From Haloplasma contractile (lineage in GTDB: Bacteria > Bacillota_I > Bacilli_A > Haloplasmatales > Haloplasmataceae): 64,000 bases of DNA. Below, piece by piece: positions 1 to 64,000 of the stretch. The position numbers were made by a program, and so were the translations under genes. The DNA is taken from NCBI GenBank assembly GCA_016841945.1, contig JAENYC010000020.1, forward strand, positions 1 to 64,000, read 5' to 3'. A model generated the notes under the pieces. The model saw only the letters and a list, made by a program, of their open reading frames with translations. It was not told the DNA's origin and ran no database searches. Within the stretch, counting starts at the first letter, position 1; each line of letters starts with the position of its first letter.

Positions 1-52
1 CATCTGCCTTACAAGCAGAGGGTCGGCGGTTCGAGCCCGTCAATCTCCACCA
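1..52 (+). tRNA. tRNA-Val (TAC), 5' end cut by the window
   Basis: The 3' part of a tRNA is visible: an anticodon arm with stem TCTGC/GCAGA and loop CTTACAA (anticodon TAC, valine), a T arm with the GGTTCGAGCC signature, and an encoded CCA at 50-52. The acceptor 5' strand and D arm lie before base 1. It heads a tight run of five tRNAs with gaps of 7-16 bases, evidently one transcript. Confidence 0.93.
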
Positions 53-68
53 TTTGAACTTAATAATC

Positions 69-144
69 GCCGACTTAGCTCAATCGGTAGAGCAACTGAA
101 TCGTAATCAGTAGGTTACGGGTTCAATTCCTGTAGTCGGCACCA
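69..144 (+). tRNA. tRNA-Thr (CGT)
   Basis: A complete 76-nt cloverleaf: acceptor GCCGACT pairs with AGTCGGC, the D arm contains AGCTCAATCGGTAGAGC, the anticodon stem ACTGA/TCAGT has loop ATCGTAA (anticodon CGT, for ACG), the T loop is TTCAATT, and CCA is encoded. A dedicated CGT isoacceptor is notable in an AT-rich genome, where ACG is uncommon. Confidence 0.95.
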
Positions 145-152
145 CGCGCTGT

Positions 153-228
153 GTCCTGCTAGCTCAGTCGGTAGAGCATTTGACTTTTAATCAAAGGGTC
201 AGAGGTTCGATTCCTCTGCAGGACACCA
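153..228 (+). tRNA. tRNA-Lys (TTT)
   Basis: A complete 76-nt cloverleaf: acceptor GTCCTGC/GCAGGAC, anticodon stem TTTGA/TCAAA with loop CTTTTAA (anticodon TTT), T arm AGAGGTTCGATTCCTCT, encoded CCA at the 3' end. Confidence 0.96.
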
Positions 229-236
229 TTTTATAT

Positions 237-321
237 GCGGGTGTGGCGGAATTGGCAGACGCACTAGACTTAGGATCTAGCGTCTTTGTACGTAAGGGTT
301 CGAGTCCCTTCACCCGCACCA
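237..321 (+). tRNA. tRNA-Leu (TAG)
   Basis: An 85-nt class II tRNA with a long variable arm (CGTCTTTGTACG). Acceptor GCGGGTG pairs with CACCCGC, the anticodon stem CTAGA/TCTAG has loop CTTAGGA (anticodon TAG), and CCA is encoded. The long variable arm and the D arm with GGCAGACGC are typical of tRNA-Leu. Confidence 0.96.
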
Positions 322-328
322 CTTTCTT

Positions 329-402
329 GCGAGCGTAGTTTAATGGTAGAACCTCAGCCTTCCAAGCTGACTGTGAGGGTTCGATTCCCTTCGCTCGCTC
401 CA
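329..402 (+). tRNA. tRNA-Gly (TCC)
   Basis: A 74-nt cloverleaf: acceptor GCGAGCG/CGCTCGC, short D loop (TTTAATGGTAGAA), anticodon loop CTTCCAA (TCC), T arm GAGGGTTCGATTCCCTT, encoded CCA. It is the last gene of the tRNA cluster. Confidence 0.96.
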
Positions 403-421
403 ATATTTTATATTAAATAAT

Positions 422-454
422 AAAGATACCAATTTTAAGTTGGTATCTTTTTTT
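422..454. terminator. Bidirectional terminator between the tRNA cluster and the esterase gene
   Basis: An 11-bp perfect stem (422-432 with 440-450) has a 7-nt loop and is followed by a T run. The mirror-image A run lets it also serve the minus-strand gene ending at 457. Confidence 0.85.
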
Positions 455-456
455 AT

Positions 457-1407
457 CTATTTATTAAAGAATTGAATGATATCGTTGACTTTGTCTGTTA
501 GGTCATCTGGTACCCAATGTCCCACATTTTTATTGACAATATAGCGACATTTAAATCCGAGTTCATTTAGTTCATCTACGAGCTCCTTTACTTCAACAAC
601 AAGGTCTTTTTCACCTTCTAATATACATCCCTTCATTCCTTTATTTTTAGCGGCTATCATTTGTTCGTTTGTAAATGATTTGATAAATTTAGTTGGACAT
701 AAACTGATAAATCCTTTTACAGGAAATACCTGCTGCATACTAAAATCAATAACAGCATCAGCTCCACCTGAAAAGCCAGCTAGTATGACTTGATCTTTAT
801 CAATAGAATATTTTTCACATACTTCGTCAAAACATATTTTTATTTCCTTACGTGCAAGTTCTTTATCTTTCATCCAACCATGTCCATTCGTACAATATGT
901 TTGTGATGATTGTGGATAAACAACAATGTAACCTTGTTCAAGTAATGCATCAGGTGGCCAATTTCTCATTTGGTCTTGAATGTTTCCATCCATACCATCT
1001 CCATGAACATTAAAGAATACGGGATAGTTTTTATCTTCATTATAGTTTTTTGGTAAACATACTTGATATTGTAATGTCGCCTCTTCTTTTGCTTTTTTAA
1101 CTAATGCTTCATTTTGTTTTTTTAACTGAAGATATCTGATGTCATCATCAAGTTGTATCATATTGAAGATATTTTCAGAAATAGAATAACCTTTGTCAAT
1201 GAGAGTTTCTAGCGTATCTAATACTTTAGTATAATCTTTATTTAGAAAATATAATATTGCTTTATCCCTTAAAATATGAATGAAATAATCTTTGTAATCA
1301 TCTTCAGAAAGCACGTCCTTTGCTTTTTCCATGAAAACTACGGCTTCTTGAAAGTTGTTTTCCACATAATATTTTAAATAACCTTGTTCAAACTCACGAT
1401 ATTTCAT
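457..1407 (-). CDS. Alpha/beta hydrolase (esterase-like) with helical N-terminal domain
   Basis: A 316-residue protein. Residues 1-110 are helical and repeat-like (possibly TPR). From about residue 115 it has an alpha/beta-hydrolase core of the dienelactone hydrolase/PHB depolymerase type. I see the oxyanion-loop region HGDG (135-138), the nucleophile elbow GFSGG with Ser213, an acid in GEKD (Asp268) and His297 in GHW, so the Ser-Asp-His triad is complete. There is no signal peptide, so it should be cytoplasmic. The ATG follows a GGGAGAG ribosome site. The gene converges on the tRNA operon and stands alone. The substrate cannot be predicted. Confidence 0.75.
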   Translation of the reverse strand: MKYREFEQGYLKYYVENNFQEAVVFMEKAKDVLSEDDYKDYFIHILRDKAILYFLNKDYTKVLDTLETLIDKGYSISENIFNMIQLDDDIRYLQLKKQNEALVKKAKEEATLQYQVCLPKNYNEDKNYPVFFNVHGDGMDGNIQDQMRNWPPDALLEQGYIVVYPQSSQTYCTNGHGWMKDKELARKEIKICFDEVCEKYSIDKDQVILAGFSGGADAVIDFSMQQVFPVKGFISLCPTKFIKSFTNEQMIAAKNKGMKGCILEGEKDLVVEVKELVDELNELGFKCRYIVNKNVGHWVPDDLTDKVNDIIQFFNK

Positions 1408-1544
1408 TTTATCACTCTCCCTTTTTATAATGTACCATAATTATATTTTTAAGTCTATAAGATTGTGTATCTATATAAAAATAAAAAAATGCAAATAATA
1501 TAGTGGGTTAATCAATTCAATTTATATTCATGTTGAATAATTTA

Positions 1545-1553
1545 TGATATAAT
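1545..1553 (+). promoter_or_regulatory. Extended -10 promoter of the cdaA operon
   Basis: TGATATAAT (TG at 1545-1546, TATAAT at 1548-1553) is an extended -10 motif 29 bases before the cdaA start. No good -35 is visible, as usual for extended -10 promoters. Confidence 0.6.
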
Positions 1554-1581
1554 ATAAAACAAATGATAAGGCGGTGATGAT

Positions 1582-2352
1582 ATGATTTTAGAAGTTTTTA
1601 TAAAAGCAATTGATTTTTTCTTTTTATTTTTGATGATATATTTTTCTTTAAAAATATTAACAATTTCTTCTAGAATCGTTAATATTTTTAAGGGATTAAT
1701 GTATTTTTTATTAATCTATTTATTTTCATATTTATTAGAATTAAAATATATGATGACAATATATCGTTTTTTATTTGATAACTGGATTATTTTACTAGCC
1801 ATTGTGTTTACACCTGAAATTAGAATGGTCTTAGAACGAGTAGGAAGAAGTTATGCATCTAATAAAAAAGTTCCTGTTGAAAAGGTCGGGAGAGAATATA
1901 TTATTGATGAATTAGTGAAGTCAATGGAGTATTTATCTAAGAGAAGAATAGGAGCTTTAATTTCTATAGAAAGAAATGAATCATTAGAAGATTTTGTAAG
2001 AGATGCTACCCCTTATAAAATTCGTATTTCTAGTGAAGTATTAACCACTATTTTTATCCCAAGTGCACCTGTTCATGATGGTGCTGTCATCATACGAGGT
2101 GATTATGTTTTATGTGCAAGAGCAGTACTTCCTAATTGTAAATCTGAGGAACAATTACCACCTAAAGTTGGGACAAGGCATCGTGCAGCTTTGGGGTTAA
2201 GTGAACAAACAGATGCTTTAACCATAGTTGTTTCTGAAGAATCTGGCGGAATATCGGTTGCTTTAAATGGGAAGTTGGACTATGGTATCACAAGAGAAAG
2301 TTTACGTTTATATTTAGATAAATACATCATTATGAAAGTGATTAAGGATTAG
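1582..2352 (+). CDS. cdaA: Diadenylate cyclase CdaA (c-di-AMP synthase)
   Basis: Makes c-di-AMP from two ATP at the membrane; c-di-AMP controls potassium and osmolyte uptake and wall homeostasis. Residues about 1-75 hold three hydrophobic segments. The DisA_N catalytic domain follows, with the signature DGA (166-168, in HDGA) and RHR (199-201), both needed for ATP binding and catalysis. The length of 256 residues is close to the 270 typical of the family. The ribosome site GGCGGTGATGAT precedes the ATG. It starts an operon with a small membrane-protein gene and glmM, the order known from Bacillus (cdaA-cdaR-glmM). Confidence 0.95.
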   Translation: MILEVFIKAIDFFFLFLMIYFSLKILTISSRIVNIFKGLMYFLLIYLFSYLLELKYMMTIYRFLFDNWIILLAIVFTPEIRMVLERVGRSYASNKKVPVEKVGREYIIDELVKSMEYLSKRRIGALISIERNESLEDFVRDATPYKIRISSEVLTTIFIPSAPVHDGAVIIRGDYVLCARAVLPNCKSEEQLPPKVGTRHRAALGLSEQTDALTIVVSEESGGISVALNGKLDYGITRESLRLYLDKYIIMKVIKD

Positions 2353-2360
2353 GAGGAAAT

Positions 2361-2591
2361 ATGGAAAATAATCAAGATGTCAAGTTAATGAATATAATAA
2401 GATTACCGTTTGTATTTATTTTTTATATATTATATATGATTTTAACTGTATTTATCCCTTCAAAGCATGTAAGTAAAATTATAAATATAGAAGCAATAGA
2501 AAGGGATATGAATACATATTTTAATCATCCTTTATTTTTAAAATTAATAGCCCTTATTATAACGATTATTATCTTTATCTATTTCGAATAG
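2361..2591 (+). CDS. Small membrane protein, probable CdaR (YbbR) remnant
   Basis: A 76-residue protein in the slot where Bacillus and Listeria carry cdaR. It has a hydrophobic segment at about residues 13-31 and another at 58-74. The C-terminal piece (HPLFLKLIALIITIIIFIYF) resembles the N-terminal membrane anchor of CdaR/YbbR proteins, but the stop follows at once and no YbbR repeat is encoded before glmM, 21 bases later. It has its own AGGAGG ribosome site. Either it is a CdaR reduced to its anchor that still contacts CdaA, or an unrelated small membrane protein. The homology is inferred by eye. Confidence 0.6.
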   Translation: MENNQDVKLMNIIRLPFVFIFYILYMILTVFIPSKHVSKIINIEAIERDMNTYFNHPLFLKLIALIITIIIFIYFE

Positions 2592-2612
2592 ATCAATGGG
2601 AGGAAAACATCT

Positions 2613-3947
2613 ATGAAAAAATATTTTGGAACTGATGGTATTAGAGGTATTGCCAATCATACATTAACACCTGAACTGTCTTTTAAGTTAGGAAGAGTCT
2701 TAGGTCATGTTTTAAGAATCGATGATGATAATGTTAATTTACTAATTGGAAGAGATACAAGAATATCAGGTGAATTATTAGAATATGCCTTAATTTCAGG
2801 TTTATTATCTGCAGGTGCAAACGTTATGCGCTTGGGTGTTGTATCAACACCTGGTGTTGCTTTTTTAACCAAATCTTTAAACGCTAAAGCAGGGATTATG
2901 ATTTCAGCTTCACATAATCCTTATCCGGATAACGGAATCAAAATTTTCGGTAGTGATGGATTTAAATTAACTGATGAAATGGAACTAGAGATCGAACGTT
3001 TAATTGATGCTAAAGATGAGTTAGAAAGACCAATCAATGATAGAATTGGTATTGTGGATAACTACTTTGAGGGACAACACAAATATTTATCCTATTTACA
3101 AAAATCAATTGATCATTCATTTGATAATATGAAAATCGCAATTGATTGTGCAAATGGAGCGACGTCATTCTTAGCACCTCATTTATTTGCGAATTTAGGT
3201 GCAGAAGTAATGTTAATTAATAATAACCCTAATGGAATTAATATAAATGTTGATTGTGGTTCAACACATATTGAAACATTAAGACAATTTGTTTTAGGTA
3301 ATCAAGCTGATATAGGCTTAGCATTTGATGGAGATGGAGATAGACTAATCGTAGTGGATGAGAAGGGTCATATTGTTGATGGTGATTATATTTTATATGT
3401 ATTGGGCAGTTATTTGAAAGATAAAGGTAAATTAAAGGATAATACCATTGTCACTACCGTGATGAGTAATGTTGGATATTATAAGGCACTTGAAGAAAAT
3501 GGGATAAAGAGTGTTCAAACAAAAGTCGGAGACCGTTATGTGTTAGAAGAAATGTTGAAAAATGATTATAATCTTGGTGGAGAACAATCCGGTCATATAA
3601 TTTATTTAGATTATAGTTCTACTGGTGATGGATTATTAACAGCAATACAATTAATAAATATATTAATAGAAAAAAAAGTTTCCTTATCAGAATTAACTCA
3701 AAATATGGTTTCTTACCCACAAGTTCTTAAAAATGTAAAAGTCAAGGATAAGGAAGAAGTATTAAATAATCAACAACTAAAAAATAAAATTGAAGAAGTG
3801 AATCAAATATTAGGTAACGAAGGTCGCGTATTAGTAAGAGCATCCGGTACAGAAGCATTAATTCGTGTAATGGTAGAAGCAGCCAGTGATGATATTTGTG
3901 AGCAATATGCGGATGAATTAGTTGGTGTTATTGAAGAAATAAAGTAA
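2613..3947 (+). CDS. glmM: Phosphoglucosamine mutase GlmM
   Basis: Converts glucosamine-6-phosphate to glucosamine-1-phosphate, a precursor of UDP-GlcNAc for wall and glycolipid synthesis. At 444 residues it has the family length. Visible motifs are the N-terminal KYFGTDGIRG, the phosphoserine loop SASHNP (Ser100), the metal-binding DGDGDR (239-244), the sugar-binding GGEQSGH and the C-terminal phosphate-binding VRASGTEALIRVM. In other Firmicutes GlmM binds CdaA and lowers c-di-AMP synthesis; the shared operon fits that coupling. A terminator follows. Confidence 0.97.
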   Translation: MKKYFGTDGIRGIANHTLTPELSFKLGRVLGHVLRIDDDNVNLLIGRDTRISGELLEYALISGLLSAGANVMRLGVVSTPGVAFLTKSLNAKAGIMISASHNPYPDNGIKIFGSDGFKLTDEMELEIERLIDAKDELERPINDRIGIVDNYFEGQHKYLSYLQKSIDHSFDNMKIAIDCANGATSFLAPHLFANLGAEVMLINNNPNGININVDCGSTHIETLRQFVLGNQADIGLAFDGDGDRLIVVDEKGHIVDGDYILYVLGSYLKDKGKLKDNTIVTTVMSNVGYYKALEENGIKSVQTKVGDRYVLEEMLKNDYNLGGEQSGHIIYLDYSSTGDGLLTAIQLINILIEKKVSLSELTQNMVSYPQVLKNVKVKDKEEVLNNQQLKNKIEEVNQILGNEGRVLVRASGTEALIRVMVEAASDDICEQYADELVGVIEEIK

Positions 3948-3961
3948 TATTTAATGTAATG

Positions 3962-3985
3962 GGCAAGTTTTACTTGCCTTTTTTT
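3962..3985 (+). terminator. Terminator after glmM
   Basis: Stem GGCAAG/CTTGCC (3962-3967 with 3973-3978), loop TTTTA, then seven T. Confidence 0.85.
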
Positions 3986-4050
3986 ATTGATTATGTCAAA
4001 AAACATAAAATTTTGAATATACTTAAGTGAGTAAAGTGTAGGTGATGATT

Positions 4051-4785
4051 TTGAAATTAAATGTTGAAATGAGTGGGGAAGGAAAAACTCATGTTGTTTT
4101 ATTACATGGTTGGGGTCAAAGCACTAAAGCATTTGAAACTGTGAGTAACCATCTTTCTAAATCTTTTAAAGTGTTTAACTTGGATTTACCTGGCTTTGGA
4201 CGAAGTGAAAAACCACCCTATCCCTATGGTACAAAAGAATATGCTGAAACATTGAAAACAATAATTGAAGAATATAATATTATAGACCCCATTATTATTG
4301 GACATTCATTTGGAGGTCGTGTAGCGATACAATATGCCTCAAATAATCATCAGGTAAAAAAATTAGTATTAATTGATAGTGCAGGAATTGTACACAAGAA
4401 AGCTTTAAAGTATTATGTCAAAATTTACTTATTCAAAATACTAAAGAATGTCTTTAAACTACCTGTATTAAAAAATTATAGAAATAGGGTATTAAGTAAA
4501 TTTGGTTCAACTGATTATAAAAATGCTGATGAATTTATGAGAAAAACACTTGTGAAAGTGGTGAATGAAGATTTAAAAGATGAATTAGCAAGGATTACTT
4601 GTCCTACTTTACTGATTTGGGGTACTAATGATGAGGTAACCCCAATTCAAGATGCTTATATTATGAATGAGCTTTTAAAAGATTCAGGAATTGTCAAAAT
4701 AGAAAAAGCAGGTCACTTTTCTTATTTAGAAAATATGTCATTGTTTTTATCTGTTTTGGATGTGTTTTTCAAAGAAGATCAATAA
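4051..4785 (+). CDS. Alpha/beta-fold hydrolase
   Basis: A cytoplasmic alpha/beta hydrolase of 244 residues. It shows the oxyanion motif HGWG (19-22), nucleophile elbow GHSFGG (Ser86), an acid in GTNDEVTP and the catalytic histidine in AGHF. I take the TTG at 4051 as start because the AGGTGAT ribosome site overlaps the earlier GTG/ATG codons at 4042 and 4045; this AGGTGAT-spacer-start pattern recurs in the window. It leads a three-gene set with the Mur ligase (17 bases downstream) and the Ddl-like enzyme, so the substrate may be a peptide or ester made in that pathway. This is inference from context. Confidence 0.75.
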   Translation: MKLNVEMSGEGKTHVVLLHGWGQSTKAFETVSNHLSKSFKVFNLDLPGFGRSEKPPYPYGTKEYAETLKTIIEEYNIIDPIIIGHSFGGRVAIQYASNNHQVKKLVLIDSAGIVHKKALKYYVKIYLFKILKNVFKLPVLKNYRNRVLSKFGSTDYKNADEFMRKTLVKVVNEDLKDELARITCPTLLIWGTNDEVTPIQDAYIMNELLKDSGIVKIEKAGHFSYLENMSLFLSVLDVFFKEDQ

Positions 4786-4802
4786 GTAAGGGGGGGTTGT
4801 AG

Positions 4803-6401
4803 ATGAATACTTGGTTGATCTTATTAAATATCTTATCATCTATTGTTTTTCTTTTCATATTAGTGAAAAGATATTTATACACTTGTTTTATTTTTCAGCT
4901 AGAACACTATCAACTACGTAGATTTTTTGAATGGTTTTATAAAAATAAAACGAACAATAAATTATTAATACCAGTACTTTGTTCATTTATAGCATTAATA
5001 TTAATATTATTGATTTCCTTTAAATATTTATTTTATTTTGAATTATTATTGGCTATACTCACCCTACCATTTATTTTTTATAAACAAGAAAAAAAGAAAC
5101 TCATTATTACAAATAGAATGAAAAGATTGTTTGGTTTTACCATTATGCTTGTTTTACTATTGTTTGTAATTACTTATCTCATATTAAAGAATAATTTCTC
5201 AATTGGTGAAATTATCTTTATATCCATTCTAATTGATAATTTTATTGTATTTGATTTAATTATTTTAGCATTTTTTACAGCATATCCTTTGGAAAAATAT
5301 TTTCAAAGACTATTTATTAATAGAGCCAGTAGTAAAATATTGGAAAATCAACATTTAAATGTTGTAGGGATTACAGGGAGCTATGGAAAAACATCTACAA
5401 AGTTCATTGTCTATCATATACTGAAAAATGAATATAATGTTTGTGTAACACCAAAATCTTATAACACACCTATGGGGGTAACATTAACAGTCAATGAGTA
5501 TCTAAAAAATATCGACGATTATTTTATTTGTGAAATGGGGGCTTGTAGAGTAGGGGATATTAAAGAAATATGTGATGTAGTATTTCCTAAAATTGGAATT
5601 ATTTCCTCTATCGGTCCACAGCATCTAGAAACATTTGGTAATATTAAGAATATTATAAATACGAAGTTTGAATTAATAGAATCATTACCTAGTAATGGAT
5701 TAGCTATATTAAATTATGATAATTATTATATAAGAAATTATGTAGTGCAAAACCCGATAAAGGTACTAACTTACGGGATAGAACAAAAAAATGTTTCTTA
5801 TTATGCCTTAAATATTCACTATGGTACATATGGCTCCACTTTTGAAGTACAATTTCCTAATAAAGAACGATATCTATTCAAAACTAAATTGTTAGGTAAA
5901 CACAATATTAGTAATATATTAGCAGGCATTGCCTTAGCTGATTATTTGAATATTAAAGTGAATAAAGTAACTTATGCGGTAGAACAGTTAGAACCTGTAG
6001 AACATCGCTTAGAGTTGAAGAATTTCCCAAATTATCATGTGATTGATGATTCCTTTAATGCAAATATAGAAGGTTGTGCGAATGCATTAGATATATTGAG
6101 TCATTTCGAGCAAACAAAAATCATTATAACACCAGGATTAATTGAATTAGGAAGAGAGCAATATGAACATAATTATCGTTTTGGTGAGAAAATCGCAAAA
6201 ACTTGTGATTATGTTGTTTTAATTGGCAAAAAACAAACAAAACCGATTTATAATGCTTTAATAGACATTCAATTTCCAATCCATAAAATATATGTGACAA
6301 ATCAATATGAAGAAGGATTTAAACATATAATCGATAAGTTTAAAACTAACTTTACAGTATTAATTGAAAATGATTTACCTGATAATTATAGTGAGAATTA
6401 A
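4803..6401 (+). CDS. Membrane-anchored MurF-like Mur ligase
   Basis: A 532-residue protein with an extra N-terminal membrane domain (hydrophobic stretches near 4-21, 55-92, 110-127 and 133-160) before a Mur ligase core. The core has the ATP loop GITGSYGKTSTK (189-200), the NTPMGVT motif, the middle-domain GACRVGDI and ISSIGPQHLETF motifs seen in MurF-type enzymes, and the C-terminal domain with DDSFNAN. Normal MurF adds D-Ala-D-Ala to UDP-MurNAc-tripeptide in the cytosol and has no membrane segments. Here the enzyme may work on a lipid-linked or membrane-bound substrate. It is followed by a Ddl-like gene, which would supply a dipeptide. Whether it is the housekeeping MurF is unclear. Confidence 0.75.
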   Translation: MNTWLILLNILSSIVFLFILVKRYLYTCFIFQLEHYQLRRFFEWFYKNKTNNKLLIPVLCSFIALILILLISFKYLFYFELLLAILTLPFIFYKQEKKKLIITNRMKRLFGFTIMLVLLLFVITYLILKNNFSIGEIIFISILIDNFIVFDLIILAFFTAYPLEKYFQRLFINRASSKILENQHLNVVGITGSYGKTSTKFIVYHILKNEYNVCVTPKSYNTPMGVTLTVNEYLKNIDDYFICEMGACRVGDIKEICDVVFPKIGIISSIGPQHLETFGNIKNIINTKFELIESLPSNGLAILNYDNYYIRNYVVQNPIKVLTYGIEQKNVSYYALNIHYGTYGSTFEVQFPNKERYLFKTKLLGKHNISNILAGIALADYLNIKVNKVTYAVEQLEPVEHRLELKNFPNYHVIDDSFNANIEGCANALDILSHFEQTKIIITPGLIELGREQYEHNYRFGEKIAKTCDYVVLIGKKQTKPIYNALIDIQFPIHKIYVTNQYEEGFKHIIDKFKTNFTVLIENDLPDNYSEN

Positions 6402-6422
6402 GATTAAAGGTGGCGATTTGTC

Positions 6423-7595
6423 TTGCGTTTAAATGTAGGGGTTGTGTTTGGAGGAAAATCTGTAGAGCATGAAGTATCAATTATATCAGCATTACAAATG
6501 ATTGAAAATATGAATCAGTTAAAGTATAATCCGATGACCATATATCTATCTAAAGAAAATGAATTTTATTTTCATGAAGATATGAGTGATATTGAATTTT
6601 TTAAGGATATGGAGAGAGTTAAACTGTTATCTCATAAAGTTATATTTCATAAAAAAAATGATCATCTAGAATTATATAAACTAAGTAACTATAAGTTAAA
6701 AAAAATATGTCAGATTGATATTATCTTTTTAATCGTACATGGTACATCTTGTGAGGATGGAACACTATCTGCTTATTTTGAACTACTTCATGTTCCTTAT
6801 GTGGGAAGTAACGTCTTATCATCAGCGATTAATCAAAATAAATGGAAACTAAAACAAATATTAGATTATAATGGTATTTCAGTTGTTCCGTTTAAGGGGT
6901 TTTATGAAAATGAGTTTTATGAAGAGGAAGAATATATTTTAAGTCAATGTGAACAACTCGGGTACCCCCTCATAGTTAAACCTGCTTCATTAGGTTCGAG
7001 TGTTGGGATTACGAAATGTGGTAATCGTAGTGATTTATATCAAGGAATTTTATCTGCATTACAATATGATAATGAAATACTTGTTGAAAAAGTCATCGAG
7101 CCGATGATGGAATTAAATTGTTCTGTTTTAGGAGATGATGCTTATTATGATACATCTTTTGTAGAAAGGGTGTTTCAACAAGATGAAATATTAAGTTATC
7201 AAGATAAGTACCTTAGAGGCGATACAAAAAATAGTAAAGGAATGGAAAGTACAAATCGAGAATTACCAGCTAAGATAAGTGAATCATTGACAAAAGAAGT
7301 AGAAGAGTTATCCAAACAGGCTGCGAAGATAGTAGGCACCTCTGGTGTTATAAGGATTGATTATATATTTGATAAAAAGGAAGATAATTTATATCTAAAT
7401 GAAATAAATACCATTCCTGGTTCTCTAGCATTTTATCTATGGAGAGCCAAAAATGTCTCTTATAAGGTTTTAATCGATCGTCTAATACAGATTGCATTGA
7501 GAAAATATCGAGTTAAAAATTCGAAGATGTTTTCTTATGAATCAAATCTATTATCACTTAAGAAGCAATTTAGTAAGGGGAAACTTTTAAAATAA
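6423..7595 (+). CDS. D-alanine--D-alanine ligase-like ATP-grasp enzyme
   Basis: A 390-residue ATP-grasp ligase. The N-terminal VVFGGKSVEHEVS contains the conserved Glu15. The second-substrate loop reads HGTSCEDG (family usual HGxxGEDG), the phosphate loop is PASLGSSVGITK, and the metal site is VIRIDY ... YLNEINTIPGS with the Asp, Glu and Asn ligands. All key residues for condensing two D-amino acids are present. It starts at TTG 6423 after AAAGGTGG; no in-frame ATG is nearby. It forms a cassette with the hydrolase and membrane Mur ligase. A D-Ala-D-Ala, D-Ala-D-Lac or D-Ala-D-Ser specificity cannot be read from sequence alone. Confidence 0.82.
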   Translation: MRLNVGVVFGGKSVEHEVSIISALQMIENMNQLKYNPMTIYLSKENEFYFHEDMSDIEFFKDMERVKLLSHKVIFHKKNDHLELYKLSNYKLKKICQIDIIFLIVHGTSCEDGTLSAYFELLHVPYVGSNVLSSAINQNKWKLKQILDYNGISVVPFKGFYENEFYEEEEYILSQCEQLGYPLIVKPASLGSSVGITKCGNRSDLYQGILSALQYDNEILVEKVIEPMMELNCSVLGDDAYYDTSFVERVFQQDEILSYQDKYLRGDTKNSKGMESTNRELPAKISESLTKEVEELSKQAAKIVGTSGVIRIDYIFDKKEDNLYLNEINTIPGSLAFYLWRAKNVSYKVLIDRLIQIALRKYRVKNSKMFSYESNLLSLKKQFSKGKLLK

Positions 7596-7680
7596 AATCT
7601 AAATATATGGTAATATTTTCTTAGCATTAACATTCCTAATAGAGTATGTTAGAATAGGGATATGAATTGGAGGAATGTAA

Positions 7681-8085
7681 ATGCGTAAATATAATAGGAG
7701 AATTTTAACAGCTTTAGTAGTTGCCTATAAAAAGGGGATTATTAATCGGAAACCATTGAATAGATGGCTTAAATTTAATGAAGTTTTTTATCGTTCAATG
7801 AAGTATATTGCTTATATTATTTTATTTACATTTATTTTTATCATTTTAGACCAAAAGATCTATCAATATTTTAATTTAGATGAAAATTTATATATAGGCG
7901 GAAGAATCATACAAAAATCTAGGTTCATTTCGGGATTCATAATCGGAGTTATTGCTTTTAATTTATATCGATTATACAAATATATCTCGCAAGTCTATAC
8001 TGTGAAAAAAGCGATGAAAAAATATAAAACAACGGATGATGATGTAGAAATATTAGATAAGATAACGTTTAAAATAAATGTATAA
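7681..8085 (+). CDS. Two-helix membrane protein of unknown function
   Basis: A 134-residue protein I do not recognise. The first 35 residues are basic. Hydrophobic segments lie at about 38-55 and 80-97, with a cytoplasmic-type charged C-terminus. A GGAGGAATGTAA ribosome site precedes the ATG. It is separated from the Ddl-like gene by 85 bases and followed by a bidirectional terminator, so it is probably monocistronic. Confidence 0.6.
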   Translation: MRKYNRRILTALVVAYKKGIINRKPLNRWLKFNEVFYRSMKYIAYIILFTFIFIILDQKIYQYFNLDENLYIGGRIIQKSRFISGFIIGVIAFNLYRLYKYISQVYTVKKAMKKYKTTDDDVEILDKITFKINV

Positions 8086-8086
8086 G

Positions 8087-8114
8087 AAAAAAGATGTCAA
8101 ATGACATCTTTTTT
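8087..8114. terminator. Bidirectional terminator
   Basis: A 13-bp perfect stem (8087-8099 with 8102-8114) has A and T runs on the flanks. It separates two convergent genes and overlaps the end of the minus-strand methyltransferase gene. Confidence 0.85.
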
Positions 8115-8868
8115 ACTTTTTTACAATTACAAAAAATCTGTGACAAGTAACATCTAAATAACCTTCATCTTGAATTAAATTATGTATATTTATCAATTGC
8201 TTTTTATAGCTTGAAATAGAAAAATCTGGAATTTGCCATGGAATGGCTTTTAAATAATAAATGATTGCTCCGATATCATAAAACCTTGTTTTAGTAATGG
8301 TTTCTTTTTTTGAGATGCATTTAAAACCCTCATTTAAAAGGTCATCAACTGCTTTTTGCAAACTCCAACTCGCATATTCACTTTCTTTCACTTGAAACAG
8401 GCTATTTAATTCTTGATCGTTTTTTCCACCAACTTGTTGAGTGATAAATCGTCCATTTGGTTTTAAAATTCGTTTTACTTCTTTTGCGTTAAATGATTCA
8501 TGCCTGTTAATGATAAGGTCAAATTCATCATCCTGAAACGGTAGATGACAATCATTATTAATTTCATATACTTTAATACCAAGTGGTTCTAAACGGTTTT
8601 TAGCGATATCTACATTGGGTTTGTAACCTTCTGTTGCTTTGGTATCTTTAGGAACAGGTAGTGTAGATAGAAACTCACCACCTCCTGTTCCCATATCTAA
8701 TAGAGCGTTTGATTGTGGAAGGTGGTTTAACACTTCTATCATATAATTCCATTTTAATGGGAATTCACTCATTCTATTTGTCTTATTTAGATAAGAAAAA
8801 TCCCATCCTTTAAAATCCACTTCAGCTTCTTTTAATAAAGTATAGAATAATGCTTCATTCTTAATCAT
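8113..8868 (-). CDS. SAM-dependent methyltransferase (class I)
   Basis: A 251-residue Rossmann-fold methyltransferase. Motif I LDMGTGGGEFL (57-67) binds S-adenosylmethionine, an acidic residue follows in the next strand (TEGYKPN), and FDLIINRHES corresponds to motif IV. KRILKPNGRFITQQVG matches the post-motif strand of the Methyltransf_11 type. The substrate is unknown. The ATG is one base after the clpP stop on the same strand, so it is probably co-transcribed with clpP. Confidence 0.8.
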   Translation of the reverse strand: MIKNEALFYTLLKEAEVDFKGWDFSYLNKTNRMSEFPLKWNYMIEVLNHLPQSNALLDMGTGGGEFLSTLPVPKDTKATEGYKPNVDIAKNRLEPLGIKVYEINNDCHLPFQDDEFDLIINRHESFNAKEVKRILKPNGRFITQQVGGKNDQELNSLFQVKESEYASWSLQKAVDDLLNEGFKCISKKETITKTRFYDIGAIIYYLKAIPWQIPDFSISSYKKQLINIHNLIQDEGYLDVTCHRFFVIVKK

Positions 8869-8869
8869 A

Positions 8870-9448
8870 TTATTTCTCTATGATTTTATCAATGATCCCA
8901 TATTTTAATGCCTCATCACTAAACATAAAATAATCACGCTCTGTGTCTCTTTCAATGGTTTCAATCGATTGGTTGGTTTTTTCAGCTAGAATTTTATTCA
9001 GACGATTTTTAACTTTAATGATACGTTCAGCAGCAATTCTTAATTCTGTGGCTTGTCCTTGTGCACCACCAGCAGGTTGGTGAATCATGATTTCACTATT
9101 TGGTAATGCAAATCGTTTACCCTTTTCTCCACAAGCTAAAATAAATGCCGCCATTGATGCTGCCATTCCTACACAGATAGTACATACATTGGGTTTAATG
9201 TAATCCATGGTATCGTAAATTGCCATGCCTGCGGTAATTACACCACCAGGGCTATTAATATATAGTTGAATGTCCTTTTCACTATCTTCACTGGCAAGAA
9301 ATAATAATTGTGCAATTATACTATTAGCCATGGAATCATTCATCTCACCACTTAACATTATAATTCTATCTTTTAATAAACGGGAGTAAATATCGTAGGC
9401 TCTTTCTCCCTTTCCAGTCTGTTCAATGACAGTTGGGATTAAACTCAT
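8870..9448 (-). CDS. clpP: ATP-dependent Clp protease proteolytic subunit ClpP
   Basis: A 192-residue serine protease that forms a double heptameric ring and degrades substrates unfolded by Clp ATPases. The triad is intact: Ser98 in GMAASMAA, His123 in MIHQP, Asp172 in ERDYFM. I use the ATG giving MSLIPTV because GGAGGTC lies just upstream and this matches the family N-terminus; an upstream in-frame extension of 14 codons is not needed. No clear CtsR operator is visible upstream. Confidence 0.97.
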
Positions 9449-9612
9449 AAAAAGACCTCCTTTTATCTTTGATATAATAGATTCTAACATGAATCATATA
9501 AAACAACAATTGAAAAAATTGTAAAAAAATAGTAAATAAAAGATATTTCATATATTTTTTACTTTCACGCATAATAAAAACTATATATAAGCTATATTTG
9601 ATTGTAAACTAG

Positions 9613-9640
9613 TTGACATTATATGATTAGTTGATATAAT
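9613..9640 (+). promoter_or_regulatory. Sigma-A type promoter of the XRE operon
   Basis: A perfect -35 TTGACA (9613-9618) and -10 TATAAT (9635-9640) are separated by 16 bases, ending 37 bases before the start at 9678. The two perfect hexamers make it the strongest-looking promoter in the window. Confidence 0.85.
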
Positions 9641-9677
9641 TAATGTAAATAGTATTACATTGTGAGTAGGTGATGAA

Positions 9678-10403
9678 ATGAGTACCAATTTTCGTGAAAT
9701 CTTAAAAAAAATTGGCATTACTCAACAAGAGCTAGCAGACTATCTCGGAATATCAAGACAGTATTTAAATAATTATTTAGATGAGACCTTAGAAGAACCT
9801 AAAATTCCTGATAAGTATTTAGATAATATTTTATTTTTATTTGAATGTAAAAAAAGAGAAGAGATATATAAAGATTCTTTTACGAGAAATGCGAAGGCAA
9901 TCAAAAAAAGGATGGGGATTGTAAAGTCAACAAAAGAAAGTATTAATAATTTATTTAATATAGAACACGAAAAAAAAATTGAGTTATATAAGATTGTTGA
10001 ATATTTTCAAAGTCTAGCTAAACTAGATAATGATTTATTAGAATCTTTTTCAATCCTAATGGAAAATATCACTAAAGAAGAATCTTATCGATCTTTATTA
10101 AGTTATATAGGCAAGAAATACTTATTAATTGATTTTGAAGATTCCCGTTTTAATCGTGAAATTGATAAATGTAGGGAGGCATTATTGAATGAAGTGTTTG
10201 ATGAACCGAATTTAAAATTAGATAATTATAAAGATCAATATGAGAAGTTTGTTGAACGTACTAAGAAGCAAAATATGATAGATTTAAATGCCTTAAAAAA
10301 GTCTTTATCAGAATTAGGGTATACCAACATTTCTCAAAAAGAAGTGGTTGATCTATTAAAAAAATATAATGAAATTAAAAATAATGATAAAGAAAAGGAG
10401 TGA
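9678..10403 (+). CDS. XRE-family helix-turn-helix protein
   Basis: A 241-residue protein. Residues about 5-35 form a Cro/C1-type helix-turn-helix (IGITQQELADYLGISRQYL). The rest is charged and helical and matches no family I know. Ribosome site GTAGGTGATGAA. A strong promoter lies upstream, divergent from clpP. The downstream gene overlaps the stop region, so the two form an operon. It is probably a DNA-binding regulator; the long C-terminus could bind its partner. Confidence 0.7.
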   Translation: MSTNFREILKKIGITQQELADYLGISRQYLNNYLDETLEEPKIPDKYLDNILFLFECKKREEIYKDSFTRNAKAIKKRMGIVKSTKESINNLFNIEHEKKIELYKIVEYFQSLAKLDNDLLESFSILMENITKEESYRSLLSYIGKKYLLIDFEDSRFNREIDKCREALLNEVFDEPNLKLDNYKDQYEKFVERTKKQNMIDLNALKKSLSELGYTNISQKEVVDLLKKYNEIKNNDKEKE

Positions 10404-10408
10404 ACAAA

Positions 10409-10894
10409 ATGAAGAAAATTGCGATTGTGGTTGATTTTGATCCCAAGATAAAAAAGTCATTATCCTCCTCTCATTATGATGTGTTTATATTAGATCGTTA
10501 TCATCAAAATATTGGAACGATAAAGATAAGTGAAGATAATGAGTTCCATGATGTATTCTCAGAAGAGATGACAATTGATACATTTTATAAAGCAATTTCA
10601 GCACACTATAAATCAATTTTTTGTGTGTTTATAAGTTATCAATATAGTGATATTGAAGACCATTTACTAACAAAAAATATTAATCAAAATAAATTATCAT
10701 ATGAAGCCAAGATGTTTACTTATCTTTTAGATTATAAAAATCATAACAAAGAGATGATAATGGAACAAATATTAGAAATGGTTAATCAAGAGTATGAGAT
10801 TAAGGAAATCATTATAAGGATTCATCAGATTCGGAAAAGAGAAAGTTTTTCTTTGTTTGATATATTTAAACGTTCGATATCAGGATTGTCATAA
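10409..10894 (+). CDS. Unknown protein in operon with XRE regulator
   Basis: A 161-residue protein not recognised. It begins with a hydrophobic strand (KKIAIVVDFDP) as in an alpha/beta fold and ends in a basic helical tail. I start it at ATG 10409 because AAAGGAGTG lies 7 bases upstream; a GTG at 10400 would overlap the ribosome site. The gene follows the XRE gene within 6 bases and ends at a terminator. Confidence 0.6.
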   Translation: MKKIAIVVDFDPKIKKSLSSSHYDVFILDRYHQNIGTIKISEDNEFHDVFSEEMTIDTFYKAISAHYKSIFCVFISYQYSDIEDHLLTKNINQNKLSYEAKMFTYLLDYKNHNKEMIMEQILEMVNQEYEIKEIIIRIHQIRKRESFSLFDIFKRSISGLS

Positions 10895-10895
10895 G

Positions 10896-10921
10896 AGGTT
10901 ATGCTTTGCATAACCTTTTTT
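10896..10921 (+). terminator. Terminator after the XRE operon
   Basis: Perfect 9-bp stem AGGTTATGC/GCATAACCT (10896-10904 with 10908-10916) with loop TTT, then a T run. Confidence 0.88.
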
Positions 10922-10980
10922 ATTATCACCACTTTTTCTTAGTACAATATACTATATTGAACCAATAAGAAGGTGATATA

Positions 10981-11526
10981 GTGAATCGTGATTTAAAAAA
11001 AACAAACAGGATAAGGATGATAAGAAATGGTTGTTGTTTCGGTACTTTTATATTATATCTATTAGGAATTATACTGAATAGAGTATTCATAAAAAATCAA
11101 TTACTATATACTTTAATTTTATTTGATATCCATTTTCTTATTATTTCATTAATATTATTAATTAATTTGATAATAGGTCATCGATATGATGTATTATTTC
11201 ATAGACAATTTATCACTTGTGTATTAAAATCAGTTCATCCTGATTATGAATATGAGGTTCTAGAAGAGATTAAAACGATAGATAATTATTTGGTTAAAAT
11301 CAATCATATCATTAAGTTTAAATTTTATACAATAAAAGGAGTTAGAAAAGCAAAGGGATTTTTAATTGAATTAAAAGATAATGATAGAATTTATATACAA
11401 ACGGAGAAAAGTTTTTTTGTTAAACCTATATTTAAAAAAATAAATCAAACATTTTTTAATCAGAAAGTGAAAGAACTAACATTGTTGAAACAAATGATGG
11501 ATGATATAATAGAAGAAAAGCTGTGA
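10981..11526 (+). CDS. Two-helix membrane protein, unknown
   Basis: A 181-residue protein with two hydrophobic segments near residues 18-34 and 42-62, then a basic soluble domain of about 115 residues. It starts at GTG 10981 after AAGGTGAT. It abuts the next gene, a protein with a similar plan (two membrane segments, soluble C-terminal domain), so both may act together. I do not recognise the family. Confidence 0.6.
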   Translation: MNRDLKKTNRIRMIRNGCCFGTFILYLLGIILNRVFIKNQLLYTLILFDIHFLIISLILLINLIIGHRYDVLFHRQFITCVLKSVHPDYEYEVLEEIKTIDNYLVKINHIIKFKFYTIKGVRKAKGFLIELKDNDRIYIQTEKSFFVKPIFKKINQTFFNQKVKELTLLKQMMDDIIEEKL

Positions 11527-11537
11527 GGAGTGATAAG

Positions 11538-12419
11538 ATGTTAGATGAAATCTATCAAAAAGTGAATGAATATAAAAGGAAGACTTGGCAATTTTGGATA
11601 GTTTACATGATTATAACGGTTTTAATGGCCTTATTTTTTGTATATCGAATAATTAATAAACAAAATAACATAATCCCTTTAATCGCATTAATTACGTTCT
11701 TTATCGTTGGAATGATTGTTTGTATTGTGGTCAATATAAAAAACACCAAAAGTATTAATAGAATTGTTCAAGAGGATTTAATGCCTTATATATTAAGGCA
11801 AGTTAATCATGAATTTCAATTAACAGATGAAATGTTTAAAAAAGAAGATGTGATTAAAAGTTTATTTATCAGTCGGTATGGTTCTTTTAAATCTTCTCAT
11901 GTAATTAAAGGAATGAATGATAATATTCCGTTTAAATTTGGGTTTATAACAAATTATATCTCTGCCGGACAAACTTATTATGAGGTATTTTCAGGAACTT
12001 ATCTTGTATTTACTTTAAATCAATCGATTGATGGATTTATTCAGATTAGAGATAAAGGAAGAGCAGAAAAAAATAAAAAATTAGATATTGATAGACATGC
12101 TTATAAAGGTGAAATCGCAAATAGATTTTCTGATTTTAAATTTTTTACAAGCCAAGATCTATTGGCAGAAACTTATATAACACCTGATTTGGTTAAGTTA
12201 TATGCAGAAATAAAAAAAGAATTTAAGAAAGGATTTTATTTATCCATTGTAAATAATAAGTTAGTTGTAGGCATACATGATAGAAAGAATTTAGTTGCAT
12301 TTAGTTTTATAAAGAAGATGAACAATGAATGGGTTGAAGAAAGGATAGTAAAACTCCGGAAAATGAATCATATAATAAGGAAAATTACACATTATATTCA
12401 TGAAAATTTAAATCAATAA
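11538..12419 (+). CDS. Two-helix membrane protein, DUF3137-like
   Basis: A 293-residue protein. After a short amphipathic start it has two membrane segments (about 21-38 and 44-66), then a soluble domain with stretches such as YYEVFSGTYLVFTL and a later SIVNNKLVVGIHD strand. This layout and the FSG..LVF motif resemble DUF3137 proteins; that assignment is tentative. Start at ATG 11538, since GAGGAGTGAT is its ribosome site and the earlier GTG lies 5' of it. Translationally coupled to the preceding gene. Confidence 0.6.
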   Translation: MLDEIYQKVNEYKRKTWQFWIVYMIITVLMALFFVYRIINKQNNIIPLIALITFFIVGMIVCIVVNIKNTKSINRIVQEDLMPYILRQVNHEFQLTDEMFKKEDVIKSLFISRYGSFKSSHVIKGMNDNIPFKFGFITNYISAGQTYYEVFSGTYLVFTLNQSIDGFIQIRDKGRAEKNKKLDIDRHAYKGEIANRFSDFKFFTSQDLLAETYITPDLVKLYAEIKKEFKKGFYLSIVNNKLVVGIHDRKNLVAFSFIKKMNNEWVEERIVKLRKMNHIIRKITHYIHENLNQ

Positions 12420-12448
12420 AGATTATGTTAAGCGCATAATCTTTTTAT
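12419..12448 (+). terminator. Terminator
   Basis: Stem AAGATTATG/CATAATCTT (12419-12427 with 12435-12443), loop of 7, then T run. Confidence 0.85.
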
Positions 12449-12503
12449 TTTGTTTCATCAAGGAAAAATAGATTAAATAGTTAATAAAAAAGGTTTAATA
12501 TGG

Positions 12504-12509
12504 TATAAT
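12504..12509 (+). promoter_or_regulatory. -10 of the rpiB-glyA-upp-atp region
   Basis: TATAAT lies 31 bases before the rpiB start and directly downstream of a terminator. No convincing -35 is seen. Confidence 0.45.
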
Positions 12510-12540
12510 TACAACGATAATATAGATAGAGGTGAAAAAC

Positions 12541-12984
12541 ATGAAAATAGCACTTGGTAGTGATCACGCAGGATATGATTTAAAACAAATGTTGAAATCA
12601 GTATTAGATGAGTTAAAAATAGAGTATGATGATTTAGGGACTCATGATACTATAAGTTGTGACTATTCAGATTATGCGATTATGGTGAGTGAAAAGGTAG
12701 CAAGTGGTGAATATGATAGAGGGATATTAATTTGTGGTACAGGAATAGGGATGTGTATTGCAAGTAATAAAGTCAAGGGAGTAAGAGCAGCACTAGTTGA
12801 AAATATTTATTCAGCACGTCTAACAAGAGAACACAATAATACAAATGTGTTGTGCATAGGGGGACGTGTGGTTGGACCTGAAATCGCTAAAGAAATCGTT
12901 AAAATTTGGTTAGGAACTGAATTTATCGGTGGAAAACATGAAAGACGTGTAGGGAAGATTACTGCTTATGAAAATAAAATTTAA
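12541..12984 (+). CDS. rpiB: Ribose-5-phosphate isomerase B / sugar-phosphate isomerase
   Basis: Interconverts ribose-5-phosphate and ribulose-5-phosphate in the pentose phosphate pathway. A 147-residue RpiB/LacAB-family protein: N-terminal GSDHAG, the catalytic Cys65 in ICGTGIGM, and the conserved REHNNTNVL stretch. Start at ATG 12541 after GAGGTGA; a GTG three codons earlier overlaps the ribosome site. It precedes glyA and upp as in Bacillus (ywlF), which supports the assignment over LacA/LacB. Confidence 0.92.
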   Translation: MKIALGSDHAGYDLKQMLKSVLDELKIEYDDLGTHDTISCDYSDYAIMVSEKVASGEYDRGILICGTGIGMCIASNKVKGVRAALVENIYSARLTREHNNTNVLCIGGRVVGPEIAKEIVKIWLGTEFIGGKHERRVGKITAYENKI

Positions 12985-13006
12985 ATAAATATTTGGAGGG
13001 AAAATT

Positions 13007-14257
13007 ATGAGTTATTTAGAAAAGAAAGATCCTATTATTTTTGAAAATGTGACAAAGGAACTCAAAAGACAACAAAACAATCTAGAGATGATTGCATCAG
13101 AGAATTTTGTTTCTGAAGCTGTGTTAGAGGCACAAGGTTCAGTCTTGACTAACAAGTATGCTGAGGGGTATCCGAATAAAAGATATTATGGTGGATGCTA
13201 TGTCGTGGATAAGGTAGAGGATATCGCAAGGGATAGAGTAAAAGAATTATTCAAAGCAGAACATGCGAATGTACAACCTCATTCTGGTTCACAAGCAAAT
13301 ATGGGTGCATACATGACGATATTAGAACATGGGGATACGGTATTAGGTATGGATTTAGCGCATGGTGGACATTTAACCCATGGGCATCCCCTTAATTTTT
13401 CTGGAAAGAGCTATCAGTTTGTGAGTTATGGTGTTTCGAAGGAATCAGAAACCATTGATTATGAAAATGTCAGAAAGATAGCCCATGAAACCAAACCAAA
13501 ATTAATTGTAGCGGGAGCTAGTGCTTATCCACGTGAAATTGATTTTAAAAAGTTTAGTGAAATCGCAAAAGAAGTTGGGGCATATTTTATGGTTGATATG
13601 GCACATATTGCAGGATTAGTTGCAACTGATTTACATATGAGTCCTGTACCATATGCAGATTTTGTCACATCAACCACTCATAAAACATTACGTGGTCCAC
13701 GTGGTGGTATTATTCTAACAAAAGAAAAATATGCGAAAGCTTTAGATAAAAATGTATTCCCAGGTATGCAAGGGGGGCCATTAATGCATGTTATTGCAGC
13801 TAAAGCTGTTAGTTTTTATGAAGCGATGCAACCTGAATATAAAACTTACATGAAAAATGTAGTAGAAAATGCACATCAATTAGCCAAGAGTTTAAAAGAG
13901 AAAGGCTTTAGAATTATATCTGATGGAACTGATAATCATATGGTTTTAATTGATGTTAAATCAAGCTTTAATGTGACAGGTAAAGAAGCAGAACACTTAC
14001 TAGATGAAGTAGGAATTACAACCAATAAAAATATGATTCCATTTGATAATGAAAAACCATTTGTGACAAGTGGAATACGTGTTGGAACACCAGCTTTAAC
14101 AACAAGAGGATTTACACCTGTAGATATGGAAGAAATTGCGGATATTTTTTACGAAACATTAAAAAATAAAGAAGAGAATAATAATGTGGAGATTCAACAA
14201 TATCGTGTCAAGAAATTAATCGAACGATATCCACTTTATCCTTCATTTAATTTATAG
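13007..14257 (+). CDS. glyA: Serine hydroxymethyltransferase
   Basis: PLP enzyme converting serine and tetrahydrofolate to glycine and methylene-tetrahydrofolate, feeding one-carbon metabolism. At 416 residues it has the bacterial family length. Lys226 in [12 protein letters not shown] carries [25 protein letters not shown] and the [10 protein letters not shown] strand are all canonical. TGGAGGG ribosome site. It lies between rpiB and upp. Confidence 0.98.
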
Positions 14258-14339
14258 AAAAAATTGGATAAAATAATAGCAATTTAAGAAAAATTTTGTT
14301 AAAATTTAAATGTTGCTTAAATTGAAAGGAGTGTTATAG

Positions 14340-14987
14340 TTGCACAGCATACAAAATGATGAGTTCGTATTGGTGATAGACCATCCACTGATTAAACATA
14401 AGTTAACCCAAATTCGTAAGAAAGAAACAGGAACCAATGAGTTTCGAAAAATCGTTAATGAGATTGGGGGCTTAATGGTTTATGAAATTACACGAGATTT
14501 AGAACTTGAAAATATCGACATTGAGACACCTGTTGCGCCTATGACAGCCGAACAATTATCTGGTGAAAAACTCGTCATCTGTCCCATCCTAAGGGCAGGC
14601 CTTGGGATGGTGGATGGTATCTTACAGATGTTGCCATCAGCAAAGGTTGGACATATAGGTATGTATCGTGATGAAGAAACATTAAAACCAGTTGAGTATT
14701 TTGCGAAATTTCCAAATAAAATAGAAGAAAGATTGGTCATAGTGGTTGATCCAATGCTTGCAACTGGTGGTTCCGCAGTTAGTGCAATTGATATGGTAAA
14801 AAAGCGCGGTGCTAAAAATATTAAATTCGTATGTTTAGTCGCTGCTCCAGAAGGTGTTAGTGAATTACGAAAACAACATCCGGACGTTCCAATTTATATT
14901 GCAGCACTAGATGAAAGATTAAATGAGAAAGGATATATCATTCCTGGATTAGGTGACTGTGGAGACAGAATCTTCGGTACAAAATAG
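14340..14987 (+). CDS. upp: Uracil phosphoribosyltransferase
   Basis: Salvages uracil with PRPP to make UMP. 215 residues with the PRPP loop [12 protein letters not shown], the [17 protein letters not shown] stretch and the uracil-binding C-terminal [16 protein letters not shown]. It begins at TTG 14340, eight bases after AAAGGAGTG; no ATG alternative fits. Twelve bases separate it from the first ATP synthase gene, so at least part of atp transcription should read through from here. Confidence 0.97.
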
Positions 14988-14999
14988 TTTGGTGAAAAT

Positions 15000-15287
15000 A
15001 TGAGTGAAGATAAGAAAGAAAAACCAAAATATAGTTATGAGGAATTAAGTGAAAAATACATAAGTAAAAAGAAAGAACCTGATAAAGACTCTAAAACAAA
15101 AGGTTTTGGAAAAGCTTACGCGATTATTACCTCATTTATTGTCACCCTGGTCATCGCCATTTTACTTGCTATTTTTGTGGGAAGAAAATTAGATGAGTGG
15201 CTAGGAACAAAAGCAGTTTTTACCGTGCTCTTTTTATTGTTAGGAATAGCAGCAAGTTTTAGAAACTTAATTGTATTAAGTAAATGA
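15000..15287 (+). CDS. AtpZ/AtpI-like small membrane protein of the ATP synthase operon
   Basis: A 95-residue protein: charged, lysine-rich N-terminal 38 residues, then two membrane helices (about 40-62 and 71-90) with GRKLDEWLG between. This is the pattern of the AtpZ family, which with AtpI assists Fo ring assembly and may transport Mg2+ or Ca2+. Its position as first gene of the atp operon supports this. It overlaps the next gene's upstream ATG by four bases. The ribosome site (GGTGA) is weak. Confidence 0.75.
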   Translation: MSEDKKEKPKYSYEELSEKYISKKKEPDKDSKTKGFGKAYAIITSFIVTLVIAILLAIFVGRKLDEWLGTKAVFTVLFLLLGIAASFRNLIVLSK

Positions 15288-15295
15288 GGGATAAA

Positions 15296-15670
15296 ATGAA
15301 TCATTATGCATTTTCAAAATTAATAAATTTATCATTATTAATAACGTTAGTAATTAGCATCATATATTTAGTGATAGGCCTTATAATTGGTGAAAGTTAT
15401 GATTTAGCAATTAGTTATTTTATTGGTGCTTTAACGAATATATTAGGACTTACACTTATAAAAAATGATGTCAATAAAAAATTTGATCGCGTAAAGAATC
15501 AAAAACATGCATTTGGATTTACAGGCTTTTTATTGAGATTTGTTATATATGGTGTTGTGCTATACATTAGTACACAGAAACAAACCTTGAACCCTTATAT
15601 ACTGGTGACTGGTTTTTTTACTGTAAGAATAGCAATTTTTATATTTTCATTTAAATATAGGAATGATTAA
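15296..15670 (+). CDS. atpI: ATP synthase protein I (AtpI-like)
   Basis: A 124-residue protein with four predicted membrane helices, in the AtpI position before atpB. AtpI helps assemble the c-ring. I prefer ATG 15296, since GAGGG lies just upstream, over the ATG at 15284 that overlaps the previous stop. The sequence is little conserved in this family, so position carries much of the call. Confidence 0.7.
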   Translation: MNHYAFSKLINLSLLITLVISIIYLVIGLIIGESYDLAISYFIGALTNILGLTLIKNDVNKKFDRVKNQKHAFGFTGFLLRFVIYGVVLYISTQKQTLNPYILVTGFFTVRIAIFIFSFKYRND

Positions 15671-15700
15671 AGATTACTACCCTTGAAGGGAGGTAAGAAA

Positions 15701-16441
15701 TTGTTTAAATTAAATGACGAAGGATTATTTTTAAAATTAGGAGGAAATGAATTTGAAATCGTACCACATGTGATTTCTATCATTGTCATTACCTTGGTAT
15801 TAGTAATCCTAGCAGGCGTAGTAAAAACGAAAATTAAAAAAGCAGACCCATTAGAAAAACCCAAAGGAATTGTTTTATTGACTGAAATGTTTGTGACAGG
15901 AATAAACAATTTTCTTAAGGGAATTGTGGGTGATAAAATGAAGGGCTTAGCCCCGTACATCGGGTTTCTGGCAGTTTATCTATTAATTGCCAATACCATC
16001 GGTCTATTGGGATTAGTTCCCCCAACATCTAACCTGACAGTAACAGGAACATTAGGTATTATCACATTTCTTATTATCCAATATAATGGTGTTCGTTTCC
16101 ATGGTCTAAAAAAACGGATTAAATCATGGGCAGAACCATTTATATTTATGTTTCCTATTAATGTGATAGGTGAATTGGCTTTACCTGTTTCGCTTTCATT
16201 TCGTTTATTCGGAAATATATTAGGTGGTGCCATTATAATGACTATTTTATATGGTGCAATTGGCGCTGGATTTACGAGTTTAATAGGTCTAACAGGATTA
16301 AATATTGGACAATTTGGAGAATTATTTGCATCCCCATTTACGACCGTATTTCATTTATATTTTGACTTGTTCGCAGGTCTTATTCAAACATTTATATTCG
16401 TTTTATTAACAACGATATTTATATCATTAGCAGTTGAGTAA
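15701..16441 (+). CDS. atpB: F0F1 ATP synthase subunit a
   Basis: Membrane subunit forming the ion half-channels beside the c-ring. About 246 residues and five to six helices. The essential arginine lies in LSFRLFGNILGG, and PINVIGELALP and FDLFAGLIQTFIF are canonical. Start TTG 15701, six bases after GGGAGGT; an earlier in-frame TTG would include the ribosome site. Confidence 0.95.
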   Translation: MFKLNDEGLFLKLGGNEFEIVPHVISIIVITLVLVILAGVVKTKIKKADPLEKPKGIVLLTEMFVTGINNFLKGIVGDKMKGLAPYIGFLAVYLLIANTIGLLGLVPPTSNLTVTGTLGIITFLIIQYNGVRFHGLKKRIKSWAEPFIFMFPINVIGELALPVSLSFRLFGNILGGAIIMTILYGAIGAGFTSLIGLTGLNIGQFGELFASPFTTVFHLYFDLFAGLIQTFIFVLLTTIFISLAVE

Positions 16442-16467
16442 AATAAACAAATAAAAATTATATATAG

Positions 16468-16755
<288 letters not shown>

Positions 16756-16763
16756 TGAACAGG

Positions 16764-16813
16764 ATTAACTCAAAAAAATGAGTTAATGCCTCAAAAATAA
16801 GGTAAGGAGGCAT
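16764..16813 (+). promoter_or_regulatory. Two hairpins between atpE and atpF, the second covering the atpF ribosome site
   Basis: Hairpin 1 pairs 16764-16772 with 16779-16787 (9 bp, A6 loop). Hairpin 2 pairs ATGCCTC (16786-16792) with GAGGCAT (16807-16813), which includes the AAGGAGG ribosome site of atpF. The two overlap by two bases, so they may alternate. Lower b than c translation, or protection of the atpE 3' end, would be the expected effect (inference). Confidence 0.6.
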
Positions 16814-16818
16814 ATGAA

Positions 16819-17340
16819 ATGGATTTTCTAGATAAAATAAATGACTTAGTCCAGAGTGGACTAATGCCAAACCCAATCACGTTAATCGCCCAGTTACTAG
16901 CAACTTTTATTATCTTTTTAGCCTTTAAACATTGGGTTTGGAAACCAATGAATGAATTGATTAGTAAGAGACAATCAGTTATTATTGATGAACTAGAAAG
17001 TGCTAGACAAGCTAAAGAAGAAGCGGCATCATTAAGAAATGAATATGAAGTTAATTTAGAAGAAGCTAAAATTGAAGCAAATAAAATTATAGATACTGCT
17101 AAATCTCAAGCATTAGAAACCAAAGAACAAATGATAGATGAGGCGGAAAAAGAAGCTGCTTATAAATTAGAAAAAGCAGAAAAAGAGATAGCATTAGAAC
17201 GTAAAAAAATGCAGGAAGAATTACGGGCTCATTTAGTTGATATTGCCTTTTCAGCAGCTGAAAAGTTAGTGAATGAAAACATAGATGATGATAAAAATAG
17301 AAAACTAATCGATCAGTTTATTGAAGAGGTAGGGGAATAG
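16819..17340 (+). CDS. atpF: F0F1 ATP synthase subunit b
   Basis: Peripheral stalk subunit of 173 residues: one N-terminal membrane helix (about 19-37) followed by a long, alanine- and glutamate-rich coiled coil. Starts at ATG 16819 after AAGGAGG. Four bases separate it from atpH. Confidence 0.95.
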   Translation: MDFLDKINDLVQSGLMPNPITLIAQLLATFIIFLAFKHWVWKPMNELISKRQSVIIDELESARQAKEEAASLRNEYEVNLEEAKIEANKIIDTAKSQALETKEQMIDEAEKEAAYKLEKAEKEIALERKKMQEELRAHLVDIAFSAAEKLVNENIDDDKNRKLIDQFIEEVGE

Positions 17341-17343
17341 TCA

Positions 17344-17880
17344 ATGAAAAATGAATTTGCTAAAGATTATGCGACTGCCCTCTTTGAATTATCAATAGAA
17401 GAAAATAAAGTAGAAACGATTTTTGAAGAGTTAAATGTTGTTTCTACCCTGATGCTAGATGAACCACAATTTATGAAAATGTTATCTCATCCAGAGTTGC
17501 ATAAGAATGAAAAAAAAGATATTTTTAAAAAAGTTTTCAAACAAGTTGACCAAATTGTATTATATTTTTTATATGTATTAGTTGATAATAACCGAATAGA
17601 ACATATTCAATCGATACAGGAAATGTTTATAAAACTATATAATGAATACAATAAAGTGATTGAAGTAAAAGCTCAATCAACTCTTCCTTTGAATGAGGAA
17701 CAAAAAAATAAGTTAGAAGAAAAACTTAAAATAAAATATCGCCATAAGATTAAAATTGAAAATGTGATAGATAAATCAATTATAGGTGGTTTAAGATTAT
17801 CTATTGATAACGAGATCATTGATTTTTCATTAAAGTCACAATTTTCTAATTTAAAATCACATGTTTTAAAACAAACTTAA
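17344..17880 (+). CDS. atpH: F0F1 ATP synthase subunit delta
   Basis: 178 residues; links F1 to the b stalk (OSCP). N-terminal AKDYATALFELS is typical, as is the C-terminal DKSIIGGLRLSIDNEIIDFS strand pair. Standard place between atpF and atpA. Confidence 0.95.
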   Translation: MKNEFAKDYATALFELSIEENKVETIFEELNVVSTLMLDEPQFMKMLSHPELHKNEKKDIFKKVFKQVDQIVLYFLYVLVDNNRIEHIQSIQEMFIKLYNEYNKVIEVKAQSTLPLNEEQKNKLEEKLKIKYRHKIKIENVIDKSIIGGLRLSIDNEIIDFSLKSQFSNLKSHVLKQT

Positions 17881-17889
17881 GCAAGGTAG

Positions 17890-19407
<1,518 letters not shown>

Positions 19408-19441
19408 AAAAATACACCATAATAAAGGGTGGTGAGAAAAA

Positions 19442-20308
19442 ATGGCTGGTGGAAAAACACGTGACATTAAGAATAAAATACAAGCAACAAAAAAAACATC
19501 ACAAATTACCAAAGCGATGAATATGGTTTCTGCATCGAAACTTCGTCGCGCAGAAAAGACCATGAAAGCATATCGCCCCTTTTTAAAGAGTGTGCGTGAT
19601 ACAATATCGCAAATATTAAATTCAAATCTTGATGCAAGTCATAAAATGTTAGAAAACCGTGATGTTAAAAAGACAGGATATTTAGTGATTACTTCAGACC
19701 GTGGTTTAGCTGGTGGATATAATAATAACTTATTTCGCCAATTTAAATCGGATGTGGAGAAAAAGCATCAATCGTCTGATGAATATGTCATCGGTATTTT
19801 AGGTAATAAAGGTTATGGATATTATAAGACGAAAGATGTAACCATTTTGAATAAAAATGTGATTAATATAAGAGATGATGTGCAATTTATTGATATTATA
19901 GATTTAATCCAACAAATGATTGATATGTATATATTAGAGGAAATCGATGAAATCATCGTTTATTACAATAAATTTATAAATACTATTAGGCAAGATATCG
20001 TGGCTGAAAAGATATTACCAATAGATAATTTAGAAGGTGATGAATACATGGTGTCATATGAGTTTGAGCCTTCTCCACAACAAGTGCTAGATACATTATT
20101 ACCAATCTATATACAAAATGTCATATATGGATTTATATTAAATGCGAAAGCAAGTGAACATGCCGCGCGTATGACAGCGATGAAAAATGCAACAGATAAT
20201 GCAAAGGAAATTGTTGATAAATTAACCTTACATTATAATAGAGCGAGACAAGCAGCAATTACACAAGAAATTACTGAAATTGTAGGTGGTGCTGCAGCAT
20301 TAAAGTAA
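19442..20308 (+). CDS. atpG: F0F1 ATP synthase subunit gamma
   Basis: 288-residue central rotor shaft. N-terminal coiled coil (DIKNKIQATKKTSQITKAM, MVSASKLRRAE), the VITSDRGLAGGYN core and the C-terminal ARQAAITQEITEIVGGAAAL helix are canonical. Confidence 0.97.
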   Translation: MAGGKTRDIKNKIQATKKTSQITKAMNMVSASKLRRAEKTMKAYRPFLKSVRDTISQILNSNLDASHKMLENRDVKKTGYLVITSDRGLAGGYNNNLFRQFKSDVEKKHQSSDEYVIGILGNKGYGYYKTKDVTILNKNVINIRDDVQFIDIIDLIQQMIDMYILEEIDEIIVYYNKFINTIRQDIVAEKILPIDNLEGDEYMVSYEFEPSPQQVLDTLLPIYIQNVIYGFILNAKASEHAARMTAMKNATDNAKEIVDKLTLHYNRARQAAITQEITEIVGGAAALK

Positions 20309-20334
20309 CTCTACAAGTAGAGGAGGAACCTTAA

Positions 20335-21750
<1,416 letters not shown>

Positions 21751-21765
21751 TTATGGAGGGAAACA

Positions 21766-22161
21766 ATGATTAAAATCAATGTTGTGACACCTCAAGGTAA
21801 ATTGTTTGAAGAAGAAGCTAAGATCATTATTGTTCGTAATGTCGATGGTGAACAGGCTATTATGCAAGATCATACGCCTGTTGTAATTGCGATTAATCCA
21901 GGATACGTTAGATTAGTAAAAGATGATGAAACCTTATTTGTGACTATAGTAGGTGGATTTTTAGAATTTTCGAATAATGTGGTAAACGTTGTTGCTCAAG
22001 AAGCAGAAATTGGTAGAGATCATGAAAATGCCTTAAAACACCTTGCTGATTTAAGGAAAGAAAGATTAGATGAAAATAGACGAAGAAATATAGATTTTAC
22101 AAAAGCTGAACGAGAACTAAAAGAACAAATAAAAAACATAAATGCTAGTCAATATCAATAG
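21766..22161 (+). CDS. atpC: F0F1 ATP synthase subunit epsilon
   Basis: 131 residues. An N-terminal beta sandwich with VVTPQGKLF and IMQDHTPVV, and a C-terminal two-helix domain that can inhibit rotation. Last gene of the operon, followed directly by a terminator; the usual atpC-DUF1146 neighbourhood is then interrupted by the regulator island. Confidence 0.95.
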   Translation: MIKINVVTPQGKLFEEEAKIIIVRNVDGEQAIMQDHTPVVIAINPGYVRLVKDDETLFVTIVGGFLEFSNNVVNVVAQEAEIGRDHENALKHLADLRKERLDENRRRNIDFTKAERELKEQIKNINASQYQ

Positions 22162-22166
22162 TTGAG

Positions 22167-22192
22167 AAGGCGACAAAATGTTGCCTTTTTCT
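22167..22192 (+). terminator. Terminator of the atp operon
   Basis: 9-bp stem with one G-T pair (22167-22175 with 22179-22187), loop AAA, then T run. Confidence 0.87.
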
Positions 22193-22221
22193 CTTTTATC
22201 ATTTTATGATTAGGAAAATTT

Positions 22222-22230
22222 TGGTATAAT
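22222..22230 (+). promoter_or_regulatory. Extended -10 promoter of the first RRNPP-type regulator
   Basis: TGGTATAAT is an extended -10 ending 22 bases before the ATG at 22253. The earlier in-frame ATG at 22229 lies within this hexamer and so cannot be the start. Confidence 0.65.
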
Positions 22231-22252
22231 GGTACGTAGAGAGGTGAAGATA

Positions 22253-23506
22253 ATGGGAATTAAAGAATACTATTTAGAAGACGATATAAAAAAACAACTA
22301 GGTTACATCATAAGAGAAAATAGAAAGCAAAAACTATTAGAATATAAAAATAAAATGCTCATAGAATATAATCCATACACAAAAGAGAATTTTTGCGAAA
22401 ATAATGCCGTATGCCATTATCACACTCTAACAAAATTAGAAAGCGATTTAATAACAGAAAATTCTGTTTATCATTTATTCTTAAAAAAATTAGATTTATA
22501 TTACCAAGTATCACCTGAAGAACATAGAGAAAATATGGAATATGTTAAAGAAAAAACAGAAAAAATTTTACGCGCTGGTGAATACATGGATGATGAATGT
22601 GCAAAAGAATGTAATATAGAGTTGGAACAAGTTAATTTTAATAAAGATATTATTGCTCATTATTATTTATATTTATTAAAAATATTTATAAAATTACAAC
22701 TTATTAATAAAATTGATGAAGATACATATCAATCATTGGTGAGATATGCAAACTTTTATCAAGGTATCCATTACGGAATAGCGATGCATTGCTTAGGAAT
22801 TTATTATTTAAATCAGTTTAAAACAAGTGAAGCAAAAGAGTGTTTTTTAAAAGCAAAAAAAGTATATGATAAACATAAAATAAGTAAAGGTTTAATTAGT
22901 TCCTATTTAATCGCTGTTTATGTTTATACAAATGATTATTATCACTCAGTCCCTTTATGTAATAGAATGAAAAATTATTATAAAAAAAATAATAATTATA
23001 AACGACTCATGCATGTTTATAACTACCTTTCAGATTACTATCTTTTAATTAATGCCCATGATATAGCTAAGAAATATTTTAATAAAGCAATTGAAATTAT
23101 TGATAATGATGAAACACTTACAAGATATAAATATGCATTATATTATAATTGGGGTTTTAGATGTTTCAAAGAGTTTAGATTTGAAGAAGCATTAGACAAT
23201 TTTAAAAAGAGTTTAACGTACTGTAAGAATAAAGTTAATAAAATACAGATTATAAATTATATATTGATTATCATGACTAAGTTGAACTACCCTACCAAAA
23301 AATTAATAATATATTGTAAAGAGGGAGAGAAATATGTTCAATATAGTAATGAAATTAACCTTCATATATTTAAATATTTCAGATTTAAATTAAAAAACAG
23401 TAAATATTATCGTAGATTTGCATATGAGAAGTTAATTCCTTTGTTATCAAAGAAAAAAAACAGTACGGAGGTGTTGTTATTTTTTTATCAAGATTTATAT
23501 AAATAG
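22253..23506 (+). CDS. XRE-TPR regulator of RRNPP type (paralogue 1)
   Basis: A 417-residue protein. Residues about 10-75 form a Cro/C1-like helix-turn-helix of the Rgg/PlcR kind: LGYIIRENRKQ helix, then FCENNAVCHYHTLTKLE in the place of the usual LCxxICSxxTLSKIE. A loop of about 15 extra residues containing NPYTKEN separates helices 1 and 2. From about residue 90 the chain is helical with TPR-like units (ALYYNWGFRCFKEFRFEEAL). This layout is typical of peptide-sensing RRNPP regulators (Rgg, PlcR, NprR). AGAGGTGA ribosome site. The next gene downstream encodes a peptide-precursor candidate. About half of the conserved residues are shared with the two paralogues downstream. Confidence 0.78.
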   Translation: MGIKEYYLEDDIKKQLGYIIRENRKQKLLEYKNKMLIEYNPYTKENFCENNAVCHYHTLTKLESDLITENSVYHLFLKKLDLYYQVSPEEHRENMEYVKEKTEKILRAGEYMDDECAKECNIELEQVNFNKDIIAHYYLYLLKIFIKLQLINKIDEDTYQSLVRYANFYQGIHYGIAMHCLGIYYLNQFKTSEAKECFLKAKKVYDKHKISKGLISSYLIAVYVYTNDYYHSVPLCNRMKNYYKKNNNYKRLMHVYNYLSDYYLLINAHDIAKKYFNKAIEIIDNDETLTRYKYALYYNWGFRCFKEFRFEEALDNFKKSLTYCKNKVNKIQIINYILIIMTKLNYPTKKLIIYCKEGEKYVQYSNEINLHIFKYFRFKLKNSKYYRRFAYEKLIPLLSKKKNSTEVLLFFYQDLYK

Positions 23507-23511
23507 CGCGA

Positions 23512-23557
23512 AATCTGTGGTCGTAGGATACAGAAATATATACTTTTTATAAATTTC
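23512..23557 (+). promoter_or_regulatory. Palindromic operator-like element, copy 1
   Basis: Ungapped 45-bp block (23512-23556), 39/45 identical to 40592-40636. Inside is an inverted repeat GAAATATATA-CTTTT-TATAAATTTC (23533-23557), arms matching at 9 of 10 positions. Its centre lies 36 bp before a TAAAAT hexamer at 23581, so it covers the place just upstream of and into the -35 region. It probably binds an activator, perhaps one of the neighbouring RRNPP regulators. Confidence 0.7.
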
Positions 23558-23614
23558 ACCACTTTATGCCCAGTGTGTAGTAAAATATAGTTAAGGAATA
23601 AAGGAGGCGTAAAG

Positions 23615-23761
23615 ATGAGAATTATAAAAAGTATTTTTTTAATTGTTTTCTTGATATTCATGGTGATAGTATGTATTAACTTAGGTTCAATAATTGGTGC
23701 TATCATCTTAGATGGTAGTAATAGTTATATTGACCCTATACCAATTCCTTTTGAAGGTTAA
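23615..23761 (+). CDS. Candidate secreted signalling-peptide precursor (48 aa)
   Basis: A short gene with the strong ribosome site AAAGGAGG (7 bases before the ATG). The product has a basic start (MRIIK), a hydrophobic stretch to about residue 32, then a polar segment and a proline-rich tail ending PIPIPFEG. Export signal plus a short C-terminal peptide is the plan of Phr, PapR and related pheromone precursors; the tail resembles PapR's LPFEF. It follows the first regulator, as cognate peptides usually do, and is preceded by the palindromic element. It could instead be a small membrane protein or bacteriocin-like peptide. Confidence 0.65.
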   Translation: MRIIKSIFLIVFLIFMVIVCINLGSIIGAIILDGSNSYIDPIPIPFEG

Positions 23762-23781
23762 TTTAGTATTAATGAAGAATA

Positions 23782-23835
23782 GTGGAGGATTATATTATTT
23801 ATATTAGTACATTAGTATTGATGATTTCGTTTTAA
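23782..23835 (+). CDS. Possible mini-ORF (17 aa), very uncertain
   Basis: GTG 23782 opens a 17-codon frame for a hydrophobic peptide (YIIYISTLVLMISF). GGAGG lies inside the frame rather than before it, so translation is doubtful. Noted because part of the sequence, ATTATT-TATATTAGTA, recurs in the short transcript at 27079-27093. Confidence 0.12.
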   Translation: MEDYIIYISTLVLMISF

Positions 23836-23893
23836 TTTGTTGAATTATGGAGGAAATAGTAACCAAAAGATATTATTAAAGGGGTGATATGAT

Positions 23894-24265
23894 ATGAAAT
23901 ATCAGCACGAAATTAATAATTTCATTTGGGGTGAATTGTTGTTAAGTGAAGTATCATTAGATGGGGAAAACATTGTAATAAAAATTGTAGAAAAAGATAA
24001 CCATGTAAAAATAATAAATTGTGAAGAATTTATTGGAATAAAATGTTTAGGTAAATGGGAAGAATCAATCATAGAATCTATTTCGGTTGACAAATCTGGT
24101 GATGTTATTGTTGAATCGGTATTTAAAATAAAACATAATTATGAAGTACCATGTGGCAGTCTAACATCTAGAAACATTTTTTATCCATGGGTTCAACTAA
24201 ATATCAAATTAGTTGATGGCTGTTATGTTAAAATAGCATGTAAAAACACATATATTGTAGAATAA
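23894..24265 (+). CDS. Unknown 123-residue protein in the regulator island
   Basis: A small soluble protein, rich in alternating hydrophobic residues (beta-type), with no motif I recognise: N-terminal MKYQHEINNFIWGELLLSE, a central KCLGKWEESIIESISVD and cysteines near residues 44, 51, 87 and 115. Ribosome site AAAGGGGTGATATGAT. It sits 132 bases after the peptide candidate with no terminator between, so it may be co-transcribed with it, and ends at a strong terminator. It could be a target or immunity-type gene of the peptide system; this is inference from position only. Confidence 0.6.
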   Translation: MKYQHEINNFIWGELLLSEVSLDGENIVIKIVEKDNHVKIINCEEFIGIKCLGKWEESIIESISVDKSGDVIVESVFKIKHNYEVPCGSLTSRNIFYPWVQLNIKLVDGCYVKIACKNTYIVE

Positions 24266-24278
24266 ATATTGATCTTAT

Positions 24279-24306
24279 AAAAATAGGCCAAAGGCCTATT
24301 TTTCCT
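24279..24306 (+). terminator. Terminator
   Basis: Perfect 11-bp stem AAAAATAGGCC/GGCCTATTTTT (24279-24289 with 24293-24303), loop AAA. Confidence 0.88.
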
Positions 24307-24320
24307 TTTTTGTAGAAATT

Positions 24321-24329
24321 TGCTATAAT
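24321..24329 (+). promoter_or_regulatory. Extended -10 promoter of the second regulator
   Basis: TGCTATAAT 45 bases before the ATG at 24374; same promoter type as that of paralogue 1. Confidence 0.62.
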
Positions 24330-24373
24330 ATAAGGGAAAATATCATTATTATTATGTAAGTAGGGTGAGTATA

Positions 24374-25606
24374 ATGTCAAAATTTCCTGTAGAAATTAAG
24401 AAAAAGTTGGGGTATATCATTCGAGAATATCGATTGTACAAATTCGAAGAAACAAAAAAGAATAATGGAACCAATAATAATCCTTATACAAAAGAAAATT
24501 TTTGTGATGACATTTGTCATTATCATACCTTGACAAAAATAGAAAATGATTATGTCAATAATGATGATATTTACAATAAATTATTATCGAAGCTGGGATA
24601 TAAATTTGATGTAACGTATGAAGAACATGAAAAAAATATAAGACAACTAAATCTTTTATTAGAACAAATTTTTATAGCCATTGAATATATTGATGATTCA
24701 ATTGTTATAAGTGTGAATAATGAATTAAAAGATAATTACTATAATGATTGTATTTCACTAGTACATGTGTATTTAATTGAATCACTTTATAGTTTACAAT
24801 TTCTTCAAAAGATTGACGATTTTGAAAAATACGAAATAGAATTATATAAAGGTTTATTTAAAGGTTTATACAAAGGGTTGTACTATCACCTTTTAGGGAT
24901 TTATCATAGTAATAAAATAAAACTAGAGGAAGCACGAGATTTTTTATTAAAAGCTAAATCAATATATGACCAACATAATATTAGTAAAGGAGTAATTAAC
25001 TCCCATATTATAGGACTCTATATGTTAGAAAGAAATTATATAAGTCTTGTTAACTTAAGTTTAGAAATGATTTCATACTACAAAAAAACAAATAACCATA
25101 AACGACTATTTCATGTATATAATTACCTATCAATGTATTACCTAGATATAAATTCATTTAATCAAGCAAATGAATATCATAAAAGAATAATGGAGTTGAT
25201 GTCAAAGGAATCATCGTTAATACGGTATAGACCAGCAGTATGTTATAATTGGGGATTATATTTAACTAGAAATTATTTTTTTGAAGAAGCATTAGAATAT
25301 ATGAATGATGCATTATACCATTGTAAAACACCAACAATAAGAATTCTCATAGTCACTGTAATAATATTTCTCATGAATAAGTTAAAAAAAAATGAAAAAG
25401 AAGTTGTAAAGTTAATTAATACTAATAAAAAGTACATGAAAGATGCATATGAAGTTGAAATATTAGTGTTTAAATATTTTGTGTATAAATATAATAAAAA
25501 TTACTATCATAAAAAATATGCTTTGTCGAAATTAGTACCATATCTTAAATCTGATCCATCTAAAATTGATTTTTTACTATTATTATATCAAGATTTATAT
25601 GAATGA
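24374..25606 (+). CDS. XRE-TPR regulator of RRNPP type (paralogue 2)
   Basis: A 410-residue paralogue. The helix-turn-helix reads LGYIIREYRLYK ... NPYTKENFCDDICHYHTLTKIE, two residues shorter between the cysteines than in its neighbours. The C-terminal half is TPR-like, with YNYLSMYYLDINSFNQANEY matching the corresponding unit of paralogue 1. TAGGGTGAG ribosome site at ATG 24374; the earlier GTG overlaps it. It has its own promoter and the third copy follows 64 bases later with no terminator between. Confidence 0.76.
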   Translation: MSKFPVEIKKKLGYIIREYRLYKFEETKKNNGTNNNPYTKENFCDDICHYHTLTKIENDYVNNDDIYNKLLSKLGYKFDVTYEEHEKNIRQLNLLLEQIFIAIEYIDDSIVISVNNELKDNYYNDCISLVHVYLIESLYSLQFLQKIDDFEKYEIELYKGLFKGLYKGLYYHLLGIYHSNKIKLEEARDFLLKAKSIYDQHNISKGVINSHIIGLYMLERNYISLVNLSLEMISYYKKTNNHKRLFHVYNYLSMYYLDINSFNQANEYHKRIMELMSKESSLIRYRPAVCYNWGLYLTRNYFFEEALEYMNDALYHCKTPTIRILIVTVIIFLMNKLKKNEKEVVKLINTNKKYMKDAYEVEILVFKYFVYKYNKNYYHKKYALSKLVPYLKSDPSKIDFLLLLYQDLYE

Positions 25607-25670
25607 GTTTATTTATTCTTTTAAACCTTGTCAAAAATGATAGAAATGTATGCAAATAGAGGTTGATTAT

Positions 25671-26918
25671 ATGTTAATAAAAAATTATACCATATCGAAA
25701 ACAGTAAAAAGACAATTGGGTTTAATTATTAAAATCATTAGAACAAAGAAATTAGAAGAAAATAAAAGTAAAAACTTAATTGAGGTTAATCCATATACAA
25801 AAGAAAGTTTCTGTGATAATAATGAGATTTGTCATTATCATACATTAACTAATTTAGAAACAAATTATGTTAGACAGGATAATCTCTATCATATATTTTT
25901 AGGAAAATTGAACCTAAGATTTCAAGTAGATGAAAATAAACATACTAAAAATATGGATTGTTTATCAACAATTTTAGACAAAATGATTAATGCAATTGAA
26001 AGTTTAGATCATCAATTGATAGATGAAGTAAAAGAAATGATAAATTCTTTAAACTTTAATGATGATTGTATTGCGCTTATTCATTTCGAACTATTGACAT
26101 ATGCTTTTTATACGTTATTAGAAAATAAAAAAAGTGATATATCAAGGGAAAAAATTGAGTCTTACCTTCCTTTGTATAAGGATTTATATAAAGCACTTGC
26201 TTATCAAAGCATTGGATATGGATATTTATTAAAAGAACAATATGAAAAAGCAGAAGAACATTGTAAAAAAGCAATTAAAGAATATCAATTACATGAAGTA
26301 AGTATTGGTGTTAGTCACTTTCCTCTAATCGATATTTATGTGAACCATAATCATTATTATGAAGCAGTTAAACTATGTAATGAATTAGAAGAATATTATT
26401 TTAATACCAACAATAAAAATCGTTTATTGTCAATTTATATTTATTTAGTTGATTATTATTTATTAATTAATTCCATGGATTTTGCGAAAAAGTATTATGA
26501 TGAAGCCCTTTTGTTATCGAATGATAAAGCGCAATATTCAGATTCAATTTATCGATTACATTATATTTGGGGATGCCATGAGTTAACTTTATATCATGAA
26601 AAAGAAGCATTACAATATTTTAAATTGGCTTATAGATATTGTAAGAATGAAATGTATCAATTAAGAAATATCAACAGGATTTTAATATGTTTAACAATTT
26701 TAAATGAAGAATTGGATAAAATAAAAGAAATGATACAAATGGGTGATGAAGTATATCTATATGGTAATCAGATTGAGAAACTTATTTTTAATTATTTCGT
26801 ATTAAAAATTAAAAATAAAGAATACCGTCAATTTGCGATAAATAATATCATTCCAATATTAAAAGTTAAAAAAAACTTAAAGTTTGTTTTACTATTTTTC
26901 TATGAAGATGTATATTAA
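25671..26918 (+). CDS. XRE-TPR regulator of RRNPP type (paralogue 3)
   Basis: A 415-residue paralogue: LGLIIKIIRTKK helix, NPYTKESFCDNNEICHYHTLTNLE, then TPR-like helices (LLKEQYEKAEEHCKKAIKEY). Start at ATG 25671 after AGAGGTTGAT; an in-frame TTG at 25650 is upstream of that site. It lacks the clear promoter seen before the other two copies and may be transcribed with paralogue 2. A short transcript with its own promoter and terminator follows. Confidence 0.76.
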   Translation: MLIKNYTISKTVKRQLGLIIKIIRTKKLEENKSKNLIEVNPYTKESFCDNNEICHYHTLTNLETNYVRQDNLYHIFLGKLNLRFQVDENKHTKNMDCLSTILDKMINAIESLDHQLIDEVKEMINSLNFNDDCIALIHFELLTYAFYTLLENKKSDISREKIESYLPLYKDLYKALAYQSIGYGYLLKEQYEKAEEHCKKAIKEYQLHEVSIGVSHFPLIDIYVNHNHYYEAVKLCNELEEYYFNTNNKNRLLSIYIYLVDYYLLINSMDFAKKYYDEALLLSNDKAQYSDSIYRLHYIWGCHELTLYHEKEALQYFKLAYRYCKNEMYQLRNINRILICLTILNEELDKIKEMIQMGDEVYLYGNQIEKLIFNYFVLKIKNKEYRQFAINNIIPILKVKKNLKFVLLFFYEDVY

Positions 26919-27007
26919 TTTTAAAAAATGAAAACCATTTTTAACCTATTTTTGCTTAATTTCATATAAACAAATGACACTTTTGTTCTAATTTTGGTGT
27001 TTTTCCA

Positions 27008-27053
27008 ATACTTTTTATAAGTTTTAATAAAAACTATATATTTCATGTATAAT
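27008..27053 (+). promoter_or_regulatory. Element copy 3 and promoter of a short transcript
   Basis: ATACTTTTTATAAGTTT (27008-27024) matches 16 of 17 positions of the core in copies 1 and 2; the left arm is lost. Its centre is 35 bp before TATAAT at 27048, the same distance as in the other two copies. Confidence 0.55.
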
Positions 27054-27059
27054 ATAATT

Positions 27060-27173
27060 GGGTTGTAAGTTGTGGTATTATTATATATTAGTATTTTCTC
27101 AAATTTAGGGGTTATTATGCTTTATTGTGAAGAGGAAAAGAAAAAAGGATGATTCTTTAATCATTCTTTTTTC
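27060..27173 (+). ncRNA. Predicted short transcript (about 110 nt), possible peptide mRNA
   Basis: Bounded by a -10 at 27048-27053 and a strong terminator at 27141-27173, with no conserved gene in it. It contains an in-frame GTG 27072 to TGA 27152 frame (26 codons, hydrophobic start VLLYISIFSNLGVIM then a charged end EEEKKKG), with an internal ATG at 27117 preceded by AGGGG. It may be a second pheromone-type mRNA or a small RNA. Confidence 0.35.
27141..27173 (+). terminator. Terminator of the short transcript
   Basis: 14-bp stem with one G-T pair (27141-27154 with 27159-27172), loop CTTT, then T run. Confidence 0.85.
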
Positions 27174-27244
27174 GTTTTCATTTTTTTCAAACCATGTTAT
27201 AATTTTATTAAGAGATTATATAATAAAAAGAGGAGCTTGGTATT

Positions 27245-27469
27245 GTGAAATTATATTATCTTTTAGAACTATGTACCTATATTGCATTAATACCAATTGT
27301 GTATAAAGTGATAAGTGCAATAGATGTTAGTAAAATATTTAAAAAGAATCATGTTACAGAAATTAGAATGTTTTATTTATTTATCATTATTATAATGACA
27401 AAGATTCTTGGAGATTTTGTGATTATGTTAATGGAGTATTTTAGAGTTTTATTAGGCATAACACTATAA
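27245..27469 (+). CDS. DUF1146 family small membrane protein
   Basis: A 74-residue protein with two membrane helices (about 5-24 and 41-70). Length, topology and place match DUF1146/YwzB, a small protein found just after the ATP synthase operon in Bacillota. Starts at GTG 27245 after AGAGGAG. Its normal neighbour atpC is now 5 kb away, across the regulator island. Function unknown. Confidence 0.75.
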   Translation: MKLYYLLELCTYIALIPIVYKVISAIDVSKIFKKNHVTEIRMFYLFIIIIMTKILGDFVIMLMEYFRVLLGITL

Positions 27470-27576
27470 AATAGATTCAATAAATTAGAAAATATATCCA
27501 AAAAAATAAACAAAATTTGCTAATTTTGATGAATAATTGGAAATTCACTGTTCATACTAAAAACGAGGTGAGAACA

Positions 27577-28233
27577 GTGAAAAACAAAATCGTAGATGTT
27601 GTTTTTAAAAAATTCCAATCTTATTCATTTATAATCTTTTTAGCACTCATATTAGGAGCATTCTTTGTATTAGCTCAATTGAATTCAAAGAAAGAAGAAG
27701 TAAAACCTGTTGACACTCAACCAACTCAAACGACTGAACCAACAAATCAAAATAATAATCCTGTTGAACAAGAGGTATTCCAACTACCGATTGATGCTGA
27801 AGAACCACAAATAGCACGTAATATTTATGATGCAGAAGCTTCAGTTGAAGATCAACTAGCCTCTATTATTCAAGTTGATAATGTTTTCTTTATTAATAAT
27901 GGTGTAAATTATACAATTGATGGAGAGACAGAATTTAATGTATTAGCTTCTTTATCAGGAAATGTTACTCAGGTAAGGCAGGATGCTTTAGTTGGATATA
28001 TAGTTGAAATTGAACATATTAACGGAATTAAAACTGTATATCAAAGTTTAGCTACTGTGAATGTTGCCGTTGGGGATGAAGTAGAACAAGGCGATGTATT
28101 AGGTACAGCTGGATCAAATAATTATGATATAGAATCAGGTGTACATGTACATTTTGAAGTGTTAAAAGGGAATGTTAATCTAAACCCTAATGAATTGATT
28201 GGAACAAACATTAGTGAATTTACTAGTGAATAA
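27577..28233 (+). CDS. spoIIQ: SpoIIQ-like M23-fold protein (catalytically inactive)
   Basis: A 218-residue protein with one N-terminal membrane anchor (about 14-32), a polar linker and a LytM/M23 domain. SpoIIQ is the forespore half of the SpoIIQ-SpoIIIAH channel during engulfment. The first zinc motif HxGxD is replaced by NNGVNY, so both His and Asp are lost; HVHFEV is kept. B. subtilis SpoIIQ is also inactive. ALVGYIVEIEH, KTVYQSL and HVHFEV match SpoIIQ well. Start at GTG 27577 after GAGGTGAGA; the frame upstream is not used. The next gene is spoIIID, which supports the call. Confidence 0.82.
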   Translation: MKNKIVDVVFKKFQSYSFIIFLALILGAFFVLAQLNSKKEEVKPVDTQPTQTTEPTNQNNNPVEQEVFQLPIDAEEPQIARNIYDAEASVEDQLASIIQVDNVFFINNGVNYTIDGETEFNVLASLSGNVTQVRQDALVGYIVEIEHINGIKTVYQSLATVNVAVGDEVEQGDVLGTAGSNNYDIESGVHVHFEVLKGNVNLNPNELIGTNISEFTSE

Positions 28234-28244
28234 CACCATAAAAT

Positions 28245-28280
28245 AAAGCCTTTAAATAAAAATTTTAAAGGCTTTTTTTA
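28245..28280 (+). terminator. Terminator after spoIIQ
   Basis: 12-bp stem AAAGCCTTTAAA/TTTAAAGGCTTT (28245-28256 with 28264-28275), then T run. Confidence 0.87.
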
Positions 28281-28346
28281 TTTTTTGTATATTTTTCTCT
28301 CTAATTAAATATATTGAATTAAAGAATAATTATGGGAGAGATAAAT

Positions 28347-28598
28347 ATGGACGATCGTATAGCTAATAGAGTGATGACTGTTGCAAATAGTATCCTTAAG
28401 AGTAAAGGTACAGTTAGAAGTATTGCGGCGATTCATGGAGTATCTAAAAGTACAGTTCATAAAGACTTGACAGAAAGACTTTATGAACTAGATATAAATT
28501 TATTTGATGAAGTTCGCAAATTATTAGATTTTAATAAATCAGTACGACATTTAAGAGGAGGACATTCTACAAAATTAAAATATTTACATAAAAAATAA
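28347..28598 (+). CDS. spoIIID: Sporulation transcriptional regulator SpoIIID
   Basis: 83 residues; mother-cell DNA-binding protein that activates or represses sigma-E and sigma-K genes. The helix-turn-helix is GTVRSIAAIHGVSKSTVHKD; the C-terminal basic region HLRGGHSTKLKYL is typical. Start at ATG 28347 after GGGAGAG. The second sporulation gene in the window, next to spoIIQ as in Bacillus-type genomes. Confidence 0.92.
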   Translation: MDDRIANRVMTVANSILKSKGTVRSIAAIHGVSKSTVHKDLTERLYELDINLFDEVRKLLDFNKSVRHLRGGHSTKLKYLHKK

Positions 28599-28600
28599 TA

Positions 28601-29224
28601 TTATGTTTTATTATATAATACTTCACATAGGGTGATGTCTTTTAACTGATAAATTATATTATTATTAGTGAGTTCAATTAAGTATTGAATAAAAGCATCT
28701 ACTTCTTCAATATCAACTTGATATGTATAGGTTACTTTTTCAAAATAAGTTTTATTTATAACATCGTAATGAATTTTAGCATCAAACAATCCAATTTGTG
28801 CATATTCTAATTCTACTTCTATCAGCTGCATTTTTTTAATTTCAACAATACCAACTTTTTTAATTGCTTCACTGACTGCTTGTCCATAGGCTCTAATTAA
28901 GCCACCTGCACCTAATTTGATACCACCAAAATAACGTGTTACGATACAGACTGTATCGGTCAACGCGTTTTTTTTAAGTACTTCAAGCATCGGAACCCCA
29001 GCAGTACCACTTGGTTCTCCATCATCATTTGCTTTTTGATGAAGTTTATGTTCACCAATGATATAAGCTGAACAATTATGATTTGCATCATTATATTTTT
29101 TTTTCATTTTTTTAATAAATTCATTTGCTTCTTGTTCATTCTTTGCTTGGCTGATGGTACAAATAAAACGAGATTTATTGATAATCAGTTCATTTTGTCC
29201 GGTTTTTTTAATTGCTAAGTACAT
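28601..29224 (-). CDS. YigZ/IMPACT family protein
   Basis: A 207-residue protein of the YigZ (UPF0029) family. Motifs DANHNCSAYIIG, DDGEPSGTAGVPML and the TRYFGGIKLGAGGLIRAYG glycine-rich stretch are characteristic; a C-terminal DUF1949-like domain follows. Start ATG at 29224 after AGGTGAT; upstream hydrophobic codons are not translated in my view. Biochemical function is poorly defined. Convergent with spoIIID, 2 bases apart. Confidence 0.9.
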   Translation of the reverse strand: MYLAIKKTGQNELIINKSRFICTISQAKNEQEANEFIKKMKKKYNDANHNCSAYIIGEHKLHQKANDDGEPSGTAGVPMLEVLKKNALTDTVCIVTRYFGGIKLGAGGLIRAYGQAVSEAIKKVGIVEIKKMQLIEVELEYAQIGLFDAKIHYDVINKTYFEKVTYTYQVDIEEVDAFIQYLIELTNNNIIYQLKDITLCEVLYNKT

Positions 29225-29368
29225 GATATCACCTATTTTCATTATAAAAAGAATAAGAGATAAATTCAAGAAAAGGATGAAAAATAAAAAAAAACTATAC
29301 AATTACACCATTTATTGATAAAATATAATAAATAGATATTATATATCATAAGTTAGGTGGGTTATGTG

Positions 29369-30235
29369 ATGACACAAGAAAAAATCGCTATTGTAACAGA
29401 TAGTTCGTCATCTTTAGATTATTTAGAACATGATGAATATGAAAATATATTTATGGTTAGAATGCCGATATATTTTGGAGACGAAGAATTTATTGATGGA
29501 AAAACAATAACAGTTGAAGATTTCTATAAACGTATTATGACAGAAGATATCATTCCATCCACTTCGCAACCTTCATTAGGTGAAACATTAGAACTATATG
29601 AGAAGTTGAAGAGTGAAGGATATACAGATATTATTCACTTTCCAATTTCAAAAGGATTAAGCGGTGTTTATCAATCTTTATTCTCAATTCAAGATATTGT
29701 TGAGGGTATTAACGTTCATATCGTTGATACCAGGAGTACCGCAATTATATTAGGGTTTACGGTTTTAGAGGCTGCTAGGTTAGTCAAAGAAAATAAATCG
29801 GTTCAAGACATACTTGAATACAGTGAGTACTTATCTACGCATTTTAAGCCTTATTTTATGGTAGATGATTTAAAATATCTTATTAAAAATGGTCGCTTAT
29901 CCAATGCGGCAGGATTTATAGGGAGTGTATTAAAGATTAAACCAATTTTAACCTTTAACGAGATAGGTGAAATAATAGGGATTGAAAAGATTCGTACAAC
30001 AAAAAAAGCGATGAATCATATTATCCAAAATGTATTAGAAGAAACAAAAAATTATAAGAAGGTTAAATATTTTATGAGTTATGGATTTGAGAAAGATTTG
30101 ATACAAGATTTTAAAGAACAGGTTGCAAATCATATCGATTTAGATCAAATAATGGAATGTATACTACCATCCGTTATCGGTGCCCATGTGGGTAGTGGAC
30201 TTGTTGCTTTAGGTTATTTTGTATTAGAAAAATAA
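29369..30235 (+). CDS. DegV family fatty-acid-binding protein (1)
   Basis: A 288-residue DegV/FakB-type protein, which binds a fatty acid for phosphorylation by FakA. TDSSSSLDY, the serine loop PSTSQPS, SKGLSGVYQ, DTRSTA and the KNGRLSNAAGF motif are present. Start at ATG 29369 after AGGTGGG. A paralogue follows 15 bases downstream. No fakA is in the window. Confidence 0.92.
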   Translation: MTQEKIAIVTDSSSSLDYLEHDEYENIFMVRMPIYFGDEEFIDGKTITVEDFYKRIMTEDIIPSTSQPSLGETLELYEKLKSEGYTDIIHFPISKGLSGVYQSLFSIQDIVEGINVHIVDTRSTAIILGFTVLEAARLVKENKSVQDILEYSEYLSTHFKPYFMVDDLKYLIKNGRLSNAAGFIGSVLKIKPILTFNEIGEIIGIEKIRTTKKAMNHIIQNVLEETKNYKKVKYFMSYGFEKDLIQDFKEQVANHIDLDQIMECILPSVIGAHVGSGLVALGYFVLEK

Positions 30236-30250
30236 GAAGGGTGAGTATAA

Positions 30251-31117
30251 ATGGAGAAAAAAATTGCTATTTTGACAGACACTACTTCCTCAGTTCAATA
30301 TGTTGACCATGATTACGACAATATATTTCTTATTCCGCATACAGTGATTTTTGGAGAGGAGCAATATGTTGACGGTGTCGATATTGAAAACGAGGAGTTT
30401 TTTAGACGTATTGTGGAGGAGGATATCATCCCATCAACCTCTCAACCATCTGTTGGCCAGACAATTGAGAAAGTTGAAGAGATAAAAGCACTGGGTTATA
30501 CCGATATCATATATTTACCATTATCAAAAGGAATTAGTAGTACATATAGTACGACTTTAGGTGCCCTGGATTTAATTGATGAAATTGACATTAACTTTAA
30601 AATGATTGATACAAAAGCAACTGCCGTACATCTCGGTTTTATGGTTTTAGAAGCTGCTAGACTAACAAAGGAAAATCAATCAGTTGAAGCGATTATTCAT
30701 TATGTTGAATACTTACGTGATCAATTAAAGATTTATTTTATGGTGGATGATTTAAAATATTTGATAAAAAATGGTCGTTTATCGAATGCGGCAGGTTTTT
30801 TAGGGAAACTATTAAAAATAAAACCAGTATTAGAGTTTGATGATGAAGGTCGTATTATTGGAACAGAAAAAATACGTACGACAAAAAAAACAATGGAAAC
30901 CATTGTAAATCATGTCATTGAAGCTACAAAAGATTGCAAGAAAGTGCAGTATACAGTTTGTCATGGTTTTGACCAAGAACTCTTATCAAAATTTAAAGAG
31001 GAGTTAAAGCGTGTGACAGATTTAAATAATATCTTAATTTTACCACTTCCTGCAGTCATAGGGGCTCATGTTGGCAACGGTGTGGTATCTTTAGGTTATT
31101 TTATTATAGAAGCATAA
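30251..31117 (+). CDS. DegV family fatty-acid-binding protein (2)
   Basis: 288 residues, same family and same motifs as its neighbour (TDTTSSVQY, PSTSQPSVG, SKGISSTYS, KNGRLSNAAGFLG). The tandem pair may bind different acyl chains, as FakB1 and FakB2 do in Staphylococcus. GGGTGAG ribosome site; same operon as the first copy. A terminator follows. Confidence 0.92.
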   Translation: MEKKIAILTDTTSSVQYVDHDYDNIFLIPHTVIFGEEQYVDGVDIENEEFFRRIVEEDIIPSTSQPSVGQTIEKVEEIKALGYTDIIYLPLSKGISSTYSTTLGALDLIDEIDINFKMIDTKATAVHLGFMVLEAARLTKENQSVEAIIHYVEYLRDQLKIYFMVDDLKYLIKNGRLSNAAGFLGKLLKIKPVLEFDDEGRIIGTEKIRTTKKTMETIVNHVIEATKDCKKVQYTVCHGFDQELLSKFKEELKRVTDLNNILILPLPAVIGAHVGNGVVSLGYFIIEA

Positions 31118-31122
31118 TAGTT

Positions 31123-31151
31123 AGCCTACCACAATTGTGGTAGGCTTTTTT
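31123..31151 (+). terminator. Terminator after the degV pair
   Basis: Perfect 12-bp inverted repeat AGCCTACCACAA/TTGTGGTAGGCT (31123-31134 with 31135-31146), then T run. Confidence 0.88.
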
Positions 31152-31180
31152 AGTCATAGTTGAAAGAGGAGAAGAGTAGT

Positions 31181-33100
31181 ATGTTAACTTATATTAAACA
31201 AAAGGGTGCAATGTTTATTGTTTTATTATTATTTTTTTTAATGACTGAGATGCTAACATTTCATGAATTAGGATTAGGGTTATTCCCTAAATATTTATTA
31301 TTGGATATATTATTTTTAAGTGTCCTAACATCTGTTATTTTTATTATCAAATCAAATAAATTAACTTTAGTTTATTTAACAACACTTGTTTTAGTAATTG
31401 TCTTATTATTTCTTAGTAATATTACAATATATAAGGTTTTTGGTGATATATTTTCAATTGAAAAATTATTCTTGTTAGGAGAGGCTAATCAAGTATTTGA
31501 TTGGAACTTTCTTTCGACTTGGGATATCGTTTTTTCATGTATGATTTTTATCGGATTTATTTTAGTGAATATCATAATGATGAGACTATTCAAGTATAAA
31601 AAAGTTAAGATATCTTTTTTTAAAAGAGTATATATTACTGTTCCGCTCTTTTTATTTTTTATTTTCTTTTATGCTTGCTTGGTTTTAAATGCTTCTAAAG
31701 AAATATCCATACGAGGAGAAAGATTTGATGATACTTTTTTTGTTACTTCATTAAAAAAAAGTGCTTTTGATTACTATGGAATGCTTTCATTTTATTATAA
31801 AGAAGTTGAAATTCATTTGAATCAAAGTCCTAACTATTTAAGTGATGATGATGATTATACACAAGCTAAATCTAATTACTTCGGGCTTTTAAAGGATAAA
31901 AATGTCATCACAATTATGATTGAATCTGGCCAGGAGATGGGGATTAATCAATTCTTAACTCCAAATTTATATCGCATTAGAGAAGAAGGATTATACTTTT
32001 CTGAAAATTATTCAATTAATAAAACAAATGTATCTGAACACATCGGTATAGTTGGGAATTATCCGACATCAAACTATTCTTTTACCACAAAAGATTTCAC
32101 CATGCCATTTACGGTCCCTAATATTCTTAATGATAAATATATTACCTCATATTTTCATGATAACAATGAGCGATTCTACCATCGAGGTGTATTAATGGAA
32201 CAGTTGGGATTTGAACATCATTACTTCCATGATGATTTATTTTCAGAGCCTTTACCTAATTGGGAAGGAAAATGGAGCTATGCTGGAGATTATACATTAG
32301 ATAGTGTTACCATTGATAAAATATTACCCTATATGATAAATGAAAATGAACTATTTTATAGTTTTTGGACGACCTTATCAACTCATGGACCATATTCTAA
32401 TAATCGTCGGTCAAATCGTGATCTATTAATGGAAAAAGGCTATTTTGCAAGAATTAATGAAGTCCAAAGTGAGGGAAAATGGAATAATCCATTAGAGGGG
32501 GATATAACGGGAGAATTTCAGTTTGAATATTACCAAGCTACCATGATGGATTTAGATATTGCTGTGGGGAAAATAATAGATGAATTAATCATTAAAGATT
32601 TACTAGATGATACTATTCTAATTTTATATAGTGACCATCATGTTTATTATCATGATTTACATTTACGACTCAATGATGTAAAAGATAATGAAGTCTATAA
32701 AATGGATTTATTGTATGATACAATCCTATATTTTTGGAATCCAACTCTAAACGAAGTATATGAAGAAAACCAAGGGACAACCACAATTAATACATTTACA
32801 TCACCTTACATTATTGTTCCTACGCTACTAGATTTACTGGGTGCAGATTATGATTCTAATTGGTATTTAAATTATTCTGTGTTTAGTGAAAACTATCTAC
32901 CTGTTTTTTATTCTCATCAATTAGGTCCTGGCGCGCTTTTTAACAATGTATTATATACAGAAGATTGTATAACGATTCATTATCATGTAAAGGATAAGAA
33001 ACAAGAATATATTGAACAATTCTTAAAAAATTGTTTAAAATTATTAAAAAGACAGAATAGAATAAATAAATTATATATATCTAAAGAAGATGATTTATAA
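31181..33100 (+). CDS. LTA synthase-like membrane sulfatase-fold protein
   Basis: A 639-residue protein with five N-terminal membrane helices (within residues 12-170), then an extracellular sulfatase-fold domain. Residues equivalent to the LtaS site are present: Glu in IMIESGQ, Thr in NKTNVSEH, a His in LSTHGPY and Asp-His in YSDHH. It should transfer glycerol phosphate from phosphatidylglycerol to a lipid anchor or other acceptor. It is shorter and less conserved than LtaS in the catalytic loops, so the acceptor may differ. AGAGGAGAAG ribosome site. Confidence 0.82.
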   Translation: MLTYIKQKGAMFIVLLLFFLMTEMLTFHELGLGLFPKYLLLDILFLSVLTSVIFIIKSNKLTLVYLTTLVLVIVLLFLSNITIYKVFGDIFSIEKLFLLGEANQVFDWNFLSTWDIVFSCMIFIGFILVNIIMMRLFKYKKVKISFFKRVYITVPLFLFFIFFYACLVLNASKEISIRGERFDDTFFVTSLKKSAFDYYGMLSFYYKEVEIHLNQSPNYLSDDDDYTQAKSNYFGLLKDKNVITIMIESGQEMGINQFLTPNLYRIREEGLYFSENYSINKTNVSEHIGIVGNYPTSNYSFTTKDFTMPFTVPNILNDKYITSYFHDNNERFYHRGVLMEQLGFEHHYFHDDLFSEPLPNWEGKWSYAGDYTLDSVTIDKILPYMINENELFYSFWTTLSTHGPYSNNRRSNRDLLMEKGYFARINEVQSEGKWNNPLEGDITGEFQFEYYQATMMDLDIAVGKIIDELIIKDLLDDTILILYSDHHVYYHDLHLRLNDVKDNEVYKMDLLYDTILYFWNPTLNEVYEENQGTTTINTFTSPYIIVPTLLDLLGADYDSNWYLNYSVFSENYLPVFYSHQLGPGALFNNVLYTEDCITIHYHVKDKKQEYIEQFLKNCLKLLKRQNRINKLYISKEDDL

Positions 33101-33147
33101 TAAAAAAATATATCACTTTATGTCGTATATAAGATAGGGTGATATAT

Positions 33148-34407
33148 TTGTTAGTCGAGTATACAAAAGATGTCGAAAATTGTGTAATAGCGGTTATTAA
33201 GAAAAATAACCGCTTTTTTTGTCAAAGATGCGGAAATATTGATCAAGAATCTTTCTTTAAAGATCAATTAGGTGTATATTGTCGTAATTGCTTGATATTT
33301 GGAAAGAGTTCGACATATCGAAAAATATGTCGAAAACAAGTAATAGATGAATATAATGATGAGTATTGTCTAAAAAAAGTTATCTATTTGTCAAAATTAC
33401 AGAAAATTGCATCATATAAATGTGTTGATGCATATAAGAAGAAGAAAGATTTGTTGATTTATGCGGTATGTGGTGCAGGAAAAACAGAAATTGTTTATGA
33501 AGTTATACTTAAAGCATTAAATGATAAGAAAATTGTCTGTTTCGCCACTCCTAGAAAAGATGTCGTATTAGAACTAGTTCCACGGTTTAAACGAGATTTT
33601 TTCCAAGTTAAGATAGTTGCGTTGTATGGTAATTCACCAGACAAAGGTAAAATCGGTAACCTTTATGTGACAACAACACATCAATTAATTAACTATTATC
33701 ATTATTTTGATTTAATTATCTTAGATGAAGTAGATGCATTTCCTTACTACAACAACAAGATGTTAGAGGGGTTTATAAAAAAAGCAAAGAAAAAAGAAGC
33801 GCCTGTTATTTTATTAACCGCAACGCCAACTAAAAAGTTACGGTATATGATGAATAAGAAACTACTAGATTATTTTATTATACCCTATCGATATCATCGG
33901 TATCCGATTCCGATTCCTAGGGTTATTTTGACTTATCAAACGATGAAAAAGATTAATAAAAACAAATGCCCCCCTAAAATATTTGAATGGCTGATGAAAA
34001 AGAAATCTAGCGATAAACGTATTTTTATCTTTGTACCGAATATTAGCTGTGGTATGCAGTTAGAACAGATTCTAAAACCACATATTAATTGTCAGTTTGT
34101 TCATGCAGAGATGAAAGAAAGAAAAAGAATTATTAACGACTTTCGTCAAAATAAGTTTCAGTTCATCATCACGACTACCATTTTAGAAAGGGGGGTTACA
34201 GTATCAAATGTCGATGTGTGTATTATTGGGTGTGATGATGATATTTATGATGAACGTGCGATTGTGCAAATTGTAGGCAGGGCAGGTCGTGATAAGAAAT
34301 ATCCCACATCCGATGTAGTGCTATTTACTGATTATTATACCTTGGGAATTAAAAATGCGATTAAAGAAATAAAAAAAATGAATACAAAGAGGTTAGAAAA
34401 TGAATAG
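33148..34407 (+). CDS. comFA: ComFA-like DNA helicase
   Basis: A 419-residue DEAD-type helicase used for DNA uptake in competence. An N-terminal zinc finger (CQRCG ... CRNC) precedes the helicase core: Walker A VCGAGKTE, DEVD box LDEVDAFPY, TATP, and the C-terminal VGRAGRDKKYP. Likely start TTG 33148 after AGGGTGATAT; GTG 33139 overlaps that site. Overlaps comFC by 8 bases. Confidence 0.9.
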   Translation: MLVEYTKDVENCVIAVIKKNNRFFCQRCGNIDQESFFKDQLGVYCRNCLIFGKSSTYRKICRKQVIDEYNDEYCLKKVIYLSKLQKIASYKCVDAYKKKKDLLIYAVCGAGKTEIVYEVILKALNDKKIVCFATPRKDVVLELVPRFKRDFFQVKIVALYGNSPDKGKIGNLYVTTTHQLINYYHYFDLIILDEVDAFPYYNNKMLEGFIKKAKKKEAPVILLTATPTKKLRYMMNKKLLDYFIIPYRYHRYPIPIPRVILTYQTMKKINKNKCPPKIFEWLMKKKSSDKRIFIFVPNISCGMQLEQILKPHINCQFVHAEMKERKRIINDFRQNKFQFIITTTILERGVTVSNVDVCIIGCDDDIYDERAIVQIVGRAGRDKKYPTSDVVLFTDYYTLGIKNAIKEIKKMNTKRLENE

Positions 34408-35071
34408 GTGTTTACATTGTGGCGTTCCGATTAGACAGGTGATGAAATTCTCAACTTTTTTTGTTCTTCAACGTGACTTCTTATGTGGTGATTGTCTTAA
34501 ACATCTCGTTCCAGTTGTAGGTGGATGTTGCCGTTGTGGAAAGAAAACAAATGATGTCATTTGTGAGGATTGTCTTTACTGGAAAAGTAGAGGGATAAAG
34601 TTAACTAATTACTCCATGTACTACTACAATCATTTTGCGAGAGCACTCATTAACCAAATTAAATTTATGGGTGATGTCAAATTATTACTAGCCTTTAAAA
34701 ACAAGATCCATCGTTTTGTTAAACAAAAAAACTTCAATCAAGTATCTTTAGTACCTGTTCCACTTCATCAAGACAGATTATTAGAAAGAGGATTTAATCA
34801 AAGCTTATATCTAGCGAAGCTTTTACCATTTCAAATTTTGGATATAATGGTGAAGTTAAATAATGAGAAACAAAGTAAAAAAAGTAAGATGGAAAGGATG
34901 AAGTTTGATGTTCAATATAAACTAAAGAATAACGCGATTAACCTTTCTAATCAAAAAATCATGATAGTAGATGATATATATACAACAGGAGCAACGGTTC
35001 ATAAAATAGCTAAGATCCTGGTTGACAAAAATGTAAAAGAGGTGATAAGTTTTACCCTTTTTCGTAGCTAA
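34400..35071 (+). CDS. comFC: ComFC-like phosphoribosyltransferase-fold protein
   Basis: A 223-residue protein of the ComF/GntX family: N-terminal four-cysteine zinc ribbon (CLHCG, CGDC, CRCG, CEDC) and a PRTase domain with VPVPLHQDRLLERGFNQ and the PRPP motif IMIVDDIYTTGATV. Needed for DNA uptake in Bacillus. Start at ATG 34400 inside comFA, with GAGG upstream. Confidence 0.92.
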   Translation: MNRCLHCGVPIRQVMKFSTFFVLQRDFLCGDCLKHLVPVVGGCCRCGKKTNDVICEDCLYWKSRGIKLTNYSMYYYNHFARALINQIKFMGDVKLLLAFKNKIHRFVKQKNFNQVSLVPVPLHQDRLLERGFNQSLYLAKLLPFQILDIMVKLNNEKQSKKSKMERMKFDVQYKLKNNAINLSNQKIMIVDDIYTTGATVHKIAKILVDKNVKEVISFTLFRS

Positions 35072-35166
35072 AGTAGAAATTTGTCGAAATTTTGATGTTA
35101 AAAATCTTTGAAATTTATGTGATAATGTATTAATATATATATAAATAAGTATTGGAGGTAGGATGT

Positions 35167-35388
35167 ATGAGTAATAATTCGAACATTACAAGAGGTAAAG
35201 TAAAGTGGTTTAACAATGAAAAAGGTTATGGGTTCATTCGTAGAGAAGATGAGGTTGAGGATATCTTCGTTCATTATTCTGCAATAGTCGCAAAAGGGTA
35301 TAAAACCCTTGAAGAAGGTCAGGATGTCGAGTTTGAATTAATAAAAGGTGATAAAGGTTTGCAAGCTGCCAATGTTGTAAAGATATAA
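35167..35388 (+). CDS. Cold-shock domain protein
   Basis: 73 residues, one CspA-type domain that binds single-stranded RNA or DNA. RNP1 is KGYGFI and RNP2 is [19 protein letters not shown] is the usual start. An eight-residue extension precedes it. Start at ATG 35167 after TGGAGGTAGG. Confidence 0.93.
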
Positions 35389-35465
35389 AAAGTTTGTAAA
35401 TTAGTTCTTAAAATACTCAACTTGTGTTAAAATAGTAGTAACAAGAAGTAAAGGAGTTGTTGAGT

Positions 35466-36023
35466 ATGAAAATTAACTTACGTGGGAAAGATGGATTTGT
35501 TTTCACTAAAGCGATTGAAAACTATATCCAAGATAAGTTAAAAAGAGTTAGTCACTATTTTAATCATCCTGAGGAGTTAGAAGTTAGAGTTCTTTGTAGT
35601 GTACTCCATGAGGTTCAAACAGTTGAAATCACAATTCCAATTAAGCATACGATATTGCGAGCTGAAGTTAATAGAGATGATTTATACGCCGCAATTGATA
35701 TTGCGATTGATAAGTTAGAAACACAAATTAGAAGGCATAAAGATAAAATTAATTCATTGTATCGTCAGCGTGAAGGGATTGCACAATATTTTAAATCCAA
35801 TGAAGAATTAGATATTAACGAGTTAGAAGCTGAAATTGTTGGTAAAAATTTAGTTAAGAATAAAAAAGTTGAATTAAAACCAATGACACCTGATGAAGCA
35901 ATGATGCATATGGAGCTTGTTGACCATGACTTTTATGTATTCCTAGACAAAGAAACTGATAAAGTTTCAATTGTTTACAGACGACAAAAAGACAATGATT
36001 ATGCGGTTATTCAAACAGAATAA
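35466..36023 (+). CDS. hpf: Ribosome hibernation promoting factor, long form
   Basis: A 185-residue long HPF that dimerises 70S ribosomes in stationary phase. N-terminal domain with LRGKDGFVFTKAIENYI, VEITIPIKHTILRAE and DDLYAAIDIAIDKLE; C-terminal domain about residues 128-185 with KPMTPDEAMMHMELVDHDFYVF. AAAGGAGTTG ribosome site. In Bacillus it lies next to secA; here sbcDC and a SUKH gene are in between. Confidence 0.95.
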   Translation: MKINLRGKDGFVFTKAIENYIQDKLKRVSHYFNHPEELEVRVLCSVLHEVQTVEITIPIKHTILRAEVNRDDLYAAIDIAIDKLETQIRRHKDKINSLYRQREGIAQYFKSNEELDINELEAEIVGKNLVKNKKVELKPMTPDEAMMHMELVDHDFYVFLDKETDKVSIVYRRQKDNDYAVIQTE

Positions 36024-36070
36024 AATGAATTTTTCAATTCATTCAATATCAGTAGTACAATAAACATATG

Positions 36071-36106
36071 AAAAGGAATAATAATCAATTGATTTTATTC
36101 CTTTTT
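36071..36106 (+). terminator. Terminator after hpf
   Basis: 11-bp stem AAAAGGAATAA/TTATTCCTTTT (36071-36081 with 36095-36105) with inner pairing around AATT, then T. Confidence 0.75.
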
Positions 36107-36250
36107 GTTTATTAAATCAAAATTATTAAGTTTCCGTTAATGTTTATTATAGTCAAGTAGTGAACTACTAGTTAGATTATTCTTTAATTTTTTTGTTTCA
36201 TCAGTATCATTTTATTTTAGAGAGTATATATCAGTAAGTCAGTTTAATTT

Positions 36251-36279
36251 TTGTTTTTTATTAATTAATGGTTTATAAT
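36251..36279 (+). promoter_or_regulatory. Promoter of sbcDC
   Basis: TTGTTT (36251-36256) and TATAAT (36274-36279) are 17 bases apart, ending 28 bases before the sbcD start. Confidence 0.6.
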
Positions 36280-36307
36280 AGTCTTAATATAATAAGTGGG
36301 TGAGGAT

Positions 36308-37465
36308 ATGAAAATATTACAAACAGGAGATTGGCATATAGGGAAAATTATCAATGAATATTCAATGTTAGAAGATCAAAAATATGTACTAAATAAATTT
36401 TTTAACATGTTAGAAAAGGAAAAACCAGATGTTATCATTATAACGGGAGATGTCTATGATCGTTCGATACCACCGAAAGAAGCGGTTGAATTATTAGATC
36501 AAACATTAACAAGATTGATAGAAGAATATAATATTCCAACCCTCATCATCTCTGGTAATCACGATGGTCAAGAGCGATTGAGCTTTGGCAACAAACTTTT
36601 ACAACATAAAAAATTATATATAGAGGGCGTTATCTCAAGAGAAGTTAAGAAAGTTACATTAGAGGATGCATATGGTAAGGTTCATTTTTATTTACTGCCT
36701 TATGCTCATCCTGCACTTGTACGAAATGTGTATAAAGTTGATGTTTTTAATCATCATGATGCGTTTAAAGTATTGGTAGATAAAATAAAAGAAGACATGA
36801 ACGAGGATGATAGAAATGTCTTAATCACTCATAACTATATTATTTCTAACTCAGAAGATGTATTATTATCAGATTCTGAAAGAAGTTTATCAGTTGGAGG
36901 AACAGAATATGTTGATGTGTCACTCGTACAGGATTTTGATTATGTTGCTTTAGGACATCTTCATAAACCTCAAAAAGTGAAACATGATTATATCCGTTAT
37001 AGTGGGTCATTGTTAAAATATTCTTTTTCTGAAGTGAACCGACTAAAAGGAGTACTTTTGGTTGAATTAAAGGATAAAGGAACTTTTAAACATCAATTTT
37101 TACCTTTAAAACCTGAAAAAGAGATGATGGTTATTGAAGGTAATTTAAATACATTAATTACTCCAGAATATTATCAAAAAGTCAATAGAGATAACTATGT
37201 ATTAGCTAAATTAAGCGATACAACGGATTTATATGATCCCTTATCTCGATTAAGAGCGATTTATCCCAACCTCATGCAAATACAAAGAAATAATTTAATT
37301 ACCAATATAGTGAGTAAAACGAAGGCATCAAAAGATTTTAAGAAAAAAAGTAAATTAATACTTTTTGAGGAGTTTTACTATCATATTATGGGTCAAAATT
37401 TGATGGAAAATAGTAAAACGATATTAAAATCAGTGATTGATGAAGTCAATAGGGAGGAAGAGTAA
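36308..37465 (+). CDS. sbcD: Exonuclease subunit SbcD (Mre11-like)
   Basis: A 385-residue metallophosphoesterase, nuclease subunit of SbcCD. Phosphoesterase motifs TGDWHIG, ITGDVYDR, SGNHD, THNYI and LGHLHKPQ are complete. It ends with TAA directly before the sbcC ATG, so the pair is translationally coupled. Start at ATG 36308 after GGGTGAGG. Confidence 0.95.
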   Translation: MKILQTGDWHIGKIINEYSMLEDQKYVLNKFFNMLEKEKPDVIIITGDVYDRSIPPKEAVELLDQTLTRLIEEYNIPTLIISGNHDGQERLSFGNKLLQHKKLYIEGVISREVKKVTLEDAYGKVHFYLLPYAHPALVRNVYKVDVFNHHDAFKVLVDKIKEDMNEDDRNVLITHNYIISNSEDVLLSDSERSLSVGGTEYVDVSLVQDFDYVALGHLHKPQKVKHDYIRYSGSLLKYSFSEVNRLKGVLLVELKDKGTFKHQFLPLKPEKEMMVIEGNLNTLITPEYYQKVNRDNYVLAKLSDTTDLYDPLSRLRAIYPNLMQIQRNNLITNIVSKTKASKDFKKKSKLILFEEFYYHIMGQNLMENSKTILKSVIDEVNREEE

Positions 37466-40400
37466 ATGAAGTTAATTAAATTGAGTTTCTGTGCTTTTGG
37501 TCCCTATAAAAAAGAACAGACCATTGATTTTAGTCAAATCAATGACAGGAAGTTGTTTTTAATCAGTGGTCCAACAGGTGCAGGAAAAACAACAATCTTT
37601 GATGCGATTAGTTATGCATTATATGGTTATTCAAGTGGAAATGGTCGAGATGGAGATAGTTTGCGAAGTGATTTTGCCTCAATTGATAGTGAAACTTATG
37701 TTTCTTTAGCTTTTCAACTAAAAGGAAAAAATTATTATGTTAGAAGAAGACCTAGACAATTAAGAAAAAAATTAAAGGGTGAAGGAACAACCATTCAACA
37801 AGGAGAAGCAGAGTTAACGATTGAAAACGGAAAAACATACACCGGTATTTATGAAGTAAACAATAAAATACAAGAGATATTAGGTATTAATTATGATCAA
37901 TTTAAACAAATTGTTATGTTACCTCAAGGTGAATTTCGTCAATTATTAGAAGCTAGTAGTCAGGATAGAGAAAGTATATTAAGAAGATTGTTTAAAACAG
38001 AAGATTTCCTAGCGGTTCAAGAAAGGTTAAAGGAAAAGACCAAGGATTTAGATTATGAGATTAAAGATAGTCAAAAGCTATTAGAAAATGATTGTCATCA
38101 AATTATGTTTGATGATGGTAGTGAGTTAGAAAAAGAAGTCCTAAAAGATAAAAAAGATTATGAGACAATCATGTTGTTATTAAGGGAGAAGATAGAAGAA
38201 GATGAAAAAAAAATAGAAAAATTATTAGAAGAAGAGAAAAGAAAAGAAAAAGAGATATTTCAATTAACAAGTGAGATTGAAAAAGGACAGTTAATTAATC
38301 AAAAATATAAAAAAGTGGAAGAATTAAAAACAGTTAAAAAAGATTTATTAGAAAAAGAAGTTGATATAAAAACATTAGAAATAAAGGTGAAAAAGGCACA
38401 TCAAGCGCAAATTATCTATCAAATTGAAAAACAATTGACAAAAATTAAAGCATCTATAGAAGAAAACAAGAAAAATGAAGAAGAATTTGTTTTAAAAGAA
38501 AAAGCGTTAAGAAAAGAAGTAAAGGATCTTAATCTTGATTTAAAAGAAAAGGAAAAAGCTTATAATGAAGTTAATCAATTAGAAGAAAAAGTATATTATC
38601 TAAAGGATAAATTAACAGAGTATCAGGTGTATGAGGAAAAGAAGAAGGAACTAGAAGAGATACAAAAAGATAAATACCAATTAGATGAAGAGATTAAAGA
38701 CAAAGAAGATGGAATAAAATCTTTAGAAGAGAAACTAGATGAAATGAAACAGAAGTCCGAAATTAATCAAAAAGAAATATCTTCATTGAGTGATAAAAGG
38801 GTACAAAAAGAAACTATTATACATCAACTAAAAGAAAAACAGTTACAGTTGAAGGTATTAAAAGAATTAGTTGATTTAGATGAGAAACATCAAAAATTAA
38901 GTAAACTATATCAAAATAAACTAGCCGATTATAAAGATTTACAGAAAATATATGAAGATAAATTCGACAGTTATTTATTAGGACAAGCAGGCATTCTAGC
39001 AAAAGACCTAAGACCTCATACCCCCTGTCCTGTTTGTGGGTCAACGCATCATCCTAAAAAGGCAAGCTTATTAGAAAATGTATGTACAACCGAAGAACTC
39101 GAAGAACTAAAAATAGAATTAGGAAAGAAAGAGAAAATTAAAAATGATTATTATTCTGAGGTATTAGGTTTACATCAAACAATAGAAGATAAGAAAAAAT
39201 TATATCGTGAATTAAGTGATATAAAACACGATGAGTTTAATATCCAGGAAGAAGTAAAAAAGCTTGAGAAGTTATTGAATGAAGAAGAGGATGTATTAAA
39301 ACAAGTTAAAAATGATATTAATATATTAGAAGAAAAGACAAAAAAGCAAAAAGAACTAGAAGCATTATATGAAAAAAATATTACGAATTTTAATCAAGAA
39401 AAAGAATCACTTCATGTTTTAAAAGCATCTTATATTGAAGTGAAAAAAACATATCAAATAAAACTAGAAACGATTGAAGGCTATCAGGATGGAGTTGTAA
39501 AAGAATATCAAAATAAAGAGGCATTAGAGAGAGAAATTAATCAAATAGAGAAAAACATCTGTGAAGTAAAGGATCATTATCATAAGTTACTAAAAGAAAT
39601 TGAACGCGTTCAACATGATTTATTGGTGATTCAGACCGATATTAAGAATTTGGTAAATAGAAGTTTATCTGATGAAAGAGATTTAGAAATTGAGAATAAG
39701 AAATTTAATGATAAATTGAATACATATGATTTTACAAATATTGATGATTATAAAAAATATTTATATAAACAAAATGAAATTGATGTATTTGAAAGTCAAG
39801 TAAGAAACTATTATGAAGAATTAAGTTATGTGAATAAAACACTACAACAGCTACAAGAGGAATTAAAAGATAAGAAAGTAATTGAAGTCAATCATTTAAT
39901 AGATAAACAAAATATAGAAAAGAAACATTATCAGACATTAAGAGAAGAAGAAAAAGCTTTGCATTTAATGCTTCAAAATAATTATAGGATTTTAAACAAT
40001 ATAACATTACTTTATAAAAACATAAAACATCAATTAGAAAGATATGAAATGATTAGCACGATATCAAGTGTCGCAAATGGTAATAATCCACAAAGATTAA
40101 CATTTGAACGGTATGTCCTTGCCGCTTATTTTGATGACATTATTGCCGCTGCTAATCTTAGATTAAGTGAAATGACGAATAATCGTTACTTCTTATGTCG
40201 AAAAGAAGAAAAGGGAAAGGGGAATGCGCAACAAGGATTAGATTTAGAGGTTGTGGATAACTATACGAGTAAGAATCGATTGGTTAAGACCTTATCAGGT
40301 GGAGAAGCTTTTATTGCCTCATTGTCACTTGCTTTAGGTTTAGCTGATGTAGTACAAAGTCATGCTGGTGGAATTGAACTTGATACGATATTTATTGATG

Positions 40401-40582
40401 AGGGATTTGGTTCACTTGACCCTGAAAGTTTAGAACAAGCTATCTCCACACTTATCAATATTCAAAAGAGTGGAAGATTGGTTGGAATTATATCACATGT
40501 TCAAGAATTGAAAGAAAGAATAGATGTTAAATTAGAAATAACATCGAGTCAATTAGGTAGTACTGCTAAAATCATCATATAA
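37466..40582 (+). CDS. sbcC: Exonuclease subunit SbcC (Rad50-like)
   Basis: A 1038-residue SMC-like ATPase that works with SbcD on DNA ends and hairpins. Walker A GPTGAGKTT (35-43), a long coiled coil with the zinc hook CPVC near residue 520, then the signature LSGGEAF and Walker B IFIDEGFGSLDPE. Full length and intact. Confidence 0.95.
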   Translation: MKLIKLSFCAFGPYKKEQTIDFSQINDRKLFLISGPTGAGKTTIFDAISYALYGYSSGNGRDGDSLRSDFASIDSETYVSLAFQLKGKNYYVRRRPRQLRKKLKGEGTTIQQGEAELTIENGKTYTGIYEVNNKIQEILGINYDQFKQIVMLPQGEFRQLLEASSQDRESILRRLFKTEDFLAVQERLKEKTKDLDYEIKDSQKLLENDCHQIMFDDGSELEKEVLKDKKDYETIMLLLREKIEEDEKKIEKLLEEEKRKEKEIFQLTSEIEKGQLINQKYKKVEELKTVKKDLLEKEVDIKTLEIKVKKAHQAQIIYQIEKQLTKIKASIEENKKNEEEFVLKEKALRKEVKDLNLDLKEKEKAYNEVNQLEEKVYYLKDKLTEYQVYEEKKKELEEIQKDKYQLDEEIKDKEDGIKSLEEKLDEMKQKSEINQKEISSLSDKRVQKETIIHQLKEKQLQLKVLKELVDLDEKHQKLSKLYQNKLADYKDLQKIYEDKFDSYLLGQAGILAKDLRPHTPCPVCGSTHHPKKASLLENVCTTEELEELKIELGKKEKIKNDYYSEVLGLHQTIEDKKKLYRELSDIKHDEFNIQEEVKKLEKLLNEEEDVLKQVKNDINILEEKTKKQKELEALYEKNITNFNQEKESLHVLKASYIEVKKTYQIKLETIEGYQDGVVKEYQNKEALEREINQIEKNICEVKDHYHKLLKEIERVQHDLLVIQTDIKNLVNRSLSDERDLEIENKKFNDKLNTYDFTNIDDYKKYLYKQNEIDVFESQVRNYYEELSYVNKTLQQLQEELKDKKVIEVNHLIDKQNIEKKHYQTLREEEKALHLMLQNNYRILNNITLLYKNIKHQLERYEMISTISSVANGNNPQRLTFERYVLAAYFDDIIAAANLRLSEMTNNRYFLCRKEEKGKGNAQQGLDLEVVDNYTSKNRLVKTLSGGEAFIASLSLALGLADVVQSHAGGIELDTIFIDEGFGSLDPESLEQAISTLINIQKSGRLVGIISHVQELKERIDVKLEITSSQLGSTAKIII

Positions 40583-40591
40583 AACACCTGT

Positions 40592-40637
40592 AATCTTGTC
40601 TCCTAGGATACTGAAATATATACTTTTTATAAATTTT
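40592..40637 (+). promoter_or_regulatory. Palindromic operator-like element, copy 2
   Basis: Ungapped match to 23512-23556 (39/45). The inverted repeat GAAATATATA-CTTTT-TATAAATTT (40613-40637) is centred 35 bp before the extended -10 TGGTATAAT (40657-40665). It is the only match of this quality I found outside the regulator island. Confidence 0.7.
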
Positions 40638-40656
40638 CATCAAATTGTGTAATATT

Positions 40657-40665
40657 TGGTATAAT
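40657..40665 (+). promoter_or_regulatory. Extended -10 promoter of the SUKH gene
   Basis: TGGTATAAT, 26 bases before the ATG at 40692, with the palindromic element in place of a -35. Confidence 0.62.
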
Positions 40666-40691
40666 AGAGATAAGCTGTTAAGGAGGTTTAT

Positions 40692-41279
40692 ATGGATAAG
40701 CGTTTTTTTACTATCATAGAAGAGTTAAAAAAATGGAAGAATGATGATGATGCCATATTACAAGATGGAACACAATTAATATGTAAAGTATCACATATTT
40801 CTTCATTAAATTATTTTCATAAAATATATGCACCACTTAATACTTTAGATATTGAAAAGATTGAAACATTATTAAAAGTTAAGCTACCTGATTTTTTGCT
40901 TGATTTATTGTTAAAATGTAACGGGATGGATTTATTTCATTCTAATCTTTCAATACTGGGTTTAAGAAAGAAAAAGGAAATGAAGTATTATGAACGGTAT
41001 TTTCAACCTTCAGATATCATTGTTGAAAATCTAGGTCGATATAAACAGAATGAATATATTAAGTTTGCAACTTATAAAGAAGGATATGATGTATATTTTA
41101 AAAGTGGTAATGAGAATAATGTTTATATAATGGAACAAAAAACGGATAGAATAGTAAAAGAATACACTGATTTTTACGAATGGTTAAGTTATACCATAAA
41201 TAAGTTATCTCAATATTTTAATCTATCAGGTCAATTGATAAAAGAAAATAAATTAGTTAATTTATATAAGATTATTTAA
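40692..41279 (+). CDS. SMI1/KNR4 (SUKH) domain protein
   Basis: A 195-residue protein. Residues about 45-165 follow the SUKH plan: YAPLNTLDIEKIETLLKVKLPDFL, LLKCNGMDLF, a loop and strands ending at DFYEWL. SUKH proteins are often immunity proteins against polymorphic toxins; some have other roles. No toxin gene is adjacent. TTAAGGAGG ribosome site. The promoter carries the same palindromic element as the peptide-precursor gene at 23615, so both may belong to one regulon. Confidence 0.7.
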   Translation: MDKRFFTIIEELKKWKNDDDAILQDGTQLICKVSHISSLNYFHKIYAPLNTLDIEKIETLLKVKLPDFLLDLLLKCNGMDLFHSNLSILGLRKKKEMKYYERYFQPSDIIVENLGRYKQNEYIKFATYKEGYDVYFKSGNENNVYIMEQKTDRIVKEYTDFYEWLSYTINKLSQYFNLSGQLIKENKLVNLYKII

Positions 41280-41286
41280 TTAGATG

Positions 41287-41310
41287 AGATGGGTTATCCC
41301 ATCTTTTTTA
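41287..41310 (+). terminator. Terminator after the SUKH gene
   Basis: Stem AGATGGG/CCCATCT (41287-41293 with 41298-41304), loop TTAT, then T run. Confidence 0.85.
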
Positions 41311-41488
41311 AATGATATAAACAAAAATAAATATATTCATAAAAAAGTAACACATAATAAAAAGATAAAGAATTACCAAAAAAATATCTTTTAATTAACT
41401 TGTGCAATTGTATCAAATAATGTTATTATATAAGTTGATAGATTATATCAAGTAACATAGATCAGACCTTAAGAAAAGGAGTGATAAC

Positions 41489-44002
41489 ATGGCTGGTTTA
41501 TTAAAGCGATTATTCGATTCCGGATATAAAGAGTTTAAACGACTAGAAAAAATTGCTGATCAAGTCGTAGCACTTGAAGATGAGATGAAGCAATTAACAG
41601 ACGAAGCATTGCAAAATAAAACGGAAGAATTTCGTAATAGATTAAATAATGGAGAAACGTTAGAGGATATATTAGTAGAGTCTTTTGCGGTTGTAAGAGA
41701 AGCTGCTACTAGAGTGTTACACATGACACCATTTTATGTACAAATTATTGGGGCTTTAGTTATTCATTATGGAAATGTGGCAGAAATGAAAACTGGTGAA
41801 GGGAAAACCTTAACCTCAACCATGCCTGCTTATTTAAATGGATTAACTGGAAAAGGTGTACATATCGTAACGGTTAATGAATACTTAGCAAGTCGTGATG
41901 CGCATGATATGGGTCAATTGTTTAATTGGTTAGGATTATCGACCGGACTTAATTTAAATTCAATGTCAAAGGATGAAAAGCGAGAGGCTTTTAAATGTGA
42001 TATAACATATACTACTAACAATGAGTTAGGTTTTGATTATCTACGTGATAATATGGTGATTTATAAGAAGGATATGGTATTAAGAACACTCAATTTTGCG
42101 ATTATTGATGAGGTCGATTCGATATTAATTGATGAAGCGAGAACACCGCTTATTATTTCAGGTGGTAAGAAGAGAAACGCCAATCTATATCGTCAAGCAG
42201 ATCAATTTGTGAAGAATTTACATCCAGATGATTATGACCATGATATTAAGACAAGGAATGTACAGTTATCAGAATCAGGTATTTCAAAAGCTGAAAGAGC
42301 CTTTAATGTATCGAATCTTTTTGATGTTCAACATGCCATTTTACTACATCATATTAATAATGCATTGAAGGCCAATGTTGTGATGCAAAATAACATTGAT
42401 TATGTGGTACAAGAAGGTCAAGTTATCATAGTTGATCCGTTTACGGGTAGATTAATGCATGGCCGTCAATGGAGTGAAGGGCTTCATCAAGCAGTAGAGG
42501 CAAAAGAAGGCGTAAAAATTAAAGAAGAAACTGCAACACTCGCGACCATTACCTTCCAGAATTTCTTCAGAATGTATAACAAATTATCTGGTATGACAGG
42601 GACTGCTAAGACAGAAGAGGAAGAGTTTATTAATATATACAATATGTATGTAGTAGAAGTACCAACGAATGAACCTGTTATTCGTGATGATGCAAATGAT
42701 TTAATTTTTGCCTCAATGGAAGCGAAATTTAAAGCGTTAACTAATGAAGTAGTAGAAAGATATAAAAGAGGCCAACCTATCTTAATTGGTACTGTTGCCG
42801 TTGAAACATCGGAATTGATTTCAAATTATTTACGTAAAAAAGGTGTAAAACATAATGTGTTAAATGCGAAAAATCATGAGCGTGAAGCTGAAATTATCAT
42901 GCAGGCAGGTCAAAAAGGTTCAGTGACGATTGCGACTAATATGGCCGGTCGTGGTACCGATATTAAATTAGGAGAAGGCGTTGTAGAATTAGGTGGTCTA
43001 GCTGTTATTGGTACTGAGCGGCATGAATCACGTCGTATTGACAATCAGTTGCGAGGGCGTTCAGGTCGTCAAGGAGACCCTGGGTATTCAAGATTTTATT
43101 TATCATTAGAAGACGATTTATTACGCCGTTTCGGTTCTGAAAGAATGCAAAGCATGTTAGGCCGTTTAGGTCTAAAAGATGATCAAGCGATTGAACACAA
43201 ACTCATCAGTCGATCTGTTGAATCTGCCCAAAAACGAGTAGAAGGTAATAACTTCGACAGTCGTAAAACGTTGCTTCAATACGATGAAGTCATTGGTCAA
43301 CAAAGAGAAATTATTTATGAACAACGTTATAAGATATTAACGCAAGAAGATATAAAACCAACGGTTGAAGGAATGTTTCTTGAGGCCAATGAAAATATTG
43401 TTGCGCGTTATATAATCATGGATTCAAAAGAACAAGATAATAAAAAAGAAGCTTTAAATAAACTCATACATTTTTATAACAGTACCATATTTGGTTTGAA
43501 TTCGATTAAATTAAAAGACATTGAAAAGTTAAGTCATGAAGAATTAGTTGATTACTTCTATAAGAAGTCAAAGGCAATTTTAGATGAAAAAGAAAAAGTA
43601 TTTGAGGCAGAAGTATTTCATGAGTTCTTAAAAGTTATTGTGTTAAGAATTGTTGATATGAAATGGATGGACCACATCGATACGATGGATGGTTTACGTC
43701 AAGGAATTGGACTTGTTGCTTATGGTCAAAGTAATCCACTCTTACAATATCAGCAAGAGGGTTATGAATTATTTGATAATATGATAGCATCAATTAATGA
43801 AGATGTATTAAGATATGTAATTAGAGCACAAGTACAAGATAACTTAAAACGTGAACAAGTCGCCAAACCAATTGCGGCTAAATCTGGAAAAGAAGATCAA
43901 TCAAAGAAAAAACAACCCGTTCGTAAAGAGAAAAAGGTGGGTCGTAATGATCCATGCCCATGTGGTAGTGGCAAGAAATATAAACAATGTTGTGGTGCGT
44001 AA
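41489..44002 (+). CDS. secA: Preprotein translocase ATPase SecA
   Basis: Motor that drives secretory proteins through SecYEG. 837 residues. Walker [13 protein letters not shown]-like [45 protein letters not shown], and a C-terminal zinc SEC-C motif with [22 protein letters not shown] ribosome site. It would export the peptide precursor and membrane proteins predicted here. Followed by prfB as in Bacillus. Confidence 0.98.
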
Positions 44003-44011
44003 AGTAAAAAA

Positions 44012-44042
44012 TGACCCTTGTCTTTACAAGGGTCAACTTTTA
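44012..44042 (+). terminator. Terminator-like hairpin between secA and prfB
   Basis: Perfect 10-bp stem TGACCCTTGT/ACAAGGGTCA (44012-44021 with 44026-44035), but the T tract is short (ACTTTTATA), so it may attenuate rather than stop transcription. Confidence 0.65.
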
Positions 44043-44062
44043 TAAAAAGGCAGGCTGATACG

Positions 44063-45166
44063 ATGGATATATCAGAAATAAAACAAATATATAAAGAAAT
44101 TAGTGAACATTTTGAAGAGATTATAAGTTATATAGATATAAAATCAATTAAAAAAGAGATAGAAGAATTAACCAATCAAATGAATGATGCAAATTTTTGG
44201 AATGATCAAAGAGAAGCTAAAAAGGTGATTGATCAAAACAATTTCTTAAAAAATAAAATAGACCGACTAGAAAGTATTCAATCCAAACTTGAAGATGTAG
44301 AAGTAGGGATTGATTTGATAGAAGATAGTAGTGATGAAACACTCACAAAAGAGATGTCAAATCTAGTTAAGAAGTTAAAAATAGATATTAATGCGTTTGA
44401 AATAGAATTGTTATTATCCGAAACATATGATCAAAAAAATGCGATATTAGAAATACATCCTGGTGCTGGTGGTACAGAAAGCCAGGATTGGGGTGAGATG
44501 TTACTGAGAATGTATACCCGTTATGCCGAAGATAAAGGTTATAAAGTTGAATATTTAGATTACTTACCAGGTGATGAGGCAGGAATAAAAAGTGTGACAC
44601 TTCTAATTAAAGGAAAGAATGCATATGGTTATTTAAAGGCAGAAAAAGGTGTACACCGATTAGTAAGAATTTCTCCTTTTGATTCATCAGGGAGAAGACA
44701 TACTTCCTTCGCATCGATTGATGTGATGCCCGAACTAGATGAAGAAATTGAAATAGAAATTAAAAGTGAAGATTTAAAAATAGATACTTATCGCGCAAGT
44801 GGTGCTGGTGGTCAACATGTTAATACGACCGATTCTGCAATTCGAATTACTCATATCCCAACAGGTATAGTGGTGACTTGTCAAAATGAAAGAAGTCAAA
44901 TTGCTAATCGTGATAAAGCCATGAAAATGTTAAAGACAAAATTGCACCAATTGGAGATGCAAAAACAACAAGAAGAAATAGATTATTTGCGTGGTGAACA
45001 AAAAGAAATTGGTTGGGGTAGTCAAATAAGATCATATGTTTTCCATCCCTATTCAATGGTAAAAGATCATCGAACAAATGCTGAAGTTGGAAATATACAA
45101 TCTGTGATGGATGGAAAAATTGATTATTTTATTTACGAGTATTTAAAGTCAAATATTAAAAAATAA
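44063..45166 (+). CDS. prfB: Peptide chain release factor 2, no programmed frameshift
   Basis: A 367-residue release factor for TGA and TAA stops. RF2 marks: HPGAGGTES, the peptidyl-tRNA hydrolysis motif GAGGQHVN and the [13 protein letters not shown] stretch. The anticodon loop of RF2 (SPF) is present. The frame is continuous; the usual CTTTGAC frameshift site near codon 25 is absent (codons there read AGT TAT ATA GAT). Start at ATG 44063 after AAAGGCAGG. Forms an operon with the downstream protease. Confidence 0.96.
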
Positions 45167-45176
45167 GGTGGTTTGT

Positions 45177-46625
45177 ATGAATAAAAAAACCAATATTATC
45201 ATAGGGGCTTTATTAGTATCTTTAGGAATTGTATTAGGAATACTTGGTACGACGTTAAGTCGTGACATTATCATAGGAAGCGAAGAAGATACAGCGACCA
45301 CAACAGATGATAATGAAATAGATTTAGAAGATTATTTAATAGAAGTGATAAAAGCAAAGTCATATTTTTTTCAAAATGAAGAACATCTTATTGAAGGGGC
45401 TTTAATGGGCATTGTTGATTCTTTAGAAGACCCATATTCTACATATTTTTCAGAAGAGGCCTATGAAGAATATGTTAATTCTTTAAGAGAAATGATGTAT
45501 GGAATAGGGATTACTGTCAACTTAAATGGACCCTATCCCATTATAATTAAAGTTGAGGATGGTTCACCAGCATATGAAGCAGGATTAAGAAGAGGGCATA
45601 CGATAAAAACAGTCGATGGAATTGATATCCAAAACAAAACCATCCCTGAGATTGCTGAATTAATAAAAGGTGAAGAAAACACAGTAAGGGTATTGGGAGT
45701 TTATTCCAATAATCCTAATGTTGTTGATCAAATATCAGTGACTGTTGGTTTAATACAAACAAAAAGTGTGTTTTACGATTATTTAAACATAAATAATCAT
45801 AAAATAGGTTACTTAAAAATCACTTCTTTTAGTGACCCAACTTACGAAGAAATGTTACCAGCCATCAATCATTTAGAAAACAAAAATATTGAAGATTTAA
45901 TCATTGATGTAAGAGATAATCCAGGTGGATATTTAACATCTGTACAAGATATACTAGATTATTTTATCAATACTGATGAACCGTTTATGTACTCTATTAC
46001 TAAAGATAATACAGAAAAAAAGTATTATATTAAAGACTATGACCATGAAATAAACTACAATATTGTGGTATTGATGAATGAAAACAGTGCCTCGGCATCT
46101 GAGATTTTTTCAGCTACAATGAATGAAATGGAAAATTATCAATTAATAGGAAAAACTACCTTTGGAAAAGGGACGATGCAAAATTCTTTTCCTTTAAATT
46201 CTGAACATACGAGTTATGTCAAATTAACAACCGCCAAATGGTTAACCCCAAATAAAGTATGGATACATGATGTGGGTGTAGAACCGACCATTGATGTTGA
46301 TCAGACAAATTATCAGGATATATCTTATATCGATACATCCCAAAACATTAGTTTTGACCATGTTAATGAAGAAATAAAAGATGTACAACTTTTTCTAAAT
46401 AGAAAATTCGACAAACAAGTTCGAACAGATGGTTATTTTGATATCGATACTGAAAATGCGGTGAAAGATTATCAGGATTTGAAAGAAATTGAACAAACAG
46501 GTATTGTAGATGATCTGACTGCTTATTATATGAATCTAGATATTATGGATTATTTAAATGATAAAACTTATGACAATCAATATCAAAAAGCCCTAGATTA
46601 TATTTTAAATGATAGTAATGAATAA
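45177..46625 (+). CDS. C-terminal processing peptidase (S41), CtpA/CtpB-like
   Basis: A 482-residue secreted or membrane-anchored protease: N-terminal signal anchor (about 6-28), a PDZ domain (YGIGITVN ... AYEAGLRRGHTIKTVDG), the S41 core with DVRDNPGGY, catalytic Ser in NENSASASEIF and Lys in GKTTFGKGTMQ, and a C-terminal peptidoglycan-binding domain (DVQLFLNRKFD). Bacillus CtpB acts in sporulation signalling, which could fit the spo genes here. AAGGTGG ribosome site. Confidence 0.92.
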   Translation: MNKKTNIIIGALLVSLGIVLGILGTTLSRDIIIGSEEDTATTTDDNEIDLEDYLIEVIKAKSYFFQNEEHLIEGALMGIVDSLEDPYSTYFSEEAYEEYVNSLREMMYGIGITVNLNGPYPIIIKVEDGSPAYEAGLRRGHTIKTVDGIDIQNKTIPEIAELIKGEENTVRVLGVYSNNPNVVDQISVTVGLIQTKSVFYDYLNINNHKIGYLKITSFSDPTYEEMLPAINHLENKNIEDLIIDVRDNPGGYLTSVQDILDYFINTDEPFMYSITKDNTEKKYYIKDYDHEINYNIVVLMNENSASASEIFSATMNEMENYQLIGKTTFGKGTMQNSFPLNSEHTSYVKLTTAKWLTPNKVWIHDVGVEPTIDVDQTNYQDISYIDTSQNISFDHVNEEIKDVQLFLNRKFDKQVRTDGYFDIDTENAVKDYQDLKEIEQTGIVDDLTAYYMNLDIMDYLNDKTYDNQYQKALDYILNDSNE

Positions 46626-46626
46626 A

Positions 46627-46653
46627 AAAAACTTTCCGAAAGGAAAGTTTTTT
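46627..46653. terminator. Bidirectional terminator
   Basis: Stem AAAAACTTTCC/GGAAAGTTTTT (46627-46637 with 46642-46652), loop GAAA, flanked by A and T runs between convergent genes. Confidence 0.85.
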
Positions 46654-46655
46654 AC

Positions 46656-47021
46656 TTATTTAGTAATTTTAATTCCAAATGGCGCAAAAGATAATTTTGC
46701 TAATTTAAATTGTTGTTTACCAAATGGATATCCAATAATTGTAATCGTGAAAATTAAACCAAATATAAAATGACATATGGCAAGCTCTAAACCACCAAAA
46801 ATAATCCAAATGATATTAAATAAGAATCTTGTTGCACCTCTTTTTTCTCTAATGACCTTTTTACCAAATGGTGCTAATGATAAACCAGCGAGTTTAAAGG
46901 CTTGTTTACCAAAAGGAAGTCCAATAATGGTAATACAATAAATAATACCAATTAATACCCAAAATGCCCACATAATTAGTCCACCAACAATAATCCAAAT
47001 TAAATTACCTAAAAACTTCAT
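46656..47021 (-). CDS. YccF domain membrane protein
   Basis: A 121-residue membrane protein made of two repeats of the YccF domain: each has a helix pair followed by TIIGxPFGKQxFKLAxLSxAPFG. Function not established. No partner gene is adjacent. Confidence 0.88.
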   Translation of the reverse strand: MKFLGNLIWIIVGGLIMWAFWVLIGIIYCITIIGLPFGKQAFKLAGLSLAPFGKKVIREKRGATRFLFNIIWIIFGGLELAICHFIFGLIFTITIIGYPFGKQQFKLAKLSFAPFGIKITK

Positions 47022-47160
47022 ATCTTACCTATTCCTTTCTATTATAGTCATGTATAGTTCTATTGTATAGGTTAGACTGATACATTTCAATCATTTATTA
47101 AACATTTCATTGTAATTTATGTTAAAATGTATATATGAAAAAAATTAAAGGAGAATAGGT

Positions 47161-48225
47161 ATGGAAAAAAAATATTTAGCATTAGAAAAAAGACTAGATA
47201 AACTGAACTTTAAGGCGTTATGGCCTGGATTTAAAAGGTTCAATTTTGCTTTATACGATGGAAAAGATGTTTATCTAAACAAAGAAACAAAACCTTGGGA
47301 TCATCGTTTTTTAGGTTGTACAGCGATTAAATATAACGATGAGTTTATTGCGATATGGGATTTAAGATTGATACCTCAAGATTATGATTTGGATATTTTA
47401 TGTGCCAATATAGTACATGAAATGTTTCATTGTTTTCAGTTAGAAAAGAAAGAAACTAAATATCCTAATGAAATATTAGGTTTAGATTATCCTCTCCTAG
47501 TAGAAAATCAAGTATTGAGATATGAAGAGGTTCAATATTTAAATAGGGCTTTTCTTGAAGAGGATGAAAAGTTAATGAGAAGAAATTTGAATCATTTTAT
47601 GAGTTGCCGATTAAAACGAGAAAAAATATTAGGAAATTATATAGAATATGAATATGGTTTAGAAAGTTTTGAAGGCATTCCAAGATATGTTGAATATAAA
47701 GCCTTGGCTCAATTAACGAGTGAGGAATATAGTCAATCAACTTATTTAAATCATTTAGAAGAGATTAATTCAAAATTACTGATTGTAAGACATAATTGTT
47801 TTGCCCCAGGCATGTTAATTGCATGCATTTTAGACCGATTAAAAGAAGGATGGAAAGATAATTTTATTGATCAAAAAAAATATAGTTTTGAAATATTAAA
47901 AGAATTTTTTAATATAGAAGAAGTTGAGATTAAAACAGATGAGAAAATCAAATCACAATTTGAAACATTAATAGATAAAAGAAAAGAAGAGATAAAAGAA
48001 TTATTTGATTCAGTTTTAAAACATGATCATCAGAAAATCAAAGGTAATTATCAACTAACAGGATTTGATCCAATGAATGCAGTTAAAGTTGGGAATCAAG
48101 TTTATCATCAATATTTTTTAAAAATAAAAGAGGATGATAATGAAATCACCTATGAAGGTCCTATTATATCTGTACATTCACCTGAACAATTTTTTAGTAT
48201 TGAGGAGGTAAATATATTATCATGA
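47161..48225 (+). CDS. Putative zinc-peptidase-like protein (HExxH), unknown
   Basis: A 354-residue protein I cannot assign to a known family. It contains HEMFH (86-90) within NIVHEMFHCFQLE, the zincin motif, and a later ESFEGIPRYVEYKAL helix that could supply the third, glutamate ligand as in gluzincins. No signal peptide. AAAGGAG ribosome site. Its stop overlaps the ATG of a GNAT acetyltransferase by four bases, and that gene overlaps a third, so the three form one operon. Confidence 0.65.
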   Translation: MEKKYLALEKRLDKLNFKALWPGFKRFNFALYDGKDVYLNKETKPWDHRFLGCTAIKYNDEFIAIWDLRLIPQDYDLDILCANIVHEMFHCFQLEKKETKYPNEILGLDYPLLVENQVLRYEEVQYLNRAFLEEDEKLMRRNLNHFMSCRLKREKILGNYIEYEYGLESFEGIPRYVEYKALAQLTSEEYSQSTYLNHLEEINSKLLIVRHNCFAPGMLIACILDRLKEGWKDNFIDQKKYSFEILKEFFNIEEVEIKTDEKIKSQFETLIDKRKEEIKELFDSVLKHDHQKIKGNYQLTGFDPMNAVKVGNQVYHQYFLKIKEDDNEITYEGPIISVHSPEQFFSIEEVNILS

Positions 48226-48659
48226 TAAGTTTAAGAGAGATTAATATGGATAATTTCCATGAATGTATTCATTTAAAAGTTAATGAAAATCAAAGAAATT
48301 TTGTCGCATCGAATATGTATTCTTTGGCAGAGGCCAAAGCAGATGGTGTTTCCGTTCCACTTGCGATATATGATGATGATACAATGGTGGGTTTTGTGAT
48401 GTATAATTATGATGAGAAAAATAAAATGGGTTGGATTGATCGATTAATGGTGGATGAAAATCATCAAAAGAAAGGATATGGAAGGTTTGCGATGAATGAA
48501 GTGATTAAAAGATTAAAATTAATCGATAGTTGTGAAAAAATAAGAACTAGTTTTGAACCCAATAATGATGTCGCAAAAAAATTATATACAAGTTTAGGAT
48601 TTAAATTAACAGGTGAAGTGTGCGGTGGAGAATCGGTTGCGATTCTTGATATAAAATGA
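48222..48659 (+). CDS. GNAT acetyltransferase
   Basis: A 145-residue GNAT domain. IDRLMVDENHQKKGYGRFAM carries the acetyl-CoA loop (Q/RxxGxG/A), and EPNNDVAKKLYTSLGFKLTGE is the usual C-terminal end. It resembles the SpeG/Blt type of small amine acetyltransferases; substrate unknown. Translationally coupled on both sides. Confidence 0.85.
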   Translation: MISLREINMDNFHECIHLKVNENQRNFVASNMYSLAEAKADGVSVPLAIYDDDTMVGFVMYNYDEKNKMGWIDRLMVDENHQKKGYGRFAMNEVIKRLKLIDSCEKIRTSFEPNNDVAKKLYTSLGFKLTGEVCGGESVAILDIK

Positions 48660-49840
48660 TGAAATTTTATTTTTATGGTGATAGTGGTGTTTATAATCAA
48701 TATCATCCTGGTTATGTATTAAATCAAGAATTATTATCGCATATCATCTTTGAACTAGCAAAAAATAATGCCTATGTTTTAAATAAAGAAAAACTTAAAA
48801 AAAGATTAAATGTGAATGAAGATAAGTTAGATAATTGTTTTCATCAATTATTAAGAATAAACGCTGTAGATGAAAAAGAGGGTTATTTTAAATTGAATTT
48901 TACAGTGTTTTTAGAAGAAGATATTCTTTATTTAAAAGAATACTTAAAAAATATTGGGATTAAATTAGGGAATAGAATCTTGTCTTTAAGAAACAAAATA
49001 GATGATTATATCAATAGATTATCAAGCTATAAATATTATTCAAAAGAAAGATTACTGTATCATGTGATTTGTGATCAGATTTTTGATGGATTAGCCTTTG
49101 ACTTCTTTGGTGAAAAAAAGATTTTCTGTGTTTCTAAAAAACAGCCTGATAATAGAGATTATATTATTTTTGGTTATGAAGATTGTGATTTAGAAAGAAG
49201 TTTTAGTAATCAATTATTATGCAGTAGTAATAATTATTTTATTGATGACTATACCTTTAATAGTTTTGGTGATTCAAATGGTAATAGATGTGATATCTAT
49301 CGATATTTTAGATTAATGGATAAGGTGATTGAACAAGGGACTCCTTTTAAAAATGTAAATCAAGCCTATCTTTATTTAAATAATAAAAGTAATCAAAAAA
49401 TGATGAAACGTTGTGGTGAGATAATTGAAACATTATTAATGAAACCATTTAAATTAAAAGATTTTGTTGAAGAAGATAAAAAATATATCAATTTCTTAAT
49501 CGAAATGAATTATTTGAAGCTTAAGGATTCATATATTAAGGTAAATGTACCTGTGTTTAATAAAACAGATTTAGAGATTATAAAACAATTATCTGATTTT
49601 ATTTTAAATGAAATATATGATATATTAAAACAGGTGTTTATGGAGTTTGAAAAAGATGCGAATCAATTAACACCTATAAAACATCATGTAGATGTGAAAG
49701 AGGTGGCCAATGAATTATGGCATCAAATATTTGGTTTAACTAATCAATATTTAATTGATAAAAAATATATAGATTTACCAATTTATAAAGAAGGTGAAGG
49801 ACGATACTTAAAGAGTTTTATAATTAACAAGTGTTATTAA
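48656..49840 (+). CDS. Unknown protein, third gene of the HExxH operon
   Basis: A 394-residue protein not recognised. The first 90 residues look like a winged helix (VLNQELLSHIIFELAKNN ... FHQLLRINAVDEKEGYFKLN), and residues about 290-315 repeat that look (KDFVEEDKKYINFLIEMNYLK). The middle is acidic and aromatic-rich. Its ATG overlaps the GNAT stop. Could be a transcription regulator; uncertain. Confidence 0.6.
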   Translation: MMKFYFYGDSGVYNQYHPGYVLNQELLSHIIFELAKNNAYVLNKEKLKKRLNVNEDKLDNCFHQLLRINAVDEKEGYFKLNFTVFLEEDILYLKEYLKNIGIKLGNRILSLRNKIDDYINRLSSYKYYSKERLLYHVICDQIFDGLAFDFFGEKKIFCVSKKQPDNRDYIIFGYEDCDLERSFSNQLLCSSNNYFIDDYTFNSFGDSNGNRCDIYRYFRLMDKVIEQGTPFKNVNQAYLYLNNKSNQKMMKRCGEIIETLLMKPFKLKDFVEEDKKYINFLIEMNYLKLKDSYIKVNVPVFNKTDLEIIKQLSDFILNEIYDILKQVFMEFEKDANQLTPIKHHVDVKEVANELWHQIFGLTNQYLIDKKYIDLPIYKEGEGRYLKSFIINKCY

Positions 49841-49871
49841 AAGTGATACAATAAATAACGAGGTGATGTGA

Positions 49872-51845
49872 TTGTCTAAATTTGAACTCGTTTCAAAATA
49901 TAAACCAATGGGTGACCAACCCAAAGCAATTAAAAAACTAGTTGAGGGTATAAAAAAAGGAAAAAAAGAACAGGTATTATTAGGTGCTACAGGGACGGGT
50001 AAGACATACACGGTTTCAAATGTGATAAAGGAGATTCATAAACCTACTTTAGTGCTTGCACATAATAAAACATTAGCGGGACAATTATATTCTGAATTTA
50101 AAGAGTATTTTCCTAACAATGCGGTAGAATACTTTGTGAGTTATTATGACTATTATCAACCTGAGGCCTATGTGCCATCAAGTGATACATTCATTGAAAA
50201 GGATGCAAGTATTAATGATGAAATTGATAAGTTACGCCATAGTGCCACGATGGCATTACTAGAAAGACGTGATGTCATAATAGTCGCCTCTGTTTCCTGT
50301 ATTTATGGATTAGGGGACCCAGAAGAATATCGAAATATGGTTGTTTCGATTCGTGTGGGATTAGAAATGGACCGTAATCAATTATTGAGTGAGTTAGTTA
50401 GAATTCAATATGAACGAAACGATATTGATTTCCATCGTGCAACTTTTCGAGTAAGAGGTGATGTGGTTGAAATTATGCCAGCATCACATGAAAACAACTG
50501 TATTCGTGTAGAGTTCTTTGGTGATGAAATCGATCGTATCCGTGAGGTTGATGTGGTAACTGGTGAAATATTAGGAGATAGAAACCATGTTGCTATATTT
50601 CCAGCCTCTCACTTTGTGACGAGCGAAGAAAAGTTAAAAAGAGCGATTGAAGCAATAAAGATTGAACTAAAAGATAGATTAAAAACACTTCGTGATGAGA
50701 ATCATTTACTTGAAGCACAACGCCTAGAACAACGAACTAATTATGACCTTGAAATGATGAAGGAAATGGGATTTTGTTCAGGTATAGAAAATTATTCGCG
50801 GCATTTAACAGGAAGAAAAGAAGGAGAAACCCCATTTACCTTATTGGATTTCTTTCCTAAAGATGATTGGTTGTTAGTGATTGATGAATCCCATGTATCA
50901 GTACCTCAGGTACGTGGTATGTATAATGGAGACCGGTCAAGAAAAACAACTTTAGTAGAATATGGATTTAGACTCCCTTCAGCTTTAGATAATAGACCGT
51001 TGCGTTTTGAAGAATTCGAAAAAAAATTAAGCCAAGTCATCTATGTATCTGCTACTCCTGGTGACTATGAGCTAAATCGTGTAAATGAAGTGGTTGAACA
51101 AATAATTAGACCAACAGGTTTATTAGACCCAGTGGTTGAAGTGAGACCTACTGAACATCAGATTGATGATTTAATCGATGAAATAAGATTACGAATGGAT
51201 AGAAATGAACGGGTATTAGTTACAACCTTAACCATTCGAATGGCAGAAAAATTAACGGATTATTTTGAAGACATTGGATTTAAAGTTGCCTATCTTCATT
51301 CTGAGGTAAAAACTTTAGAACGAATAGAAATTATTCGAGATTTACGAGTGGGTAAATATGATGTCTTAGTGGGGATTAATTTATTGCGTGAAGGTTTAGA
51401 TTTACCAGAGGTATCACTTGTAGCGATATTAGATGCTGATAAAGAAGGATTCTTAAGAAGCCAACGCTCATTGATTCAAACAACTGGACGTGCTGCACGT
51501 AATGTGAATGGAAAAGTTATCATGTATGCTGATAAGTTAACAGATTCTATGAAGATTGCAATTGATGAAACCAATCGTAGACGTCAAGTACAACAAGAAT
51601 ATAATGACATAAATCATATTACACCACAAACGATTAAAAAAGAAATCCGTGACTTAATTAAGGCTACAACAGTAACAGATGATACTAAACAAAAAGAGAA
51701 ATCTCTAAAAGAGATGACAAAAGAAGAAAAATTAGATATGATTGCGACTTTAGAAAAAGATATGAAAAAAGCTGCCAGAGAATTGGATTTTGAAAGAGCT
51801 GCTTCTCTTCGAGATGTGATTTTTGAACTCAAAACTGAATTATAA
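49872..51845 (+). CDS. uvrB: Excinuclease ABC subunit B
   Basis: Damage-recognition helicase of nucleotide excision repair, 657 residues. Walker A GATGTGKT, the beta-hairpin region [34 protein letters not shown] and the C-terminal UVR motif ([18 protein letters not shown]) are present. Starts at TTG 49872 after GAGGTGATG. uvrA, usually the next gene, is not here; a terminator and an unrelated gene follow. Confidence 0.97.
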
Positions 51846-51850
51846 GCACC

Positions 51851-51888
51851 AAAAAAGATTGTATTTACCTAAGATACAATCTTTTTTT
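51851..51888. terminator. Bidirectional terminator
   Basis: 14-bp perfect stem (51851-51864 with 51874-51887) with A and T flanks, between uvrB and a minus-strand gene. Confidence 0.88.
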
Positions 51889-52219
51889 ATCTAACGATGA
51901 AGTTTTTAATATAGTTAATTCTTTTTCCTTCAAATCCTACAACAGCGGAACCATAAATTGATCTAGTACTTTGATCGACGATGATATGATAAGATACTAA
52001 TAAAGTATCCTTTTTTTCTTGAACAATATTAAGAATAAAGATATGTTGAATGGTGCGTCTATTTAATAGTTCATTAATATATTCTATTACTTTTTTCTTG
52101 CCTAATAAAGATTTCTCATCATTGATAAATAAACAATCTTCTTCTAATAACGGTTTTAATTTAGGTAAATTAGAAGAACCAATATGATGTAAAAATTGTG
52201 CAACGAGTATTTTCCCCAT
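51887..52219 (-). CDS. NTF2-like (SnoaL-type) small protein
   Basis: A 110-residue single-domain protein: N-terminal helix (KILVAQFLHHIGSSNLPKLKPLLEEDCLF) followed by strands, as in nuclear-transport-factor-2 fold proteins. No catalytic motif to name a reaction. Stands alone between two terminators or promoters. Confidence 0.65.
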   Translation of the reverse strand: MGKILVAQFLHHIGSSNLPKLKPLLEEDCLFINDEKSLLGKKKVIEYINELLNRRTIQHIFILNIVQEKKDTLLVSYHIIVDQSTRSIYGSAVVGFEGKRINYIKNFIVR

Positions 52220-52375
52220 GATTTATCACTCCGTATTTTATATTGTTAAGTATATCACAAAGTGTCATTATTTTAAATAAATTATTAATTATTTATATTT
52301 GATGAAATTTGTCCGGTATAAACATGAAAGTGAAATAGTTGGTAAAAATAATAAAAAATACTAATTGGAGGAATC

Positions 52376-53506
52376 ATGAAAGCTGTTACGTATCAAGGAT
52401 TAAAAAGTGTTAAAGTAAAAGAAGTATTAGACCCAAAGATAGAAAAAGATGATGATGTAATACTAAAGGTGACATCCACTGCGATATGCGGTTCTGATTT
52501 GCATTTATACCATGGCACAATACCTAATATGCCTAAGGACTATATAGTTGGTCACGAAACCATGGGCGTTATTGAAGAAGTTGGAAAAGGTGTTAAGAAT
52601 GTAAAGAAAGGAGACCGAGTAATTGTTCCATTTCCAATTGCCTGTGGTCACTGTTGGTATTGTGAACACGATTTATGGAGCCAATGTGATAATTCTAATG
52701 ACCATGGTGAAGTTGGTGCTATATTTGGGTATAGTGAGTTATTCGGTGGATATGATGGTGGTCAAGCAGAGTATCTAAGAGTTCCGTATGCTAATGTTGG
52801 TCCCAAAAAAGTACCAGAAGAACTTTCAGATGAAGAAGTATTGTTTATCACTGATATTCTACCTACTGCTTATTGGGGTGTAAAAAATGGAGATGTTAAA
52901 AAAGGTGATACAGTTGTTGTCTTAGGATGTGGACCTGTTGGCTTACTCGCACAAAAATGGGCTTATTATATGGGTGCAAATCGTGTGATTGCGGTAGATA
53001 GAGTAGATTACCGATTAAAACATGCAGAAGAAAAAAATAAAGTAGAAATACTAAATTTTGAAAACTATGATAATACTGGAGAAACCATCAAGGAGATGAC
53101 AAAAGGTGGTGCTGATTGCGTTATCGATTGTGTAGGTATGGATGGAAAAATGAGTAAGATAGAAAAGTTAGAGACCTTATTAAAAATACAAGGTGGCTCA
53201 AAATCAGCCATTGAAATTGCATCTCAAGCAGTTAGAAAAGGTGGAACTGTATCAATAGTAGGTGTATATGGAGCACGATATAATAATTTCCCTTTTGGAG
53301 ATTTCTTTTCAAGAAATATTACTTTAAAGATGGGACAATGCCCGGTACATTCGTTTGTAGATGAGTTAATAGATATGGTAAAAACTAAAAAAATTGATCC
53401 GACAGATATTATTACTCATAAATTACCACTTGCAAAAGGAGAACATGCTTATCATATATTTGATCAAAAATTAGATAATTGTATAAAGGTTATCCTTAAA
53501 CCATAA
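52376..53506 (+). CDS. Zinc-dependent alcohol dehydrogenase
   Basis: A 376-residue medium-chain dehydrogenase. Catalytic zinc ligands in TAICGSDLHLYHG and the GHETMGVIEEVG box; structural zinc cysteines in CGHCWYC ... C; NAD-binding GCGPVGLLAQ. The insertion with KIQGGSKSAIEIASQAVRKGG and overall length resemble the glutathione-independent formaldehyde dehydrogenase subgroup. Substrate uncertain. TGGAGGAATC ribosome site; single gene with its own terminator. Confidence 0.88.
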   Translation: MKAVTYQGLKSVKVKEVLDPKIEKDDDVILKVTSTAICGSDLHLYHGTIPNMPKDYIVGHETMGVIEEVGKGVKNVKKGDRVIVPFPIACGHCWYCEHDLWSQCDNSNDHGEVGAIFGYSELFGGYDGGQAEYLRVPYANVGPKKVPEELSDEEVLFITDILPTAYWGVKNGDVKKGDTVVVLGCGPVGLLAQKWAYYMGANRVIAVDRVDYRLKHAEEKNKVEILNFENYDNTGETIKEMTKGGADCVIDCVGMDGKMSKIEKLETLLKIQGGSKSAIEIASQAVRKGGTVSIVGVYGARYNNFPFGDFFSRNITLKMGQCPVHSFVDELIDMVKTKKIDPTDIITHKLPLAKGEHAYHIFDQKLDNCIKVILKP

Positions 53507-53530
53507 TGCCTTGAATAAGGCATTTTTTAT
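53505..53530 (+). terminator. Terminator after the alcohol dehydrogenase
   Basis: Stem AATGCCTT/AAGGCATT (53505-53512 with 53517-53524), loop GAAT, then T run. Confidence 0.87.
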
Positions 53531-53548
53531 ATGTATGTAAAGTATATA

Positions 53549-53557
53549 TGTTATAAT
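53549..53557 (+). promoter_or_regulatory. Extended -10 promoter of the HD-GYP gene
   Basis: TGTTATAAT, 35 bases before the ATG at 53593. Confidence 0.6.
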
Positions 53558-53592
53558 GGAAATATGTAGTATTTATAAGGGAGAGATTTCTA

Positions 53593-54879
53593 ATGGTAAA
53601 AATCTTCACAATTTTTCTTATAAATGATTATATGATGATTGTCTTAGATATCATATTATTTAGTTTAATCATTATTTTTATTTTTTTGGTTAAATATTTA
53701 TTAAAAAGAAGTCATCAGAAAAATAAAATAATGGACCAGTATAAATTAAATAAAATAATAGATTTAATTAATATGATCAATCAAGATACTTCATTTGATG
53801 GCATATTAAATAAAATGTATCAATTATTTAAAGATTATATTCCGTATTCACATATTGGCATAGCGTTATTAAAGGATGATGGAAAAACAATAGAAGCTTC
53901 TTATGGGATTTCGGATGCTATTGTAAACGATTTATCTAATCAATTATTGGGTATAAAAGCTAATGTTAATGAAACAAGCTTAGGTCAAATTATTAAAACT
54001 GGAAAACCAAGAGTAATAAATGATTTGGTTTCTTATATAAAAGATAGTCAAGCATTATATAATAAAATAATAATAGATGCGGGTATTAAATCATCTATCA
54101 CCTATCCATTAAAATTAAATAATAGACCGGTTGGCATTATCTTCTTCTCTAGTGTATCTAAAAACATCTATACAAAAGACCATATCTCATTTTTAAGAAC
54201 GATATCAAATAGTATGGCGATTAGTCTTCATAAAAATATTTTTATCGAAGAATTATTATATAGTAATATTTTATCTCTTACGAAGTTAGCTGAATCAAAA
54301 GATGAGGATACTGGATTACATCTTGAAAGAATGAAAAATTACTCAACAGCGATTGCGAAATATTTATTTAAAGATAAAGTATTTAGTGATTTAACTTTAA
54401 GTTTAGTTAAAGAGATTGAAAAATTTAGTCCCATGCATGATATAGGAAAAGTTGGGATTAGAGATAGTATATTATTAAAACCAGGCAAGTTAACAGAAGA
54501 AGAGTTTAAAGAAATGCAGTATCATACTATATATGGAGCTGAGGTTTTAAAAACCGCAGAAGAAAATATGTCAAAAATGAATGTGACGATGTTTAAAATA
54601 GGGAAAGAAATTGCATTGAATCATCATGAAAAATGGGATGGCACAGGATATCCTAATCAAAAAGCTAAAGAAGAAATTCCTTTGAGTGCAAGAATTGTCG
54701 CAGTAGGTGATGTGTTTGATGCATTAACGAGTAAAAGACCATATAAAGAGGCTTTTTCTTTTGAGAAATCATTTCAAATTATTCTTAATGGAAAAGGAAA
54801 ACACTTTGATCCTAAAATAATTGATTGCCTATTAAAACATAAAAAAGAATTTTATAAACTTTATAAAGTATATAAATAA
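53593..54879 (+). CDS. Membrane-anchored GAF/HD-GYP phosphodiesterase
   Basis: A 428-residue protein: one N-terminal membrane helix (about 12-36), a GAF domain (about 55-210, SFDGILNKMY ... ISFLRTISNSMAISLHK) and an HD-GYP domain (about 220-420). HD-GYP motifs are all visible: HLERM, MHDIGKVGI, HHEKWDGTGYPN and DVFDALTSKRPYKEA. Such domains hydrolyse cyclic dinucleotides, usually c-di-GMP. No GGDEF protein is in the window, whereas a c-di-AMP cyclase is; the real substrate is open. Confidence 0.88.
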   Translation: MVKIFTIFLINDYMMIVLDIILFSLIIIFIFLVKYLLKRSHQKNKIMDQYKLNKIIDLINMINQDTSFDGILNKMYQLFKDYIPYSHIGIALLKDDGKTIEASYGISDAIVNDLSNQLLGIKANVNETSLGQIIKTGKPRVINDLVSYIKDSQALYNKIIIDAGIKSSITYPLKLNNRPVGIIFFSSVSKNIYTKDHISFLRTISNSMAISLHKNIFIEELLYSNILSLTKLAESKDEDTGLHLERMKNYSTAIAKYLFKDKVFSDLTLSLVKEIEKFSPMHDIGKVGIRDSILLKPGKLTEEEFKEMQYHTIYGAEVLKTAEENMSKMNVTMFKIGKEIALNHHEKWDGTGYPNQKAKEEIPLSARIVAVGDVFDALTSKRPYKEAFSFEKSFQIILNGKGKHFDPKIIDCLLKHKKEFYKLYKVYK

Positions 54880-54893
54880 ATGGAGTGATGTTT

Positions 54894-55643
54894 ATGGATT
54901 TGGATTTTTATTTTTGGGGTTTTCAATGCCCATTAAATAATAGAGTCATTAATATATTAAAAGGTTATGAGGATAAAATAAATATTAATTATTATGATGT
55001 TTCAAATGACTTTGATTCAGCAAATAAAATGAAAATGTATTTTCCAACCTTAATTGTTGTAAATAAAAAATATCGTTATTTTAGTCCGATGATAAAAACA
55101 CAATTTTTAAGTAGATTGTGTTCAGGAGAGTATCCTAAAGAGATACCATATCGACCTAAACATGGAGTCATTGAAAAAAACGTAAATATTCTACCTTTAA
55201 CTATGGATAATTTGAAGGTTGCTTGTAAATGCACAGGACAAAATTGTAGTGAATATCGTATAAAAAAAGAGAGGTTTTTAAGAAAATCAAATACAAAAGT
55301 ATTTGGTTATATAAATGTTGACCATGATAACTGTCTTTTAGGTGGGGCTGAATATATGCCATCAGTTATAGTTCCTTATCCTATTCCCCAAAATAAAGAT
55401 TCTGCATATATAACCTGTGTGTATACGACAGACTCATATTATGATTATAAATCTGGTCCATTAAAAAAATTAGAGAATTATTTAAAAAACCAATACAATA
55501 AAGTACTGGTAATTTCAGATGAAAAAGGAACATTTCCTAATGGTGATTTAAATTTCTTTCTTAGAAATGGTTATGAAGATTGTGGAATTATTTCAAAAGA
55601 AAAAGATTATTGTACGTTACATCTTTTATCAAAAACAATATAA
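54894..55643 (+). CDS. Unknown protein with thioredoxin-like N-terminus
   Basis: A 249-residue protein. The first 75 residues look like a thioredoxin fold: strand, FQCPLNNRVINIL in the active-site region (one Cys-Pro, no CxxC), and FPTLIVV with the cis-proline. A CKCTGQNC cysteine cluster lies near residue 110, followed by a longer alpha/beta part that could be GNAT-like. Start at ATG 54894 after GGAGTG. It follows the HD-GYP gene by 14 bases, so the two are likely co-transcribed. Confidence 0.6.
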   Translation: MDLDFYFWGFQCPLNNRVINILKGYEDKININYYDVSNDFDSANKMKMYFPTLIVVNKKYRYFSPMIKTQFLSRLCSGEYPKEIPYRPKHGVIEKNVNILPLTMDNLKVACKCTGQNCSEYRIKKERFLRKSNTKVFGYINVDHDNCLLGGAEYMPSVIVPYPIPQNKDSAYITCVYTTDSYYDYKSGPLKKLENYLKNQYNKVLVISDEKGTFPNGDLNFFLRNGYEDCGIISKEKDYCTLHLLSKTI

Positions 55644-55749
55644 AATTTTTATTGTTAACTATTATTTTGTAGAATGGAAGATACATACTCTTCCTTTTTC
55701 AATTGATAATAATTTATTTAGTACTCTATAAAAATACTTGATTTTATTG

Positions 55750-55755
55750 TACAAT
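55750..55755 (+). promoter_or_regulatory. -10 of the two-component operon
   Basis: TACAAT, 17 bases before the kinase ATG; no strong -35. Confidence 0.4.
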
Positions 55756-55772
55756 ATAAGAAGGTGATTAAC

Positions 55773-56900
55773 ATGAAATATCAAAGATTATTTCGTTATT
55801 TAATTATTATTAGTACGGTGTTATTTACGATATTTATAACCACAAAAACACAATATCCTCAATTTACCTTTCTTGTGTTATTATTTGTGTTAAATGTAGA
55901 GTTAAGAAGTTATATTAAACATAAGAATTTAGTTTTAGTATCATTATTTTTAGATTGTGCTTTGGTTTTATATATGTGTATCAATTTTACAGTATATAAT
56001 GCTTTATTTTTGTTAGTGACACTTGAATATGTATTACTTAAATTAAATGATGAAATGTATCATTTATTCATTATTACAACTCTTGTTTATTTATATACAC
56101 TGCGTCATTCACCTTCATATGAAATAGGAATTCTAATGATTTTTATATATGTGATGATTAGTTTATTAATTGTTTATCTAAGGAAAGAGTTATTGATTAA
56201 AGCCAATGTGGAAAACTTATATGATGAAATTAGAAGAAATCATTATGAGTTAGATAGAGCACGTAATAGGTTAAAAGAATATTCTAAACAGGTTGAAAAA
56301 GTAACGGTTTTAGAAGAACGAAATCGGATTTCAAGAGAGTTACATGACTCTCTAGGACATCATTTGACAGGGGTACTGCTTCAACTTGATTCAGGGATAC
56401 AGATGATGGATGTGAATAAAGATAAAGGTATGGAGATTATAAAATCTGCCTATCAGAATGTAAACGATGGAATAGAGAGTGTTAGAAATATAGTGAGAAA
56501 GGTAAGACCGGTTGAATATCAATCCCATCAAAAATCTGTGAAGGATTTAATTGATGAGTTTGTAAGAAAGACAGAGACATTCGTTCAATATAAAGTGAGT
56601 GGAAATCCATATGAATTATATCCAAGTATTGAAACAGTTATCTATCGTAATATACAAGAAGCACTGACAAATGCGGTAAGGCATGGAAAAGCAACTCATA
56701 TTTTAGTTCATATGATATATAAACAAAATGGTGTAGAGGTCTTAATTGAAGACAATGGTGTAGGTTGTAAGGAACTTAATAAAGGAATGGGGCTTACAGG
56801 CATTGAAGAAAGATTAGATATTATAGACGGTAGAATTCATTATAAAACAGATGGTGGATTTGGTCTTCATATGGTGATACCTAGAAGGGAGATGACTTGA
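55773..56900 (+). CDS. Sensor histidine kinase, NarL/LiaS type
   Basis: A 375-residue kinase. Residues about 8-140 hold five membrane helices with little extracellular sequence, as in intramembrane-sensing kinases. A coiled coil follows, then the HisKA_3 motif (EERNRISRELHDSLGHHLTG, phospho-His in LHD) and the ATPase with NIQEALTNAVRHG, DNGVGC and GMGLTGIEER. AAGGTGATT ribosome site. Coupled to the response regulator and upstream of an ABC exporter it may control. Confidence 0.92.
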   Translation: MKYQRLFRYLIIISTVLFTIFITTKTQYPQFTFLVLLFVLNVELRSYIKHKNLVLVSLFLDCALVLYMCINFTVYNALFLLVTLEYVLLKLNDEMYHLFIITTLVYLYTLRHSPSYEIGILMIFIYVMISLLIVYLRKELLIKANVENLYDEIRRNHYELDRARNRLKEYSKQVEKVTVLEERNRISRELHDSLGHHLTGVLLQLDSGIQMMDVNKDKGMEIIKSAYQNVNDGIESVRNIVRKVRPVEYQSHQKSVKDLIDEFVRKTETFVQYKVSGNPYELYPSIETVIYRNIQEALTNAVRHGKATHILVHMIYKQNGVEVLIEDNGVGCKELNKGMGLTGIEERLDIIDGRIHYKTDGGFGLHMVIPRREMT

Positions 56901-57523
56901 TGATTAAAGTGCTAATTGTCGATGATGATGCATTGATTAGAGATAGTTTGAAAATGATTATTAATTTAGATGAAGAATTAGAAGTAGTAGAGACTTGCAA
57001 TAATGGAGAAGAAGCCCATAAATTTTGTGTTAATCATCATGTAGATGTTGTGTTAATGGATATCAGGATGCCAATATGTGATGGAATATTAGGAACAAAG
57101 AAGATTAGGACATTATCTAAAGACATTAAAATTCTTATTCTAACAACATTTAAAGATGATGATTATCTTTTTCAGGCATTGAAAAATGGTGCGCAAGGTT
57201 ATTTATTGAAAAATACTCCATCAGAAAAAATAAGAGAGATGATAAAACTTGTTTATAGTGGGACTGTTTTAATACATCAAGAAATTGCGGATAAATTAAC
57301 AGGGATGTTAAATCAAGACCAAGAGAAGGATTTATCCGAATATGATTTAACACCAAGAGAACAAGAAATCATAAGATTAGTGAGTGATGGACTTTCGAAT
57401 AAAGAAATCGCAGAAAAATTGTATCTTGGTGAAAGTACTGTGAAGAATTATATTTCAAATATTTTATTTAAACTAGATTTAAGAGATAGAACACAACTGG
57501 CGATATTTTACATAAAAAAATAA
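56900..57523 (+). CDS. Response regulator, NarL/LuxR family
   Basis: A 207-residue regulator: receiver domain with DDD, phospho-Asp in VLMDIRMP, Thr in ILTTF and Lys in LLKNTPS; C-terminal LuxR helix-turn-helix (LTPREQEIIRLVSDGLSNKEIAEKL). The ATG overlaps the kinase stop (TGATG). Cognate partner of the kinase. The divergent unknown gene and the ABC operon downstream are the likely targets. Confidence 0.94.
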   Translation: MIKVLIVDDDALIRDSLKMIINLDEELEVVETCNNGEEAHKFCVNHHVDVVLMDIRMPICDGILGTKKIRTLSKDIKILILTTFKDDDYLFQALKNGAQGYLLKNTPSEKIREMIKLVYSGTVLIHQEIADKLTGMLNQDQEKDLSEYDLTPREQEIIRLVSDGLSNKEIAEKLYLGESTVKNYISNILFKLDLRDRTQLAIFYIKK

Positions 57524-57551
57524 ACTTCAGAAAATTGAAGTTTATTTTTTT
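57521..57551. terminator. Bidirectional terminator
   Basis: Stem TAAACTTCA/TGAAGTTTA (57521-57529 with 57536-57544) with A and T flanks between convergent genes. Confidence 0.8.
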
Positions 57552-57814
57552 ATATCTTCTCTATTTTTCTTAAAATATCCCCATAAAGTAGGAGAAAAAA
57601 TAGAGTAAACAACAGTTAGAATAAAAAATACAACTAGACCACTAAGAATTGCCTCTAAGAAAGATGAGTATATATCTTGTGTAAAATAATCATATATTTG
57701 CATGGCCATTAGAATAAAGAGTAGAAAAGAGACATTACCTAAATATTTCTTAATATCGGCTTTATTGTAGTTGATTTTGATTTTCTTTATTATTTGAACA
57801 AATATATTTTTCAT
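57542..57814 (-). CDS. Small membrane protein, unknown
   Basis: A 90-residue protein with a basic amphipathic start and two membrane helices (about 27-46 and 53-75), ending in a charged tail. Not recognised. It lies between the two-component genes and the ABC exporter on the other strand, so it could be an accessory membrane protein of that system. Confidence 0.5.
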   Translation of the reverse strand: MKNIFVQIIKKIKINYNKADIKKYLGNVSFLLFILMAMQIYDYFTQDIYSSFLEAILSGLVVFFILTVVYSIFSPTLWGYFKKNREDIKK

Positions 57815-57979
57815 TAATTTCTACCTCTTCCCATAGATTAATTCTATTATATCTAATTCTTTTGTAAATGTAAATAAGTACTAAAGTACTATGCAGTTTA
57901 TGACTTTGTGTTCATGATTTTATAAAATTTATGTAATATAATAATCGTGTAATAAAAATAATAGATGCGAGGGATTAAA

Positions 57980-58909
57980 ATGATTAAATTAAAAAATTTA
58001 GTGAAAAAATACGGTCAAAATATAGCCGTCGACAACATTAACTTTAATGTAAATGAAGGAGAGTTCTTTGGCTTATTAGGTCCAAATGGAGCGGGTAAGA
58101 GTACGACCATCAACAGTATCTGTGGTTTATTAAAAATTGAGCAAGGTGAAATCACAATTGATGGTATTGATATAAAAAAGAATCCGCTTGAAGCGAAAAA
58201 AAGAATAGGATTAGTACCACAGGAACTGGCTATTTTTGATGAACTAACTGCTTCCGAAAACATTGAATTCTTTGGAAAATTAGCTGGACTACGCGGTAAT
58301 CTCCTAAAAGAAAGAATAAATGAAGCCTTAGAATTCGTTGGACTAAGTCACAAAGCAAAAACAACACCTCATGATTTTTCAGGTGGAATGAAAAGACGTC
58401 TCAATATTGCATGTGCGATTGTACATCATCCCAAAATCATCATCTTAGATGAGCCCACAGTAGGAATTGATCCACAATCAAGACATCATATATTAGATTC
58501 GGTTAAACAGTTAAATAAATTAGGTTCAACTGTTATTTACACGAGTCATTATATGGAAGAGGTTGAAGCAATATGTGATCAGATTGCGATAATCGACCAT
58601 GGAAGATTAATCGCGGAAGGAACAAAAGAAGAGTTGAAAAAACTTGTATTAGAAGAAGAAAAGATTCTAATTGAAGCACTTGATGTAAATTTTAATACAG
58701 TGGATGAAATAAAGTTATTAAATACTATTAAAGATGTTAAACTAGATGAAAATCAATTAAAAATTGTGACAAGTGATTCTCAACATATACTACAAGATAT
58801 CTTATTTGTATTATCAAAGAATCAAGTGAGAATCAAAGGGATTCAAATTATAGAACCGGATTTAGAAACAGTATTTCTTGCCTTAACCGGTAGGAATTTA
58901 AGAGATTAG
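57980..58909 (+). CDS. ABC exporter ATP-binding protein
   Basis: A 309-residue ATPase of the ABC-2/DrrA type. Walker A LLGPNGAGKST, Q loop VPQE, signature FSGGMKRRL, Walker B IIILDEPTVGIDP and the switch SHYMEEVE. The C-terminal about 80 residues are typical for drug or lipid exporters. Start at ATG 57980 after GAGGG. First of three genes. Confidence 0.94.
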   Translation: MIKLKNLVKKYGQNIAVDNINFNVNEGEFFGLLGPNGAGKSTTINSICGLLKIEQGEITIDGIDIKKNPLEAKKRIGLVPQELAIFDELTASENIEFFGKLAGLRGNLLKERINEALEFVGLSHKAKTTPHDFSGGMKRRLNIACAIVHHPKIIILDEPTVGIDPQSRHHILDSVKQLNKLGSTVIYTSHYMEEVEAICDQIAIIDHGRLIAEGTKEELKKLVLEEEKILIEALDVNFNTVDEIKLLNTIKDVKLDENQLKIVTSDSQHILQDILFVLSKNQVRIKGIQIIEPDLETVFLALTGRNLRD

Positions 58910-58921
58910 AGGGGGGATAGG

Positions 58922-60079
58922 ATGAATATATTCGTTATCGCATTAAGTGAAGTGAAGAGGACCTTTAAAAATAAAGTCGTATTATTCTTGCTCATCATTA
59001 TGCCAGTGATGATGGTGGCATTAATGGGTTATGCGCTTGCACCATTCTTAAATCCAAATGAGACCAAAAGTATTGAAAAATTTAATGTACTTTATGTGAA
59101 TCATGATGATGGTGAAATAGGACAGCGTTTTGACACATTAATTAAAGATGAAGGCAGTAACTATTTTAATTTAATAACGCCTGAATCAGATGATGTGGGC
59201 GATGAAATGATAAGTAATAATTATGATGAAGCAATTATTATTCCAGGGGATTTAACTGAAAAAGTGAAAAATTTTGAAGAGATTAATATCATTCATCTAT
59301 CATCTGGTGATGATAAGATGAAAGATAGTATGCTATCTAGTTTTGTTCAACAATTTGTTAAATCAGTGAATCATGAAATTGCCATTATAAAAGTTGCAGA
59401 ACAACATCAAGTTGAACTGGATATGGATGAAATAAGAGAAAACATACAAACAACTGTTACGGTTCATGAATTGAATGATACCTTAACGATTAATAGTTTC
59501 CAATTCTTTGGTGCTAGTATGTTAATCTTCTTCTTATTAACATCTAGTATGGGACTTGGTATGGAAATTACGAATGATAGAAATAATAAAATCTTTACAA
59601 GAATTAGTTCCTATCCAGTAAGCAAAAACCAATATTTATTGGGTAAAACATTAGGGAACTCAATCATCAGTATACTTCAAGCAATATCAGTGATTGTGTT
59701 AACCCACATACTATTTAAAGTGAATTGGGGTAGTGATTATGTAGGATTAGCACTAGTTGTATTAGCAGTTATATTTATATCATCAGGAATATCCGTTATA
59801 TTTTCATCCATGTTTAAGTCATCCAAGACATTAAGTACGGTATTAATCGTTTTTTATTGGATGTTAACTTTTATCAGCGGTGCCTTTACACCGATTCCTG
59901 CGTTTGAAGATATTTCAAAGTTTATTTTAAATAAATGGGCATTTGAGTCCATTACAAGTTTTATGAGAGGAAATCCATTGATAGAATCCATTCATTATAT
60001 TGCTTTATTAATCGGTTTAGGCGTTATTTTATGGCTTTTGGGCGTTTACTTATACAGAAGGAGGGGTAGTAATGAATAG
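58922..60079 (+). CDS. ABC-2 type permease (1)
   Basis: A 385-residue permease: N-terminal membrane helix (about 17-40), a large extracytoplasmic domain to about residue 190, then five helices, with an internal FQFFGASMLIFFLL start. Pattern of the YhfE/YfiM-like ABC-2 permeases of drug exporters. It overlaps the next permease gene by 8 bases. Confidence 0.9.
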   Translation: MNIFVIALSEVKRTFKNKVVLFLLIIMPVMMVALMGYALAPFLNPNETKSIEKFNVLYVNHDDGEIGQRFDTLIKDEGSNYFNLITPESDDVGDEMISNNYDEAIIIPGDLTEKVKNFEEINIIHLSSGDDKMKDSMLSSFVQQFVKSVNHEIAIIKVAEQHQVELDMDEIRENIQTTVTVHELNDTLTINSFQFFGASMLIFFLLTSSMGLGMEITNDRNNKIFTRISSYPVSKNQYLLGKTLGNSIISILQAISVIVLTHILFKVNWGSDYVGLALVVLAVIFISSGISVIFSSMFKSSKTLSTVLIVFYWMLTFISGAFTPIPAFEDISKFILNKWAFESITSFMRGNPLIESIHYIALLIGLGVILWLLGVYLYRRRGSNE

Positions 60080-61217
60080 TTTAATTATTGCGTCAAACAT
60101 TGTTAAGCGTGTATTTAAAAGTCCAAAAACAATCATTGGTTTATTGGTTATCCCAGTTATCCTAATTGTTACGATTGTTTTTGCGCTGAATAGTTCAAAT
60201 GATACTGCTCCTCCAAAAGTAGGAGTTGTGGATTTAGACCAAGCATTTTATAGTCAAAAGGTGTTAGATTATATAAATCAACAAGAGGTTAATGTCATTC
60301 AACTAACAGAAGATAATTATCAAGATGAGGTTAAAAATGAGTCAGTTTCATATGCCATTGTCATACCTAGAGATTTAACCAGTGATTTATCACAAGGTAG
60401 AGAGGTTAATATAAAATTATATAGTAGAAATAAAGACTTGGAAAACGAAAAACAGGCGATGAATCAATTTTTGTCTCATTTATACAGTGCAAGTATTAGT
60501 GCTAAACAAATTTCTGAAGAAACAGATACTGATGTCTATGAGATTGTTAATGACATTCTAACAAACATGTATAATGGACAATTACAAGTACAGTATCAAC
60601 AAACAAGAGAAAGTACAAGTAATCAATTAATGATGGACCCAACAATTGGATTTTCTGTGATGTTTATGATGGTTTTAATTTTTACTTCTATTGGCATCGT
60701 ATTAGAAGATAAGAAAAAATTAGTTTTAGCGAGAATGTATGTGTCTCCAATTAAGGAATATGAAATTATTGTGGGTAATATTATTGGTAGTTTAGTGTTA
60801 GGATTAATACAATTAATACCTCTTATAATGGCGCTAAAAATAAGTTATGAAATTGAATCAATGCGCATATTATTTGGATTGTTTGTCATCTTACTTTGTT
60901 TCTTAATTGCCATCATTGGAATTGGCATCGGAATTTCAGGTATCATTAAAAAAACCTATAATCCAACCACAATCATTGCGACTGTTGTCACACCAAGTTG
61001 TATATTAGGTGGGACATTAATTCCATCTTCCATGTTACCAGATGTCATAAACAAGATCGGTTATATTGTTCCACAAAAATGGGTGATGCTTTCCATCAAA
61101 CAAATCTTACAAGGAGAAAGTCTAGCATCAATCGGGTTATACTTAGTCATTATTATTATGTTTGGATTCGTGTTTTCAACCTTTGGTTTAAAAACACTAA
61201 GACCAATTAATGAATAA
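60072..61217 (+). CDS. ABC-2 type permease (2)
   Basis: A 381-residue permease with the same plan as the previous gene (helix about 18-40, extracytoplasmic domain, five C-terminal helices, MDPTIGFSVMFMMVLIFTS). The two form a heterodimer with the ATPase. Exported compound unknown; adjacent two-component genes suggest envelope-stress or antibiotic response. Confidence 0.9.
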   Translation: MNSLIIASNIVKRVFKSPKTIIGLLVIPVILIVTIVFALNSSNDTAPPKVGVVDLDQAFYSQKVLDYINQQEVNVIQLTEDNYQDEVKNESVSYAIVIPRDLTSDLSQGREVNIKLYSRNKDLENEKQAMNQFLSHLYSASISAKQISEETDTDVYEIVNDILTNMYNGQLQVQYQQTRESTSNQLMMDPTIGFSVMFMMVLIFTSIGIVLEDKKKLVLARMYVSPIKEYEIIVGNIIGSLVLGLIQLIPLIMALKISYEIESMRILFGLFVILLCFLIAIIGIGIGISGIIKKTYNPTTIIATVVTPSCILGGTLIPSSMLPDVINKIGYIVPQKWVMLSIKQILQGESLASIGLYLVIIIMFGFVFSTFGLKTLRPINE

Positions 61218-61220
61218 TAC

Positions 61221-61248
61221 AAAAAGAGAGATTAAATTCTCTCTTTTT
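61221..61248 (+). terminator. Terminator of the ABC operon
   Basis: 11-bp stem AAAAAGAGAGA/TCTCTCTTTTT (61221-61231 with 61238-61248), loop TTAAAT. Confidence 0.87.
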
Positions 61249-61302
61249 ATTTGGTTAAAATTTTGATAAACTTAAATTAAGATGAAAATAGGAGTAAAAA
61301 AG

Positions 61303-61902
61303 ATGAAATTAGTATATGGAACAACTAATCCTTCAAAACTAAAACATATGAAAGATATATTACATGACTTAGATGTTGAAATAATAGGTGCTAATGATTT
61401 AGACATGGATTATCATATTGATGAATGTGGAAAAAGTCCATTAGAAAATGCGTTGATTAAAGCCAAAACTAATTATGAAATATCAGGCATTCCTACTTTT
61501 TCAGCTGATTCAGGTATATATATAGAGGGATTAGAAGAAAATAAGCAACCAGGTGTATATGTGAGAAGAGTTGATAACAAGTATCTAGATGACGAGGCAT
61601 TTATTGATTATTATCAAAAAGTGGCATTATCAATGGGAGGAGAAGTAAAAGCAAAGTTTAAAAATGCCATCTGTTTTGTTTTAGATAAGGAACACATTTA
61701 TTATGAGGATAGTGATGATATCGCTGATTATTTTATCCTGACTTCTAAAGTTCATAGGAAAAGGAGAATAGGCTTTCCGATGGATTCATTAGCGGTTGAT
61801 ATTAAAACGGGTAAGTATTTTGTAGAAGGTGGGAACCTTGGTAATGAGGAGAGATTTAGAAAAGGAATAAGAGATTTTTTTATTCTTTCATTAAATTTAT
61901 AA
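61303..61902 (+). CDS. HAM1/RdgB-like nucleoside triphosphate pyrophosphatase
   Basis: A 199-residue protein. The N-terminal TTNPSKLKHM corresponds to the substrate loop (T/SxNxxKxxE in RdgB), PLENALIKAK and FSADSGIYIEGL to the metal-binding region (TADDSGL in RdgB). It would hydrolyse ITP/XTP to the monophosphate. The C-terminal part diverges from RdgB, so the substrate may differ. Start at ATG 61303; GGAG lies 10 bases upstream. Confidence 0.72.
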   Translation: MKLVYGTTNPSKLKHMKDILHDLDVEIIGANDLDMDYHIDECGKSPLENALIKAKTNYEISGIPTFSADSGIYIEGLEENKQPGVYVRRVDNKYLDDEAFIDYYQKVALSMGGEVKAKFKNAICFVLDKEHIYYEDSDDIADYFILTSKVHRKRRIGFPMDSLAVDIKTGKYFVEGGNLGNEERFRKGIRDFFILSLNL

Positions 61903-61976
61903 AAAACAAAAAAATATAAGTATAATTAAATAAAAAACATATAATAAAATTGGCAGAATCTTTTTTCTTATTTTGG

Positions 61977-62005
61977 TTGAAAGCGCATACTATATATGTT
62001 ATAGT
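61977..62005 (+). promoter_or_regulatory. Promoter of the serine dehydratase gene with cre-like site
   Basis: TTGAAA (61977-61982) and TATAGT (62000-62005), 17 bases apart, with a TG before the -10. TGAAAGCGCATACT (61978-61991) matches the CcpA cre consensus at 12 of 14 positions and overlaps the -35, so catabolite repression is plausible. A 5' leader hairpin lies at 62011-62038. Confidence 0.5.
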
Positions 62006-62070
62006 GTTAAAGGATATTAGGTACACAATCTAAATCCTACATAATATAATAGTATAGGAGTTGGGATAAA

Positions 62071-63273
62071 ATGGATAGCTTAAAAGAATTATACAAAATT
62101 GGTTTTGGACCATCTAGCTCTCATACAATGGGACCTCATAGAGCTGCACTAAGATTTTTAGAAAAAACAATGAACTTACCATTTAAGAAGTTTTATGTAG
62201 AATTATACGGTAGTCTTGCAGCAACAGGTAAAGGACATTTAACTGATTGGATTATATTAAAAACATTGGGGAAAGATAGGACAGAGGTTGTGTTTAAACC
62301 AGAAGTTATATATGATTATCATTCAAATGGAATGAAGTTTTACGCACTTGATGAAAACGGGAATGAAATAGATGCTTATTTGGTATTTTCTGTAGGGGGA
62401 GGACAAATCTTAGAACTAGGTGAAAAACGAAAAGGGAATCGAACTGTTTATCAGTTAAACTCAATGAAGGAAATCTTAGAATGGTGTCATCTTAATCATA
62501 AAAAAATCCATGAATATGTTGAGTTTGCTGAAGGTGATAGTATTTATCAATATCTTAGTGATATTTGGAAAGTGATGAAAGAATCCGTTGAAACAGGTTT
62601 AGAAAGAGAAGATGTTTTACCTGGTTCTTTAAAATTCAGAAGACGCGCGAAGATGTTTTATGAAAGATATTTAATCGATAGAGATATCACTACTTTATTA
62701 TTTGCTTGTAGTGAAGCCGTCGCGGAACAAAATGCATCCGGGCATAAAATTGTGACGGCACCAACCTGTGGGGCGAGTGGTGCTTTACCAGGACTATTGT
62801 ATAGTTTACAACTATACTATGGTTATTCTGATGAAGAAATATTAAAAGCACTGGCCACTGCTAGTATAGTAGGTAATCTTATAAAAGAAAATGGTTCAAT
62901 CTCAGGCGCAGAAGCCGGTTGTCAGGCGGAAATTGGAACTGCTTGTGCCATGGCATCAGCTGCTTGTGCATATCTTTTAGGTGGGGATATTAATCAAATT
63001 GAATATGCTGCAGAAATAGGATTAGAACATCATTTAGGATTAACTTGTGACCCTGTTGATGGGTTGGTACAAGTACCATGTATTGAACGAAACCCAATTG
63101 CGGCAAGACGTGCATTTGATGCAGCGAAATATGCATTATTAACAGATGGAAAACATATCATTACCCTAGATATGGCGATTGATACCATGGTTGAAACAGG
63201 TAAGGATATACATAGTAAATATAAAGAAACCTCTACCGGAGGACTGGCTAAGCGCATGTTAATGTTTAAATAA
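62071..63273 (+). CDS. sdaA: L-serine ammonia-lyase, single chain
   Basis: A 400-residue iron-sulfur serine dehydratase giving pyruvate and ammonia. The N-terminal beta domain has GPSSSHTMGP; the alpha domain has TAPTCGASGALPG, ISGAEAGCQAEIG and TCDPVDGLVQVPC, which hold the cluster cysteines. The fused beta-alpha order matches E. coli SdaA but at 400 residues it is shorter than the usual 450; the cut is in the beta domain. TAGGAGTTGGG ribosome site. Confidence 0.92.
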   Translation: MDSLKELYKIGFGPSSSHTMGPHRAALRFLEKTMNLPFKKFYVELYGSLAATGKGHLTDWIILKTLGKDRTEVVFKPEVIYDYHSNGMKFYALDENGNEIDAYLVFSVGGGQILELGEKRKGNRTVYQLNSMKEILEWCHLNHKKIHEYVEFAEGDSIYQYLSDIWKVMKESVETGLEREDVLPGSLKFRRRAKMFYERYLIDRDITTLLFACSEAVAEQNASGHKIVTAPTCGASGALPGLLYSLQLYYGYSDEEILKALATASIVGNLIKENGSISGAEAGCQAEIGTACAMASAACAYLLGGDINQIEYAAEIGLEHHLGLTCDPVDGLVQVPCIERNPIAARRAFDAAKYALLTDGKHIITLDMAIDTMVETGKDIHSKYKETSTGGLAKRMLMFK

Positions 63274-63279
63274 TCAACA

Positions 63280-63308
63280 AAAAGTGCTTTATAAAGCACT
63301 TTTTTTCG
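63280..63308 (+). terminator. Terminator after the serine dehydratase gene
   Basis: 11-bp stem AAAAGTGCTTT/AAAGCACTTTT (63280-63290 with 63293-63303), then T run. Confidence 0.88.
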
Positions 63309-63344
63309 TTATAATATAGTTAATAGAACATTGGGAGGACGGTT

Positions 63345-64000
63345 ATGTATACAATAGGACAGATTGCCAATATCCTTGGTATTTCAAGAGATAAATTAAG
63401 GTATTATGAAGAAAAAGGGATTTTAGTACCGAGACAGAATAAAGAAAATAAATACCGAGAATATGATTTAAAAGATATTGATACTATTTTAGCGATTGAA
63501 TTTTATAGGTCGTTAGATTTAGGGTTTAAAACCATACAAAGATTACATAAACAAAGTGATTTGAATGAAATACAAAAGATATTAGATAAAAAACACCATG
63601 AAGTTGAAAATGAAATAAAACGATTAAAATATATTGTTGAACGAATTGAGAAGGTAAAAAAGGGTTGTCATGATATAAAAAATCAGTTAAACACCTTTTC
63701 AATTAAACCGATGAAATCCATTAAAATATTAGGAGAAATATCAGATTTTAGAGCTTATCATGATTTTGATTTGGTTCATGAAAATAGGGTAGAAGATTCT
63801 ATTGTAAAAAGTTTAACACGTTACGTTACATTTAATGATAGTGGAATCTTATCTAGTAAGATGTTTATTACTAAACAAATAGAAGCTAATGAAAAAGAAA
63901 ATAGAAAAAACATTTTAAAATTTGATCAGTGTGTGTATACCATAGTTGAAGACAGTGTAGGTAAAGATGTAATGAAAGATACATTTGTCAAATCTAAAGA
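63345..64000 (+). CDS. MerR family transcriptional regulator, 3' end cut by the window
   Basis: 218 codons are visible before the sequence ends. The N-terminal MerR helix-turn-helix reads YTIGQIANILGISRDKLRYY, followed by EKGILVPRQ and the usual KYREYDLKDI wing, then a coiled coil (about 75-120). The C-terminal part begins an effector-binding-like domain (MKSIKILGEISDFRAYHDFD). GGGAGG ribosome site. A TATAAT at 63310 overlaps the preceding T tract and is a possible -10. Confidence 0.85.
   Translation, partial: MYTIGQIANILGISRDKLRYYEEKGILVPRQNKENKYREYDLKDIDTILAIEFYRSLDLGFKTIQRLHKQSDLNEIQKILDKKHHEVENEIKRLKYIVERIEKVKKGCHDIKNQLNTFSIKPMKSIKILGEISDFRAYHDFDLVHENRVEDSIVKSLTRYVTFNDSGILSSKMFITKQIEANEKENRKNILKFDQCVYTIVEDSVGKDVMKDTFVKSK

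Follow-up and report, generated by a model that had tools for sequence, protein, structure and literature searches.

Gene organization of the locus

The DNA analysed is a stretch of 64,000 nucleotides of Haloplasma contractile, called the window below. It carries three genes, R1, R2 and R3 (417, 410 and 415 codons), located between atpC and a DUF1146 gene (Table 1). A sequence-only reading of the window had described them as paralogs inserted between two normally adjacent genes. Both points were borne out: the three open reading frames (ORFs) encode proteins of about 40% mutual identity, and in G004, a member of the Haloplasmataceae devoid of R1-R3, the DUF1146 gene directly follows atpC, so that R1-R3 can indeed be regarded as inserted. 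The genome contains no match to this family other than R1, R2 and R3 themselves. No relatives were found in IMG/VR or in the phage, viral and plasmid collections, and a phage, viral or plasmid origin of R1-R3 was rejected on these grounds.

The interval between R1 and R2 contains a small propeptide gene and a gene for a protein of 123 residues, which are probably co-transcribed, as no terminator separates them. A sub-threshold Rfam match at 24276-24321 is the palindrome of the terminator of this unit. A convincing relative of the 123-aa gene was found in G001 alone (same genus, 74%, same place); the other genera lack this gene and keep the small export-type ORF.

Table 1. Coordinates of the genes and predicted elements in the window
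Feature	Position	Strand	Remarks
atpC	21766-22161		5' flank of the R1-R3 block
R1, putative HTH-TPR receptor/regulator, 417 aa	22253-23506	+	AlphaFold2 model; NprR/Rap best matches; paired with peptide gene
Predicted operator 1	23495-23557	+	Profile E 6.8e-15; right arm ATACTTTTTATA at 23540-23551
-10 element TAAAAT, peptide promoter	23581-23586	+	Operator spacing as in other sites
Propeptide gene, 48 codons	23615-23761	+	
123-aa protein (123 codons), no known family	23894-24265	+	Between propeptide gene and R2
Intrinsic terminator AAATAGGCC-AAA-GGCCTATTTTT of the propeptide-123 aa unit	24280-24309	+	Similar one in G001
R2, second HTH-TPR paralog, 410 aa	24374-25606	+	
R3, third HTH-TPR paralog, 415 aa	25671-26918	+	
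Predicted operator 2	26962-27026	+	E 8.9e-6; upstream of short transcript after R3
Short terminated transcript after R3	27054-27180	+	Small-RNA candidate; ends in hairpin and U-run
DUF1146 gene	27245-27469		3' flank; Pfam E 1e-6
Predicted operator 3	40575-40637	+	E 3.1e-13; upstream of SUKH gene
SUKH-1 (SMI1/KNR4) protein, 195 aa	40692-41279	+	Conserved predicted target upstream of secA

R1 has the predicted fold of an RRNPP receptor

The AlphaFold2 model of R1 (pLDDT 92.1, pTM 0.87) consists of an XRE-type helix-turn-helix (HTH) and a TPR superhelix. When it was compared with the PDB, all top 20 matches were NprR or Rap, among them 5dbk (E 6.6e-6, TM 0.59/0.67), 4gpk (with NprX), Rap-phi3T and RapF; the best solved match was NprR, with Rap next. 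This likeness to NprR is at the level of the fold, with 14-17% identity in the structural alignment, and no NprR chain was present among the PDB sequence matches of the R1-R3 profile at E<=1. The predicted fold of the N-terminal domain belongs to the XRE HTH class (HipB, C-proteins, ComR DNA-binding domain), its matches being weak (E 0.13-1.3) yet consistent in class. NCBIfam and PHROG gave no useful match to R1-R3, and a viral fold search returned nothing but unspecific TPRs.

The Cro/C1-like HTH announced by the sequence-only reading was not detected by Pfam in any of the three proteins; it is upheld by the predicted fold and by a profile search that ties R1-R3 to relatives carrying a weak Pfam HTH_3. 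Pfam did find TPRs (TPR_2 in R1, 41.4 bits for a cut-off of 27), and what had been called a TPR-like C-terminal half amounts to about 80% of each protein. The paralogs are 73-79% identical in the HTH core and 29-37% in the TPR part. In size, predicted superhelix and N-terminal HTH, the latter by fold matches and profile linkage, R1-R3 thus agree with the definition of RRNPP/RRNPPA receptors (250-500 aa, a TPR superhelix, an N-terminal HTH except in Rap, and an adjacent exported propeptide of 10-100 aa).

An export-type propeptide gene adjoins R1

The propeptide has two basic residues among its first six, then a hydrophobic stretch and the tail ...SYIDPIPIPFEG. A short export-type ORF was present in all six Haloplasmataceae genomes that carry the R1-R3 family, as the RRNPP/RRNPPA definition asks, export being predicted from charge and hydropathy and not from a signal-peptide program. 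R1 itself is present in five of these genomes, and in all five the ORF lies immediately 3' of it; in the sixth (G002) the contig begins just before the ORF, which is therefore seen upstream of R2. The six ORFs encode 44-69 residues and share a Shine-Dalgarno sequence, two to four basic residues, a hydrophobic stretch and a P-x-P-[F/Y] motif in the exported part (core IDPIPIPFEG in Haloplasma contractile). Markov shuffles of the gap produced an export-type ORF in only 1 of 2000 cases. The 48-codon ORF proposed earlier is therefore real, and relatives of R1 do have such an ORF next to them. Neither R2 nor R3 was found to have a peptide gene, and in the present genome (G000) the 48-aa query matched itself alone.

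It is very improbable that this ORF encodes an antimicrobial or toxic peptide, controlled by R1-R3, with the 123-aa protein as immunity partner: the two genes are consecutive in both same-genus genomes and several targets described below are SUKH, RHS or secreted proteins, but other genera keep the ORF without the 123-aa gene, and conservation is limited to a short motif and does not extend over a whole mature peptide.

A predicted composite operator precedes the peptide gene and distant loci

A predicted, partly palindromic operator of about 60 bp precedes the peptide gene, the short transcript that follows R3 and some ten loci across the genome, and its spacing to the -10 is constant. Its two outer arms, of which the right one is ATACTTTTTATA, flank a central palindrome. 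At the peptide gene the last codons of R1 overlap the left arm, and the promoter has a good -10 and no good -35. The ATACTTTTTATA sequence was found four times in the window, compared with 0.15 expected, and ahead of the peptide -10 it is unchanged in all five genomes that contain this stretch, in each of which the R1-adjoining operator is among the strongest sites. In 19 sites there was also a left arm and a central palindrome, neither of which had been selected for. Across these sites complementarity was 52% at one centre versus about 33% elsewhere; several individual sites are only weakly symmetric, and the dyad emerges from the set as a whole. An alternative-sigma promoter was rejected, because the motif, beginning some 40 bases before the -10 and continuing as a dyad for 45 bases more, does not fit a -35. 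The PlcR box TATGNANNNNANCATA was not matched either, the predicted operator being longer and different in sequence.

Among 80 genomes, operator-profile hits at E<=1e-3 occurred in all six that have R1-R3 and in one of the 74 that lack them (E 1.6e-4). This co-occurrence is partly built in, because the profile was trained on sites from the same genomes on which it was scored; its independent parts are the negatives in G004, in G006 and across the class, and the sites outside the training set. No full-length relatives of R1-R3 were found outside the Haloplasmataceae, and a search of 395 genomes of the class for deeper relatives returned this family alone. A divergent fourth HTH-TPR paralog is present in G003, G004 and G005.

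The short terminated transcript noted earlier after R3 was confirmed: it is conserved in G000, G003, G005 and G007, and its operator is also strong in G005. The four genomes have no ORF in common there, so that a hidden peptide was rejected, and Rfam has no family for it. The SUKH gene upstream of secA is preceded by the operator in five genomes with R1-R3 family genes; its orthologue in G004 has kept the -10 and has no operator. Other operator-preceded loci encode an RHS protein and several secreted proteins, and one site is divergent, between a secreted-protein operon and a yabP-yabQ/spoIIE-like side.

A predicted self-activating peptide signalling system

Taken together, the TPR superhelix, the short ORF beside R1 and the shared operator support the quorum-sensing reading first made from the sequence, and we consider it highly probable that the locus encodes an NprR-like, self-activating RRNPP peptide system. 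In the reading that we favour, a single signal serves as many as three receptors, all of which recognize the same DNA, and the system represents a new RRNPP-type subfamily. After export, the propeptide would be cut down to a short peptide centred on the P-x-P-[F/Y] core and then re-imported, probably via an oligopeptide permease. Two Opp-type binding proteins (SBP_bac_5) are encoded in the genome. The peptide would occupy the TPR groove of R1, and perhaps those of R2 and R3, and the bound receptor, probably a multimer as in NprR, would bind the operator, which lies immediately 5' of the -35 position, and activate the promoter. Activation of the propeptide gene would provide positive feedback, and the operator common to this gene and to distant targets supports such autoinduction. 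The small terminated RNA and the SUKH protein encoded beside secA would be further targets, together with secreted proteins and toxin-type genes in sets that differ between species. The system thus appears to turn on these genes and its own signal when cells are crowded.

Three receptors on one operator are suggested by a DNA-reading core that differs little between the paralogs while the TPR part diverges: R2 and R3 retain this core of R1 and therefore probably share its operator, differing in how they respond to peptide. As for the parallel or diverging specificities proposed earlier, a single peptide gene was found, which gives no indication of three separate circuits. It is possible, though on balance we doubt it, that one peptide acts on three co-evolved receptors through the shared core and the composite operator, the R1/R2/R3 ratio setting a graded or antagonistic response, possibly by mixed multimers on the outer arms and central palindrome.

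Alternative readings

Sequence does not tell activation from repression, and AimR drops DNA binding once peptide-bound (PMC6536502); R1-R3 might similarly be repressors released by the peptide, as in AimR or PrgX. We regard this as unlikely, as the operator lies upstream of a promoter core whose -10 is good and whose -35 is poor, as in PlcR promoters, whereas a repressor more often covers the -35 and -10.

That the operator belongs to another regulator (of stress or sporulation, for example), R1-R3 being mere neighbours and the co-occurrence reflecting shared ancestry, is rather improbable. The divergent site on the yabP-yabQ/spoIIE-like side would suit this, and G004 and G006 may be just more distant relatives. 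Against it, the operator tracks the regulators across the 80 genomes, the site beside R1 is among the strongest, G004 has kept a target gene and its -10 without the operator, and conservation among R1-R3 is highest in the HTH core, as expected for a common DNA target.

We also give little credence to the idea that R1-R3 respond to a nutrient peptide taken up by the cell or to a protein partner (Spo0F, for instance), or have no ligand at all, with the small ORF encoding an unrelated small membrane protein. Many HTH-TPR regulators have no known peptide, the fourth paralog has no obvious short export ORF alongside, and R2 and R3 were not found to have a peptide gene of their own; however, the P-x-P-[F/Y] ORF is there in every genome with the family, its promoter bears the operator of the regulon, and the structural comparison ranked NprR and Rap first.

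Relation to known systems and significance

Closest in fold to the proposed system is NprR-NprX of the Bacillus cereus group, which shares the HTH and TPR superhelix, an adjoining exported propeptide gene and the activation of genes for secreted products. The NprR-NprX tetramer is thought to bind two DNA sites simultaneously (PMC4970707), which would suit the composite operator. Unlike in that system, there are three tandem receptors and a lineage-specific operator, sequence similarity is not usable, and the peptide differs (SKPDIVG in NprX; PMC4147580). PlcR-PapR, also of the B. cereus group, has a 48-residue propeptide with its gene inside its own regulon, a C-terminal signal of similar core (ADLPFEF in PapR7, PMC4701985, versus DPIPIPFEG), promoters with a normal -10 and a divergent -35 (PMC4147580) and a regulon of exported proteins; however, its box is a 16-bp palindrome and PlcR is absent from the top 50 structural matches of the R1 model. 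Rap-Phr proteins (phage Rap-phi3T and RappLS20 included) have the same superhelix, but without HTH (PMC9765709), and act on other regulators through protein contact. AimR-AimP of SPbeta phages combines an HTH-TPR receptor with a widely spaced inverted repeat (31 bp; PMC6536502), but governs a lysis-lysogeny switch in which the peptide abolishes DNA binding by AimR.

The literature consulted describes no RRNPP system of the Haloplasmataceae; the large surveys covered complete genomes, and the subfamilies in them are mostly of Bacillales and Lactobacillales. The proposed cell-to-cell signalling system of these deep-sea and environmental bacteria is apparently undescribed so far. The DNA sequence recognized by NprR has been described as not yet precisely determined (PMC4147580). 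A long composite operator paired with a receptor like NprR offers a concrete starting point for asking how multimers of the NprR type recognize DNA. The system offers a predicted operator and regulon, usually missing for such systems, and natural controls in family members that lost or never had it, where the operator is absent. Three receptors on one operator also make the duplication of quorum-sensing receptors testable. Should the receptor-ratio reading hold, this would be multi-receptor, single-operator RRNPP signalling with a regulon that extends across the family and takes in a small RNA along with conflict genes of the SUKH/RHS kind and, for one species, an MreB operon. The Haloplasmataceae are a lineage next to the wall-less Mollicutes and are known for their unusual contractile cells; the finding would place RRNPP signalling in this lineage.

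Putative receptor genes and their predicted fold

The putative receptor genes R1, R2 and R3, about 40% identical pairwise, are the only such genes in their genome (search over 3.43 Mb, 73 contigs). They are flanked by atpC on one side; on the other lies a DUF1146 gene and, beyond it, a gene for an M23 peptidase. Their supposed insertion between normally adjacent genes was confirmed in G004, a Haloplasmataceae genome lacking R1-R3, where atpC and the DUF1146 gene adjoin directly. The same block occupies the same position in relatives recorded as Inordinaticella fortuita and Haloplasmataceae bacterium, which assigns the window to Haloplasmataceae. The full set is present in G003, G005 and G007; a short contig of G002 carries R2 and R3 together with the peptide ORF, and G001, of the same genus as this genome, has R1 alone. 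Among 395 genomes of the class, full-length members were restricted to Haloplasmataceae. In most genera, the G005 copies excepted, the tree groups R1, R2 and R3 by position, in support of an old split between these paralogs. In the R1 tree, this genome's R1 clusters with that of G007 (a different genus) and not with that of G001; given this grouping and the lack of R2 and R3 in G001, replacement of the locus is possible.

The sequence-only reading had proposed a helix-turn-helix (HTH) followed by TPRs, as in RRNPP receptors. The R1 model (AlphaFold2, 15 aligned relatives; pLDDT 92.1, pTM 0.87) is all helical, and its best solved matches are apo NprR (5dbk; E 6.6e-6, TM 0.59/0.67), then NprR-NprX (4gpk) and Rap proteins. 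Pfam profiles detected the TPRs but not the HTH in R1-R3. A separate model of the N-terminal domain of R1 resembles, with weak E-values, proteins with an XRE-type HTH, among them the ComR DNA-binding domain (1.9-2.3 A across about 70 residues). By profile comparison, the R1-R3 family aligns over its whole length (E 2.1e-17) with a divergent HTH-TPR family; of the three members of that family, two have weak HTH_3 matches. Among this genome's paralogs, the HTH core NPYTKENFCxxxxCHYHTLTKLE is 73-79% identical and the TPR part 29-37%; the natural reading is therefore a common DNA target with a diverging sensor part.

G003, G004 and G005 also carry a divergent HTH-TPR regulator of a fourth family (about 50% identity among these genera), located between NfeD/SPFH-type genes and an mntP-like gene, with no obvious short export ORF alongside at these three loci; in G005 an operator-type site precedes the neighbouring GGDEF-EAL gene. 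G006, a member of Haloplasmataceae devoid of R1-R3, has two tandem regulators, clearly XRE-type HTH-TPR, a candidate independent system.

Candidate propeptide gene

The predicted association with a short export-type ORF held: one lies directly 3' of R1 wherever R1 sequence is available (five genomes) and immediately 5' of R2 in G002. Each has a Shine-Dalgarno sequence and encodes 2-4 basic residues, a stretch of hydrophobic residues, and a tail of variable sequence that carries P-x-P-[F/Y]. Markov shuffles of the post-R1 gap gave an export-type ORF in 1 of 2000. The core recalls that of PapR7, ADLPFEF (PMC4701985), a resemblance and not a homology test. The co-oriented 123-aa gene, of no known family, is kept solely in this genus's two genomes.

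A predicted shared operator

The operator, absent from the sequence-only reading, emerged from comparing the gaps after R1: ATACTTTTTATA precedes the peptide gene in 5/5 genomes with that stretch. The window holds four copies (0.15 expected). One minus-strand copy faces the operator from within the first propeptide codons; it is either a coding coincidence or a second site. ATACTTTTTATA with TANNAT 25-33 bases away has 11 matches in this genome, some of them not sites. Alignment of 19 good sites revealed two features outside the selection criteria, TATAAA as a left arm mirroring the right one and a GTCTCATATGAGAC-type palindrome at the centre; complementarity peaks at one centre (52% versus about 33% elsewhere). 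The sites on contigs C63 and C4 are nearly perfect dyads, while others are individually weak. A -10 element, often TGnTATAAT, keeps a constant spacing from the operator; with the poor -35, this suggests an activating site.

At E<=1e-3, the operator profile matched 6/6 genomes with R1-R3 genes versus 1/74 without (E 1.6e-4); the best E was 0.07 in G004 and 0.10 in G006. The sharpest control in these sequence comparisons is the SUKH (SMI1/KNR4; E 1.1e-10) gene upstream of secA: the operator precedes it in five genomes with R1-R3 family genes, and was not found before the G004 orthologue (46% identity), which has its own -10.

Proposed mechanism and regulon

By analogy with NprR and PlcR, the propeptide would be exported, trimmed, imported via Opp (this genome has two Opp-type binding proteins) and bound in the TPR groove, whereupon a receptor multimer would form and activate. 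NprR passes from dimer to tetramer upon peptide binding and is thought to contact two DNA sites simultaneously (PMC4970707), which suits the long composite operator. R1 plus peptide is probably sufficient, because G001, with R1 alone, retains the operator.

The system is RRNPP-like by all features examined, set apart from NprR by receptor sequence and from PlcR by operator. Seven RRNPPA subfamilies are described, chiefly from Bacillales and Lactobacillales (PMC9765709), and RRNPP_detector added 21 candidate subfamilies from complete genomes (PMC10075063); the main texts of both do not name Haloplasma, which their supplements may list without the name.

Loci with operator sites form the predicted regulon (Table).

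Table. Genes, propeptide tails and candidate operator targets (C, contig; L, locus; this genome unless stated)
Feature	Position	Detail
R1	22253-23506	
R2	24374-25606	
R3	25671-26918	
Propeptide gene (target)	23615-23761 (+)	tail SYIDPIPIPFEG
Propeptide, G001		tail VIDPVPMPYST...
Propeptide, G002		tail GIDKIPLPFDPE...
Propeptide, G003		tail NVEMLPLPFSVFS
Propeptide, G005		tail DIETRPLPFSIKKPTQL
Propeptide, G007		tail TIDPIPLPFNPV...
123-aa gene (target)	23894-24265	
ATACTTTTTATA, minus strand	23623-23634	
Candidate small terminated RNA (target)	after R3	conserved in four genomes
SUKH gene (target)	upstream of secA	
RHS-repeat protein (target)	C22	
Related secreted proteins (targets)	C63, C20, C68	
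Secreted-protein/ABC operon (target)	site at C4:18453-18519 (L054:4471-4502)	single nearly perfect dyad
Membrane or secreted proteins (targets)	C5, C43	
Secreted protein, G001 (target)		Ig-like and matrixin-like domains
GGDEF-EAL protein, G005 (target)		
Four MreB genes, G005 (target)	site at L104 (C53), 1461-1524 of contig	E 3e-11
839-aa secreted protein, G005 (target)		
EPS-type operon, G005 (target)		weak site, E 0.003
Fourth HTH-TPR family, G005	L102:2453-3673	
Fourth HTH-TPR family, G004	L124:2273-3487	
Fourth HTH-TPR family, G003	L123:2690-3910	
Tandem regulators, G006	L125:3198-5748	

Divergent genes resembling yabP-yabQ and spoIIE lie on the opposite side of the C4 site. Control of the G005 MreB run is a suggestion, since about 290 bases separate the site from the first MreB gene downstream, and that gene may be transcribed from a promoter of its own. 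Cell-cell signalling is possibly tied to the expanded MreB set of Haloplasmataceae.
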